64,000 bases of DNA from Rosa chinensis (Eukaryota; Streptophyta; Magnoliopsida; Rosales; Rosaceae), in contig NC_037094.1 in assembly GCF_002994745.2 (NCBI RefSeq), positions 67,146,319 through 67,210,318 of the forward strand, read 5' to 3'. Every line of letters begins with the position of its first letter. The first letter of the stretch is position 1. The translations under genes were made by a program, and so were the position numbers. Of this stretch, positions 1-64,000 are shown piece by piece. The notes beneath the pieces were generated by a model. That model had not been told where the DNA came from. It did not search any database and worked only from the letters and a program-made list of their open reading frames with translations.

Positions 1-2250
1 GATACATAGTGACCACATTTGTAAGCTGCATGTTCAGTTATTCGGAAACTACCAAACTGACAAGGTAGTGGAGTGCAATGACATCCATTACGAGAGAATA
101 TGTCTCATCGTAGTCGATTCTAGGGAGTTTTGTGAGAAGCCTTGCGCCATAAGGTGAGATTACCATCTCCTTTTCTCATCACGCTTTCTAACGAAGACCC
201 ATTAGTCAACAGGTTTTATGTTAGGATGTGTTGGCATCTCTAGCTCGAAAACCTTCCTCTTCGTTAGAGAATCCATCTTAACCTGGATCGCATCTTTCCA
301 TTTATGCAAAAAACTCTCTACATTGGCATTCATTCATCAACGGAGCGTGGTTCGATATCATCTGACTCAACAAATTCATGCGCAACAAAATACGCAACTA
401 CATCATCAATTATGATGGAGTTTCTATCCTACGTCTCATGTACACTAGTGTAAGTTTCACAGAGCTCTATATTCTCAGGAATATGTTCTGACGTTGAGGC
501 GTCCCCCAACGGTAACCATAACCCGGAAGATTCTCATGAGACGGATTTTGAGTCTTGATGATCAAAGGATTGGAATGTGCCAAAGTATCCTTCGAATCCA
601 CGGGCCTCCCACGCATCCTAGCTGGGGCCATGGCCTGTAACGCCAGAGTGCCACTCTCTTTGGCATTGGCGCCATGCCTACCTCCGTGTAGGGTGGCGCT
701 ACGTCCTCTCGTAGGGACGTCCTTCCTTGCAGGTATGTTTGCAGCATATTTGTGTGATCTCGTCACTTTAACATGGATCAAGATGAGACATAGTGGGGAC
801 AGACCACGATAATTACTGTCGTTCCTGTTGAACATCCGTGTTCTTCTCTCCCCTTAACGACGGGAAGACTGTCTCATCAAAGTGACAACCCTTAAATCTA
901 GCGGTAAGGAGATCGCCTTGCAAGGGCATTAAGTGGCAGACGATTGTTGGAGTCTCAAATCCAACGTAGTTGCCCATTCATCTGTAAGGACCCATCATAG
1001 AGCGTTGTGGCGGCGCAATTGGCACATAAATGGCTCACTCAAAATGTGCGTAAGTACAAAATACGTGTACCCTGTCACTAGCTGTAACGTAGAGGTACAT
1101 TGAGTGGCGGTAGGTCGTAGATGAATTAGCATAGCTGCATGCGATATTGCATCACCCTAAGCGGATGTAAGGAGATTGGTGCGCATTACCAATGTCCGGA
1201 CGACCATCGTAGTCGTTTCTGCTAGACCATTTGGGTGTGTACGAGGGAATATGATGTCCAACATCAGTCCCATTGTAATATCCATCGAAAGTCTTTCGAT
1301 GTAAACTCTCTAGCATAGTCAAATCCAATTGACTAAATAGGATGATTCGGGGAGTGAGCCTGTTGTTGTATGATATGTGCTAGGAGTGTAGCATGAGCAG
1401 TATTTACAGATGGACAATGGCACAACACGTGACCAGCGTGTTTGTTTGTCAACCAACATCATGAGATATTTAAACGTCCGCAAGTTGGTTGAATCAGTCC
1501 ACAAAATCCTTACGGATTCTTTGTAAGAACAGAATGAGTATTGTTATATCCTTTGCATAGGACGGTCTTAGTCCTAGTTTTCCCAAGGAACGGGCTTTGT
1601 AAAATGAGTGAAAGGCCTTAGAAGCAACCATTAAGTATTTTGGTTAGGCCTGAGTGTCTGAAATGCTATGTGAAGCAAGTTGGTGATTGCAATATCAACT
1701 GGGGCGCCATCACCATGATGGATGCTATCCATGGCGTGATGGATATGGACTGCACCAGCCCTAGGCTGGTGGTGGAAGGAGGCGGTGCCCTAGGCAGTTG
1801 CATCGGTCACACTTAGTCCGGAAATCAACTTTTGATTCATGCTTCATTTCGCTCGAGAGAAAGGATGTCCATATGAAGTCTTTGTAGACGGATCATCATA
1901 TCATGACCAGGATAACCTATCCTGTCGTGACAAAGCCAATATGTGTCTAAATCCAAGAGATCTTCTCTCGTAACTTGATTGGATTAATAGCTCGAATAGT
2001 GACATAGAGTCCACTAGAGAGACACATAAATTTCTCTAAGATGCGTCTTTGTTCGCAATCATTAGAGGTAATGCAAAGGAACTCATTTCCGTTCTCTACA
2101 TGCATTTTCGCATGGAATTTGTTGGCTATTCATAGGGTACGATTTGCCCTAAGAGCGTAGAGAGTTTCTGTGACAACTGTAATCAAGGTGCCATTTGGCA
2201 AGTGGAACTTGGGCTATTCCATGTCCTTGAATTAATATTGATGGCCTAGC
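1..2250 (-). pseudogene. Decayed copia-1 pol (integrase and start of RT)
   Basis: The minus strand reads through the same segments as the intact pol at 13862-17788. Around 1319-1504 is an integrase core fragment with a LVDKQTRWS motif. Around 467-835 is the integrase C-terminal linker with MRGRP and NPSHENLPGYGY motifs. Nucleotides 1-120 match the RT region found at about 16276-16383. Stops and frameshifts interrupt the frame throughout, and the protease segment between gag and pol appears deleted. The call rests on colinearity with copia-2. Confidence 0.85.
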
Positions 2251-2422
2251 CATCGTAGTCACAAAGTCATGTGCTCAGAATCAAAATGGAGTCATAATGA
2301 AAAGAACTCGAAATTTTATTCATAAGCCAACGGAGTACATCATTGATTCTTTGATCAAAGAAAATCTAATACAATAAAAAGTAATATGGCAATCGCCTAC
2401 ATCTCTTGGAAAATAAAAAGAC

Positions 2423-3511
2423 TTAATCAAAATTGCCAGTTTCTGGATCTTGATCCTTATAGTCTTCCACCCTTAGATCTAGATCGCCATCTTGATCTTC
2501 TTGTTCCATGTAATTTGCTTCCCTTGCTTCACGATACGTCTTGTATGGGTTTGCAATATTCTGGGGTGCGGTACATGTTTTGGCCCAATGTTCAGTTGAT
2601 CCACATTGAAAACAGACATCATTATGGTCAGGCTCCCTTGATCGAGGCGTCATTGGGGCGCGATTTGGACGACCTATGCTCTTGGTGGCGTTACCACCAT
2701 GGTCGGAGGCTCCGCCTCTCTCTCTCTTCACACGTTGACCTCCACGGTTCCGTGCACGCCTCTCTCGGCGATTTCCTTCCTCTTTAGGGTGAACATATGG
2801 ACCAGAATGTCCAGAAATGTCCCTACTCTTAGGGTTTCGCTCCTTGCGTCCTCCATTGGGGGCGCGACTATAGTTAGACTCCGGAATAGGCTTAGTTCCC
2901 ACGGGTCTAGCGTTATAGTTCTTCACAAGAATATTGTCGTGCTTTTCAGCTACGTTCATGGCGCCAATGAGCTCATGAAACCTTGTGATACGTCCTGCAT
3001 TTACATCAATCCGATAATTCTTTGAAATCATCAGTGCAGAGACGGGGAAGGTAGAGAGAGTCTTCTCGATCAACATCGTATCAGTTATGGCTTGGCCACA
3101 AAACTCCATCAGAGACTTGATACGAAGAGCTTCCGAGTTATAATCAAGCACAGACTTGAAATCACAAAAGCGGAGGCTATGCCATCGCACTTCTAAATCA
3201 GGAAGCAGGGAGTCACGAACGTTGCCAAATCGCTGCTCAAGTTCTACCCATAGCTTTCTTGGGTCTTCCTCATTGAGGCATTCATTTTGGAGCGCGTCAT
3301 TCATGTGCCTTGTCATGAGAATTATGGCTTTAGCTTGTTTTGCTTCAAAAGCAGTAGCTTGCTCAATGGAGAGCACGTTCTGACTAGGCTCTTGGATGGC
3401 TTCCAGAAGTCCATCAGCCTTAAGATGTTGGCGCACATCTCGGAGCCACCTATGGTATCCTGCGCCAGTTGTCTCGAGTGGAACAAAGTTCAACTTGTTC
3501 AGGTAACTCAT
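2423..3511 (-). CDS. Copia-1 Gag nucleocapsid protein
   Basis: Open frame of 362 codons, starting at the ATG at 3511, directly after a pyrimidine-rich TTTTTCAGG sequence that looks like a 3' splice site. The same arrangement precedes gag in copia-2. The product resembles the 365-residue copia-2 Gag along its length, including RKLWVELEQRFGN and VAEKHDNILVKNYN. A CCHC zinc knuckle (CFQCGSTEHWAKTC) lies near residues 305-318 and an acidic C-terminus ends in NFD. Gag packages the element RNA into cytoplasmic particles. The frame is intact although pol is ruined, so it may be a simple survivor. An upstream in-frame extension to 3679 is leader sequence. Confidence 0.85.
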   Translation of the reverse strand: MSYLNKLNFVPLETTGAGYHRWLRDVRQHLKADGLLEAIQEPSQNVLSIEQATAFEAKQAKAIILMTRHMNDALQNECLNEEDPRKLWVELEQRFGNVRDSLLPDLEVRWHSLRFCDFKSVLDYNSEALRIKSLMEFCGQAITDTMLIEKTLSTFPVSALMISKNYRIDVNAGRITRFHELIGAMNVAEKHDNILVKNYNARPVGTKPIPESNYSRAPNGGRKERNPKSRDISGHSGPYVHPKEEGNRRERRARNRGGQRVKRERGGASDHGGNATKSIGRPNRAPMTPRSREPDHNDVCFQCGSTEHWAKTCTAPQNIANPYKTYREAREANYMEQEDQDGDLDLRVEDYKDQDPETGNFD

Positions 3512-4547
3512 CCTGAAAAACAACACAAGATTAGGGTTAGTTTCGGAGCGAAAAAGGCTACCACGAAAAACTATTAAATTTCTGAGCGTAGTCGCTTCTA
3601 AGAAATTATGAATTTTCTGAGCGTAGTCGCTTCCAAGAAAATCTGATTCTAAGAGGGGTTTTGGATTAGATCGAAACAACGATGTATGTGGTCTATCATT
3701 TTCTTCTCAACAAACTCTAAGTTTGGAGGACTCTACAAGCTCCAAGCTTGGAGTGAGCACGAACCCCCACAGTTCGGCTTTTGGTCTCCCCTATGTAGAG
3801 AAAGGGGGGTAGGAGAAGGGATTTTAGAAGTCCCCGAGAAAAGAAGAAGAAATTGAAAAACTTCAAAAAAACGGGAACTTTTAGAAAAGTTTACCTTGAA
3901 AAATTGCCGGAAATCTTGATTGAAAAGTTAGCAGGAAAAGTGTCGTGCGGAAAATTACTGTAGCTGCAGGAAAAGTGACTGGAAAAGTCGCCGGAAAAAT
4001 GTTGACCGACGTTGACGACCGTTGACCGGAGGTGCTGACGTGGCAGGTCGGAGCTGACGTGGCAGATTGGAGCTGACTGGGCGTTGACGCAAGCGCTGAT
4101 GTGGCAGTGCTGACGTGGCGCTTGAGGTGGGTGACGTCAGTGGGCCAAGCTTCTGGGCCTGCGCTGTGTCTCTGGGCTTCGCAGATTCTGGGCCTTGCTG
4201 TTGCTGGGCCGTTGACCGGGGAATTCTGCAGGTTGAAGGTGAGGTGGCGGTTCAGGGCAAGGGAACTTCTGGTTAGCGGTTCAGGGATTTTTCGGCCGGT
4301 TCCGATGGTGAGATTTCCGGTTCCGGATTTCTGGGGTGGAGACTCTGCAGGTGGTCGAGTATGGCTGCAGGAGGTGGAGATGAAGGCTTTGAACCGGGAA
4401 GTTTTGCTATTTCCGGTGGCCGGTTCGGTGGTTTGCTGGCCGGTTCTGGACTGCTGGAGTTGAGATCTTCAAGGTGGGCGGCGGAGGTTTCTGTGATTTA
4501 AAGGCTACGAATTTAAGATTTCAGGGTTAGGGCTCGTGCTGATAACG
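3512..4547 (-). other. Copia-1 untranslated leader
   Basis: This is about 1 kb between the LTR end and the gag ATG. The gag-proximal part (about 3720-3850) matches the copia-2 leader in content. The rest is GC-rich, with reiterated GCTGACGTGGCAG and GTTGACCG-type motifs near 3990-4140. No coding sequence is supported. The primer-binding region adjacent to the LTR at 4531-4547 (minus: CGTTATCAGCACGAGCC) lacks the usual TGG start. Confidence 0.6.
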
Positions 4548-5929
4548 TGTTTTAGGGAAACGAGAATTGAGAGGAATTTGCTGTGTATTCTCATTGATAA
4601 TAGGGGCCTCTTTATATAGAGGATTACAATGCATAGAATCTCAATCATACAAGGAAAGTAATTCTACATTGATTAGGATTCTAGATGTAATACCCCGAAA
4701 AATCCAAATTAAATTCCGTGGATTTTTATATTTGATTTCACGGTATTAGGAGTGAGTATGAAGCTTGGAGAAGTTGTGGAAGTAATTCGAACGGTTTTAT
4801 TTCGAAATCGTACGTATTTAGGGGCGTCTCAAAAATCGACTTTTTATACGTACCGAATTTGGGAAAACTTCCTTCATGAAAGTTGTAGAGCTCGTCGATA
4901 TGATCGCGTGCATATGTGGAACGCAAATATCGGAGTTCGTATGAATTAGTTATGATTTTTTGAAAATATTTCCAGTTTAGTATAAATTTCCAAAAATAGA
5001 ATTTCCAAATTCATTATTTTGGGTTTCCATTTCGGGAAACCCCGAAGAAAACCATTTCTCTCTCTTCCGCTCGAGGCCGAGGACGACGGCAAAACAGAGC
5101 AAGGATCGCCGGCCGAGTTCTCCTAGCTCCGGCCACCGTTTGCCTCCAAACCACCTCCATCAGCTTCGCCTCACTCCTCCGAAGCCATCTGTGGCAACCT
5201 TTCACGGCGGCACGGCCCCTAGCGGCGGCGGCCCGGTTTCGATTAAAGCTCGATTTTGGTCAACGCCGGTTTTCTCCTAGCTCCGGCCACCAAAACTTCC
5301 GATCCTTAGCTCCATGAACTCCCCTCAACCTGCTGATCATCATACTAGGAGGATTGCACCTAGAGTGACCGGTTTCACGTTCGTCGGAGCTCGGTAAGTT
5401 TTCGATCCGAAACGAAAATCTTTCGATCGGTATATCTCGAGCTGTAGTGCATCGTTTTGATTGATTCTTTTTCCAGTGGGTTCCCCTTGATGTTCTTAAT
5501 AACTCTCTAGAAGGAATCGAGGCCTGAAATTGAAGTTTTTACGTCGAAAATCGAGCTCGCCGGATTCTGGAAATTCTCGCCGGTTTCTGGATATTTTCCG
5601 GCCACCTTCATACGGTTCAAGGTAATTTTCGACCCCTTCCGGTCATTTTCAGACTTCGTGCTAGTTATGAAAGTTGTTCAGATTGATGAGAGGAAGAGGA
5701 GCAGCCAGGCCCTGACACCAGTGGCGGTGGTCGGCGGCGGCTCTGCCTCTTTTCCGGCGTCCCTTTTCCGGCCACCTCCGGGGGTCAAAAATGTGATTTC
5801 TTTACGGTTTTAGATTCTACGTTTCGATACGATCGTTTGCATATATAATTCATAATTTTTGGATATCGTATGATTTAGTTATGAATTTTACGGTTTTTAA
5901 TTAATTTCGATGGTTCGATTAATGATCTG

Positions 5930-6235
5930 TGAAGATCGGACCGTCCGATGGACTTGTAGTTTTGATATGTTGATCGTACGACTGTCCCAGTGACCATGTG
6001 TGGTCATGGGCGAAGATCCGACCGTTGGATCTTCGTATAATTGCTAATTAGTGATTCGTGAGAATCTGACCGTCGGATTTTCATAAAATTTTGTGGAGAT
6101 GTTTTTAAGGACGATTCAGGAAGATCCGACCGTTGGATCTTCGTGATAATTTTGGAGGATGATCCTAAAGGCGATTCGTGAGGATCCGACCGTTTGATCA
6201 TCATATAATTTCGATCTGACCGTTGGATCGTCGTT
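5930..6235 (+). repeat. Imperfect repeats of a GATCCGACCGTTGGATC motif
   Basis: At least five diverged copies of a roughly 50-60 bp unit occur, each with a GA(T)CCGACCGTTGGATCTTCGT-like core spaced by AATTTTG-containing stretches. The core is itself nearly palindromic. The array lies inside the nested 3.25 kb element. Confidence 0.7.
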
Positions 6236-7279
6236 TAATTTTGTTTATGAGTTGTTGGCTAAGTTAAGATCATATTGGATTAGGTGATCGACGGGATGAT
6301 TTGGCGGATGATTCGTATAATCGTGGTTGTGCTGCTAAGAAGACGCAGCTGGATTAGAGGTGAGTAAACCTCACATGGTTCATATTACGAACCGAATAAA
6401 TTTAATTACTTTATTTTTGTCGCAATTGTGTGAAAATATCGCAATTATGTGAAAATATTTATGGAATAAATATTTGTTTTAAATCATATGGACTTGATCA
6501 ACTACGGTCCATAGGTAAGTAAAATGATTTTATTATACAAATGAATTTCACGGTTTTTATACTTGAACTATAGTTGGTATTAGTAGTCATTCCTGAGCGG
6601 ATGATTACGTATATATATATTTACGTGAAATATATATGTTGATTGGCATGTGAATAGCATGATGAAATGATTGAGAATTGATTGGATATTATTCAAGCTA
6701 TTAATCTCCCATTTAATTGTTGAATAATGAAATGTTGATCATGTGATGTGAAAGCTATTTTATATGGCCAATGGTGAATATGTGGAAATTATTTTAAGAA
6801 GTAAAGATTTGTCTTGAAATAATATGTCTCTTATGTGGGTGTACATATGCATATTTACAATCTAAAATTTATAAAGATTGTATGTTGTGAAATTGATTAT
6901 GTCTGAAAAATATAATTATGAAGCCGGGTGATTACAACAACCCCGTGCTTAAGTGAATTACTGGTAAATGTGCTTCGTGGTGCTTCGTGGTTATGCTTCG
7001 TGGGGGTGCTGCGTGATTGTTAAGCTGTGGGCCCTAGTCCCTTCAGATAGTGCACTATTATACTCTTAGGAAGGGTGCTTACTTTGAGTATACATGCCTT
7101 GGTGGTGGCCTTGGTATGCTGCGGCTTACCCGTGCTTTGGGATTATGGCCCTAGCACGTGGATTTATGATTTGATACCAGTCAACCTGGTTTTCCCGTGT
7201 TTTGGTATTATGGACCCTAACACGTGAATTTATGATCTGATACCAGTTAATCTGAAAATTCACTAAAAAGACTTATGTT

Positions 7280-7396
7280 ATGTTGATCAAATATCTATCC
7301 ATGATATATTTGAATATGTGAAAATATGTGAAGGTGTTAGGGAAATTGATCAAATATCTATCCATGATATATTTTGAATATGTGAAGGTGTTGGTA
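7280..7396 (+). repeat. Short direct duplication
   Basis: The segment containing GATCAAATATCTATCCATG occurs twice within about 65 bp. A second duplication, based on TGTTATTTCACATATTAATG, follows at about 7425-7510. Both lie inside the nested element, and no function is apparent. Confidence 0.6.
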
Positions 7397-8021
7397 AAAA
7401 GAAAATCAAGCATGCATTGCTTTAATGTTATTTCACATATTAATGTCGCAATATTTGTTGGTTGTGATCAAGCATGTGTTGCTCAAATGTTATTTCACAT
7501 ATTAATGCTGCAATATGTGTTGATTGTTTATTTGAGTTATAAGAATTGTAATTAAATAAATCAACAGTTCTTTCTTGTTTACTCACGAGCTTTGCAAAAA
7601 GCTTACCGGGTTTGGTGTTGTTGCAATCCCGGTACACTATTCAAATTGTGTAGCGGGTAATCTCACAGGTCAGGAGAATCAGGGCAGTGATCGTGCGGTT
7701 TAGAGTATTAGTGATAGATTTACAGCAATTGTTTTGTGAGGAGAATTATACTCATTTGAGCTTACAATTTGATTTGGTGAGAGTGTGCTGTAATAAGTAG
7801 CTTGAGGATTTGGTTTATGTAATATTAAGAGGTGTAAGGTGTGGTTGTTTCTGAGAGAAAAATTCAGAACGTTATTTGTATTGATATTAGTCATGTTCCG
7901 GATTTGAATCCTTATTTCAAAATTCGGGGTGTGACACTAGATCCTTCTAATTAAATCATATTACCACTAGGTCAAGTAACCTAGAGTTTGGGCTAAACAC
8001 AAATTAGGTTTTCCTTGAACA

Positions 8022-8345
8022 GGATTAAAAAAAAAAAAAAAATCTCATTGAAACGCAACATATGTAACAATATAAGTGACAAGACATCCCCCGAAAGAGT
8101 TCAAGTGTCAAATAATAGTCGACCAATATCCAAGCCCAGCGGGCCTATGCTTTGAACTAGGCCCAATGAAGACCCAAACCCAACCACACATATCCAAGGG
8201 CAAAACAGAGATTTAACAACGGCGGACAACGAATAGCCTACTTTTCGTGGCTTCTGAATAACTCGTCATTTGCGAAGGATTGAAGAAAAGCCCCAATTGG
8301 TGGATTCACAATCTCTCTCTCTGTCCTGCTTCTCAATCTCATCAG
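8022..8345 (+). promoter_or_regulatory. COX5C: COX5C promoter and first untranslated exon
   Basis: Two site II-type elements in reverse orientation are visible, AGCCCA at 8133-8138 and GGCCCA at 8160-8165 (TGGGCY on the other strand). Such elements are known in promoters of plant nuclear genes for respiratory-chain proteins, including COX5c. A non-coding exon rich in CTCTCTCT ends at the splice donor at 8346. An AAACCCTAA telo-box sits just inside the intron at about 8350. The copia-1 LTR ends at 8021, so the proximal promoter is only about 200 bp long. The transcription start cannot be placed precisely. Confidence 0.65.
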
Positions 8346-9375
8346 GTGAAACCCTAAATTCAATCTTGGCTTACTCTTGTATTCGATCTTCTCTTTCAAC
8401 TTTCGACTATTTATCGATCTGTTTAGCTTATCAAATCGTACACATAGGGTTTGTAGTCTCTGAATTTTGACGCCTTATTGTTCCCAATGTTTTGCTATCG
8501 AATCCAATTATTTACGTTTCTGATGGGTTATGTGAGGATTTGATTTGCCTGAACATGTAGGAAAATACCGCAAAATGATTCCGTTTGTTTTCTTTTCATC
8601 AATCTGAAGTCAAATGGTTGTTGAGTATATAGGAATATTAGCAAAAGTTGAAATTTTTTTAGCTGAAATGTTTGATGCTGCGCGGGTTGGAACCTCACTG
8701 TGGCATTTGACTCGATTCAAGTGTTCTTGGATTGGCTAATTTGAGCATTGTTGTTTATGTTTGTTCTTTGATGCATGTACTCACGGCCACGGGTTAGCTT
8801 ATTGATAAACTAATGCCTCCGGTGTTGCTTTAGAAACCTTCCCCATTGTGGGACTTACCACCACACCTTACGGCCACGAGATGACCTGTTTGGCACCTTT
8901 TTGTTTTTGGTTTTGGAGTTCAGTTTCTACTGAAACATAGTGGGAAATATAAGGGAAAAAGCGGGGAGAGAGAGATGAAGAAGAATGAAAACACTAGCTT
9001 TCAAAAGAAAATGAATTGAGAATTGTTTCCCATGTTTAGTTTTTAGTTTCCATTTTATGTACCATTCCATTTGCATTGTCCTGCTTCCTCACTTACATTA
9101 TGCCCTCTATCTTTAACTAAAAAGGAAATCTGAAAATGAAAAGCCAAGGGCTAACATAATGGGGATTTGCACTGATACTAAACCCTACCGCTACTATATT
9201 GTATCAGGGTAATGTCTACTCCTACTTATCTTATCTAAATAATCTAAATAATATTGAATGTTCTTTTGAATTCAGTTGATAGTTCTGTTATTTGTTTTAG
9301 TTTATCATGGCTTCTTTATGGTTTTGTGCCTAAGAATCCAAAGGAACTGAAAATATTAGACTTTCTGAATTGCAG
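8346..9375 (+). other. COX5C: COX5C 5'-UTR (leader) intron
   Basis: The intron begins GTGAAACC after CTCATCAG and ends in TTGCAG, ten bases before the start codon. Its length is about 1030 bp. Leader introns at this position are characteristic of plant COX5c genes and are known to raise expression. Boundaries are read from consensus sites only. Confidence 0.75.
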
Positions 9376-9385
9376 ATTAAGTGAA

Positions 9386-9577
9386 ATGGCTGGTCACAAG
9401 ATTGCTCATGCCACATTGAAGGGGCCAAGCGTTGTCAAGGAGATAGTTATTGGGGCGGTGCTTGGTTTGGCTGCTGGAGGCCTTTGGAAAATGCATCACT
9501 GGAATGAGCAGAGGAAAATAAGGACATTCTATGACTTGCTGGAGAAAGGTGAAATCAGTGTCGTTGCTGAAGAATAG
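9386..9577 (+). CDS. COX5C: Cytochrome c oxidase subunit 5C
   Basis: This encodes a 63-residue small subunit of mitochondrial complex IV. The product starts MAGHKIAHATLKGPSVVKE, has one membrane segment (about residues 20-34, IVIGAVLGLAAGGLW) and ends in a charged tail with WNEQRKIRTFYDLLEKGE. Length and sequence fit the plant COX5c family closely. The coding region is a single exon after the leader intron. The ATG at 9386 was chosen over an upstream in-frame ATG at 9254, because the latter lies inside the intron and would add residues foreign to the family. Two broken copies of this gene lie downstream at 23.9 and 56.3 kb. Confidence 0.95.
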   Translation: MAGHKIAHATLKGPSVVKEIVIGAVLGLAAGGLWKMHHWNEQRKIRTFYDLLEKGEISVVAEE

Positions 9578-9955
9578 ATCTTCTGAGTTTCAAACATGAT
9601 TTTGTGGACTCATTCAAAGTTTGTTAATCACTCTCTACTTTCCATTTGGCTCTTGAACTTAAGATGATGAGCTTAGTCTGGGTTCTGAATAAGTTTCTCA
9701 AACTGTTGTCGCATACATTATTGTTTTAAATGGAAGTTGATTAATCTTCTTCTTGTCATTTAATACGTCATCGTGATTGTTTTCATGGCTTCTCGAGCGG
9801 AGCTTATTATATGTTATATTTCCCCTACTCTTCCTCTCTGTTTCATGTAATGAACAGGTTGATAATTTTCAGGAGAATGAATGGCACGACTTGTTATTTG
9901 GTTTATTGATCTTTCTGTTCTCTCGGAATATTCATCAAAGATCACCAACTTAATA
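9578..9955 (+). other. COX5C 3' untranslated and flanking region
   Basis: This stretch has no gene. It matters because diverged copies of it follow the COX5C pseudogene at 24.1-24.4 kb and occur again at 51.42-51.55 kb. The shared string GTTTTAAATGGAAGT and its surroundings link the three loci. Confidence 0.7.
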
Positions 9956-10087
9956 AAAAGTTAAGGGGCTGTGACCACTTACCTAATTTTAGAAGAAACA
10001 TTGCCCACTTACTCCTCTAGTGACAGTTTTGCCCCTATTAATTAAATTTAAACCCATCCATCTCCTCTCAGTCTCTCTCTCCTTCCC

Positions 10088-10090
<3 letters not shown>

Positions 10091-10163
<73 letters not shown>
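10091..10163 (+). repeat. (CT)n microsatellite
   Basis: An uninterrupted CT dinucleotide run of about 70 bp inside the Mutator-like element. Translations of it in any frame are low-complexity artefacts. Confidence 0.95.
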
Positions 10164-10165
<2 letters not shown>

Positions 10166-10334
10166 GCCGGCAGTGGCGACCACGCCTTCAACACCTTCTT
10201 CGTCTACCTCGATCTCGGCGCCGGCTAGCACATCCCAAGCCCCATCTTCGTCGACCTCTGCCAATCACCGAACACCGTTCTGGTGCCGATCACTGGTCTG
10301 GTGCCGACCATCCTCAATCACTGATCACCGATCT

Positions 10335-10530
10335 GAGGTCGGCCGGAGATGGGCTGCAGGTGAGAGACTGGAGAAGAGGACCTGGGGAAGACGAAGGCGG
10401 AGATGGGACCGGTCGGAGATGCGCTGCGGTGATGGGCTGCAGGTGAGCGACTGGAGACTAGAGATGGGCTGCGTTGGGGCTGGGACCGGTCGGAGAAGGG
10501 CTGCAGGTGAGAGACTGGAGAAGAGTCCGG
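10335..10530 (+). repeat. GC-rich tandem repeats (GATGGGCTGCAGGTGAG unit)
   Basis: Three to four imperfect copies of a roughly 60-70 bp unit with GGGCTGCAGGTGAG(A/C)GACTGGAGA cores lie in the interior of the Mutator-like element. No coding assignment is supported. Confidence 0.55.
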
Positions 10531-10914
10531 TCGGAATCGTGCCGGAATCAGGCTGGAGAAGCATAGGTGTCCACAGGGGAAGCCCAACCCGAAACAAAGA
10601 GACCCCAACCCGTCGCAGGGAAGCACCGGCTAAAAAAACAGCCGGCCTCACACGTTGATGGGTGCCCAGAGCATTTTTTTTTTCGGTATCCTGAGATTGC
10701 AATGTAATTGTGGGGTTTGTTTGATGGTCTACTGGGGGGCGGTAGACACATTATTGGCCACCAGTAGACTTTGATACGAGGGACAGGGATAACTATAGTG
10801 TGGTGTTTTGATAAATTACTTGTTATTTTCTGTGTATTAAAGTCAAATTATCTGTGAATCCTACAAAATGGTGCATTTTTGGTGGTCTATTGGGAGGCAG
10901 TAGAGACATTGGAA

Positions 10915-11165
10915 TTTGTATTGTGGGGCAATAATATGATTATTGGGAGGCACTAATATGATTATTGGGAGCCAATAATATGATTATAAATTGATCAATT
11001 GTGCCTGTATTGTATTCATTTTGGTTTTGGGAGTTCATACAATTCACTGGACGACAATAATAGGATTATTGGAGGCAATAATATGATTTTTGGGAGGCAG
11101 TAATATGATTATTGGGGGGGCAATAATATGATTACTGGGGGGCAATAATATGGTTACTGGATATT
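10915..11165 (+). repeat. Short tandem repeats of an AATATGATTATTGGG unit
   Basis: About eight diverged copies of a GGGAGGCAATAATATGATTATT-type unit (about 20 bp), followed by GC-rich reiterations of CGCCGGATTCCAGTCAC at 11170-11275. All lie inside the Mutator-like element. Confidence 0.65.
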
Positions 11166-11397
11166 ATTAGGGACCGGTCGCCGGATTCCAGTCACGGTCA
11201 CCGGATTCCGGTCACCGTTCGCTGGATTCCGGTCGCCGGATTCCAGTCACCGGTCGCCGGCGCCCTGCCACTGGTCACCGGAGGCCGGCAAGGTGAAGGA
11301 TGACTTCTCCCTCTAAGTGAAAAAGAAGGAGAGGGCAAAAAAGTCTCAAAAAAAAATAAAAAAGAATTAATTGGGTAAAGGGGAAATAATCCCTTAG

Positions 11398-11604
11398 TGT
11401 TGAAGGAAAATCAAGTTTAGTGTGCCTTATCAAACTAGGAATAGGAATAGGAGAGAAGGTTCTAGATTTCCCAATCCTACACGGATTGGTATTCCTTGTA
11501 ACATTAGATTATGCACTTTGTAATCCCTATATATAGGGCTCCTATTCTCTATAATGAAATACACTTCTCTCATCAATCTCTCTCAATACCAATATACTTA
11601 AACA
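11398..11604 (+). repeat. Copia-2 5' LTR
   Basis: TG...CA bounded, 207 bp, with a palindromic TATA region CCCTATATATAGGG at 11525-11538. It is followed directly by the conserved CGTTATCAGCACGAGCC, where a primer-binding site is expected. That motif lacks a TGG start, so an internal tRNA segment may prime. Confidence 0.95.
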
Positions 11605-11707
11605 CGTTATCAGCACGAGCCCTAAACCACAAAAGCTAAAACCCAAAAACCCGAAAAGAATTTCTTCTCCTCAAAAATCTGCGCAAGCTCCTAGCCCTCG
11701 ATAGCCT

Positions 11708-11819
11708 CGCTGCGCACCTGCCCCTGCAGCGCACCTCCGCAGCCCCTGCTGCCCCGCAGCCCCCGCTGCGCACCTGCCCCTGCAGCGCACCTCCGCAGCC
11801 CCTGCTGCCCCGCAGCCCC
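11708..11819 (+). repeat. Two 56-bp GC-rich tandem repeats in the copia-2 leader
   Basis: Unit copies start at 11708 and 11764 and are nearly identical (core CACCTGCCCCTGCAGCGCAC). Further CTGC/GCAGCC-rich sequence continues to about 11945. The leader from 11605 to 12384 shows no coding sequence. It ends in TTCTTATTTCAG just before the gag ATG, resembling a 3' splice site, with a possible donor near 12031. Confidence 0.8.
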
Positions 11820-12384
11820 TGCAGCGCATCTGCTCCTACCGCGCACACCTGCGCACGCTGCTGCCCCTGCAGCGCTACTGCCTCTGCAGCTCCTCTTTTC
11901 TTCTGCTGCAACTCGCTGCCACTGCAGCATCTCTGCAGCCCCTGCTACCCCACGTCGCTGCAAACTTCTACACAACTTGCTTCGCTCCATCACGCCTGCA
12001 TCGACATGCGCGTGATCCAAATACAAGTAGGTATTCAAAAGAGTAAGTTTTAAAGTTCCTATAATTCGAAGTTAAATATTTCTTCTTTTTCTCGGGGACT
12101 TAAAAACCTCCCTTCTTCTTCATCCCACCTTTCATAGAACGTGGGTTCGATTCAATGCGGAATCGTGGGGATTCACGCAATTAACGAACTAAGAGCGTTC
12201 GTAAGACTTCGGACTAAGAGCGTCCGCAAGCATCGATTTATGACCTTATAAACATCATTGTTTCGGTCTAATCCAATTTTCTTGGAAATCGATTTCTTGG
12301 TAGCATAGCTCGGAAATCTTAAATATTTAGTTGTCGTGGAAGTTTTAACTCCGAAACTAATATATTTCTTCTTCTTATTTCAGG

Positions 12385-13482
12385 ATGTCGAAACTTGACT
12401 TCCCTGCACTTACCTCAACTGGCTCGGAATATCATAGTTGGGCCACGGATGTTGAGCACCATCTCACTTCAAAAGGGATCCTACCCTTAATTCAAGCTCC
12501 TAATCCTACTCTCATATTTGAGCGTACGGCTACGAACAATGCCACCGCCCTCATCTTGATGAGGCGCCACATGGATAAATCACTCCGACTGGAGTACATG
12601 GCAATCAAGGATGCTAGAGAATTATGGGTCGCGCTAGAAGAGCGATTTGGTAATATCAAGGATACCCTCCTCCCTGACTTGAAAGTTCAATGGGGCAATC
12701 TACGATTCGCCGACTTCAAGTCTGTAGCTGAATATAATTCAGAAGTTCTACGCCTCAAAACCATGTTGGGGTTCTGTGGACAACCAGTCACAGAGCAAGA
12801 ACTAATTGAGAAAACTCTCTCCACCTTCCCCGTCTCAGCAATTTTGCTCTCAAAACAATATCGAACGGAATTCGATACTAGACGGATCACGAGATTTCAT
12901 CAGCTCATTACTATTATGTCTGTAGCTGAAAAGCATGATAATATCCTCGTGAAGAATTATAATTCAAGGCCTATCGGAACTAAGAGCGTTCAGGAGGCGA
13001 ATTATAATCATGCACCCAAAGGAGGGCGCAAGGAGCGGAACCCTAACAATAAGGGACATAACGGACGTTTTGGTCCATATAACCGCCCTACAAAGGAAGG
13101 AAACCGCCACAATGGAGCGGGAACACGTGGCAACAAAAGCCAACGTGGGAGAGGGGGACACAAGGCCGCCGGCCATAGGGGTGGCGCCAATGTCCAACAC
13201 GGACGCCAATCTCGTCCTCATGCACAAGATGCATCTCAATTCAAGGGAGGAAATCGTAATGATGCATGCCATAGATGTGGATCTATTGAACATTGGTTCA
13301 AGCAATGCAATGCAAGCAAACAATTAGCTGCACATTACAAGGCATATAGGGAATTTCGAGAACATGAGACCTATCTTGCCGAAGATGTAGAAGAAGAAGG
13401 TGATGATGCACACGCCAATCTCACCATAGCGGACTTTAAATCTGACAAAGAATTGCACAAGGATGCTGCAGATTTTGATTAG
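12385..13482 (+). CDS. Copia-2 Gag
   Basis: A 365-residue capsid/nucleocapsid protein. It has a copia-type capsid domain (ELWVALEERFGNIKD near residues 75-90; ELIEKTLSTFPVSA near 140-153), a basic Gly/Arg-rich stretch (about 215-290) and a CCHC zinc knuckle CHRCGSIEHWFKQC (about 294-307). The C-terminus is acidic and ends in DFD before TAG. The ATG follows a polypyrimidine-CAG. Pol lies downstream in a separate frame after a 379-nt gap that has intron-like borders. Confidence 0.93.
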   Translation: MSKLDFPALTSTGSEYHSWATDVEHHLTSKGILPLIQAPNPTLIFERTATNNATALILMRRHMDKSLRLEYMAIKDARELWVALEERFGNIKDTLLPDLKVQWGNLRFADFKSVAEYNSEVLRLKTMLGFCGQPVTEQELIEKTLSTFPVSAILLSKQYRTEFDTRRITRFHQLITIMSVAEKHDNILVKNYNSRPIGTKSVQEANYNHAPKGGRKERNPNNKGHNGRFGPYNRPTKEGNRHNGAGTRGNKSQRGRGGHKAAGHRGGANVQHGRQSRPHAQDASQFKGGNRNDACHRCGSIEHWFKQCNASKQLAAHYKAYREFREHETYLAEDVEEEGDDAHANLTIADFKSDKELHKDAADFD

Positions 13483-13860
13483 TATAGTCCTTTATTTTTT
13501 CCAAGAATCATGTAATGGCAATTATGCCTTAAATCAATAACATGACTTATTGTATTAACTTTTTCCCTCTAGGCGTACTCAAGAGTACTTGTGATGTCTA
13601 GGCAAGGTTTGATCTGAGAGAACGGTTTTAAAAGTGAGCAACGCTCCACCAAAATCTCACCTTACCTTACCTGGTCACAACAAAATTGAAATTACCGAAC
13701 GGATTAAGTGACTACGATTTGTCTACTATTTGATTTTATATTGGATTAGATTTTAGTCAAGAAACTTTGATGTAATCATTGGCTATCATTAATAAAGTAT
13801 CGACTTATTTTATTCAAATGTCTTGGACATATTCTAAATTCGAACTTTATTATTTTTCAG
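13482..13860 (+). other. Putative gag-pol intron of copia-2
   Basis: The gag stop codon TAG overlaps a GTATAG donor-like sequence starting at 13482. The gap ends in TATTATTTTTCAG at 13860, a strong 3' splice site, with a CTAAA-type branch candidate near 13833. Removing exactly this segment replaces the stop with a tyrosine codon and continues in the pol frame. Unspliced RNA would give Gag only and spliced RNA would give Gag-Pol. This is read from sequence alone; no transcript evidence is available here. Confidence 0.6.
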
Positions 13861-13861
13861 T

Positions 13862-16800
13862 ATGTTTCCCGGAGAGCTCGAATGCCTCGTGGATAGTGCC
13901 ACTACACATACCATCCTTCGAAACAGGCAGCTATTCCTATGGATGGCGCCTACTCGATCTTCTGTGACTACGATGGCTGGACCATCTCAATTGATTCATG
14001 GTCGAGGACCAGCTCAATTTATGTTGCCTAATGGCACTACTTTGAATGTCACCGAAGCTCTTTATGCTCCTAGGGCAGGAAGAACCCTATTGAGCTTCAA
14101 AGATATAAGAGCCAATGGTTTTCATGTGGAAACACATTGTGAGAATGGACAAGAGTTCCTTTGCATCACCTCTAATGACTACAGACATAAACGAGTCTTA
14201 GAGAAACTTATGTGTCGCTCTAGTGGGTTGTATGCAACCACTATTCGAGTCATTGAATCCAACCATGTCATGAGAGATGATTTATGGGATTCCGACACAT
14301 ATAGGCTTTGGCACGACCGTTTGGGACACCCAGGTCGTGACATGATGATCCGTATATTAAAGACTTCACACGGACATCCCTTTTTCAGAACGAAAGGAAG
14401 TAAAACTCGAAATTTGGATCAAGGAGGAGCACCTACGCCTCACGGCGCCTTCCCCCTTCAAGTCCGGCCACCACTAGCCGGCGCCGCCATCCCCCTGCGG
14501 CTCCAGGGTGGCTTTGACGCCACCCCTGCTCCCCTGACTCCAATTTCTGCTTCTAAAGTCAAAAGTGACTTCATGGCTCAACCAACATCCTCATTGGTTA
14601 TTTCTAAAGCCCATTATTCGTTCTGCAAAGCCTGCTCTTTAGCAAAGTTAGGATCGAGACCATCCTATGCAAAGGACACCAAAGAAAATATACCATTCTT
14701 GCAAAGAATCCAAGGTGATATTTGTGGACCTATTCAACCACCATGCGGACCATTTAGATATTTTATGGTGTTGGTTGATGCATCGACACGCTGGTCACAT
14801 GTCATGCTATTGTCCACAAGGAACGCTGCATTTGCTAAACTCCTAGCACAAATAATTAAGTTACGGGCTCACCACCCTGATCATCCCATTAAGTCTATAA
14901 GATTAGACAATGCTGGGGAGTTTACATCAAAGACTTTTGATGATTATTGCATGTCCATTGGGATTGATGTTGAACATCCTGTTCCTCATGTTCATACCCA
15001 AAATGGTCTCGCAGAAGCCACCATTAAACGACTACTAATGGTTGCTCGAGCATTGGTGATGCGCACCAATCTCCCTATTTCTGCTTGGGGCTATGCAATA
15101 TTGCATGCAGCTGTGCTTATTCGTCTGAGGCCCACTGCCACCCAACCCTTCTCTGCGTCCCAGATGGTTACTGGGTATGAGCCTGATGTCTCACACTTAC
15201 GCATATTTGGGTGTGCAGTCTATGTGCCTATTGCGCCGCCACAGCGCACCAAAATGGGTCCTCAAAGACGATTAGGCCTTTATGTTGGATATGATTCTCC
15301 AACGATTATCCGCTACATAGAACCCTTGACAGGCGATCTCTTTACCGCTAGATTTGCGGATTGTCACTTCGATGAGACAGTCTTCCCATCGTTAGGGGGA
15401 GATAAGAACATCAATGTTCAACAGGAACGACCGGAATTGTCGTGGTCTGTCCCCACTCTGTCTCATCTTGATCCCCGAACCGCACAGTCTGAAATTGAAG
15501 TGCGGAGAATTCTCGATCTTCAGAACGTAGCAGAATCGATGCCTGATGCGTTTTCTGATATCGCTAAAGTGACGAGATCACACATACCTGCTGCAAACGT
15601 GCCTGCAAGGATTGATGTCCCTAAAACTAGAGGACATGACGCTAACTCAAGAGGATTTGAGCATGGCGCCAACGTCCCCTCTCACAGTGATGGTGACGTT
15701 GTGGCTAGGCCCATGGCTCCTGCCAGGAAGCGCGGGAGGCCTATAGGTTCGATGGATTCTCGCCCAAGAAAGAAAGCGAGTTTGGCACAGAATAATCCAT
15801 TAATCATCGATATAAATAATCCATCTCATGAGAATATTCCGGATTATGGTTATGTCCAAGAGACATCATTGGGGGACGCTCCAATGTCAGAACCAACTCC
15901 AGAGAATAGAGAGATCTCCATAAATTACACTAGTGTACATGAGATGATGGATAGAAATTCTATGGCGATTGATGATGCATTTGCATATCATATTGCAAAA
16001 GGAATTATAGAATATGATGATATCGAACCTCGCTCTGTTGAAGAATGTCAACGAAGAGCAGATTGGCCTAAATGGAAAGATGCGATCCAGGTTGAATTGG
16101 ATTCACTAACAAAGAGACAGGTATTTGGGCCTGTAACGCAGACACCCCCAAGTGTAAAGCCTGTTGGCCATAAATGGGTCTTTGTTAGAAAGCGTAATGA
16201 GAAAAATGAGGTGGTAAGATATAAAGCCCGCCTTGTGGCGCAAGGTTTCTCACAACGCCCTGGAATCGACTACGAGGAGACATATTCTCCCGTAATGGAC
16301 GTTATAACGTTCCGCTACCTTGTCAGTTTGGTAGTTTCCGAAAAACTTGACATGCAGCTTATGGATGTGGTTACAGCATATCTCTATGGGGATCTAGATT
16401 CAGAGATATATATGAAGGTTCCAGATGGACTTCAATTACCCAAATCAAGTGGCTCTAAACCACGGAGCGCGTTTTCAATAAGATTAAAACGCTCACTATA
16501 TGGATTAAAACAATCCGGACGGATGTGGTATAATCGTCTAAGTGACTACTTGATTGGGAAGGGATATATTAACAATGAAATATGCCCATGCGTGTTCATT
16601 AAAAGGACAAGTTCCGGATTTGCAATCGTAGCAGTTTATGTCGATGACATGAACCTAATTGGAACTCTAGATGAGTTGAAGGAAACTGCTAAATACTTGA
16701 AATCCGAATTCGAGATGAAAGATCTTGGGAAAACACGGTTTTGTCTCGGTTTAGAACTCGAGCACCGTAGTGATGGAATCTTGATCCATCAGTCTGCATA

Positions 16801-17788
16801 TACTCAGAAAATCCTAAGGCGCTTTAATGAAGATAAAGCAAAGCCTGCAAGTACTCCCATGATCGGCCGTAGTCTTGAGCCCGGAAAAGATCCGTTTCGT
16901 CCAAGGGATGAGGACGAAGAACCCCTAGAGGCCGAAGTGCCCTATTTAAGTGCAATAGGCGCATTATTGTACTTAGCTCAATGCACAAGACCGGATATCT
17001 CATTCGCAGTGAACTTGTTAGCTCGACACAGCTCTGCGCCAACACGCCGCCATTGGATTGGTGTAAAGACCATCTTTCGATACCTAAGAGGTACGATTGA
17101 TATGGGCCTATTCTATCCCTACAGAGAGAAAAGGAATGACGGAAAATTGGGATCGGACCCAAAAAGGCAAAACGCCCCCGTCCATGGAATGGCCGCCGGC
17201 CATGTTGCCGGCGCCGGCGCCGCCGCCGCTCATGGTGGCCGGCGTCCTCCTATCTCCCTCCATCAAAACGACAATGATGTCTTGATGGGCTTTGCTGATG
17301 CAGGGTACCTCTCTGACCCTCACAAAGGTCGCTCCCAAACAGGTTATGTCTTTACCATGGGAAGCACTGCGATATCTTGGAGGTCTACGAAACAGACCCT
17401 TGTTGCTACTTCCTCAAATCATGCAGAGATTATTGCTCTACATGAAGCTGTACGTGAATGTGTATGGTTAAGGTCTGTAATTCAACACATTCAAGGAAGT
17501 TGTGGTTTGAAGTCTACCACAGATGACCCTACATGCATTTATGAGGATAATGCAGCTTGTATTGAACAAATGAAGTTAGGTTTCATCAAGGGCGACAACA
17601 CCAAGCATATATCGCCTAAGTTCTTTTATAATCAGCAACAACAATCACTTCTAAAGATTGAAGTGAATCAAATCCGATCAGAGGATAATGTAGCGGACTT
17701 ATTCACTAAGTCGTTACCTAAATCCACCTTCGAGAAACATGTGAAGAGCATCGGATTGAGAAAGTTATCCGAACTCCCACGATTGTAG
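13862..17788 (+). CDS. Copia-2 Pol polyprotein
   Basis: A 1308-codon open frame. Domains in order: aspartic protease (LVDSATTHTIL, about residues 8-20); integrase zinc region (HDRLGHPG and FCKACSLAKL, separated by an unusually long proline-rich insert of about residues 175-240); DDE core (DICGP, RLDNAGE and the LAEAT glutamate, about 285-395); an AT-hook-like RKRGRP at 622-627; RT with YVDDM near 925; RNase H (DAGY, SSNHAEIIAL, EDNAACIE). A second GC-rich in-frame insert lies between RT and RNase H (about 1085-1140). The first in-frame ATG at 13862 directly follows the splice-like CAG. No stops or frameshifts interrupt it. Confidence 0.95.
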   Translation: MFPGELECLVDSATTHTILRNRQLFLWMAPTRSSVTTMAGPSQLIHGRGPAQFMLPNGTTLNVTEALYAPRAGRTLLSFKDIRANGFHVETHCENGQEFLCITSNDYRHKRVLEKLMCRSSGLYATTIRVIESNHVMRDDLWDSDTYRLWHDRLGHPGRDMMIRILKTSHGHPFFRTKGSKTRNLDQGGAPTPHGAFPLQVRPPLAGAAIPLRLQGGFDATPAPLTPISASKVKSDFMAQPTSSLVISKAHYSFCKACSLAKLGSRPSYAKDTKENIPFLQRIQGDICGPIQPPCGPFRYFMVLVDASTRWSHVMLLSTRNAAFAKLLAQIIKLRAHHPDHPIKSIRLDNAGEFTSKTFDDYCMSIGIDVEHPVPHVHTQNGLAEATIKRLLMVARALVMRTNLPISAWGYAILHAAVLIRLRPTATQPFSASQMVTGYEPDVSHLRIFGCAVYVPIAPPQRTKMGPQRRLGLYVGYDSPTIIRYIEPLTGDLFTARFADCHFDETVFPSLGGDKNINVQQERPELSWSVPTLSHLDPRTAQSEIEVRRILDLQNVAESMPDAFSDIAKVTRSHIPAANVPARIDVPKTRGHDANSRGFEHGANVPSHSDGDVVARPMAPARKRGRPIGSMDSRPRKKASLAQNNPLIIDINNPSHENIPDYGYVQETSLGDAPMSEPTPENREISINYTSVHEMMDRNSMAIDDAFAYHIAKGIIEYDDIEPRSVEECQRRADWPKWKDAIQVELDSLTKRQVFGPVTQTPPSVKPVGHKWVFVRKRNEKNEVVRYKARLVAQGFSQRPGIDYEETYSPVMDVITFRYLVSLVVSEKLDMQLMDVVTAYLYGDLDSEIYMKVPDGLQLPKSSGSKPRSAFSIRLKRSLYGLKQSGRMWYNRLSDYLIGKGYINNEICPCVFIKRTSSGFAIVAVYVDDMNLIGTLDELKETAKYLKSEFEMKDLGKTRFCLGLELEHRSDGILIHQSAYTQKILRRFNEDKAKPASTPMIGRSLEPGKDPFRPRDEDEEPLEAEVPYLSAIGALLYLAQCTRPDISFAVNLLARHSSAPTRRHWIGVKTIFRYLRGTIDMGLFYPYREKRNDGKLGSDPKRQNAPVHGMAAGHVAGAGAAAAHGGRRPPISLHQNDNDVLMGFADAGYLSDPHKGRSQTGYVFTMGSTAISWRSTKQTLVATSSNHAEIIALHEAVRECVWLRSVIQHIQGSCGLKSTTDDPTCIYEDNAACIEQMKLGFIKGDNTKHISPKFFYNQQQQSLLKIEVNQIRSEDNVADLFTKSLPKSTFEKHVKSIGLRKLSELPRL

Positions 17789-17974
17789 CAATCAGGGGGA
17801 GATATCGACATCAGGGGGAGTTATGATGTCTACATGTTCGATCTCGAAGAGTGAAGGACGTGTTGTGCTCTTTTTGTCCTTCGACCAGGATTATTTTTGT
17901 CCCACAGGGTTTTTGTTACCTGGCAAGGTTTTTAACGAGGCAACGGATGAAGCGTCACTACCAAGTTTGAGCGG

Positions 17975-17986
17975 CACAAGGGGGAG
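17975..17986 (+). other. Copia-2 polypurine tract
   Basis: The purine-rich CACAAGGGGGAG abuts the 3' LTR and would prime plus-strand synthesis. Two similar ATCAGGGGGAG motifs lie at about 17791-17820. Confidence 0.85.
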
Positions 17987-18193
17987 TGTTGAAGGAAAAT
18001 CAAGTTTAGTGTGCCTTATCAAACTAGGAATAGGAATAGGAGAGAAGGTTCTAGATTTCCCAATCCTACACGGATTGGTATTCCTTGTAACATTAGATTA
18101 TGCACTTTGTAATCCCTATATATAGGGCTCCTATTCTCTATAATGAAATACACTTCTCTCATCAATCTCTCTCAATACCAATATACTTAAACA
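17987..18193 (+). repeat. Copia-2 3' LTR
   Basis: Identical by eye to the 5' LTR over all 207 bp, with the TATA region at 18114-18127. It is followed by the CTTAG target duplication. Confidence 0.95.
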
Positions 18194-18294
18194 CTTAGAG
18201 TGTTTTGGGTAAATGGGGTTAAAAAACAGTTGGTGGAGCAAGTGGGCAATTTTTAGCCTAAAATCGGGTAAATGATCATTTCCCCAAAAGTTAA

Positions 18295-18932
18295 ATATAA
18301 GCATGACTTTCTTCATCCTCGACATTTGGGGGCATGTCCCTAGCGCAGAAGGCAAGATCCTAATTGGGGTTTTTTCTGGTCCAGGATCTCATATTTTTTG
18401 TTTAGATGCGGGTCCAGGATCTCATATTTGTTGGGGTATCATGTTTGTTTTTAGGGAATATACTGTCCGAGCACGCTGTGAAACCACTGATCAAAAACAC
18501 CAGTGATCGAAATTCTTGATATTAATAAGCCTTTACAAATAGTTTTCTTTGGCAAGCAACAAATGAGTATAATACCACTGATCAAAAACACCAGTGATCG
18601 AAGTTCTTGATAATAATTAGCCTTCACAAATAGTTTTCTCTGGCAAGCAACAAATGATTATCATAGAACAAAGACACACACCCACACTTCATACCGCACC
18701 TTCTCTCCCTAACAGTTCCGAAAGATGGTAGGTTATGATGATCACTTTGTCAAAAACTTTCACTCTCATCAGTGCCGTATCGCATCACATATTGACAATT
18801 GTATCTTTTAAGTCCGTTGGTCAGTCACTCTCGAATTGAAGTCGCGCTGAAGCAAGTCTCTTCACAACACGGTTCAATTGTGCAACACACAACATTCCAA
18901 GCTTGGTCAATCACCCTTGAAGTTTCTATATA
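18295..18932 (+). other. TNL1 upstream region
   Basis: No gene is seen here. The region holds a 91-bp tandem duplication (annotated separately) and a repeated GGGTCCAGGATCTCATAT (about 18378 and 18412). It lies between the Mutator-like element and TNL1, so it probably contains the TNL1 promoter. Confidence 0.5.
18483..18664 (+). repeat. 91-bp tandem duplication upstream of TNL1
   Basis: Two copies, starting at 18483 and 18574, each begin ACCACTGATCAAAAACACCA and differ at only a few positions. The motif CACTGATC...CCAGTGATC within the unit is partly palindromic. The position, 370-550 bp before the TNL1 start, is compatible with a regulatory role, but none is shown. Confidence 0.85.
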
Positions 18933-19034
18933 ATGAAGCTGCCGGGGAACTGCAAGGGGCATCGAAGGTCTCTGTGCATGATCATTAAAACTCCCAAAAC
19001 TTTGTTGCGTGGGCCTGTTAAGTTATCAAACAAT

Positions 19035-22000
19035 ATGGATTTTCCATTACCAAAGAGAAGAAAAACCAATACGGATTCAATTACTCCTTCCTCTTCTCCT
19101 CTTACCCATTCATGTCCATACGATGTTTTTTTGAGTTCTAGAGGTGTGGATACACGAAACAACTTCACAGGCCATTTGTACACTTATTTGGTTCAGAAGG
19201 GAATTGAAACCTTCATAGACGACGAAGAGCTTAGAAAAGGAGAAGAAATATCATCTGCACTTCTCAAAGCAATTCAAGGGTCAAAGATTTCTATAGTCAT
19301 ATTCTCTGAAAACTACGCATCGTCAGGGTGGTGTTTGGATGAACTTGTTAAGATCCTTCAATGTAAGGAGTTGATGCATCAATTGGTTTGGCCAGTGTTT
19401 TACAAGGTGGATCCGTCCGATGTACGGTACCAGAAGGGTAAATATGGTGAGGCACTTGCTAAACATGAGTGCAGATTCAAGGACAACATGGTCAAGGTGC
19501 AAAGCTGGAGGACTGCTCTTAGGGATGCAGCAAACTTATCAGGGTGGACTTTCTTAGACGGGTATATTTCCATATTTGAACATGGTTTCTTTTTAATTTT
19601 TAACAGTCCAAACCCTCATACAGAACATACGCACACGCTAATCTCCAAAATGTCTCAATAGTACTTGCTCATTTGTTTAGTTGATCATGGAAGTTCTAAG
19701 CCAGGTGAGGTTATCCGATTTAAAGTTCTTTAAAAAACATTGTTGTTTCATAAAATTTTGGATCATTTTGCCATCGCAAAGTTGCATCTGACAAAATATT
19801 TTTGACAAGTAAATTTGCAGGCATGAAGCTAATTTCATTAGTACGATTGCTGATGAGATTTCAGCACAAGTATCAAGACGTAGCTATTTAAATGTGGCAA
19901 AGTATCCTGTTGGAATAGAGTCTCCTGTACAAGAAATGCTTAAGCTTTTAGATGTCGGGGGAAGTGATGTTCGCATGGTTGGTATATGGGGTATTGGCGG
20001 GTTAGGCAAAACAACAATTGCTAAAGCTGTTTACAACTCAATTGCCCACAAGTTTGAAGGTTGCTGTTTCTTAGGAAATGTTAGAGCAGATTCAGAACCC
20101 TATGGAGGCCTAGTTCGACTACAAAATAACCTTCTTTATGAGACTTTAGGGGACCGGAAAATGAAGATGACTGATGCTGATAGAGGAATCCAAGTAATAA
20201 AGGAAAGGTTAGGTAGAAAAAGGGTTCTCTTAGTTCTTGATGATGTGAATGAATTGAACCAGTTGGACAAGTTAGCTGGAGGATTGGATTGGTTTGGTTG
20301 TGGCAGCAGAATTATCATCACAACAAGAGATAAACGTTTGCTAATTGCTCATCAAGTCTATCCAATATACACAGCCAAGGCATTAGATAAAGATGAAGCC
20401 CGTAACCTCTTGATTTTGAATGCCTTCAAGGATAACAGAAATCCAGATGAGTGTGTGCAATTCCCAATTGATACTGCTGTGCTCTATACTCACGGCCTTC
20501 CATTAGCTGTAAACATTTTAGGTTCACTTCTCTGTGGGAAGAGTATAATTCAATGGCATGCTGCATTAGATAGTTACAGAAGATTTCCTAACAGCAATAT
20601 CCAAAAAGTCCTCCAAACAAGTTATGATGCATTGGAAGATCCGTTGAAAGAAGCATTTCTCGACATTGCATGTTTCTTGAAGGGTAAATATAAGGAGTAT
20701 GTGATGCAAGCACTAGAGGCTCTAGAGGGTTCTTACCTCAACCCTATAGATGCTATTGAAGTACTTGAAGAAAAGGCCCTTGTAAATACTGATAAATTTG
20801 GTAAGATTTTGATGCATGACTTGCTGGAGGAAATGGGAAAAGAAATAGTTCGTAAAGAGTCACCCGAAGATGCTGGAAGACGTAGCAGATTATGGTTTCA
20901 TGAGGATGTTTGTCGTGTTTTAACCGAAAACACAGTAAGTAAAGAACCTGTATCCTTCTCTTTGTGTGTGGTGTGTGTGTAGAGTATCTTGATCGTCAAA
21001 AATAAAGTATATAGTAATTGCTCTGCTCATCCTATTTTTGCTCATATCAGGGCTCAAATAAAGTTAAAGGCATCAGAGTAGAGCTACCAAGAGAAGATGA
21101 GATATGCTTGAGTGCTAAATGCTTTAAAAAGATGAAAAATCTTCAACTTTTTATAAACATTAATGCAAGCTTCTCTGGAGAGGTTAATTATCTCCCAAAT
21201 CAGTTGAAATTCCTTGATTGGCCCGGTTTCCCAGCACAATCTTTGCCATCCAACTTCAATCCACAAAAACTAGTCGAGCTCAATATGCCAAACAGTCGCA
21301 TCTCACGACTTGGGCAAGGACTCAAGGTATTCTAGACGGTTAACTATCCATTTGGGGTTTTGAAGAACTTTTTTTTTTTTTTTTTTTAAGGAAGAATTTG
21401 AAGAGCTATATTTTGAATTGTTATAAATTTTTTCTGAAGCTCATCACATTATCTTTCCTTTCTTGAGTTGCAGAATTTGCAAAATTTGAAATCTTTAAGT
21501 TTTGAAAGTTGCAAATTCCTAACAGAGGTCCCTGACTTGACTGGAATGTTCCCAAAGTTGGAGAGGTTGAACTTAAGTTTCTGTATGAGTTTATCTGAGT
21601 TGCATCCTTCTGTTGGATTCCTTGATAAGCTTGTCTACTTTGATATTAAGGATTGCTATAACCTTAAGATGTTTCCAAGAATAGTCAACATGAAATCTCT
21701 GCAAGAAATTAGTTTTGAAGGCTGCAAGAGGCTCAAAAACTTCCCAGAAATTGTAGGAAGGATGGAATCCTTAAAACGCATGAATTTGTCTAGAACTGCC
21801 ATCAAAGAAGTGCCTTCATCAATTGGATATGATCTCTTCAATCTTCAGGTTTTGTATTTACAAAAATGTGAAAACCTTACGAATCTGCCGCTCAGCATTT
21901 ATGAGTTGCAAGATCTAAGGTATCTTCAACTCAAAGGTTGCACAAAACTGGTGTTAATTCCATTTCTGAATAAGGAGAAATACTGTGAAGTTCTTGCTCC

Positions 22001-23281
22001 AACGTCTAACTCAAATATTTCACATTACGGCAAGGCAACTTCTATCCAGGAGGCTGATGATGATGCTGATGATGGTCAAGGCAATTTAGCGTTTCCTTCA
22101 CTACGTTACTTCTTTGTGGGAGGATGCTATACTTCAGACTGTGATTTCCTTGTGACGCTTGGTTGTGCCTCCACCTTAAAACAGCTTGATTTTTCAGAAA
22201 GCAATTTCGTTAGTCTTCCTGCTAGCCTTCCAAAATTTATCAACTTGGAGTGCCTTAACTTGAGTGGGTGCAAGAGGCTTCAAGATGTTCTGGAGCTTCC
22301 ACCAAATTTGAAACGGTTATATGTGAGAGGTTGCGTGTCATTGGAAAGAATTTCAAAGTTATCAAACATTTTGAAACATCAAGAATCGCAAATGTTTGAG
22401 CAGCTGGACTTGAGCAATTGCTGGAGACTTTGTGACAATCTGGTGCAGGAGGCAGAGAAAAAAGGTTTGTTAGTGAATGATGGTGATCATCAGGTGGAGG
22501 TTGATCTGTTCTCTCTTTTTCTCTCTTCCCAGAAGTCTGCATTCAGGGTTGTATTTCCAGCAAGTCATGAAATTCTAGAGTGGTTCAGCTGTCAAATGGA
22601 TTTCAAAGGGAATGGACTATTTGAATTTTATATTCAAGTCCTTCCTAATTTCAAATGGGAGAACACAGGATTAGTTCTATATGTTGCTGCCGATGAGATG
22701 CTAAATTGGGGATTCGAAATTCGTATTAATAAAGTACTGGTGCGGAGTAATTTAGATGATCGTTTCTGTAAAGGATTTCATGAAGCTGATTCGGCCCGTG
22801 TGTGGCTGCATTATATTCCGTTCGATAGAATTGATATGCGTCTGTTTGGTTATAGGCGTCCGCTGCCACCTTTTCAATGTCGAGTTACTATTTATCAAAC
22901 TCTCAATTCTAACGTGGTTCCCTTGAAACGCTGCGGAGTTCACCTGGTAATGCCACCAAATGAAGTGTGTATGAAACTATCCCAGACACAGAATCTCAGG
23001 AATAGACTCAAAGCAGGTCTCTTTTTTTTTCGTTGTGGAGACTTTATTTTTACAGATTAATTATGGTGTTTTCTCGGTTAGGACTTTTGGCTGCTGGATG
23101 TTGTAGAATTGATTATGCAGTTTTTCTTTCTCTATTGGTGAATGGTTGATAACTTTCCCCTGTTTTCAAAACAGAGGTCTATGTTGATGAACTCGAATCA
23201 AGTGACTCAAACAGCAAGTTGGCATATAGCTCAAGAGAAGAAGGGCCGTCAGGACTCAAGAGAGGCCGAATTGATCTTTAA
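19035..23281 (+). CDS. TIR-NBS-LRR disease-resistance receptor (TNL1)
   Basis: Predicted intracellular immune receptor of about 1188 residues. Exons by GT-AG borders are 19035-19561, 19821-20934, 21051-21326, 21474-23016 and 23175-23281; the frame stays open across all joins. It has an NLS-like PKRRK (residues 6-10), a TIR domain (from residue 28; DVFLSSRG, SGWCLDEL with the catalytic-type Glu), an NB-ARC (GIWGIGGLGKTT, LLVLDDV, GSRIIITTRDKR, HGLPLA, MHDLLEEMG), LRRs in exon 4 and a post-LRR C-JID region. TIR normally reads DVFLSFRG, so Ser35 is unusual. Retention of intron 1 would give a TIR-only protein ending at 19661, and retention of the last intron would end it at 23060. An alternative ATG lies at 18933. 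Recognition specificity is unknown. Confidence 0.88.
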
Positions 23282-23898
23282 TTTAGTCCTTCAAATCCCT
23301 CACCATTCCGAATTTGTATACCGGTTAAGAATTTTTTTTTTGGTTTTTTTTTTTTGTGATAAACTGTTATGAACTTGAGATAAGACGTACCAAACATCCT
23401 ACAGCTGCTACTATGCATACGTTTCTATTTTTGCGAGCGTCAAACGTATGAGTTTCTTTGCTATTGGTGGTTGATAACCTTCCCCTGTATTCAATACAGA
23501 GGACTATGTTGATGAACATGAACTCGAATCAAGTTTGCTTGATTAGAACTAATGACAGCAAGTTGGAAAATAGCTCTGGAGAAAAGGGCCGTCAGGAGAG
23601 TCCAAATTCTTCCCCATTCCATTAATCTTGAAATAACTGGTGCTCCCTGGATATATAGAAGTATAAGGTTAAGATAAACACATATCGATCTACCCCTCAA
23701 CAGCTGCTATATGTATGCATGTGTTTTTATGTATGTAGAACGTATGTGTTTTTGTGCATGTAGCTAGAGCCTATGTGTTTTGGTTTACCAGTATGATGTC
23801 AGACTTCCTTTTGTAGTCAGTGACATGAGCTGTTTTCAATTTTTTTGCAACACATCCAAAGCATCCTTGAAACGAAGAAGAGCTGTTTTTGAAGTGAA
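23282..23898 (+). pseudogene. TNL1 3' flank with a second, decayed copy of the TNL last exon
   Basis: Around 23460-23600 the sequence repeats the TNL last-exon neighbourhood (GGTTGATAAC...CCCCTGT, ACAGAGGACTATGTTGATGA, GGGCCGTCAGGA), but the frame is broken. The following 23640-23830 stretch reappears at 50.8-51.0 kb. It is best read as debris of a local TNL duplication. Confidence 0.65.
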
Positions 23899-24092
23899 AT
23901 GGCTGGTCACAAGATTGCTCATGCCACAATGAAAGGACCAAACGTTTTCAAGGAGATAATCATCGGGCTGGTGCTTGGTTTGGCTACTAGAGCCTTTGGA
24001 AAATGCATCACTAGAATGAGCAGAGGAAAATAATTAAGGACATTCTATAACTTACTGGAGAAGATGAAATCAGTGTTGTGACCGAAGAGTAG
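23899..24092 (+). pseudogene. COX5C pseudogene 1
   Basis: The start ATGGCTGGTCACAAGATTGC is the same as in functional COX5C, and similarity continues through to the TAG at 24090. A base is lost near 23985 (CTAGAGCC against CTGGAGGCC) and bases are gained near 24033, so the frame is destroyed. Similarity continues into the 3' flank to about 24330. It lies directly after TNL1. Confidence 0.92.
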
Positions 24093-24409
24093 ATCTTCCG
24101 AGTTTCGAATATGATTTTGTGGACTTATTTAAAGTTTATTAATCATTATCACTACTTTTCATTTCATTGGCTCTTGAACTTAAGATGATGAGCTTAATCT
24201 GCGTCTCAAACTCTCAATTAGTTTCTCAAACTGTTGTGGAATAGAGTACTGTTTTAAATGGAAGTTGATTAATCTTCTTGTTGTTTAATTGCTTCATTGT
24301 GATTGCTTTCATGGTTGCTCAAGCTGAGCATATTTTATGTTATCTGGTGAGTTTCCCGTACTCTCAAGCTGAGCATATTTTATGTTATCTAGCGGTTGCT
24401 CAAGTAGAA
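24093..24409 (+). repeat. COX5C-like 3' flank with internal duplication
   Basis: This is a diverged copy of the COX5C 3' flank. The segment CTCAAGCTGAGCATATTTTATGTTATCT is present twice (about 24318 and 24363). No gene is present. Confidence 0.6.
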
Positions 24410-25290
24410 AAAAATATTTCAATTTAGGGTTAATTTGATAATTTTATTCATTCCACAATGGAGGTATATATACAAGTATAAAGGAGTAGTCTAACTCTAA
24501 TAGGAAACAATCTTTTCATAATTATAGGAAATCCTAATTACATATAGATTTACAGCGATTTTAGACTCCCCTTCAAGTTGGTGCATAGATGTCTATCATG
24601 CCCAACTTGCCAACTGAGCTGTCGAATATCTTTCTGGATACTCCTTTAGTAAAAACATCAGCTAATTGTTCATCTGAGTTTACAAATGGAAAGCGAATTA
24701 CCTTTCTGTCAAGATTTTCTTTGATAAAATGACGGCCAACCTCCACATCCTTTGTTCTATCATGTTGAACTAGATTATGTGCAATCTCAATAGCAGCTGT
24801 ATTATCACAATGCAAATCCATAGGCCTTTTAAGCTTGTAACCCAGGTCTTTTAGGACATTACGGATCCACAACATTTCACAGACTCCAAGTGCCATACCT
24901 CGAAATTCAGCTTCTGCACTCGATCTACAACAACTTTATGCTTTTTGCTACACCAAGTGACAAGGTTCCCTCCAACAAAAGTGAAGTACCCAGATGTAGA
25001 ACATCTGTCAATTTGATCACCAACCTAATCTGCATCTGTGTACCCAACAACTTTCAATTCATCTTTTTTTTTTCCTGAAATAGTAACGTGGCGCCATCTT
25101 CAAGTACCTCAAAATACAAAAGACTTCATCCATGTGCTCTTCACTAGGACAATGCATAAACTGACTGACAACACTCACAACATAAGCAATATTAGGTCTA
25201 GTATGTGGAAGATAAATCAACCTTCCTATAAGATGTTGATACTGTTGGAAAACTTGGTCAATGGATGCTACTTCCATCACGACTCATTGG
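24410..25290 (-). mobile_element. Fragment of a different Ty1/copia element (RT end, RNase H, partial LTR)
   Basis: On the minus strand, 25280-25059 encodes the copia RT/connection motif LIGRLIYLPHTRPNIAY. The segment 24896-24573 encodes RNase H (CDNTAAIEIAHN, RTKDVEVGRHFIKE, LADVFTKG). A polypurine-like GAAGGGGAGT follows near 24563, and then about 150 bp of LTR-like sequence. The 5' half is absent. Wording of the motifs differs from copies 1-3, so this is another family. Frameshifts separate the two pieces. Confidence 0.8.
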
Positions 25291-26760
25291 ATTTCATCTC
25301 CTCCAATATCATACAAATACAATATATACATAACAAATAATTATCATCATTTTATTGTCATAATAGATTAAAATAACAAAAATTATAAAACTTATCTCTT
25401 GAATTTGTAGGCTTCCAAAGGACACTTCATTAAAAAAGAGTTTAATGTTGAGAGTGTAAACACTACCTTTAAGAGTAGATTTTGTCCATCAGAGACAATG
25501 TCTCGGTGCAGCAGGTTAGTGGCGCCCTACTCTCCAGGGTACAACAATCGTTAATCCTTGTAAGCGTACACTCGCAATACTTGGATCCTAGAACCGCTTG
25601 ATAATTTCATTTGGTATAGGAAAGAAGTAATTTTGAGAGCATAAGACTCACTAGAATATGAGAAAAGAACTCTTGAGCATAATGTATGGTGATCATACAC
25701 CCACAGGTAAAAGGGAACGAGCTATTGATTTATCTATAGCTCAACAAAGAAGACTAGAAATTAACATATGACGATGATGATTAAGGTCCTGGGTTCGAGT
25801 CACCATGGGGTAGGAGGTGAAATCTTTTGAACCTCTTTAGTTAAAACGTAAGAAAAAAAAAAAGGTATGATAATGATGATCATCAATATTCATAATGTTA
25901 GCTATTGTAATTGATATGGAAAAGCTTACTGGTCAACAATGGATAATTGACATACCTCGCAATTGTAACGGATGTAGTTAAAATATATTAACTTATGAAA
26001 TGAGATATTATTGCCAAACACCAATTAATAGGCTATGATTAAACTTAATAAATAAATATTGTATTTTGAAATATTATATCAAAAATTCCAACAATCCCTC
26101 ACATATTTCAAAATACGAAAAGTCCAATGAGAGAAGTGAAAGAGTGCCAAAGGAAAGTGAGAATACAATGCGTTTGAACTGGTGTCTTTTCAACTATGAA
26201 CCAGCCATAGGATAAGATAGCCATAATACACAAAAATTTGGTGAAAATAAAGATTTTCTATGAACCAAAATTTCTTGATGTGAATCCATATCCGTACTGG
26301 AATAGGACACACCACCCATATTAAGGGCTATGGTACTTATTAGAAACAATGTTCATCCTTATACATTCCAGTTAAAGCACTATCTATGCATCATAGGGAT
26401 GGACTCCAAGTTTTAATTTGATAGTGCATCATTGATCAATAAGTTACCCATATGAACCTACTTCCTGAGATCGTCATTCACATAGGTTGGGTTATCATCA
26501 CTCTTGACCTTTGTTATAGGCATAATCTCATCCCCCTAGACGTATATATTAACCACTAGTTTCGGCATTTAGTATAGTAGTTTTGTTAGAATATTGGCCA
26601 AAATCAACTATGACCTACAAACCTCATTGAATAATCTCAACAATCAGTAATCTTCGTTGGATTTTTAGTTATCCTATCTCATTTAAATATAAGAGTCTAT
26701 TCTTTCCTTATTTTCCTTGACCCCCCCCACATTCTTGAGTTTATCTGAATTAATTTTAGA

Positions 26761-26762
<2 letters not shown>
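25291..26762 (-). mobile_element. Probable LTR (25446-26093) and flanking internal sequence of a minus-strand copia-like element
   Basis: On the minus strand a purine-rich GTGAGGGAT is followed by TGTTGGAATTTTTG at 26093, a typical copia LTR start after a polypurine tract. The segment reaches a CTCTCAACA end at 25446, giving about 648 bp. The stretch 26094-26762 would be its 3' internal non-coding part. There is no coding sequence, and boundaries are inferred from motif style only. I see no host gene in this interval. Confidence 0.4.

Positions 26763-26791
<29 letters not shown>
26763..26791 (+). repeat. (AT)n microsatellite at the left edge of the gypsy element
   Basis: A TA dinucleotide run of about 29 bp abuts the first LTR base and obscures any target duplication there. 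Confidence 0.9.
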
Positions 26792-26795
<4 letters not shown>

Positions 26796-28027
26796 TGAAC
26801 CCAAAATGAGCATTTTGGCTTGACGTGTCTTGAAGAAATTGAGCCAATATTAGTGGCTCAAGCTATATATTGTCGACAAGTTCGAAATATATTATTTAAA
26901 GGCTAAACAAAGCCTACCTGCAGAATTATGGAAGATTACTCAAGCTGCAAGAAAAGGAAATGATGGAAGCATGGAAATGAAAAGTCAACTTTAGCACATT
27001 TTCCTACTTCGGATAGGAGAAACCGAGCTAAACAAGGAAGGAGGGGCGGTAGACTAACCAAACGAAATCCAAATAAGCTAAAACTTTCCAGATTCATTCT
27101 AGACATCCCAAGGATCATTTCTTATGCATGGTGAAAGAGCTAGTTTGGAGTGGAAGACCATCAAACAATCAGTCCAATTTTCTGAAAGACAAAAGGGGAA
27201 AACCGGACCCGTAAGGAGTTCAGTAGCGTTTCCGGCCCAACCACATGGAAGTAAAACTCTGATATTTTACCAGAATGATCTACACTCATGATGGATCATT
27301 TGATATGAAGAAGTTAAAGGCCCATTCTGAATTCTTGGTGGAGATATAATTAAAGGAATAAAGGAGCAGAAAGTGACTCAAAACCACTCCAAAACCCACC
27401 ATAATTCCATTTAGTGCTCCACTATCTCCATTTAGTGCTCCACTATGATTCGTTTAAAGCTAACCACTATGGCTTGGTAGCCTATATATAGAGGCTACAA
27501 CAAGTAACAAAGAGACAATTCATCAACAACAATCTCTAAGATTATCCAAGCCTCTCCACATCAACCCCTCTCTTTCTCTTACTGGTGATCACAGTACTCC
27601 AGTCCTAGTCTTCTTAGGAGTCGACTGTCAGTGCCACCAAACTGTCTGTCAAAGTGCTTCGGTCCTAGTCTCCTCGGGAGCCGACTGTAGTACCGTGACC
27701 ACAACGGTTACGAAACCAGCCAAGCAAGGGTAACGCCCTCGCAAACCAACTAAGCTAAAATCCCGCTTTGGCAAGTTCTCTCTACTTCCCTGTGATTTCG
27801 CTCTGCTCAACCTACAACGTTGAGTATCTACTTGGTGACACAAGATAAAGTCCTCCAGCACGAGGCACAAAGAATTCCGCGACGAGGTTGGTGCTCTCCT
27901 CGTCCACAATCGCTCTAAAGAAGTCAGGTCAAGGGAAACCCCCGACGACCGCACCCGAACTGTGCTGGCACGCCCTCGCAAGAAAAGAGACTGTTGACCA
28001 GCTTAAGAAAAAAACTGGAGCCAAACA
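26792..28027 (+). repeat. Gypsy 5' LTR
   Basis: Starts AGTTTGAACCC (first T replaced by A next to the AT run) and ends GAGCCAAACA. It has a TATA region CCTATATATAGAGG near 27480-27494 and CTC-rich sequence downstream. Confidence 0.9.
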
Positions 28028-28240
28028 TTTTGGCACGCCCAGTGGGACTTTAGCTCGCTACTTATTCAATTCAGACTTCCAGAAGCCATTGGGAAGTCAA
28101 GCGCAAACCCTTATCAAAAGGTTTACTTTAACTGCCCGAAACACAAGACCTCTAGTTACACACCGCACTCGCGTGCAGACTATAGTGGTCTTTCTGAAGA
28201 ACTGGTAATCCAAAGTTTTCCCTCAATCCGATAGACCGAG

Positions 28241-30585
28241 ATGGCAACCGACGAAGAACGAAACCCAACCGCTACCAATGATTTGGTTAGCGGCGAGTGG
28301 CGAGCAATGGGTTTCATACCTATCCCCCTTCCGGAGAATGCGAGAGTGGAACAAAAGCTTGAGGTTTTTCGAAAGAATAATGATTCTTTTTACGAAAAGA
28401 TGTTTAAAAACCTCGCTGAATAAGAACAGAGGCATGGGGCCCTGTCAAGCACGGTCCGGAGACTCGAACAAGAATCGCTGCAAGCACGCGGTAGCATCAG
28501 AGATTTGATGCAACTAAGCAAGAGAAACCACGAGCAGCTCATGGACTTGATAAGTGCTCAGAGTCAAACCATTGCTTCAGAAGTTGAGAAAATTCGCAAA
28601 GAAAGATCCAACGTTGCGACCCAGGAGGCCATGCAGAAGGCTGACCTTGATCAAGCCAGAGAGGTTCTACATAAAACACTGGGAGATCCTAGCGCCATTC
28701 TGGGCTCTCTAGGTCAGTCCCCCATATCTGGCAAGTATGTACCGCCAAATGCTCGAGACAAAGTCATCAATAGAGGCACGTTAACCCACATTCCAGCTAC
28801 AACTACCACATCGGCCAGGAGTAAGGCAAATACTCTGACGATGGTGAAAAAGTCGATAAGGCACTAATGGTCACGCAGAAAAGTGGGACTTTAAATAGCG
28901 CCAGGGGAATCGACCTTGAGCCTGTCATAGTTGCCCAATACGACAGCGATGGATACGAGTTCGTATTCGAAGAATCTCTAGGGGTTGACCAGGCTGAAAT
29001 TTCAGCGAAGGTCACCGCGACCGCCAAGAGTCAAACAGCAGCAGGACTTACGTTGCAGACTTTAGCCCAACCCAAGACGGCTCGTGTAGGCGGCATATCA
29101 TGGACTGGTCAAACATCACAGGTGGCACCCTTGATCCGGCTAGTTGGTGAAACAATATTCCACGTCCCTCCTCTACCCCTGGATCCCGGGTATATAAGGA
29201 GAGAAGAGGTTAAGGAGATGATTAGGGCAGCGAACCAGAGACCTAACTTGGAGGAGGCCTATCAGGGGCCTTTCCCACCACACATTATGCACTCACCTTA
29301 TCCTAGGGAATATAAGAACATCACGTTCTCTACTTTCTCAGGAGAGGAAGTCGAAAGTGCCACGGCCCATTTGGTCAGGTTTCGAGTACAGTGTGGCCAA
29401 TACCAGAATGATGACAGTCTGAAATGTAAGATCTTCGCCACTTCTTTGTCGGGGGCTGCCTTCACCTGGTTCGCTAAGCTGCAACCAGGATCAGTTGCGA
29501 GTTGGCCCGCGATGGAAAAGCTATTCAAGGAAACTTTCGAGACTATCGAGCCTGAGGTAAATCTGGCCTCACTTACTATGATGGCTCAGCAGCCAACTGA
29601 ATCTGTTGTCAGATACCTTCAGCGGTTCCAGATACAGAAGGGGAAGTTGAACGTGATTCTACCGGAGAAAGAGTTGGTGAAACTAGCAATCGAGGGCTTA
29701 GAACCTCGCTAGCTTAAAAAGTAACATGGCTGTACGTTCAACTCTGTGAGAGAATTAATCACAGAGGTGGGAAGTTTTGAACATCTGCTCAGGGAAATGG
29801 ACGCCATGAGAAACTCTTCCAAAGAAACATACATGCCTGGGAAGCATAGGATAGTGGCGGCACTGAGCCAACACTCAAGTTCCTATGACCTTTACTTTAG
29901 TGGTGAGGAAACTGGCGCGGCAGAAGTTGAGGAGTAAGAAGAAGATGAAGCAGCAGCGCTGGAACTTACTGGAAAGAAGGCTTTAATGCTAAAGCAATTG
30001 GAGTTGTGCAAAGAGCCGGTGAAGCTCAAGTCGTTGGTTTTCACCAAACCAGAGTTCGCGAGTTATACTTACCACGCGAACAAAGCGCATGAAATCTTGG
30101 ATGAAATGACCACCGCGAAGATGGTGAAAACTGACTTCGGCCCATTTCCCAAACCAGAGCAGCTAAGGGGGAAGAAATACTGCAAACTCCATAATATGTG
30201 GAATCATAATACAGCCGATTGTGTTAAGCTGAAGGATCATATCCAAATCTGGTTAAATAATGGTAGTTTGCAAGTAGAGGCGCCAATAATAGCAGCAGCG
30301 TTGGTGGACCTAGATCCCTTCCCAGATACCAGAACCAACATGGTGGACGTGGCATGGGGTACAAAAGATCAGCGGAATCAAATTCCAGACCACGCGGCTA
30401 AGGATTTGAAAAGGGTTGGAGACAAAGCTGCGAAGCGGGAATCCAAGACTCATTTACCCATCGTCATATTCTCGCGGTGCAAGGAAGAATGTGACACTCA
30501 AGCGCTACATGAGGAAACATCCCAGATTGTTCGCTTTGGATCTCTGCCGCCAATAAGGTTAGTATCATCTTCTAGAAACTTCTAA
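28241..30585 (+). pseudogene. Gypsy gag, broken
   Basis: The frame begins with the ATG at 28241, meets a stop at 28421, continues in the same frame to about 28866, then shifts to 28867-29712. The latter holds a retrotransposon-gag capsid domain (FSGEEVESATAHLVRFR, KIFATSLSGAAFTWFAKL, SVVRYLQRFQ). The stretch 29986-30585 carries a zinc-binding-like CKLHNMWNHNTADC. Several stops and shifts rule out a functional product. Confidence 0.85.
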
Positions 30586-31630
30586 CCATGCAGCCCAAGA
30601 GTGCACAGTGGTTCAGAAACTCCTTCTCCAAGGGACTCAAACTTATTTAAAAGGTTGAAAGCCGCAAAGGAAGAAGGGCAGGCGGATAAGCGGCAAGGGG
30701 TTTTAACCAGACCTTACATTCCACTGATGTTGACGTCTTCCATTAAAGAAGGGAGATGGTATACACATAAGACAAGGCGGTGGAGATGAGCTCTTCAAGG
30801 AAGAGAAAACTCTAGCGGAGGTTTGGAGAAGCAAAGCGAACCTTGGAAGTGCTAGATCAAGGACTGATCAAACTATCGCAATTACTGAAATCTCCAGAAG
30901 AGTATTAGAGACAATTGGAAGCACTGGCCTCCAAGAGATTCGTTTCCCCGTGAGTTCAGAAATAGCAGCCCAAAGTATCACGCGAAGAGAAAAAGCCACG
31001 TGCCCCCAAGAGCAGCGCTCAGGAAAAGTCCCTAGTTCCAGCGAGGAGAGAACCGCCCCCAGCTCGTAAAGTCAATGTTTGGCGGAGAATATCTCGCGAA
31101 GCAAGAAATAGCGAGCCTTCAATCTTTGACAGGCTGGGGGGCAAAGACAATCGGTCAGCGACTGTGCAGTGGAGGCCTAAGAAAGTTCAAAGCATAGTGG
31201 TTGCGAAATCCGAATAGGCTTCATCAGCAAAGCAGGGGCCACCGAAGAGGGAATATCCCTTCGTAGCAGATCAGCAAGAGCAAGCCATGATCCAAGAAGG
31301 ATCACTGGCCGCTTACATCGCAAGCAAGTTCGTGGTAAAAGTTGACTTGAGCTCTCCCGCGGCGGAATCAGAAGAAGCAGACATGTTGGACATTACATGT
31401 AACATAGTGTATGTCCTATCATCAAAATATGCCTTGCCAGTGGCAGCTCAGGAATGCCAAGCAGAGGATGATAAATCATTGGACAAACAAACGTTCGAGT
31501 TCACTTCAGCAGCGTCATCTCTCGCGAAGAAACCCACGCCGAATGAGGTAGAAGTAGCAGAGGTTGCAGACACCAATGTGAGGTTCTGGACATGGGTTTT
31601 AGCAAGCCAACGCTAGCAATGGCGTAACAC

Positions 31631-31951
31631 ATGAGGCCATTGTATATCACCACCGATGTGAATGGCATCAAGGTTGGCAAGATCATGGTAGACACAGGCG
31701 CCGCAGTCAAAGTCTTGACCACCAGAACCATGCAGCTGCTAGGAATCAAGAAAGAGAAGATCCAATCCACATCCCTGACTCTAAAGAACTTCGCGGGGAC
31801 TGTAACCTTTTCCTACAAGACAAGGTGGGTCCAGCAGAAGGGGTTTACGCTTTCTTTGTTACAGATTGCTATGCGGCATATAGCGCAATTCTGGGCCGCT
31901 ACTGGATCCACCGGAGTTATTGTGTCCCATCCACCCTTCACTAGGAGCTGA
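31631..31951 (+). pseudogene. Gypsy aspartic protease remnant
   Basis: The motif IMVDTGAAVKVL supplies the retropepsin DTGA active site, and the surroundings (PLYITTDVNGIKVGK) fit gypsy proteases. The frame is lost after about 31800. The 30586-31630 interval upstream is decayed linker with short open stretches. Confidence 0.8.
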
Positions 31952-32305
31952 TCTTATGGGACAGAGTTGCGGACAAGACATAAATTGTCAAAGCAGACCT
32001 GCGACCTTTTTTGGTGTCCGCCAGCTACGTGGTCGTAAGGTATTACCTAGAACCAATCTTTCCTTTACAGGTCATTGGTATTGATAATAAGGGCCACCCT
32101 ACCGGGATGATGGCCTCTGAATTGGCACAATGGGGGCTCGCGGTTGCAAAAAACCACCTCGAAAGGCCTGGATATGTGGTGCCATCTCCAAGTTTTAATT
32201 GATGGATCACGACCTCATGGAGGAAGAGGTAGCGGCCTCTCGTTCTTTGTATGATAGATTGTCTTCATATTTGATCGAAAAGAGGCCTATGCACAAGTAG
32301 CAACA

Positions 32306-33730
32306 TTGGAATACATCGACGAAGAATTGTCCGATCAGGAGGAGGAAGAAGAGCCTATCCGATTGGCTCCAGCAGCATTGGATGATACACTGCCAAAGGT
32401 TAGAGATCCTACAGAAAAGGTAAATTTGTGCAGTGAGGCGAAGCCAATAGAAGTGGCAATAAGAGCAAAATTAGGGCCTGATGAAAAACAGGGGCTCATC
32501 AATTTATTGTGGAAATATAAGGATTGTTTCGTGGAGAAATATGAAGATATGCCCGGATTATCTCCTAACTTGGTCTGCCATAAACTGCCGACTATCCCAG
32601 ATCAAAATCCTGTGAAGCAGGAGTCCAGGCGAATGAACTCAGAAACCTAGGTGTTGGTTAAGGAGGAAGTCGAGAAGATGCATAAGTCAGAAATCATTAG
32701 GGTAGCCAAGTATAATCAGTGGCTATCCAATGTTGTTCCAGTTTGAAAGAAGAATGGCAAAATGAGGGTGTGCGTCGACTACCGCAATCTCAATAAGGCC
32801 ACTCCCAAAGACGTTTAACCCATGCCGGTAGCAGACATGTTGGTGGACGCAGTAGCTGGTCATGAACTTCTCTCCTTCATGGACGGAACTGCCGGTTACC
32901 ATCAGATTCCAGTGGCGGAAAAAGATAGACACAAAACTGCTTTTAGATGCCCAGGTTTCGCAGGAGTTTTTGAATACGTGGTCATGTCTTTTGGTTTGAA
33001 GAACGCTGGAGCCACGTATCAGCGAGCAATGAACCTAATCTTACATGACATCTTAGGGAAGATTCTAGAGGTTTATATAGATGACGTAGTCATTAACTCC
33101 AAGCAGCGGTGTAATCACATTGCGGATTTGCGAAAAGTTTTTGAACGTATGTGGCGTCACAAGCTAAAGATGAACCCTGAGAAATGTGTGTTTGGGGTTC
33201 AAGTAGGTGATTTTTTGGGATTCATTGTACAACAGAGAGGCATTGAGGTATCAGAAGATAAAGCTAAAGCAGTTATCAATGCCTCACTGCCGCGAACAAA
33301 GAAGGAGTTGCAAAGGTTGTTGGGAAAAATCAATTTCCTACGACGGTTTATTTCCAATTTTGCCAACAAGATTCGACCTTTTTCTGCTCTACTAAAGCTG
33401 CAAGGACAAATAGAATTTGTGTGGGAAGTGAAGCATCAAGAGGCCTTTGATAGCATAAAGGCCTACATAACCAATCCACCAGTTCTCGTTCCTCCGAAAC
33501 CAAACCAACCGCTCAAACTCTACATCTCAGTTGCAGAAGCTTCAATAGGCAGCCTACTGGCACAAAACGACGAAGCGGGAGTGCAGCATGCCATTTTCTA
33601 CCTTAGTAGAAAGTTAACAGATTGCGAAACTAGGTACACACAAATGGAAAAGCTATGTTTAACGTTATACTTCTCTGCATGTAAGCTGTGCCACTACATG
33701 TTGTCATTTACCACATGCATAATCACTTAG
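32306..33730 (+). pseudogene. Gypsy reverse transcriptase and first RNase H
   Basis: After stops at 32648 and near 32743 and 32817, the main RT frame runs 32822-33730. It includes AGYHQIPVAEKDRHKTAF, MSFGLKNAGATYQRAMN, the catalytic YIDDVV (about 33073-33090) and the connection/RNase H start (FYLSRKLTDCETRYTQMEK). It ends prematurely where the canonical first RNase H should continue. Confidence 0.9.
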
Positions 33731-34616
33731 ACCGATTTGGTCAAATATATGTTCTCGTGGCCCATTCTTAGGGGCCGAATTAGAAAATGGATCTTGGCTC
33801 TTTCAGAATTTTCTTTACAATATGTGCCTCAAAAGGCTATGAAGAGTCAAGGCATCGTGGATTTTCTAGCACATCATCCCATGCTGGACGCTCCAGAGCA
33901 TTGCTAGCTAGAGGTCGCGACAAATTTATGGGGGAAGGCATGTCATATACATTGCTCCGAATTTCACCGATGGCCAGGCAGCAGTCATGTTACAACCATG
34001 GGTATTGTACTTTGATGGTTCCCGAACAGATACCATGGCCAGAGCAAGAATTACACTGGAGAATCCGACTGAAGATCACTTTTCGTACTCATTCCCGTTG
34101 GAGTTTCAATGTACCAACAACCAGGCTGAATATGAGGCCTTAATCATAGGCTTAGAAGTACTGCTGGAAATGGGAGTCAGAGACGTACAAATACTTAGAG
34201 ATTCCCTCCTGATCATCAATCAGCTACGCGAAAAGTTAAAATGCTTTAGCTTCGCGCTGGTCCCTTATTTAAACAGGACACTAGAACTGTTGGACCAGTT
34301 TGATGATGTGGATCTTGAGCACATTCCTCGCGAACGAAATTTAGCCGCGAACGAGTTGGCCCAGCTGGCAACAGGGGTAACATTGAGATATGGCGTGCGC
34401 GAGAGAATCCTTATAGTCGAGCGTCGCAAGCTTCCTTCATGGATAGTGAGAAGAGATCCTCCAGACGATACCTTAGTCGCGACCTTGGAATCCATTAACG
34501 TGGATTGGTGCATCCCTTTGATCAATTATCTCAAGCATCCTGATCAAACCATGGATAGAAGGATTCGCTATCTTGCCCTCAACTACTTCCTCAGAGGTGA
34601 TGAACTTCGCAGATGA
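33731..34616 (+). pseudogene. Gypsy second (archaeal-type) RNase H
   Basis: The stretch 33987-34616 has WVLYFDGSRT, CTNNQAEYEALIIGLEVLL and RERNLAANELAQLA, the three acidic-residue blocks of an archaeal-type RNase H. A second RNase H after the gypsy one distinguishes Tat elements. The short tail of the first domain (WILALSEFSLQYVPQKAM) lies in a different frame at about 33790-33850. Confidence 0.85.
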
Positions 34617-34628
34617 GGAGAAGATAGC

Positions 34629-35663
34629 GTGGATTTCAGATGTGTTTATGGCCGCGAAGCGAAACAACTCATGAGCGAAGTTCATTCTGGCATTTGCGAC
34701 GCTCACCAAGTAGGTCCAAAGATGCGATCGTTGCTCAGACGACATGGATATTTTTGGCCCAGTATCTTGAAGGATTGTATCGCATTCGCTAAATGTTGTT
34801 TGGACTACCAAGCTCATGGGCCGGTCCAGCATGTCCCTAATATTCCAATGCAGCCCATTATACAGCCTTGGCCCGCAAGAGGATGGGCGCTTGATTTAAT
34901 TGGGATGATTCACCCACATTCATCACTTCAACACAAGTTCATCATCGTCGCGACTGATTTCTTTACAAAGTGGGTTGAAGCAGAACCTTTGAAGGAAGCA
35001 TCTGGTGGCACGTTGCATCAATTCCTATTCAGAAACATCATCTGCAGATTTGGGATCCCAGAAGTTTTTATTTCGGACCGGGGGGCAGCTTTCATGGGTG
35101 GTGAAGTTGATAAACTGGCAAGAGAATGGGGAATACAGTTCATCCATTCCAGTCCTTATTATGCTCAGTCTAACGGTCAAGTGGAGGCCAGCAACAAGAT
35201 CATTATCAATTTTCTGAAGAAAATGTTGGAAGCTAATCCACGATAGTGCCATGAGACACTTTATGAAACTCTTTGGGCCTACCGTACCTCTAAGCGGAAT
35301 CCCACCGCAACAACACCTTATGCTTTGATGTTTGGCCATGATGCAGTCCTGCCGTTGGAAGTCAACGTCCAATCATTACAAGTTCAAGAGGAACATCATC
35401 TCATTGGAGAAGACTACATTCAGGCTATGTGGCAGGAACATGAAGACCTTAGCGAAAAGCGCTTGGAGGCTTTAGATAGTTTGGTCATGGAAAAGCAACG
35501 AGTCGCTCACGCCTATGTCAAGCGGACACGGGGAAGGAGTTACAGTGAAGGAGAGTTGGTTTGGAAAGCAGTTCTTCCGCTTGGCGAAAAATTAGATGGT
35601 TGCAGTAAATGGACTCCAAGATGGGAAGGCTCGTACACCATCTATAAAATCTTAGAGAAATGA
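34629..35663 (+). pseudogene. Gypsy integrase
   Basis: The frame includes the HHCC-type zinc region (VHSGICDAHQ...CIAFAKCCLDYQ) and the catalytic core (WALDLIGMI, ISDRGAAF, SNGQVEASNK for D, D, E). A stop at about 35244 separates it from the C-terminal part (35325-35663; RTRGRSYSEGELVWK). A stop at 35661 ends the recognisable integrase. The interval 35664-35900 is non-coding. Confidence 0.88.
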
Positions 35664-35905
35664 GCTTTTCATCTCAAAGACCTGGATGGAGATGTCGATC
35701 ATAACCCTATCAATGGGAGATACTTGAAGAAATACTTTCCCAATGTCTGGGACTCGGAGGAGTCGTGTTCAGTTTCTTCGCATATGACATGGGGGCAATT
35801 CTAGTGTTCCTACATCGCGAAGCCCATTCATGAAGGCCTGTTTTTTAGGCCCATAATCGTTTCTTTGCTACGCCTAGCAACACTAGGGAGGCAACACTAC
35901 ACTAT

Positions 35906-36012
35906 ACTAAGCCGAGTCAGCGGCTCCAGAAAATTTTTACAATACTAAGCTGAGTCAGCGGCTTCGGAAAATTTTTACAATACTAAGCCGAGTTAGCTGC
36001 TATGGAAATTTT
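35906..36012 (+). repeat. Three 38-bp tandem repeats
   Basis: The unit ACTAAGCCGAGTCAGCGGCT plus an AAAATTTTTAC tail is present three times with a few changes. The last copy runs directly into the end of the WUSCHEL-derived segment. Confidence 0.8.
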
Positions 36013-36675
36013 TTACAGCTTTGTCTCTTCTCTAGTAGAGAAAACACCTTCGCAGGAAAATAGGGTCGAGCCGTAGGAGTTGAGACTGAGCTCAAGGGAA
36101 ATGCGAGAGCCACTGCTGTAGCCGCCACCTCCCTCGGAAGTAGTCTTCATGTTGCCAAAGATGTCCTCACCGTGCATGGGGAACAGAGGAAGGGTTTCAA
36201 TCTCCATGTCCATAGATCCATAACCACCATAGTTCCTCATCTGCCCGTTAAAAGCAATCACACCAGCTGAAGAAGCAAAAGCAGATGCAGAAGATGCGAA
36301 GTTAATATACTGATCCACAGGTTTCCAATTGGTACCATTACCATTACCAACAAGCCTTGAGCTTTGCATGGGCACATGATCATCCGAAGTGAACCTTTTC
36401 TTCTGCCTCTCCTGAGCCTTAAGGTTTTGGAACCAATAAAAGACGTTCTTGCCCTCGATCTTTCCTTACCGTTTCAGCTGGAGACAGATCCTCTGAATCT
36501 GCTCTACAGTTGGGGACCTAACTCCTTTGTTGTAGTAAAGCTTATTAAGGATTCTTATCTGATCTGTAGCGGGAGTCCACCTGGTACCACTCCGCCTGCA
36601 AAACATGTTAGTACTACTCCCAGCTGCTTTGTTGCTTCCTGCATCCTCAGTTGGTTACCGGGTTTGTGGTTCCAT
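36013..36675 (-). pseudogene. WUS: WUSCHEL-derived pseudogene inside the gypsy element
   Basis: On the minus strand, one reading frame of 221 codons starts at the ATG at 36675. It shows a WOX homeodomain ([55 protein letters not shown]), then the WUS-box TLPLFPMH and an EAR-like LELSLNSY near the C-terminus. WUSCHEL is the stem-cell homeodomain transcription factor of the shoot meristem. In-frame stops at codon 7 and inside the homeodomain (after QLKR), and a shortened middle region, make it non-functional. No intron interrupts homeodomain and C-terminus. Upstream (36676-36880, minus) lies leader-like sequence with a TATAAA-type motif near 36800. Confidence 0.88.
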
Positions 36676-36849
36676 TGGTGACGGGTTGAGAGAATGCAAG
36701 AATGGAAGAGTGGTGATGATGAATGATCAAGAAAGATTGTTGTTAGAAAGATTGGAGTTGATGAAATGGTTTTGGGATTGGGGATTTGGGTTTATAATGA
36801 GATATAGGCATGTGATAGTCGAAGAGAAAAGAAGGGATTATTGGTGCAT

Positions 36850-37275
36850 GGGGGAACCAAACGGTTTTCGATGAGGTAACTGTGCCATTTTCAATATTAT
36901 CTTCTCACAGTGGGGAACCGAATGGTTTTCAAGGAGGTAACTGTTCCATTTTCAATATTATCTTCTCAAGGTGGAGTTTTCAATAGTTAGTTAATGCGAA
37001 GTTAAAGATTCATTAACAAGATAAAACCAAGAGTGTTGAGTTGGTGCCAGCAAGTGGATCCAAAAAATAAATATTAGAATAAGAAAATAGTATTGTATTC
37101 ATAAAGTGGCTTTGCGGCCAAAAGCAGTACATATACAACTATGGGGGCCTATATTTGGGGCCTTGCGAGACACAATTATGGACTCCTCACGGATATTTGA
37201 ATATCAGGATAAGAAAATATTATTGTATTCATAAAGTGGCTTTGTGGCCAAAAGCAGTACATTCATTACAAAGCC
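36850..37275 (-). repeat. Duplicated segments flanking the WUS copy
   Basis: GGAACCGAATGGTTTTC plus TAACTGTTCCATTTTCAATATTATCTT-like sequence occurs twice (about 36852 and 36910). A relative of its first part lies at 38400. The ATTGTATTCATAAAGTGGCTTTG-type segment occurs at about 37090 and 37223. These repeats belong to the non-coding 3' region of the gypsy element. Confidence 0.65.
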
Positions 37276-38426
37276 AAAGGTGGCTAAAATACAAAACATG
37301 AATCTTCGGATATTTTCTGAATCTTTCTTCAAGTGGAAGCAACTATGGAATCCAACGTCGGGTTGAGCCGCGCTATTATCTCCAGGAGGGGCAGACTTCA
37401 GGGAAGGAAAAAGAGGAGGAACGGAGCCCCCCTGCCCCCTTTACATGGAAGCGGCAGAGGAATCCAACATAGGCTTGGCCAACGCCATTATCCATGAGAA
37501 GGGAAGACTCCAGTGAAAAAAAATGGAGCCTCCAAGCCCCCTCACTTAGAAATAGCTATGGAATCCAACGTCAGGTTGAGCCACGCCATTATCTCGGGGA
37601 GGGGCAGAGAGTGAAGAAACCGAATATCGGCTTGAGTCTTTGCACCCCCTTTAGCCTTGGTAACCACCATTAGTTAGACGTGAAGTATGGGAACAACCAT
37701 TCTGTAGCTTGAACCCATTCCTTTAAAGAGTCCATCCCTTCTCATCCCTCCAAGATTCTATCAAGAAGAGAAAAGGGGAGAAGGAGGTGATAACCAAAGC
37801 CCCTTCTATCTGGAGGGCACAACAAGGGTCGGATCCAGAAGGAAGGAAACAGAGGAGGAAAGACGAACCACAAAGTGGCCTTCCTCCCTTCCCCGTTTCG
37901 CTCCACGTGTGGAATTCTAACAAAGATGATCTCGCAGGATCAGAGATCCCACACTTGGAGTCCCCTCATGTTTCTAAACCAATCTGAAGCCTGGCATTTT
38001 CCATCTAGACTTCCAGAAAGCCGAAACAAGGGGTTGCCTGAGATTACGCCATAAGGCCTAACCTAGGCTTAAGAGTACGCCATAAAGCCTAAAATTTAGA
38101 GGCTAAAGGCCATTTCATGAGGGGAAGATTTGTGAAGAAGGAGAAAGAGAAGCAAGGACTGAAAGGCTAGGCCATTTTTTGAATATTTTAGAAGATTTGT
38201 TGTGAGTATTTCCTACCCAAAATACAACTATTTATAGGGACTTCAAGCAAATCCCCACCCTTGGATGGATGGTTAAAGAGTCAAACCGATGTCAGTAAAT
38301 CGAGATTAGTGATTCCAAATCTCGGGAAAAAAGGGACTAGTAGCATGTGAGGAGCGGTTTTTGAGGAGTTAGCTATTATTAGAGGATTAATAGCATGTGA
38401 GGAGACCGAACGGTTTTCGAGGAGGC
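37276..38426 (-). other. Non-coding interval of the gypsy 3' region, possible antisense promoter
   Basis: Three degenerate copies of a TGGAATCCAACGTCGGGTTGAG-type segment occur at about 37345, 37450 and 37560. On the minus strand, CCCTATAAATAGTTG at about 38227-38241 resembles a TATA box. No protein is recognised. Confidence 0.4.
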
Positions 38427-41400
38427 CTACAGAGATTGGCCTGCGAAGCTCAATTTCAAGCAAAGTTCCTCCACGCGGAGGTTTACAGCAATGGCACCAG
38501 CTTCGGCCTGAGTGGCTCGTTCTCTGATGCGGGCCAGGTTGAGGCCCATTTCTTCAGAAGCAGCCAAAGGTTCATCAAGTTGAGCTTCTTCTGCAACAAT
38601 CGCATTCTCAACAAAGGGTAAACGGGCTTGGAGGTCCTCGATCCGAAGTTTGAAGTCGGACCTTTGGATTTGTAGTTCCCGTAGGCGAATGGCTCGCTCA
38701 TTTAAAATACTGCGGGAGATGTCCATTTCTTGAGAGAGGTTATTCAAAGCCTCTCGAGCGTCGTGAGCCTGGGCGTTCGCGGCCAATTGAAGTCAGCGGG
38801 CCCTACCAAGCTCATTCAGTAGAACGTCAATGGCACTAAATTGATGCAGGGTCAATGCCTTCTCCTGGCAAAGATACCTTAGGGCTTCCAAGACTCGCGA
38901 GAGGATGTCAATCTCCAATAGCCGAGGACCCAGATGTTCGTGAAGCACCATCTTTGCCTCATCCATAGCAGAATGAGGAGTTACCTCCAACACCCTCATC
39001 AATCTCTCGAATTTGGTGAGAGGAAGAGGAGGCGGTGGAGGCGTCACAGGATCACGAACCACCAATGCAAAAGGGTGGACAGTTTCCTCAATTTCTTCAT
39101 CTTCAACAGGTTGGTTTGTCCCTTTAGCCGCGGGAGAATCTGGGAACTCAACTCGCTGCTCACCATGGGCAAGTTGAGCAGATTCAAGCACAAAGCCCTC
39201 AGCTTCAACGACTGTCTCATTTGTTCACGAGACTTGGGGGGCACCACTACCGTCAGCATCATTTTCCATCTCTGGGGCGACTGTCCCGCCGATAGGACCC
39301 TCAGCGTTTGCAGCCACCTCTTCGGTACAAACAGAATCCTGGTCAGGTTTAGAAATGTCAGAGAGCGGGCTTAGATCTAAAGGGAAATGGAAAGCATTGG
39401 CCAACAATGGCTTACCTCTTAAGCTGTCGGGTCAATATCTGGTACATGGTCACCAAGAGGAAGAGGCCCCGCTTCATTCACATCTTGGACCTCTAGTGCC
39501 GCGAGAATCTCTATCGTCATCAGTTCCTTATAAATGGCAGAAGTCTCATAGTGGCTTTCCACGCTTTTATTCTCCAGGGAATCGTCATCAGAGATCGTTA
39601 TTAGAATGGCAAGACCTTGCAAATGCTCTGTAGATGTGGGAGATGGAAGAGGTGCCACGGGGTTAGTTGATGCTTGAATTAGCGAGAGAGTTGGCTCTTC
39701 TGCAGTGGCTCAGGATCCAGCCTGGCTCAGGCGAGAGGGATCAGTGTTCCTTTGATGGACCTGTCAAAAGATACATAGTGAAGATCCTGCCCAGATTCTA
39801 AAATTTAAATAGGATAAGACGGGGCCGGAGTTTACCAATCGCAGTCTCAGAGGTTCGTCATCTTCAAAACTCTCTTGGACGAATTGAGCTCGATTGCGTT
39901 TGCAAGCGAAGACAGCAGTGGCCTGTACGAGAAAAGAATCATAACTCAAAAAGGGGGGAAGCACCAAATATACAAGTTTGGGATCATTCTTAACCAAATT
40001 ACCTCAAAGGGATCTTCATCATGAGAAGACTCTCTATTAGGAGTCTCCTCTGCTATTGCCTTTTGTTTCCCGGCCTGAACTGAGGCTGTCCTACTCTGGG
40101 TTGTTTGCTGCAAAACACACTCAAGAATAAGAGCGGGAAAATCAAGACGAGGAAAAGGAATGGTAATTAAAGACAAAAACTTACTGTTGCCCTAGGCTCG
40201 TGGATTTGTATCCCTGGAAGTGATGAGCGAGAAGGTAGAATTGGTCGAGGGGGTTGTACTGCAGGGTTGGAGAAGCGCTCAAGAATCTCGCGGTCCTCCG
40301 GACCAGGACTACTCATGCCACAAAAGATTATGACGAAGAGTTCGTCATATGGCAGGTCCCAACAGTTCACGGACACTTCCTTCCACCAATCAGCATAATC
40401 ATCGTCGACATCGTTAAGGGGGTACATCACTCTGACCCAAGGGGGAATCACTATCAAAGTAAACTGACTCTAAAAGGGGGCAGACCCAGGCAGGGCAAAT
40501 CTCCGCCAATAGGTGTAGTAATTGGCATAATCAACCAAAGGCTAGGGCACCAACTGGACCAACCCAAATTGGTGAGCAAAGTGGTTAGGGGCATAGAGCT
40601 CGTAACTTATGCGGTCGGTGGCAAGACAAAAATCCAAGCAGGAGATGGCGCGACGAAAGGCCAAGAGGGCTCTTTCACTATGATCCCGTCCACTAGGCAG
40701 AAAGCCATCATCAAGGGGAGGAGGGAATCGCCTAGAAAGGACTATTTTTGGGTCTAGCATCTCTTCCAGCAAGTACAAGTAAATAAAACACTCGGAGTAG
40801 GGTGGAACTCGATACCTTACGTAGCGGCAAAGCTAGTTCCCCAAAAGGGAATTAACTTGAGGTTCCTTTGGAATATCACCGCGACAGAAGCAAGGGAAAT
40901 AAATCTGCAACCAAAAGGCAAAGATCCAGAAAGGGCCACTAATGTCGGTATAGAAGGGGCGCATTATAGCTCTATAAAGGGAGCGGTATAATGCACCCAA
41001 TACAGGTTGCCCAAGGCTAACGCAAATACCATTGTGGAGAGCAGTGGCCAGAAAATTCCAGGGCCCAGTAGGTTTGTTGGAAGAAGTGCAAAAGATAAAT
41101 TTACAAAGCCAGAATTCCAGGAATGTGATACCTCCTGTATGGTCACACTAGGTTCAGTAATAGTCGCGCCAGAATGGGTAGGATTTGCTGCGATGCCCCC
41201 GACCAGCCATATCCATTCATAAAGAAAATTGAATGCCATCAAACTGACCATACACATAGGGTCAAAGTCAATGGGCAACCCCGTGATGGTAAGAACATCT
41301 AGCAGAGTTATGCTCATCTGCCCAAACCGGAAATAGAATGTATTACTGGAGGTGTTCCAAAAGCAAAGAGCAGTGGCTAATGGTGTAGGGTTAGTATTAT

Positions 41401-41815
41401 GGGGAAGACAAAAGCATAGATCGATGGTTTGGGTAATACCCATTGCATCCTATTGGGCCAAATCTCTCGCTCGGACCTCTTGATACCAAACATTTTCCTC
41501 GGGAGTGATGGTAGGCCAGAAGCCCACTTTCCTCCTTGGTCCCCAACTGCTAAAATCACCGGGCACCTGCCGAAGAGCCGCTATGGGACGGCGGATGGGA
41601 AGCCCATAATAGACCATAACATCATCTGGCAAACGATCGCGAGGTGTGGGACCCAGACTCGCTTGACTATCAACTCCACCAAAGCCCATCAGTCGACTTC
41701 TCTCCTCTCCGATCTGACTTCTGCATCGAACACCCATGTTAGTCCGCCAGGTGAATGCGGCTTTCTCAGTAATTTCATCTGCTTGATCGATAACGAATGG
41801 TTTCTTGGATGCCAT
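38427..41815 (-). pseudogene. Antisense plant-mobile-domain (PMD) gene with introns, decayed
   Basis: The minus strand starts with MASKKPFVIDQADEI at 41815. It carries PMD motifs: ALCFWNTSSNTFYFRFGQ, ITLLDVLTITGLPI (about 41280-41350) and YAPNHFAHQFGLVQLVP (about 40545-40600). A coiled-coil C-terminal part follows (38427-38786) after a proline-rich segment (38793-39191). GT-AG introns are visible around 39770-40180, for instance ending TGTGTTTTGCAG near 40105 and TCTCGTACAG near 39922. A stop at 41450 and a frameshift after 40964 break it. PMD proteins occur in plants both as silencing-related host genes (MAIN/MAIL1) and within gypsy elements. The role here is unknown. Confidence 0.75.
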
Positions 41816-42693
41816 TTCTTGGTCGCAAGGAACACTTATCCATTACACCTTGATTTATAACTCATATATTTTTGGAGATTAATTTATTAGCTGGGCCAGT
41901 GAGTGACTCTAGTTGATAATTAATTAATCATTATTCCATCTTGTGAATTGCATCTGAGGTGGCAGTGAAGAGATGGCATTGCACCTTTCCCTACAACCGC
42001 AGGGCCAGCATAGTGGCCTGATGTTTTTTTTTAAAGCATGATTAAAACCCATGCGGTTTTAGATGCTAAAGTTGCAGCAAGTATGGTGGTTTCACCCTTG
42101 GTCACATGTCATGATATCGATAGCCATGATCCAATCATCCTCCCCAACGTAAGACTTGCGAAGGATTAAATGACAGCAAACAGTTTGCTATTCTGCATCT
42201 TATTTCGCCAAGTACTGTTGGCCTTGATCAAACTTGATCTAGCCAGCGAAGTAGCTCCAACACTTACATTTGAGAAAATCAACAGAGAGCCAGCGAACAA
42301 GGCAGATACTGGCTGCTATACACATGTCGAAGTTACCACCAAGGAAGAGAAGGATCCTCATTCGCGATCAAAAACAGTCTCCTTCGCATGAGGGGCACGC
42401 TAAAGTTATGATCTCCTACAACCTGCCCAAGTTTCACCAATTCACTGCATACCAGACATCAGATACATGGGGGGCAATAAAGTTGGCAAAGAAAGCGTCA
42501 GTTCATGGCAAAAGCAATTCAGATTGTGGAATTCAAGCTTTATGGCCTATTTAGAGGCCTATATGGAATCAGTCAACTAATTTCAGTCAAGCCAATAAAA
42601 GTGGCTTTGGAGCAACAACATTATAAGAGCAGTGCTAATTCAAGACCTCTTCAATCAAGATGAAGACCTTTGACTTCGAGGTCTGGGGGGCAA
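41816..42693 (+). other. Gypsy 3' untranslated region
   Basis: No gene is recognised between the PMD start and the 3' LTR. Short open stretches at 42170-42554 match nothing I know. The last bases form the polypurine tract. Confidence 0.55.
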
Positions 42694-43950
42694 TGTTTGA
42701 ACCCAAAATGAGCATTTTGGCCTGATAAAGCGTGTCTTGAAGAAATTGAGCCAATATTAGTGGCTCAAGCTATATATTGTCGATAAGTTCGAAATATATT
42801 ATTTAGAGGCCAAACAAAGCCTACCTGCAAAATTATGGAAGATTATGAGAGCTGCAAGAAAAGGAAATGATGGAAGCATGGAAATGAAAAGTCAACTTTA
42901 GCATAGTTTCCTACTTCGGCTAGGAGAAACAGAGCTAAACAAGGAAGGAGGGATGGCAGACTAACGAAACGAAATCCAAATAAGCTAAAACTTTCTAGAT
43001 TCATTCTAGACATCCCAATGATCATTTCTTATGAATAGTAGAAGAGCTAGTTTGAAGTGGAAGACCTTCAAACAATCAGTCCAATTTTCTGAAAGACAAA
43101 ACTAGAAAACAGGACCTGTAAAGAGTTCAGCAGCGTTTCCGGCCCAACCACATGGAAGTAAACTCTGAGATTTTACCAGAATGATCTAAACTCATGATAG
43201 ATCATTTTATATGAAGAAGTCAAAGGCCCATTCTAAATTCTTGGTGGATATATAATTGAAGGAATAAAGGAGCAGAAAGTGACTCAAAACCACTCTAAAA
43301 CCCACCATAATTCCATTTAGTGCTCCACTATCTCCATTAGTGCTCCACCATCTCTATTTAGTGCTCCACTATGATTTGTTTAAGGCCAAACACTATGCCT
43401 TGGTAGCCTATATATAGAGGCTACAACAAGTAACAAAGAGACAAGTCATCAACAACAGTCTCTAAGATTATCCAAGCCTCTCCACAGCAACCCCTCTCTT
43501 TCTCTTACCGGTGATCACACTCCAGTCCTAGTCTTCTCAGGAGCCGACTGTCAGTGCTACCAAACTGTCTATCAAAGTGATTCGGTCCTAGTCTCCTCGG
43601 GAGCCGACTGTAGTACTGCGACCACAACGGTTACGAAACCAACCAAGCAAGGGTAACGCCCTCACAAACCAGCTAAGCTAAAGTCACGCTTTGGCAAGTT
43701 CTCTCTACTTCCCGGTGATTTCACTTTGCTCAACCTACAACGTTAAGTATTGACTTGGTGACACAAGATAAAGTCCTCCAGCATGAGGTACAAAGAATTC
43801 CGCAACGAGGTTGGTGCTCTCCTTGTCCACAATCGCTCTAAAGAAGTCAGGTCAAGGGACACCCCCGACGATTGTACCCGAACGGTGCTGGCACTCCCTC
43901 TCAAGAAAAGAGACTGTTGACCAGCTCAAGAAAAAAACTGGAGCCAAACA
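42694..43950 (+). repeat. Gypsy 3' LTR
   Basis: TGTTTGAACCC...GAGCCAAACA. Compared with the 5' LTR it has a small insertion (GATAAAGCG near 42725), an extra TTTAGTGCTCCAC-type repeat near 43316-43370 and scattered substitutions, so the insertion is not recent. TATA region near 43408. Confidence 0.9.
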
Positions 43951-44151
43951 ATCCGCTTTGTCATGATAATGAAAATTCATGCGCATTATCCATACACACT
44001 TACTGTGATAAAGCATTTTCACATAGCATCGAAAGAAAAAATGTGACCATTACGAATCTTGGTCTTGAAATTTAATTCACATTTTTGGAAAATAATTTAC
44101 GTGGATGTCTTTATGACTGCATAATTTATATCTTCTCTCTTGTTTATGTAG

Positions 44152-45208
44152 ATGGCTGATCCAACTCGACCTGAATTTGACATCTTGGACACAAAATGAC
44201 TTGAGTACCATCGTTGGGTTTCCGATGTGGAAATTGCCTTTGTGGCAAAAGACTACACTGCCACCATTACCGGATGAACCATCTAATAAGGTGAAAGCAA
44301 ATGCCTTAATGTTTCTGAGGCAACATATTGATCCTAGCCTATGCTGGGAGTACTTTCAGTTGAAGACACCCAAAGAACTGTGGGATGCCCTTAAGGGACG
44401 TTTTGGGAACATTCATGACACTTTGCTCCCAGAACTGGCCGTTCAGTGGAATGGAATCCACTTGCTTGACTATAATAGGGTCAATGACTTCAACAAGGAT
44501 ATGTTGCACTTAAAGGCACGTCTAAACTTATGTGGAAGGGAAATCACAGAAGATGATATGATCTACAAGACTCTTTCCACCTTTCCTACTTCAGCGCTTA
44601 TACTAGCGAACCAGTATAGGCTGGAGTATGACAACAAAAGAATCACAACCTTCAACAAGTTGATCAGCCTACAGCAAGTGGCTGAGAGGCATAATGAGGT
44701 TCTCTTGAACAACAATGCCAGGCCCACTGGGACAATGAAAATTCCCGAGGCTAATTATGGAAAAATGAAAGGTGGAAAGAACTCCAATGTAAAGGGGTTT
44801 AAATGTGCTGATCCCTACCCATGTGGCAACAACGCACCATGTGGCAAGGGACATAGGGGTCGTGGTATGGGCCATGGAGGCCCTCCCAATATATGGAGTA
44901 GAGATGGTGATGCTGGCCCTAGTGGTCATCGAAACAAGGTGCAAAGGGCACCTACGAACCCTTCAGTCAAACAGGATAGAGTTGGCAATGAACCATGCTA
45001 TAGATGTGGAGTCATTGGGCATTGGTACATGAACTGCCAAGCAAGCAACATAGTTGTAGCCACTTACAAGAGGTATAGGGAGTCTAAAGAACAAGAGGCT
45101 CACTATAAGGAAGAAGAAGGTCATGTCGCAGATGTCAACTTCACTATTGCAAACTTCAATGGCAACAAGGAACTTGCTCCGTCAAAGGATGCTTCAGACT
45201 TTGACTGA
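44152..45208 (+). pseudogene. Copia-3 gag
   Basis: The ATG at 44152 follows TTGTTTATGTAG, again a splice-acceptor-like border. A TGA stop (about 44197) and a frameshift near the start are followed by a long open part (44177-45208). This part has ELWDALKGRFGNIHD, a zinc knuckle CYRCGVIGHWYMNC and the terminal DFD motif before TGA. It is about as long as the other two Gags. Confidence 0.85.
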
Positions 45209-45469
45209 TCTTTATTTATTTTCCAAAGACAGATGTGAAGGCATAATGCCTCATTTTTAATTAGACCAATGTATGGTTTTAAAGTTTATTTCAATAATGG
45301 TTTGATGAATAAGAACAAGACCGTGATTTGATTATCGTTGGCTTATTAATAAATTTCAAATTTTATTCTGAAGCACTGAATTTATTCAAATTTATTTACT
45401 ACACATATTTACATGGTTCGAAATAGCACTATGAAGATAAAGCAATACATCTAGAGAAAAATTATTAGA

Positions 45470-47744
45470 ATGAAAAGATTATCATTCTACTTAAATAGAA
45501 ATACTCTAAAGAATATGAGATATGCTTTGTATGCATCAAGAGCTAATCGAACCTTGTTAAGTTTCAAAGATACTCGTGCCAACGGTTATCATGGAAAAAC
45601 ACACTATGAGAATGGAACTGAATACCTTTATATTACCTCTAATAAATGTGGAAGGAAACTCATTTTAGAGAAACTTATGAGTCAATCTAGTGGATTGTAC
45701 CTTACTACGATTCGGATAATTGAATCCGATGCTGTCACCAACAATGAAATGTAGGACAATGACTCATACAGGCTTTGGCATGACCGCCTAGGGCACCCCG
45801 GTCGTGACATGATGATCCGTATTTTAAAGAACACATATGGACATCCCTTCTTTCGAGTGAAAAATAAAGTAGGAGAAAAATCCGCCACACTGCAAGGTGT
45901 CGGTCCTAGTACTGCTTCAATGCAGCCATTGCCTTCTGACGTACCAGAAGCACTATATCCCTCCCATTATGCATCATTGACTATTTCAAAGGCACATCAC
46001 TCATTTTTCAAAGCCTTCTCTTTAGCAAAAACAGGATTAAGACCTTCCTATGCTAAAGACACAAAACTAAACATTCCATTCTTACAAAGGATACAAGGAG
46101 ATATCTGTGGACCATTCAAGTACTTTATGGTTCTGGTGGATGCTTCGACACGCTGACCGCATGTCATTTTATTCTCCACAAGAAATGCTGCATTTGTAAA
46201 ACTCCTAGCACAGATTATACGTTTAAGGGCTCACCACCCTGATCATCATATCAAGTCTATAAGGCTTGACAACGCTGGAGAGTTTACATCAAAAGCATTT
46301 GATGATTATTGCATGTCTATCGGGATCGATGTAGAGCATCTTGTATCCCATGTGCATACACAAAATGGTCTCCCAGAAGCCACCATCAAAAGGCTACAGA
46401 TGGTGGCTAAGGCATTGGTTATGCGCACCAACCTGCCTATATTTGCATGGGGTTATGCAATATTGCACGCAGCTATACTTATTCGTTTCAGACCCACTGT
46501 TAGCCAACCATTTTCTGCGTACCAGTTGGTAACTGGAAATGAGCCTGACATTTCACACTTACGCATATTTGGTTGCGCAGTATATGTGCCTCTTATGCCC
46601 CCACAGCGCACCAAAATGGGTCCCCAGAGACGATTAAGTATTTATGTTGGATACGAATCCCCAACAATTATCCGCCATTTGGAACCCTTGATAGGCAATC
46701 TCTTTACCGCTAGATTTGTGGATTGTCACTTTGATGAGACAGTCTTCCCGTCGTTAGGGGGAGATAGGAAAAAGGATTTTCCAAGGGAACGACAGGAATT
46801 GTCGTGGTTTGTCCCCACTCTGTCTCATTTTGATCCCTGCACTTCACAAAGTGAAAGTGAAGTGAAAAAAAGAAGAATCGATCTTCAGAACGTAGCAGAT
46901 TCGATGCCTGATGCATTTACAGATATAGCAAAAGTGACGAGATCACATATACCAGCTGCAAATGTGCCTGCAAGGTTAGAAGTCCCCAACAAAGGGCAAG
47001 GTGCCTTAGACAGAGGCGCTGCAACCACACTTAGTGGCGGTGTGGTTGAGGTCGTGCTCCCCAAAGGAAGAGGGGGAGGCCACTTGGTTCGATTGACACT
47101 CACCCAAGGAAGAAGAGGGTGAGTAAGGCAGAAAACGATCCATTAATCATCAATGTCGAGAATCCCTCTCATGAGATTGTCTCTGATTATAGTTATATCC
47201 ATAAATCAACACTAGAGGATGCTCCGATGTTTGAAATGATTCCAGAGAACAAAGAAATCTCAATGGATTATGAGAGTGCGTATGAGTTGATAGAAAGATC
47301 TTCCATACACATTGATGATGTATTTGCATACACTGTTGCTCAAGAAATCATAGAGCACGATGATATCGAACCACGCTCTGTTGTAGAATGTCAACAAAGA
47401 GCAGATTGGCCTAAATGGAAAGAAGCAATCCAGGCAGAATTAGATTATTTGACAAAGAGACAGGTATTTGGTCCGGTAGTGCTAACCCCACCAAGTGTAA
47501 AGCTTGTAGGACATAAATAGGTCTTTGTCAGAAAGCGTAATGAGAAGAGTGAAGTCCTGAGGTACAAGGCTCGCCTTGTGGAGCAAGGTTTCTCACAACG
47601 CCCTGGAATTGACTATAAGGAGACATACTCTCCCATAATGAACGTTATAAAGTTCTGCTACTTAGTTAGCTTGGTAGTTTCCGAAGGACTGGAAATGCAG
47701 CTCATGGATGTGGTTACTGCATATCTCTATGAGGATCTTGATTC

Positions 47745-47780
<36 letters not shown>

Positions 47781-47894
47781 GTGCCTGATGGCCTTACAGT
47801 ACCAAAGTCAAGTGACTCTAAACCACGGAGTGCGTTTGCAATTAGATTAAAACGCTCACTTTACGGATTGAAATAATTCGAGCGGATGTGGTAA
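45470..47894 (+). pseudogene. Copia-3 pol
   Basis: The protease segment is missing. Integrase zinc and core regions (HDRLGHPGRDMM, LVDASTR, RLDNAGEF, LPEATIKRL) and RT (LMDVVTAYLYEDLDSD) follow, interrupted by stops near 45752, 46156 and 47518. The second Cys pair of the zinc region has become FFKAF. A TA run (47747-47777) has expanded within the RT. Confidence 0.88.
47747..47777 (+). repeat. (AT)n expansion inside copia-3 RT
   Basis: Where copia-2 reads GAGATATATATGAAG, copia-3 has a TA run of about 30 bp, so the microsatellite grew from a short coding TA stretch. Confidence 0.9.
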
Positions 47895-48239
47895 TCTTAA
47901 ACAACCTCATCTCAGCTCCTTTAATTTTTAGGGGCTCACGTTTGAAAATTGCCTTCTTCAGTTTTTGGTGACATATTCCTCCACAAAAGCCTTGTATGCT
48001 TACTAATGTAGTTTTAGTTATATGGAAAAAAATATACATTCTAAAAGCAATAACGTGGAGGAAGTATAATTTCACAATTTCAACAGTTGGATATTCTCAT
48101 GATGAGAAGAAAAGGCTATGGTGAAAAACTTACATATTTTAGTCATCGTTTCGTCCACGTTGTCAACCCTAAATCCTGAATACCCATCAAACTAAAATGC
48201 TCGTAACTACTCATTCGTAACTTCTTTTCTCGATCCGTC
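47895..48239. other. Intergenic sequence, unassigned
   Basis: I see no gene or clear repeat structure between the end of copia-3 and the satellite-like repeats. Confidence 0.4.
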
Positions 48240-49335
48240 AACTATTCACATGTATCCACAATGTAATTATATATGTCGTGTGAAATTGGCACGGTTCGTG
48301 GTCGTTATGTCATCGGTCAACAAAAAGAGGATAAACAGAGTACTTTGGTTGACCAAGTGGATGGAAATCAAAACTATAACGACATTGACTAAATTTTTTA
48401 TAACATGCATAAAATATTCCAATCCTCTCATCCAACGATCGGTTTTTCCAATTTATCAAGAGTTGCTTTTTAAAGAATTTAATTAATAAATATGCAGTTA
48501 TAAAATAAAATTCGGTTAACCAAATGGATTGAAGTTGAAATGATAATGAAAGATTCAGGAAATATTAGACGCACAAAATGTAGCTGTGGATGCTGATCTA
48601 CACGGTTAGTATGTTTAGTGGTTTAATATTGGTTGAATTTCTTACAACATATATAAAATATTCCAATCTTCTCATACAACGGTCAATTTCTCCAGTTTCG
48701 TATGTCTCGATAGGGTGGCCCTCTGAGGAATATGATATATAAATATAGGGTTATAAAGATAATTATAGTTGACCTAGTGGATCAAAGTCAAAACGAATAC
48801 AAAATTGGTTGAATTTTTTACTACAACCATGAAACATTCTAATCTTTCCATCCAACGATCGGCTTCTCCAAGTTCATTTTTCATCTTGTTGTCGCTTTTG
48901 AAAGGTCCACATCACTTCATACTGAATGTATAAGTTACAACATTAGTAAGAACATTGGTATTTCCTATGATTCGAGAAATCGAATTTGAAAAATTTTATT
49001 TACGAAATTCACATGTATCAACAACATGGTTATATACGTCGTGTGAAAAAATTGGCATGGTTTGTGATCGTTATGCCATCAGTCAACCAAGATAACATAA
49101 AAACTCTTGGTTGACTGAGTTGATCGAAGTCAAAACTACGATGAAATTTGCTAAATTTTTTATAACATGCATATAATTTTCTAATCCTCTCATTCAATGC
49201 CCAGTTTTCCTAGTTGCTTACGTCTTGATAAGGTTTCTCTTTGAAAAAATCTAATTGATAAATATATGGTTATTAAGATAACTTTGGTCGACTAGATGGA
49301 TTGAAGTCAAAACGAGAATGAAATTGGTTGGGTAA
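48240..49335 (-). repeat. Satellite-like repeats related to those inside the hAT element
   Basis: The segment TTCACATGTATC(C/A)ACAA...GTCGTGTGAAA...GGTCAAC occurs at about 48246 and again at about 49010, a spacing near 765 bp. Between them are shorter reiterations around CATCCAACGATCGG (48430, 48680, 48850, 49190). The minus-strand reading matches the unit of the 520-bp array at 58.7-59.9 kb. No coding content. Confidence 0.7.
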
Positions 49336-50220
49336 TGTCAAATGTATCAATTTTCAATTTCTTACTTTTTAGAACGCAATTGTAAATCGGTAAATTAAAC
49401 GAAAAATTTAGGAAATTAAAATGATATACATGGGTAAGGTAATGATGATGGTATCAAATGGTCTGATTATGAGCCCCCGTAGATATTTAAGGAGCTAAAA
49501 TGAAATGGTTCGAGATTTAATTTGTAATCTAGTAATTGTTAAGGATCCTCGAGATTATTTCCTGAATTTTCCTTAAGGTGAAATCTTCAATTTAACGGTT
49601 TGATGATAAGTTACACGACATGACGAGTCGTGAAAATTTTCAGAGAATTTTTCAGTCACCCGAGTTATTTATTATGAATTTTGGAAGTTTGAAAATTATG
49701 GAATTTTTTTTAAAATAAAAGAAAAATTAACTGAGCGATCTGGACCGTTGATTCCAATCACCATTAAATCTAAACCGTTGATTTGAAGCATTAACCCCCG
49801 ATTTGATCTTATGAATCGAAAGCTCCAGATTTTTGGAAAGATGACGACCCTTTTCTCGACCCGCGAAAGCAACCCGGTCGGAACTCTGCTGTCCGGCCAT
49901 TAAGAGGCGGCACAGCGGTGACGTTCTCATATCCGACCTCCCTCTGGTCTTGGTTCGTCCAATCTCCAAACGAGGAAGAAGAATCAAAGCCGAGAAGTTT
50001 CGGCAGCTCCGGCGGTTCTGCAATTTTTCCGGCGACTCCGGTCACCTTCGGTGATGCATGAGGTATGAAACTCGACCTGATCATCACGCTCTACAAGTTG
50101 GTATAATTGGATTTCAGTTTTGATTAAGTTTTTGAGGAGGTGGTATTTGAGGTGAATTCGGCCACCGCGAGTTCACTGTGTGTGGTGGCGGTTTGGTCTT
50201 TCAGTTGACTGCTGGATATT
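49336..50220 (+). other. Possible fragment of a long-LTR element
   Basis: The style (TCACCCGAGTTATTTATTATG, CTGGACCGTTGATT repeats, GC-rich stretch, then TCATCACGCTCTACAAGTTGG) resembles long gypsy LTRs, but no ends or target duplication could be found. Open stretches on the minus strand near 49.7-50.1 kb match no known protein. Confidence 0.3.
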
Positions 50221-51030
50221 GTAGAATTGATTATGCAGGTTTTAATTGCTATTGGACTATTTGTGGTGGTTGATAAATTTCCCCTGTTTTCAAAACAGAG
50301 GACTATGTTGATGAACTCGAATCAAGTGACGACTATGTTGATGAACTCGAATCAAGTGACGACTTTGTTGATGCCCTGACAGTGATTCAGCAAGAAGCTC
50401 AAGAGAAGAAGGGCCGTCAGGACTCAAGAGAGGCCGAATTGATCTTTAATCGGGTAGGTCCTTCAAATTCTTCACCATTCCGAATTTGTATACGGTTAAG
50501 AACTTTTGTTTGTGATAAAAGGTTAGGAACTTAAGATAACACGTACCAAACATCCTACAGCTGCTATTATATGTACGTTTTGCAAACGTGTTGAGTTTTT
50601 TTGCTATTGATGGTTGATAACTTTCCCTTGTGTTCAAAGCCTTTTTTCAAAACAGAGGACCATGTTGATGAAATCGAATCAAGTTTGCTTGATTAGAGCT
50701 AATGACAGCAAGTTATTGGAAAATAGCTCTGGAGAAAAAGGGCCGTCAGGAGAGGACAAATTTGTCTTTAATTAGTTCGGTCAGTCCAAATTCTTCACCA
50801 TTCCATTAATCTTGAAATAACTGGTGTTACATTGATATATAAAAGTATAAGGTTAAGATAAACACATATCTACCCTCCTACGGCTGCGATATGAACGTAT
50901 GTGTTTTTTGACTTTTGTGTATGTAGAACGTATGTGTTTTTGTGCATGTAGCTAGAACCTATGTGTTTTGGTATACCAGTATAATGTTTGACTGTTCTTT
51001 TGTAGTCAGTGACATGAGTTGTTTTCATAT
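50221..51030 (+). pseudogene. Orphan 3' end of a TNL gene
   Basis: From 50209 the sequence matches the last intron and last exon of TNL1 and TNL2 (GCTGGATATTGTAGAATTGATT...CCCCTGTTTTCAAAACAG). The exon after 50298 contains two 30-bp in-frame copies encoding DYVDELESSD and continues to GRQDSREAELIFNR before a GTAGGT donor-like site. A second, decayed copy follows at 50590-50760. The rest of the gene is absent. This marks a third TNL duplication event. Confidence 0.75.
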
Positions 51031-51419
51031 ATAACTTTTTAAGTAAATTGGTGGCTGGGTGCACCGAAAGTGGGTTAGTAGCATTTCCACTTTGTTATCA
51101 CGATGTTGTTTTTTATTTGCCTCGAGCACTAAATGGTTCACAGTTGGTAATTGGATAAATATACCGGCCAAAGCAAATCGTCCTTTGATCGATTGGTCAG
51201 TTGTCCTTTTCTTTGATAGACTAACTAGTCAATGACTTTTTGCATTGAAGCTTTCAGGAAACTGCAAGAGGTTTTGCTAATACATTTAAAATTAGTCTTA
51301 TCATTTCATTACTTCAGCAAAAATTTAACAGATCGCAACAGTGGGGTGATAAGAATCAATGGAGCTCACACTACAAAACATTTCTAGCCTGAAGTTGCAC
51401 TGAAGCTTCCATCAACAGT
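51031..51419. other. Intergenic sequence between TNL remnants and TNL2
   Basis: No gene is seen. A short stretch near 51248-51272 (GAAACTGCAAGAGG) resembles the sequence at the alternative start of TNL1 (18930-18955), consistent with a shared ancestral upstream region. Confidence 0.4.
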
Positions 51420-51550
51420 TGTGGAATAAGTTAAGATGATGATCGTGTTCTGAATCTATTTGAGAAACTTTTGTGGAATACAGTATTGTTTTAAATGGAA
51501 GTAGATTAATCTTCTGGTTGTTTAATTGTGTCATTGTGATATTCTTTCGA
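51420..51550 (+). repeat. Fragment of COX5C 3' flank
   Basis: TTTTAAATGGAAGTAGATTAATCTTCT and neighbouring sequence match 9660-9790, downstream of COX5C. No COX5C coding sequence is left here. The similarity fades just before the unusual first exon of TNL2. Confidence 0.75.
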
Positions 51551-51615
51551 TCATTGCAAAAAACATAGCCATTTGAATATTCGAATCCGTGTCAAAGAAA
51601 GTTCTCTCTCTCAAA

Positions 51616-54600
51616 ATGGCTCTGCAACTCTGGGAAACACTGAAGGACGCGATCGTGGCCTACACGGGCCTATCTCCGGCGATCTTCTTCACACTCTTGG
51701 CTCTGCTCGTGGCCACCTACCATATGCTTTCTGGGCTTTTTGGGCCATCCGATACCCACCAGCGGCCCAGCAGCTTGGAGGAGATGCAGCCTCTGCCGCC
51801 GACGGTCCAGCTCGACGAGATCACCGAGGAGGAGCTAAAGCAGGACGACGGCTCCGATCCCAAGAAGCCTCTGCCTAGGGCTATCAATACGGATTCAATT
51901 ACTCCTTCCTCTTCTCCTCTCACCCGTTCACGTCCATACGATGTGTTTTTGAGTTTTAGAGGTATGGATACACGAAACACCTTCACAGGCCATTTGCACG
52001 CTTATTTGGTTCAGAAGGGAATTAATACCTTCATAGATGACGAAGAGCTTAGAAAAGGAGAAGAATTATCAGCTGCACTTCTCAAAGCAATTGAAGAGTC
52101 AAAGATTTCTATTGTCATATTCTCTGAAAACTACGCATCCTCAGGGTGGTGTTTGGATGAACTTGTTAAAATCCTACAATGTAAGGAGTTGAAGCAACAA
52201 TCGGTTTGGCCGGTGTTTTACAAGGTGGATGCCTCCGATGTACGGTACCAGAAGGGTAAATACGGTGAGGCACTTGCTAAACATGAACGCAGATTCATGG
52301 ACAAGGTGCAAAGATGGAGAACGGCTCTTACGGATGCAGCTAATTTATTAGGGTGGACTTTCTTCGACGGGTATATTTCCATATTTGAACATGGTTTTTT
52401 TTTTTTTTCCCTTCATTTTTTTATATAGGCCAAACCCTCACACTGTCACACATATATTAATCTCCAAAACACTGTTTTGTCTAATAAAATATTTTTTGCA
52501 TTTAAATTGGCAGGCACGAAGCTAAGTTCATTAGTAAGATTGCTGAAGATATTTCAACACAAGTATTAAAACGTACCTATTTAAATGTGGCAAAGTATCC
52601 CGTTGGAATAGAGTCTCGTGTACAAGATGTGCTTAAGCTTCTAGATGTCGGCAGAAGTGATGTTGGCATTGTTGGTATATGGGGTATTGGCGGGATAGGC
52701 AAAACAACAATTGCTAAAGCTGTTTACAACTTAATTGCTTATAAGTTTGAAGGTTGGTGTTTCTTGGCAAATGTTAGGGCAGCTTCAGTACCCCATCAAG
52801 GCCTAGTTCAACTACAAATTAATCTTCTTCATGAGATTTTAGGGGGGCAGAAAATGGAGATGATTGATGCTGATAGAGGAATCCAGGTGATAAAGGAAAG
52901 ATTGGGTGGTAAAAGGGTGCTTTTAGTTCTTGATGATGTGAATGAATTGAACCAGTTGGACAAATTAGCTGGAGGATTGGATTGGTTTGGTCCTGGCAGC
53001 AGAATTATCATAACAACAAGAGATAAACGTTTGCTAATTGCTCATCAAGTCTATCCAATATACAAGGCCAAGGCATTAGGTAATGATGAAGCCCGTAACC
53101 TCTTGATTTTGAATGCCTTAAAGAAAAACAGTAATCCAGATGAGTATCTGAAATTCCCAATTGATACTGCTGTACTCCATACTCATGGCCTTCCATTAGC
53201 TATAAACATTTTGGGTTCCCTTCTCTGTGGTAAGAGTATAAGTCAATGGCATGCTGCATTAGATAGTTTCAGAAGATTTCCCAACAGCGATATCCAAAAA
53301 GTCCTTGAAACAAGTTACAAGGCATTGGATTATCCATTGAAAGAAGCATTTCTCGACATTGCATGTTTCTTAAACTGTGAAGATAAGGACTATGTGATGC
53401 AAGCACTAGATAGTTCTTGCCTCAACCCTATAGATGCTATTGAAGCACTTGAAGAAAAGGCCCTCTTAAATACTGATAGATCTGGTATGATTTGGATGCA
53501 TGACTTGCTGGAGGAAATGGGAAAAGAAATAGTTCGTAGAGAGTCACCTGCAGATGCTAGCGGACGTAGCAGACTATGGTTTCATGAGGATGTTCATCGT
53601 GTTTTGACTGAAAATACAGTATGTATAGAACATGTATTCTTCCATAAGTTTTTGTGTGTGTAGAGCTTCTTAATTGTGAAAAATATAGTCGCATATATAT
53701 AGTACTTGCTCTGCTAAGCCTATATTTTTGTTCCATATCAGGGCTCAAAGAAAGTTAAAGGCATCAGAGTAGAGCTATCAGGAGAAGATGAGATATGTTT
53801 GAGTGCTAAATGCTTTAAAAAGATGAACAATCTTCAACTTTTTATAAACATTAATGCACGCTTCTCTGGAGAGGTTAATTATCTCCCAAATCAGTTGAGG
53901 TTCCTTGATTGGCCTGGATTCCCAGCACAATCTTTGCCATCCGACTTCAGTCCACAAAAACTGGTCAAGCTCAATATGCCAAACAGTCACATCTCACGAC
54001 TTGGGCAAGGATTCAAGGTATTCTAAGCTTTTAACTATTAATTTGCTATTTTGCAGAGCTTTTCTATTTTGAATCGTTATAGATTTGTTTTGAAGCTCAT
54101 AATATTATCTTTCCTTTCTTGTGTTGCAGAATTTACAAAATTTAAAATCTGTAAGTTTTAAAAGTTGCAAATTTTTAACAGAGGTCCCTGACTTGTCTGG
54201 AATCCCAAACTTGGAGATGTTGAATTTAAGTTACTGTACAAGTTTAGCTGAGTTGCATCCTTCTGTTGGATTCCTTAATAAGCTTGTTAAATTCGAGATT
54301 ACAAATTGCGACAACCTTAAGATGTTCCCAAGAATAGTCAACATGAAATCTCTGGACTGTTTTGATTTGAGTGGCTGCATGAGGCTCGAGAACTTCCCAG
54401 AAATTGTGGGAAGGATGGAATCCTTAACAACCTTGTTTTTAACTGGAACTGCCATCAAAGAATTGCCTTCATCAATTGGATATGATCTCTTTGATCTTCG
54501 AGTTTTGGATTTATCTTTTTGCAAAAACCTTACTAATCTGCCACTCAGCATTTATGAGTTGCAAAAGCTACGGAATCTTGGACCCAACGGTTGCCGAAAA

Positions 54601-55894
54601 CTGGTGCTACCGTCATTTCCGAAGAAGGTGGAATACTGTGAAGTGCCAACTCCAACATCCAGCTCAAAGATTTCACATTACGGCAAGGCAACTTCAACAG
54701 AAAGAGAAAGTGATTGTGACGGTGATGATCAAGGAAATTTAGCGTTTCCTTCACTAGAGTGCTTCTCAGCGAGAGGATGCTATACTTCGGACCATGATTT
54801 TCTTGTGAGGTTTGATGGTGCCTCCACTTTTACAGTGCTTGATTTTCCAGAAAGCAATTTTGTTAGTCTTCCCGCTTGCGTTACCAAATTTATCTACTTG
54901 GAGGAGCTTTACTTGTGTGGGTGCAAGAGGCTTCAACAAGTTTCGAAGCTTCCACCAAAGTTGAGACTGTTAGATGTGAGAGACTGCGTATCATTGGAAA
55001 GAATTTCAAAGTTATCAAACATTTTGAAACATCAAGAATCGCAAATGTTTCATTGGCTGGACTTGACCAATTGCTGGAGACTGTGTGACAATCTGGTTCA
55101 GGAGGCAGAGAAGAAAGGTTTTTTGGTGAATTATGGTCATCAGGTGGAGGCTGATCTCTTCTCTCTTTTTCTCTTTTCTCAGACTTCTGAATTCGGGGTT
55201 GTACTTCCAGGTTATGAAATTCCAAAGTGGTTCAGCTGTCAAATGGATTTCAAAGGGAATGGACTGTTTGAATTTGGTATTCAAGTCCTTCCTAATTTCA
55301 AATGGGGGAACACAGGATTGGCTCTATGTGTTGCTGCCGAACGGATGCTAGATTGGGGATTCGAAATTTTTATCAACGAAGTACTACTGCCGATTGATAC
55401 TTTAAATGAACTTATCCATTGTGCTTGGGAAGTCAATCCTGGAGATTCGGCTTGTGTGTGGCTGCTTTATATTCCGTTCGATAGAATTGATACGAGTCCG
55501 TTTGATTATAAGCGTCCGCGGGCACCTTTCCAATGTCGAGTTAGTATTTATCAAAGACTCTGTAGTAACATGGTTCCCTTGAAAAGCTGCGGAGTGCACC
55601 TGGTAACGCCACCAAATGAAGTGTGTATGAAACTATCCCACGCACAGAACCTCAGGAATAGACTCAAAGCAGGTCTCTTCTTGTTTGTTGTGGAGACTTT
55701 ATTTTTAGTTTTATCTTTATCGATTATGGTGTTTTCCCGGTTAGGACTTGAGTTGACTGCTGGATATTGTAGAATTGATTCTGCAGTTTTTCTTTGCTAT
55801 TGTTGCTGGTTGATAACTTTCCCCTGTTTTCAAAACAGAGGACGAAGAGCTCAAGAGAAGAAGGGCCGTCAGGACTCGAGAGAAGCGTCTTTAA
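51616..55894 (+). CDS. Chimeric receptor: membrane steroid-binding-protein N-terminus fused to TIR-NBS-LRR (TNL2)
   Basis: Exons are 51616-52370, 52514-53618, 53742-54017, 54130-55672 and 55839-55894 (about 1244 residues, no internal stop). Residues 1-90 match the N-terminus of plant membrane steroid-binding proteins: ALQLWETLKDAIVAYTGLSP, a membrane segment (about 20-42) and DEITEEELKQDDGSDPKKPL, the start of the cytochrome-b5-like fold. From residue 91 (NTDSITPSSSP) it matches TNL1: TIR (107-245, DVFLSFRG, GWCLDEL), NB-ARC (GIGGIGKTT near 305, MHDLLEEMG near 580), LRRs and C-JID (PGYEIPKWFSC near 1068). The steroid-binding core is absent. If translated, the receptor would be membrane-anchored. 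Retention of the last intron keeps an open frame to 55938 with a hydrophobic tail. Assembly error is an alternative. Confidence 0.85.
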
Positions 55895-56299
55895 TTGGGT
55901 TAGTCCTTCAAATCCTTCACCATTCCGAATTTGTATAATTGGGTTAAGAACACCTTTTTTTTTTTTGGTTGGTGATAATGGTTAGGAACTTAAGATAAAA
56001 CCTATCACCCTTCTGCAGCTGCTATGTATGTGTTTGTATGTATAACAGTATAAACTATGCTTTGCTTTCACACTTAAAAAAATAAAATAAATACGCTTTG
56101 CCATGTTTGAACGCTTTTTTTTTTAGTCCACTGACATGAGCCGTCTTCAATTTTTCGGCAACAGATCCAAATCACCTTGTTTCAATATTCCATGAGACCG
56201 TGTGCGTTATGTTTGGATTTAATTGATAGACCAGATACTTGTTTCTTATCAGTTATCATGTAATTAATGGAACTTTTCCCAATTGCAGGATTAAGTGAA
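55895..56299 (+). other. TNL2 3' flank
   Basis: No gene is present. The segment near 56125-56170 (GACATGAGCCGTCTTCAATTTTT) also precedes COX5C pseudogene 1 (about 23822). This supports a duplicated TNL-COX5C block. Confidence 0.6.
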
Positions 56300-56482
56300 A
56301 TGGCTGGTCACAAGATTGCTGATGCTGAAGGACCAAGTGTTGTCAATGAGATCTGTAACATCACTGCCCTTGCTTTAACGCATCACTGGCCGGAATGACC
56401 ACAGGAAAGTGAAGGCAATAATTCTATGACTTGCTGGATAAAGGTGAAGAAATCAATCTTATCGATCAAGTGAGATGGTAAA
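56300..56482 (+). pseudogene. COX5C pseudogene 2
   Basis: The GCAGGATTAAGTG context (a remnant of the leader-intron acceptor) and ATGGCTGGTCACAAGATTGC match COX5C. Internal deletions remove part of the membrane segment (CTTGCTTTAACGCATCACTGG) and shift the frame. The end of similarity is unclear. It lies directly after TNL2, as pseudogene 1 lies after TNL1. Confidence 0.85.
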
Positions 56483-57416
56483 CTGCTATATTAGACCATC
56501 ATGTGTTCATGGACACTTCCAAGTTTCAACAGTGTTGTTTTGAATAGAAATTGTTGTTGTTTGCTGCATTGTGATTTTAACCAGGCTTCTGTACGATTTT
56601 TCTTTTGACAAATAAATGGTTCATAATATGTAAAATCAAAGTTGACCATTCACTGCTCATCGTCATACTATTTATGTATTACAGATCCGAAACACCCACG
56701 AAAATTCATCGAATCACTATTTGCGTAACCCTTTTTAGGTATTTTTTTGGTCTGAATACTATTGCATAAGTCTGCACACACCTCTTTCTTTTTTGGCCAA
56801 AATAATACACAAATATTTTACCCCAACAGCTTCATGAATCATGAGACAGGCAATAGAATGTTTTGGTCCTAATCCCCCCTCACCCCAACTTCCTCCCCAA
56901 GCTGATTGACCGTTCACCGTTTTGAATATTATGGTACGGAAAGAATATTGGAGGAAAGTAAATTTGGGTTACAATTTTGAATAGTACACCACTAATACAA
57001 ATGCAAATTGCACCTGAGGAAGCATATTGCTATTGCGCTTTCACAGGGGCGAGCATCATGCTGTTCTGACATAGTTTGTACACGACAATGATGTGCAAAC
57101 TTATACTCCTCAGCAGCCAAGATCAGCAATGTATTCTGCAGTATATGTAACAAACCAAATTTAACACTCGGCAAAAATGCATCTATAATTTTTGGCAGGA
57201 AAGAAATCATGCATCTATAATTATATATATTTGACCCAACAATTAATTGTTGATGTTTGAAGACAAGTTGCTGAGGTCTGAGGTTTGGTCGTTTGGATAT
57301 GTTCAAAAAGAAGTGACAAGCATGAAGAGATTGTAATATGTTTACAGTGAGTTCTAATTTTGACCATTGCTTGAGTTAATATTACTATATAACTTCATTC
57401 TCTGCAAGAGAAGAAA
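56483..57416. other. Intergenic sequence
   Basis: I see no supported gene. It separates COX5C pseudogene 2 from the 3' end of the endopeptidase gene on the other strand and probably holds that gene's 3' untranslated region. Confidence 0.5.
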
Positions 57417-58714
57417 TTACCATAACAATGACCTCGGCAAAGAGTCAACTCCTTCATGCTCAGAATTTGACAATTCTGAGCCACAGCCTCCGCCAGTAGC
57501 CACTGGTTTGCTTTCAGAGTTTGTAGATCCTGTGCCTATATTGTCTTTACATGCATCTTGATTAACATTTACATCAGAAGTGTCGGACACACAATATTTT
57601 TGCAACCACCTGTCAGTTTCCCATAGCACATGCATGATACTCTCTCTTGCAGCATAGCCATGGCTCTCAAAGGGAAGAATCACAAGGCGGCAAAGAGCAC
57701 CATGACCTTTCAGAGCATTAAAGAAACGATCGGACTGCACAGCACACCAGATCATTAATAGCAAGTCAACAACTTACAAACAAGAAGAAATCCATCACGC
57801 CACTAACATTTAAGCAAACTAAACATCCAATATTGTAGGTTACTTATTTGAAACAATGAAGGGCATGAAGGATGACGGAAATTAATAGTTATAAGCAATG
57901 CTGGAAGGGGCTGGAGGGCCTTTTTACCTGCATGGTTAAAGTCCCTGGATTATTGTCTTCCTCTCCATGGATAAGCAAGATTGGCTTCTTAATTTTATTA
58001 GCTGACATGAAAGGACTCATCTCCACATAAGTACTAGTAGCCTCCCAAAGAGTTCTCTCCTCATTCTATACACAGAAATTAATGAGTCAGACTATCAGAA
58101 TAAGAAATAAAAATCTACTTGGGGACAATATCTTGGCAAGAGAAGAAGGAAGAAGAAAAAAGAAAGAAAAAAAAAAGGTATTTGTTCAATAATAACACTA
58201 ATAACTTTTGGAACAGCTAATAATCTAACAAAATATTTAGCAATCCTAATCAAAGCAATGCCCAACCTGAAAACCAAAAGGAGTAAGTGTTCTGCTGTAA
58301 GCACCCGAACGAGCAATTCCACAAGCAAAAAGATGAGGAGCATGTGCCAGTAGGTTTGCAGTCATGAATGCCCCATATGAATGTCCCCCAACAGCAATTT
58401 TCTTTGGATGAGCTAGGGGTCGTCAACGGGCCGGGCCGGGCCGGGCCGGGCTTTATTAAAAATCAAAGGATCCAAGCCCGTCCATATAAAGCGGGCCTTG
58501 CGGGCTTTATTTATAAATAAATATTTAAAGACACAAGTATTTTTTTTTTTAATCAAGCTTTGGAAATTCAATGGATAATGATCAAATACAACTAAAGATA
58601 ACATATCTATATAACTATATTGTACCCAAAAAAATCTATATTTATATATAGATACTAATTTATTGATAAATAAATTTTTAAAGACACTAATTTTTTATAA
58701 ATCTATATTTATAC

Positions 58715-59916
58715 ATCATACACTCCAAAGAGCTACATATAGCAATTCAAAGAAAATGAGAAACCGACCGTTGGATGAGTTTATTACAATAAATTATGAG
58801 TGTGGTAAAAAATTTAGCCAATTTCACCATATTTTCGAATCCGATCGGATTAGTCAACCGTAGTCACTTATATGTTTTATTGGTTGACCGATGGCGTGGC
58901 AACCGCGAAACGTGCTTATTTTTTCACATCACGTTTGTATATATTCCATTGATGGATGTGCGTGGACATAAGATAAAAAAAAAATTAATTTTAATTACAA
59001 ACACATTGGACTATACCAATTTTATTCCTAAAGTTATATCACTTATACATTGCATTTAAATTGTTTAGGTTCATTCTAAAGCAACCATGAAGTGGAAAAT
59101 GAATTAGGAGAAACCAACCGCTCGATGAAGAGATTGTAATGTTTTATGGTGGTTTTAGAAAATCCAGCCAATTTGGTTCTCGTTTCGAATTCGATCAACT
59201 AGGTCAAACGTAGTTACTCTTATAAACTTATATTTATATATCATACACTCCAAAGAGAAACCCCTATCAATTCAAAGAAAATGAAAAAACCGACCGTTGG
59301 ATGAGTTTATTACAATAAATTATAAGTGTGGTAAAAAATTTAGCCAATTTCACCATATTTTCGAATCCGATCGGATTAGTCAACCGTAGACACTTATATG
59401 TTTTATTGGTTGACCGATGCCGTGACAACCTCGAAACGTGCTTATTTTTTCACATGACGTTTGTATATATTCCATCAATGGATGTGCGTGGACATAAGAT
59501 AAAAAAATTAATTTTAATTACAAACACATTGGTCTATACCAATTTTCCTCCTAAAGTTGTATGACATTCATTGTATTTAAGTTGTTTAGGTTCATTCTAA
59601 AGCAATCATGAAGTGGAAAATGAATTCAAAGAAACCAACCGCTCGATTGAGAGATTGTAATGTTTTATGGTGGTTATAGAAAATCCAGCCAATTTGGTTA
59701 TCGTTTCGAATTCGATCAACTAGGTCAAACTTAGTTACTCTTATAAACCTATATTTATATATCATATACTCCAAAGAGCAACCCATATCAATTCAAAGAA
59801 AATGGAAAAACCGACCGTTGGATGAGTTTATTACAATAAATTATGAGTGTGGTACAAAATTTAGCCAATTTCACCATATTTTCGAATCCGATCGAATTGG
59901 TCAACCGATATGTAGA

Positions 59917-59920
<4 letters not shown>
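58715..59920 (+). repeat. Tandem array of about 520-bp units inside the hAT element
   Basis: The anchor CGACCGTTGG occurs at 58765, 59291 and 59812, giving periods of 526 and 521 bp over about 2.3 units. Each unit also holds a diverged internal half-copy (CCAACCGCTCGATGA...CCAGCCAATTTGGTT), so units look like dimers. The same family occurs in reverse at 48.2-49.3 kb. Confidence 0.88.
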
Positions 59921-59947
<27 letters not shown>

Positions 59948-59982
59948 TATTCTATATAGAATAATAGATATATAAGAACCTC

Positions 59983-60019
<37 letters not shown>

Positions 60020-60044
60020 TATATATATATATATATATAAACAC

Positions 60045-60083
<39 letters not shown>

Positions 60084-60084
60084 A

Positions 60085-60120
<36 letters not shown>

Positions 60121-60272
60121 CTATATATATATAATTATATATATATATAAACACACACACATATATAAATATATATACATATATATAAACACACACACAC
60201 ATATAATATATATCTAAATATATATATATTTATTATGCGGTAATGCATATATATGTCTTATATATATATATA

Positions 60273-60305
<33 letters not shown>

Positions 60306-60391
60306 AACACACACACAAATATATATCTATGTGTGAGTGTGTGTATATATATATTTATAAACACACACACACATATATATATATATAATAT
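59918..60391 (+). repeat. Alternating (AT)n and (AC)n microsatellites
   Basis: At least seven blocks of TA runs alternate with CACACACA runs, often joined by ATATAAACACAC. Long open frames in either strand here are low-complexity artefacts. Confidence 0.95.
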
Positions 60392-62176
60392 TTTACGGGC
60401 TTTTACGGGCCAGGCCTAGCGGGCTTTTACGGGTCGGGCCTAGCGGGCCTTTGGCGGGCCGGGCCGGGTTTTTGCGGGCTTTTGGCGGGCCGGCCCTCGG
60501 CCCACCGAGGCGGGCTTTTGCGGGTTTTTTGACGGGCCGGGCCGGGCTAAAAGCCCTCAGAGCCGGCGGGCCTCCATCGGCCCACTTGATCCGCGGGCTT
60601 TTTGATGAGGCCTAGGATGAGCCACCTTAATATGGGTAACCCAGTCACCGGAACAGTCGGGTCAAGTTTTAAGGCCAAAAGCATGTAAACAAAATTCAAG
60701 CTGCAAATATGAAGAAGCTTACTCCACGTCGAATGACTTCCTCCACAGCAGCCTCTGCACTTGCTACCAATTGCTCCACATACCTGGTCAAAAATGCAAA
60801 TGTTATTCATTGATAAAATCCAAATCATTACAGGCGGTTATATAATAGTTTTATTTTTCTTGTTAAAAATGGGAATACATTATGTAATATGAATCTTCAG
60901 TCACTCCCCTTAGAGTCCTTAGGCAATAAAGTTTTATTTGTCACCGAAAAAAATTCATAGTTCTGGACGCCAAAACCTGCATTCATAGATGTGTGACTAA
61001 CAACTTACCTATCATTTGCTTCATCATCACCCTCACCAATAATAGGAATAGTTGGTCCAGATAAAATAGCAAACCTGCATAATTTGGAGCAACCAAAAAT
61101 TGGCTTAGCATATTCCAAAACAGTCCAGACATAGAAAGGGTCAATTATAAAGAAGAACCATACAAATAGAAATCACCAAAACATAGGAAGACAAACAATG
61201 ATACCTTCGAGCCATCCAGAGCAGGGCTGATGTTGGACCTATCCCAGCAAATTCATTAGGAGAACCACGAACTTGTCCGGCAGCATCTTTGCTTTTGAAT
61301 TCTCCAGGATAAGACCAAACCAAACATGGAAGAGGGCCATCTCTGGATGGATCGTAGCCTGGTGGAAGATATAGTGTTGCAGTTAGTTGAACCCCATCCT
61401 TTCTCTGGTACCTGACCATCTCTTTCTGAAATGATGCCAGCTGTGGATACGGATGAGGGAAATTTGTAATTTGACATGCTTTCTTTTCCGGCCAGCTTAG
61501 GATATAATATTGGGTGTTTTCAGTTTTTGACTCTTTGGAAGTCAATATTTTCAAGGTATTGATGGGAAGATCTCCTTCTTTCTCATCAGACATTAAAGCA
61601 ACAACACCCTCATAATACTTTTCTTTGTCACTCTTCCATATTCGTTCATTATTTCCTGTATTTCTGAAAGAATTTGGTTTAGACCACTACAGCACAACTT
61701 GGAGGATGCACCTAGAAACAAGTAATTTAAACACTTACATGTCAAACAAATCGAGGAAAGGGATATTCCCCTCTGGGGTAGCACCATTTCCATTCAGTAG
61801 TAAATAAGTGCCTTCATCATTTTCTTTCTTCACTTTTGCAAGCACATATGTGCCAGCAGGAGTTCTCCGCAGCATGGGGGAGCCAGGATCGGAGTACACA
61901 TCTTCCGATGACCTATCGAACAGGATGCGGGGACTGACATCATTTGATCCAGGAGAAATTACCCAGGTTCTTGTTCTCCGTGTTTTGTACCATGACTCGT
62001 AAACTAGAGCTAGTGAATCATCGGACCAAGAAATCCCTCTGAAAAAAGAAGTTCTCACACATGAAAAAAAGTATGGCTACTGCAGGACACGTCATGGAGT
62101 ACATTATGCTTACAACAATTTCAGAAGTCTCAAAAAATAAACTTCCTTTTGGAAACATCGCCTTCCAAATTCGTAG

Positions 62177-62180
<4 letters not shown>

Positions 62181-62220
<40 letters not shown>

Positions 62221-62579
62221 TATCCAGAGCGAGGTTAGGGTTTAGGATCACTTTTCGGTCGCATTTCCACATCTCGACCGTTCAGTTTTTAGCTACTAAT
62301 GTATAGATTATCTCTGCAAAATTTCAACCAAATTGATGGTCGTTAAGGCGTTGATAACTGTCTTAAAGCTAGTACGGTTTAGGTTGGACAGATTCAGTTT
62401 GTCCACTGGTTTAAGTGAGTTAGATACCTTAAAGATCATCAATTTGGCTGAAATTTTGCATAGATGATCTATACATTAGTACCTAAAAACTGAACGGTCG
62501 AGATGTAGATATGAGACCAAAAAGTGACCCTAAACCCTAACCTCGCTCTGAAATTTCAAAGCGAGGCCTCGCTCTGGAT

Positions 62580-62625
<46 letters not shown>
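62181..62625 (+). repeat. (TA)n tract split by a MITE
   Basis: TA runs occupy about 62181-62218 and 62583-62625 on the two sides of the foldback MITE, within an intron of the endopeptidase gene. Confidence 0.92.
62221..62580. mobile_element. Foldback MITE in a (TA)n microsatellite (Micron-like)
   Basis: The 360-bp element starts TATCCAGAGCGAGG and ends CCTCGCTCTGGATA. The arms stay complementary for more than 100 bp (CGACCGTTCAGTTTTTAG on one side, its complement on the other; likewise ATGTATAGAT). It has no coding capacity. TA runs on both sides recall the rice Micron family, known to sit in TA repeats. The superfamily is not established. Confidence 0.8.
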
Positions 62626-62628
<3 letters not shown>

Positions 62629-62852
62629 AAGTTGAATTCTTTTCCAAGAGAACATCCACCATTTCAAATTTATGGTTTTTGTTATGAAATTTCAAAATAA
62701 AAATTAAGAAGACAAGTTCGTACCCATAACGGAGATCAAGTTTGTGTAAGATTGTTGGATCTTCACCTTCTAGTGGTTCAGCAGGCTGTGTATAAACAAT
62801 ATCACGTGGAGAAACTTGCACTTTCGCATCTCCTTCATCTTGGGTCTCAACC

Positions 62853-63085
62853 CTAGTAATGAGAGAGTCAAACAGGTAAATGAAACAATATACACAAAAG
62901 CAACTCTGTGCAAATAATCTCTTGACCATGGGTTAGACTTTGCTTCGAAATTTAAAATCTTAATGGGTGAGGAACAAGAAGTTGAGACACGGTGATTGAG
63001 AGCTGCTTCAGTAAACTGTTTAGTATTTAAGATAAGTATAGGTTAACAAAACATTGTGGGGACAAATAAGAGAAAATCCAAAGCC
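62853..63085 (-). other. Endopeptidase intron sequence
   Basis: Intron upstream of the first visible exon on the minus strand; its acceptor CTCATTACTAG is at 62853. No exon is seen between here and the CACTA element. Confidence 0.6.
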
Positions 63086-64000
63086 CACTACTACAGAAAG
63101 GTCATCAGACGACGGTGATTTTCTGTTGTCTGATGACCAAACTAACCGTGGTCTAAACGAGTGTTGTGTGATTGAAAAATCAGACAACGGTGATTTCACC
63201 GTTGTGTGACAATACTTTGCTCAACAGAATATCTGTTTCCGTTGTGTGAATTTTGCGCAAGCATCTGCCTGGCATGGCATGCGCGCGGATGTGTCGGTAC
63301 ATTCAGACATCAGAAGAAAGAATTCACGGTTGTGTGAGATTCATAACACACAACAGATATAACTCATTCTTTGTTGTCTGAGATATATAACACACAACAG
63401 ATATTACCCATTCTTTGTTGTCTGAGATCAATAACACACAACTGAAGTGAAATTATATCCCTTGTCTGTTGATTACTCAGACAACGGAGATGATTTCATT
63501 TCTGTTGTGTGTTATGAATCTCACACAACAGAACTTTGTTTTCTTTTGTTGTTGGTTGTTAGTTCACACAACTACTCTATTTAGTTTCTGTTGTGTGTTA
63601 TGAATCTCACACAATAGAACTTTGTTTTCTTTTGGTGTTGGTTGTTAGTTCACACAACTACTCTATTTGGTTAGCTGTGGTGTGAATATTGTAATCAAAT
63701 TGAGTAACAAACCAATGACTGTTGTAGGAAAAGCCTCAATTTTGAACTCTTTTACAGTCAGACAACACATTGATTTGCATTGTGTTGTAAGACTAAATAT
63801 TGGACAGTAATTACCACATAAAAAGTACTCAAATCCATATCATTCCATTACCATTTTTCAAACATCCATACATTCAAGTGACTAGGTAATGTACCAAACA
63901 AGAAAGCATTCCTAGCTAGCTACACATGAATCAAAAGCTGAAACAAGCATGACTTTGGCTGTTGTACATTATCTCAAATAGTTGCATATATGCCATATCC
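63086..64000 (+). mobile_element. CACTA transposon terminus (runs off the window)
   Basis: The segment begins CACTACTACAGAAAGG and is followed by dense subterminal repeats built on ACACAACAGA/TCTGTTGTGTG. These include two roughly 50-bp copies (about 63341-63435) and two roughly 97-bp copies (about 63500-63670). The CACTA start and repeat-rich end define the En/Spm superfamily. The other end and the 3-bp target duplication lie outside the window. Confidence 0.85.

Follow-up and report, generated by a model that had tools for sequence, protein, structure and literature searches.

The gene F1, located in a 64,000-nucleotide stretch of Rosa chinensis DNA (the window), encodes a TIR-NBS-LRR receptor (TNL) whose N-terminus is the 5' end of a membrane steroid-binding protein (MSBP) gene, joined in frame to the TIR domain. 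The best overall explanation, which we regard as probable, is an MSBP-anchored endomembrane TNL that goes back to one ancient capture.

The reading frame is unbroken across the joint (ORF 51577-52428), and the spliced model, which is our own and uses ordinary GT-AG splice sites, encodes an open, otherwise complete TIR-NBS-LRR protein of 1244 amino acids. The in-frame fusion in an open gene, which a sequence-only reading had proposed, was thereby confirmed. The gene and the anchor-less relative used for comparison consist of the following parts:

51616..52370, plus strand: F1 exon 1, a single open exon with the MSBP-derived piece followed by the TIR domain
51616..51885, plus strand: MSBP-derived coding piece of F1, residues 1-90 (1-87 clearly MSBP), from the protein search and the DNA identity to MSBP exon 1
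51676..51741, plus strand: predicted transmembrane or signal-anchor helix, residues about 21-42, from a low-confidence AlphaFold model and Kyte-Doolittle hydropathy
51886..52370, plus strand: remainder of F1 exon 1, with the TIR domain starting at residue 108 and E182 (52159-52161) as putative NADase glutamate
52514..53618, plus strand: F1 exon 2, coding for NB-ARC and the winged helix, with P-loop (from residue 309), GLPLA (477) and MHD (580)
53742..54017, plus strand: F1 exon 3, start of the LRR region
54130..55672, plus strand: F1 exon 4, LRR and post-LRR
55839..55894, plus strand: F1 exon 5, basic C-terminal tail and stop
19035..23015, plus strand: TNL1, anchor-less close relative with the native start MDFPLPKRRK, four exon matches without internal stop

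The exon borders of TNL1 are putative. In F1 the domains are TIR (108-270), NB-ARC (286-521), a ROQ1-type winged helix (528-596) and LRRs, and the TIR match in exon 1 is strong (PF01582, 5.5e-52). The gene therefore belongs to the TNLs, as TIR, NB-ARC with P-loop and MHD, winged helix and LRR are all present in one open gene. E182 aligns with the NADase glutamate of RUN1, which points to a catalytic TIR domain; the variant chain 7s2z has alanine at this position and is presumably the E100A mutant. The C-terminus is, by eye, similar to that of R. sericea P0003.

To identify the N-terminus, residues 1-90 of F1 (MALQLWETLKDAIVAYTGLSPAIFFTLLALLVATYHMLSGLFG...ITEEELKQDDGSDPKKPLPRAI; the first 90 codons read MALQLWETLK...GSDPKKPLPRAI) were used as query in a protein search; of 442 candidates, 394 proteins reached E<=0.001. 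The best match, 'membrane steroid-binding protein 2 [Rosa rugosa]' (E 6.9e-38, 82% identical), is far beyond chance and bears out the earlier proposal that this part is the 5' end of an MSBP gene. Among the matches listed, PF00173 (Cyt-b5) is found on 108 of 120 proteins, and many are named membrane steroid-binding protein. The same genome holds a bona fide MSBP gene, exon 1 of which lies at C1:64167337-64167606 on the minus strand and is 89% identical to the F1 piece at the DNA level over 270 nt. At the joint the composition shifts, from a G+C of 0.60 to 0.43 and from a GC3 of 0.77 to 0.41. DNA similarity to TNL1 starts at about 51885, in agreement with the sequence-only reading, which had set its beginning at 51886.

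The rest of the Cyt-b5 part of MSBP is encoded by a separate downstream exon, and in R. rugosa MSBP P0008 the Pfam Cyt-b5 domain covers residues 70-164. By this domain span, the captured stretch of about 87 residues comprises the anchor and the linker but ends ~17-20 residues into the Cyt-b5 domain, and hence holds no heme/steroid ligand pocket. Pfam detects no Cyt-b5 in the F1 fusion, and residues 1-91 match no Pfam family at all. F1 resembles the MSBP/MAPR proteins (Cyt-b5 fold) in residues 1-87, including an MSBP-type N-terminal transmembrane segment and the first Cyt-b5 residues, but differs from them in lacking the Cyt-b5 core. The proposed kinship to MSBP thus holds for the anchor end, whereas the cytochrome-b5-like ligand fold was not captured.

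The joint and the sequence upstream of it were compared with the MSBP gene, with further fusion loci of the rose genome (F2-F4) and with the anchor-less TNLs T6 and T7, which resulted in three more features:

51549..51603, plus strand: TNL-type upstream sequence kept by F1, with approximate boundaries, from matches to F4 and T6
51604..51615, plus strand: CT-rich leader of about 12 bp, in F1-F4 in place of the roughly 222-bp leader of T6
51883..51887, plus strand: joint with the 5-nt microhomology ATCAA, from comparison of the C1, F1, F4 and T7 sequences

The codons at the joint are GCC ATC AAG in MSBP, AAA ATC AAT in the anchor-less T7 and GCT ATC AAT in both F1 and F4, which places the crossover inside ATCAA (51883-51887). 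F2 has a deletion at this point and F3 has substitutions. Directly before it, at 51880-51882, F1 carries AGG (Arg89); six relatives (F3, F4, P0002, P0003, P0004 and P0144) have ATG or methionine there, so that F1 no longer has the potential start codon that would sit inside the fusion, right on the former TNL border.

Upstream of the start codon, 51549-51615 of F1 is 94% identical to F4 (67 bp, next to the ATG), and F1 and F4 match another 381 bp higher up. The stretch 51576-51603 is 96% identical (28 bp) to T6, which has internal stops and is itself broken. F4 matches T6 over 472 bp at 74%, ending 12 bp before the ATG of F4 and 222 bp before that of T6. For F3 the match to T6 comprises 141 bp, for F1 and F2 28 bp each, and in T6 their ends lie only a few bases from that of the F4 match. 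The 1 kb upstream of MSBP gave no match to the upstream 1 kb of any of F1-F4. Capture of the donor promoter, which had been suggested for F1, was therefore rejected; TNL-type upstream sequence was found in its place. A native leader common to T6 and TNL1 (78% over 150 bp) is missing from the fusions. A CT-rich leader is also present in the MSBP gene, and the leader of the fusions probably stems from the MSBP 5' UTR, as far as the origin of so short and simple a sequence can be inferred. Since the T6-type upstream sequence was kept and the native leader is missing, a piece of ~280 nt appears to have replaced ~250 nt of the TNL 5' end. By this comparison, the replaced part would be the TNL's own leader together with its basic (KRRK-type) start, the TNL upstream sequence having stayed in place.

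DNA and protein searches of the genome found the anchor adjoining a TIR at four loci:

F1, this window, 51616 onward, plus strand: the only intact fusion locus of the four
F2, C7:35.355 Mb: frameshifted at codon 4, with a stop in the NB-ARC exon
F3, C7:67.243 Mb, about 45 kb downstream of F1: many stops
F4, C5:59.017 Mb: breaks off within the TIR, followed only by a 33-residue piece of the next exon

That three of the four rose loci are broken counts against the favoured explanation. F1 is not unique, and the search for the same fusion in related genomes, which had been recommended, was successful in other Rosa, in Fragaria and in Argentina. A one-off or an assembly artefact was rejected as explanation because the anchor stands beside a TIR at four loci and in proteins of five other species.

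MSBP exon 1 occurs at 22 further places (L023-L044) besides the MSBP gene and the four fusions. Seven of these copies sit within a repeat whose inverted ends measure 142 and 124 bp (78% alike; two copies examined); the repeat also carries other sequence, and we take it to resemble Pack-MULEs. Ten belong to a second set starting at exon position 25, and two and three are found in further contexts. Repeated TNL 3'-end fragments at 50189-50804, upstream of F1, match 55738-56033 and a site at about 23 kb, which suggests unequal exchange in the cluster. Between TNL1 and F1 (44117-47520), the translations contain open frames like those of a Copia-type retrotransposon (gag-like with zinc knuckle, and integrase-like). 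A short GGGCC repeat is located at 58428-58451, some 650 bases past the open frame 57417-57773 of the minus strand.

A search of the protein database with the first 100 residues gave six TNL-length matches, all six of them fusions (two from R. rugosa, two from R. sericea, one each from Fragaria x ananassa and F. vesca). This search scored 232 word-sharing candidates of limited length range and missed P0143, so that six is a lower bound. A second search with the TIR-NB region of the Fragaria fusion P0006 yielded 5522 hits, of which the best 120 were listed; eight new ones with at least 77% identity were read, plus P0186 and P0191 as outgroups. It added two proteins of Argentina anserina: P0143 carries the anchor helix, and P0144 is given from the equivalent of Met57 only. 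Among the matches listed, 14 proteins are at least 77% identical to the TIR-NB region of P0006: seven carry anchor and helix, one begins at Met57 (P0144), one is mixed (P0151) and five have the native start. The latter, of the MD-x-P-x-x-KRRK type, is found in P0135, P0140, P0145, P0155 and P0159, which are 77-88% identical to P0006 over residues 78-420, and the sole Rubus member among the 14 is native. P0155, named Rosa chinensis, opens with the same residues as our reading of T7. The mixed R. rugosa protein P0151 is a TNL in which the native KRRK start is combined with an MSBP piece (TLEEMQPLPPTVQLDEITEED) that lies internally, directly ahead of the TIR; it is likely a recombinant of native and fused paralogues. 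A further entry, P0021 (253 aa, from a 938-nt ENA contig), continues beyond the exon-1 splice site; it is thus genomic or unspliced and gives no proof of a spliced transcript.

For the origin of the fusion we propose that, in an ancestor of roses and cinquefoils/strawberries, a TNL received at its 5' end one piece of MSBP, made up of the CT-rich leader of about 12 bp and of 266-270 nt from exon 1. Joining would have occurred within the ATCAA microhomology, as in end-joining or template-switch repair, with the TNL upstream region unmoved and its own leader and basic start replaced. In the product, the first ~90 residues would act as uncleaved signal anchor with a luminal N-terminus and one transmembrane helix (residues about 21-42); behind it, about 60 residues of flexible linker would keep the TIR-NB-ARC-LRR part at the cytosolic face of the ER/endomembrane. 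After an effector is sensed, signalling would proceed as in other TNLs, through the NADase activity of the TIR. Membrane insertion and topology are here taken by analogy from MSBP and the signalling from knowledge of the TNL family, and we infer that F1 is expressed. By these analogies, F1 is most likely an endomembrane-tethered TNL with cytosolic signalling parts, like flax L6 and M.

The comparisons are best read as a single capture that preceded the split of roses and cinquefoils, which is well supported but not proven. We consider it improbable that the fusions instead arose separately in Rosa, Fragaria and Argentina, or by way of transposon-carried MSBP exon 1 copies, which are common in the genome. 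The joint is the same in Rosa (MAINTDSITPSSSP) and Argentina (KGINTDSRTPSFSP, MDINTDSCTPSSSP), and the fusions read are without a TQQEKAS-like stretch that follows DSI in five of five native database relatives examined, P0155 having a shortened form of it. The identity of the joint in Rosa and Argentina and the lack of the neighbouring stretch in both argue against a repeated origin. However, the TQQEKAS-like stretch is missing from TNL1 too, despite its native start, and this counts against a single origin; TNL1 may be a recombinant. In Fragaria 16 residues are missing at the joint, and in F. vesca P0007 four more nearby. The ML tree of the anchors, which kept 16 of 17 sequences (P0144, which is without the part before the Met57 equivalent, was dropped), groups all fusions together, and the unconstrained and the fusion-monophyletic trees are equal in likelihood. 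An independent Fragaria origin from the Fragaria MSBP was not rejected by an AU test (p 0.258), and the presence of MSBP exon 1 at the 22 further places speaks for a repeated or transposon-carried origin. Yet when 23 of the 27 MSBP exon 1 copies (L041-L044 were too short) were placed in an unrooted DNA tree, the four fusions were separated from the remaining copies and the MSBP gene (SH-aLRT 86, UFBoot 88). As the other copies group with the MSBP gene, the transposon-like copies were rejected as source. No match to element family A, the one family covered, was found within 1.5 kb of F1-F4; from these flanks and the tree there is no sign of a transposon-mediated (Pack-MULE-like) capture. TIR and NB-ARC trees (both without P0193 and P0196, the NB-ARC tree with 17 of 19 inputs kept) intermix the fusions with native genes of the same genus, and the 5' module was therefore probably exchanged between paralogues. 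According to PMC5400374, Roseae and Potentilleae fall into one clade with Agrimonieae, the Rubeae having branched earlier (75 Ma), and the Potentilleae are placed in the Paleocene. With a single origin, the capture would then be of Paleocene age or older. The dS between the MSBP gene and the fusion anchors, 0.14-0.18 (four pairs with 57-65 synonymous sites), seems low for so old an event and favours a repeated origin.

The best 19-residue Kyte-Doolittle mean in the F1 anchor is 1.98, over a segment from residue 13 (from 22-25 in most relatives), which agrees with the hydrophobic helix that the sequence-only reading had noticed within residues 1-90. An AlphaFold model of exon 1 has helices at 2-14 and 21-42 and a nearly unstructured linker; its confidence is low (mean pLDDT 49.4, pTM 0.35), and it was kept out of fold searches. 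A hydrophobic N-terminal helix ahead of the TIR, as in signal-anchor TNLs of the L6/M type, is thus predicted for F1. It is possible, if unlikely, that the anchor is passive and that the captured piece mainly supplied a new start codon, the product starting at Met1 or, by leaky scanning, at Met57, with a localisation independent of an anchor that drifts. Such drift would fit the anchor dN/dS of 0.74-1.04 among the rose fusion copies (six pairs), compared with a constrained TIR (0.43 for the single fusion-fusion pair F1-F2; 0.15-0.43 over all ten TIR pairs). The anchor appears hardly constrained and evolves nearly neutrally in rose, so that the sequence evidence for selection on it is weak, although three of the four compared copies are broken, which would raise its dN/dS. 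Hydropathy, too, was kept no better than in neutral simulations at equal amino-acid divergence (five of five tests not significant). F1 also has in-frame methionines at 37, 57 and 117 besides Met1, and the start of P0144 at the Met57 equivalent makes an untethered form possible. Against a passive anchor, the Met1 frame is intact in seven database proteins with helix from five species (P0002-P0007 and P0143), even if annotation favours open frames. Moreover, Met1 lies in a context of A at -3 and G at +4 with no other ATG in the preceding 60 nt, and the anchors of the Rosa and Fragaria fusions are 75-92% identical to that of F1, compared with 83-88% for the TIR (seven comparisons each). The most diverged anchor is that of Argentina P0143, with 24 differences in 87 from the majority anchor. 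That the piece serves as integrated decoy, by which the receptor senses effectors aimed at MSBP or at ER P450 complexes, is very improbable. It is a near-complete copy of the MSBP N-terminal module, and the MSBPs of Arabidopsis scaffold P450s on the ER membrane (PMC12240809) and NLRs with integrated host domains are a known kind (PMC10045381). Only the anchor, however, without the cytochrome-b5 core, is present in the fusion, and its constraint is weak. In addition, we know of no effector that targets MSBP.

The tethered receptor that we favour is of a kind already known, the signal-anchor TNL; new is the derivation of its anchor from MSBP. In flax L6 and M, N-terminal signal anchors set the localisation and, for L6, also the stability (PMC3801107). 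F1 shares with them a hydrophobic N-terminal stretch before the TIR and the expected endomembrane placement, but its anchor is a recognisable piece of ~90 residues of MSBP in place of the basic KRRK-type start. To our knowledge, no donor gene is known for the L6 and M anchors. Like NLRs with integrated domains (e.g., RRS1 with WRKY, mentioned in PMC10045381), F1 is fused to a fragment of a host gene, but the piece is an anchor without Pfam domain, and there is no evidence of a bait role. The anchor-less sister TNLs (TNL1, T6, T7/P0155, P0135, P0140, P0145 and P0159) have the same TIR-NB-ARC-LRR architecture and differ in the MD-x-P-x-x-KRRK-type basic start where F1 has the MSBP anchor. In titles and abstract beginnings no MSBP-TNL fusion was found described, in line with the earlier statement that no description of an MSBP-TIR-NBS-LRR fusion was known. 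A survey of 96 rose TNLs predicted 71 in the nucleus, 15 in the cytoplasm and 10 at the plasma membrane, and the words 'fusion' and 'transmembrane' are absent from its main text (PMC10045381). Because no Pfam model is matched within residues 1-91, a fusion of the F1 type would escape NLR-fusion surveys based on Pfam domains, and other untyped N-terminal captures may be hidden from them likewise.

A wider and unlikely proposal is that of one Rosoideae TNL family with two interchangeable N-terminal address labels, the KRRK start and the ER-scaffold anchor, which are swapped by recombination. Relatives would then sample different compartments, and the anchored forms would guard the ER neighbourhood of MSBP and P450s. 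Label swapping between paralogues is suggested by the intermixing of fusions and native genes within species and by P0151 with its native start and internal MSBP piece. In which compartment a TNL has to be located for sensing and signalling is a matter of ongoing debate. Of TNL1 and F1, which lie in one window and have no internal stops in their exon matches, the former begins with basic residues and the latter with a membrane anchor whose origin is known, and this contrast offers a natural experiment on TNL localisation.
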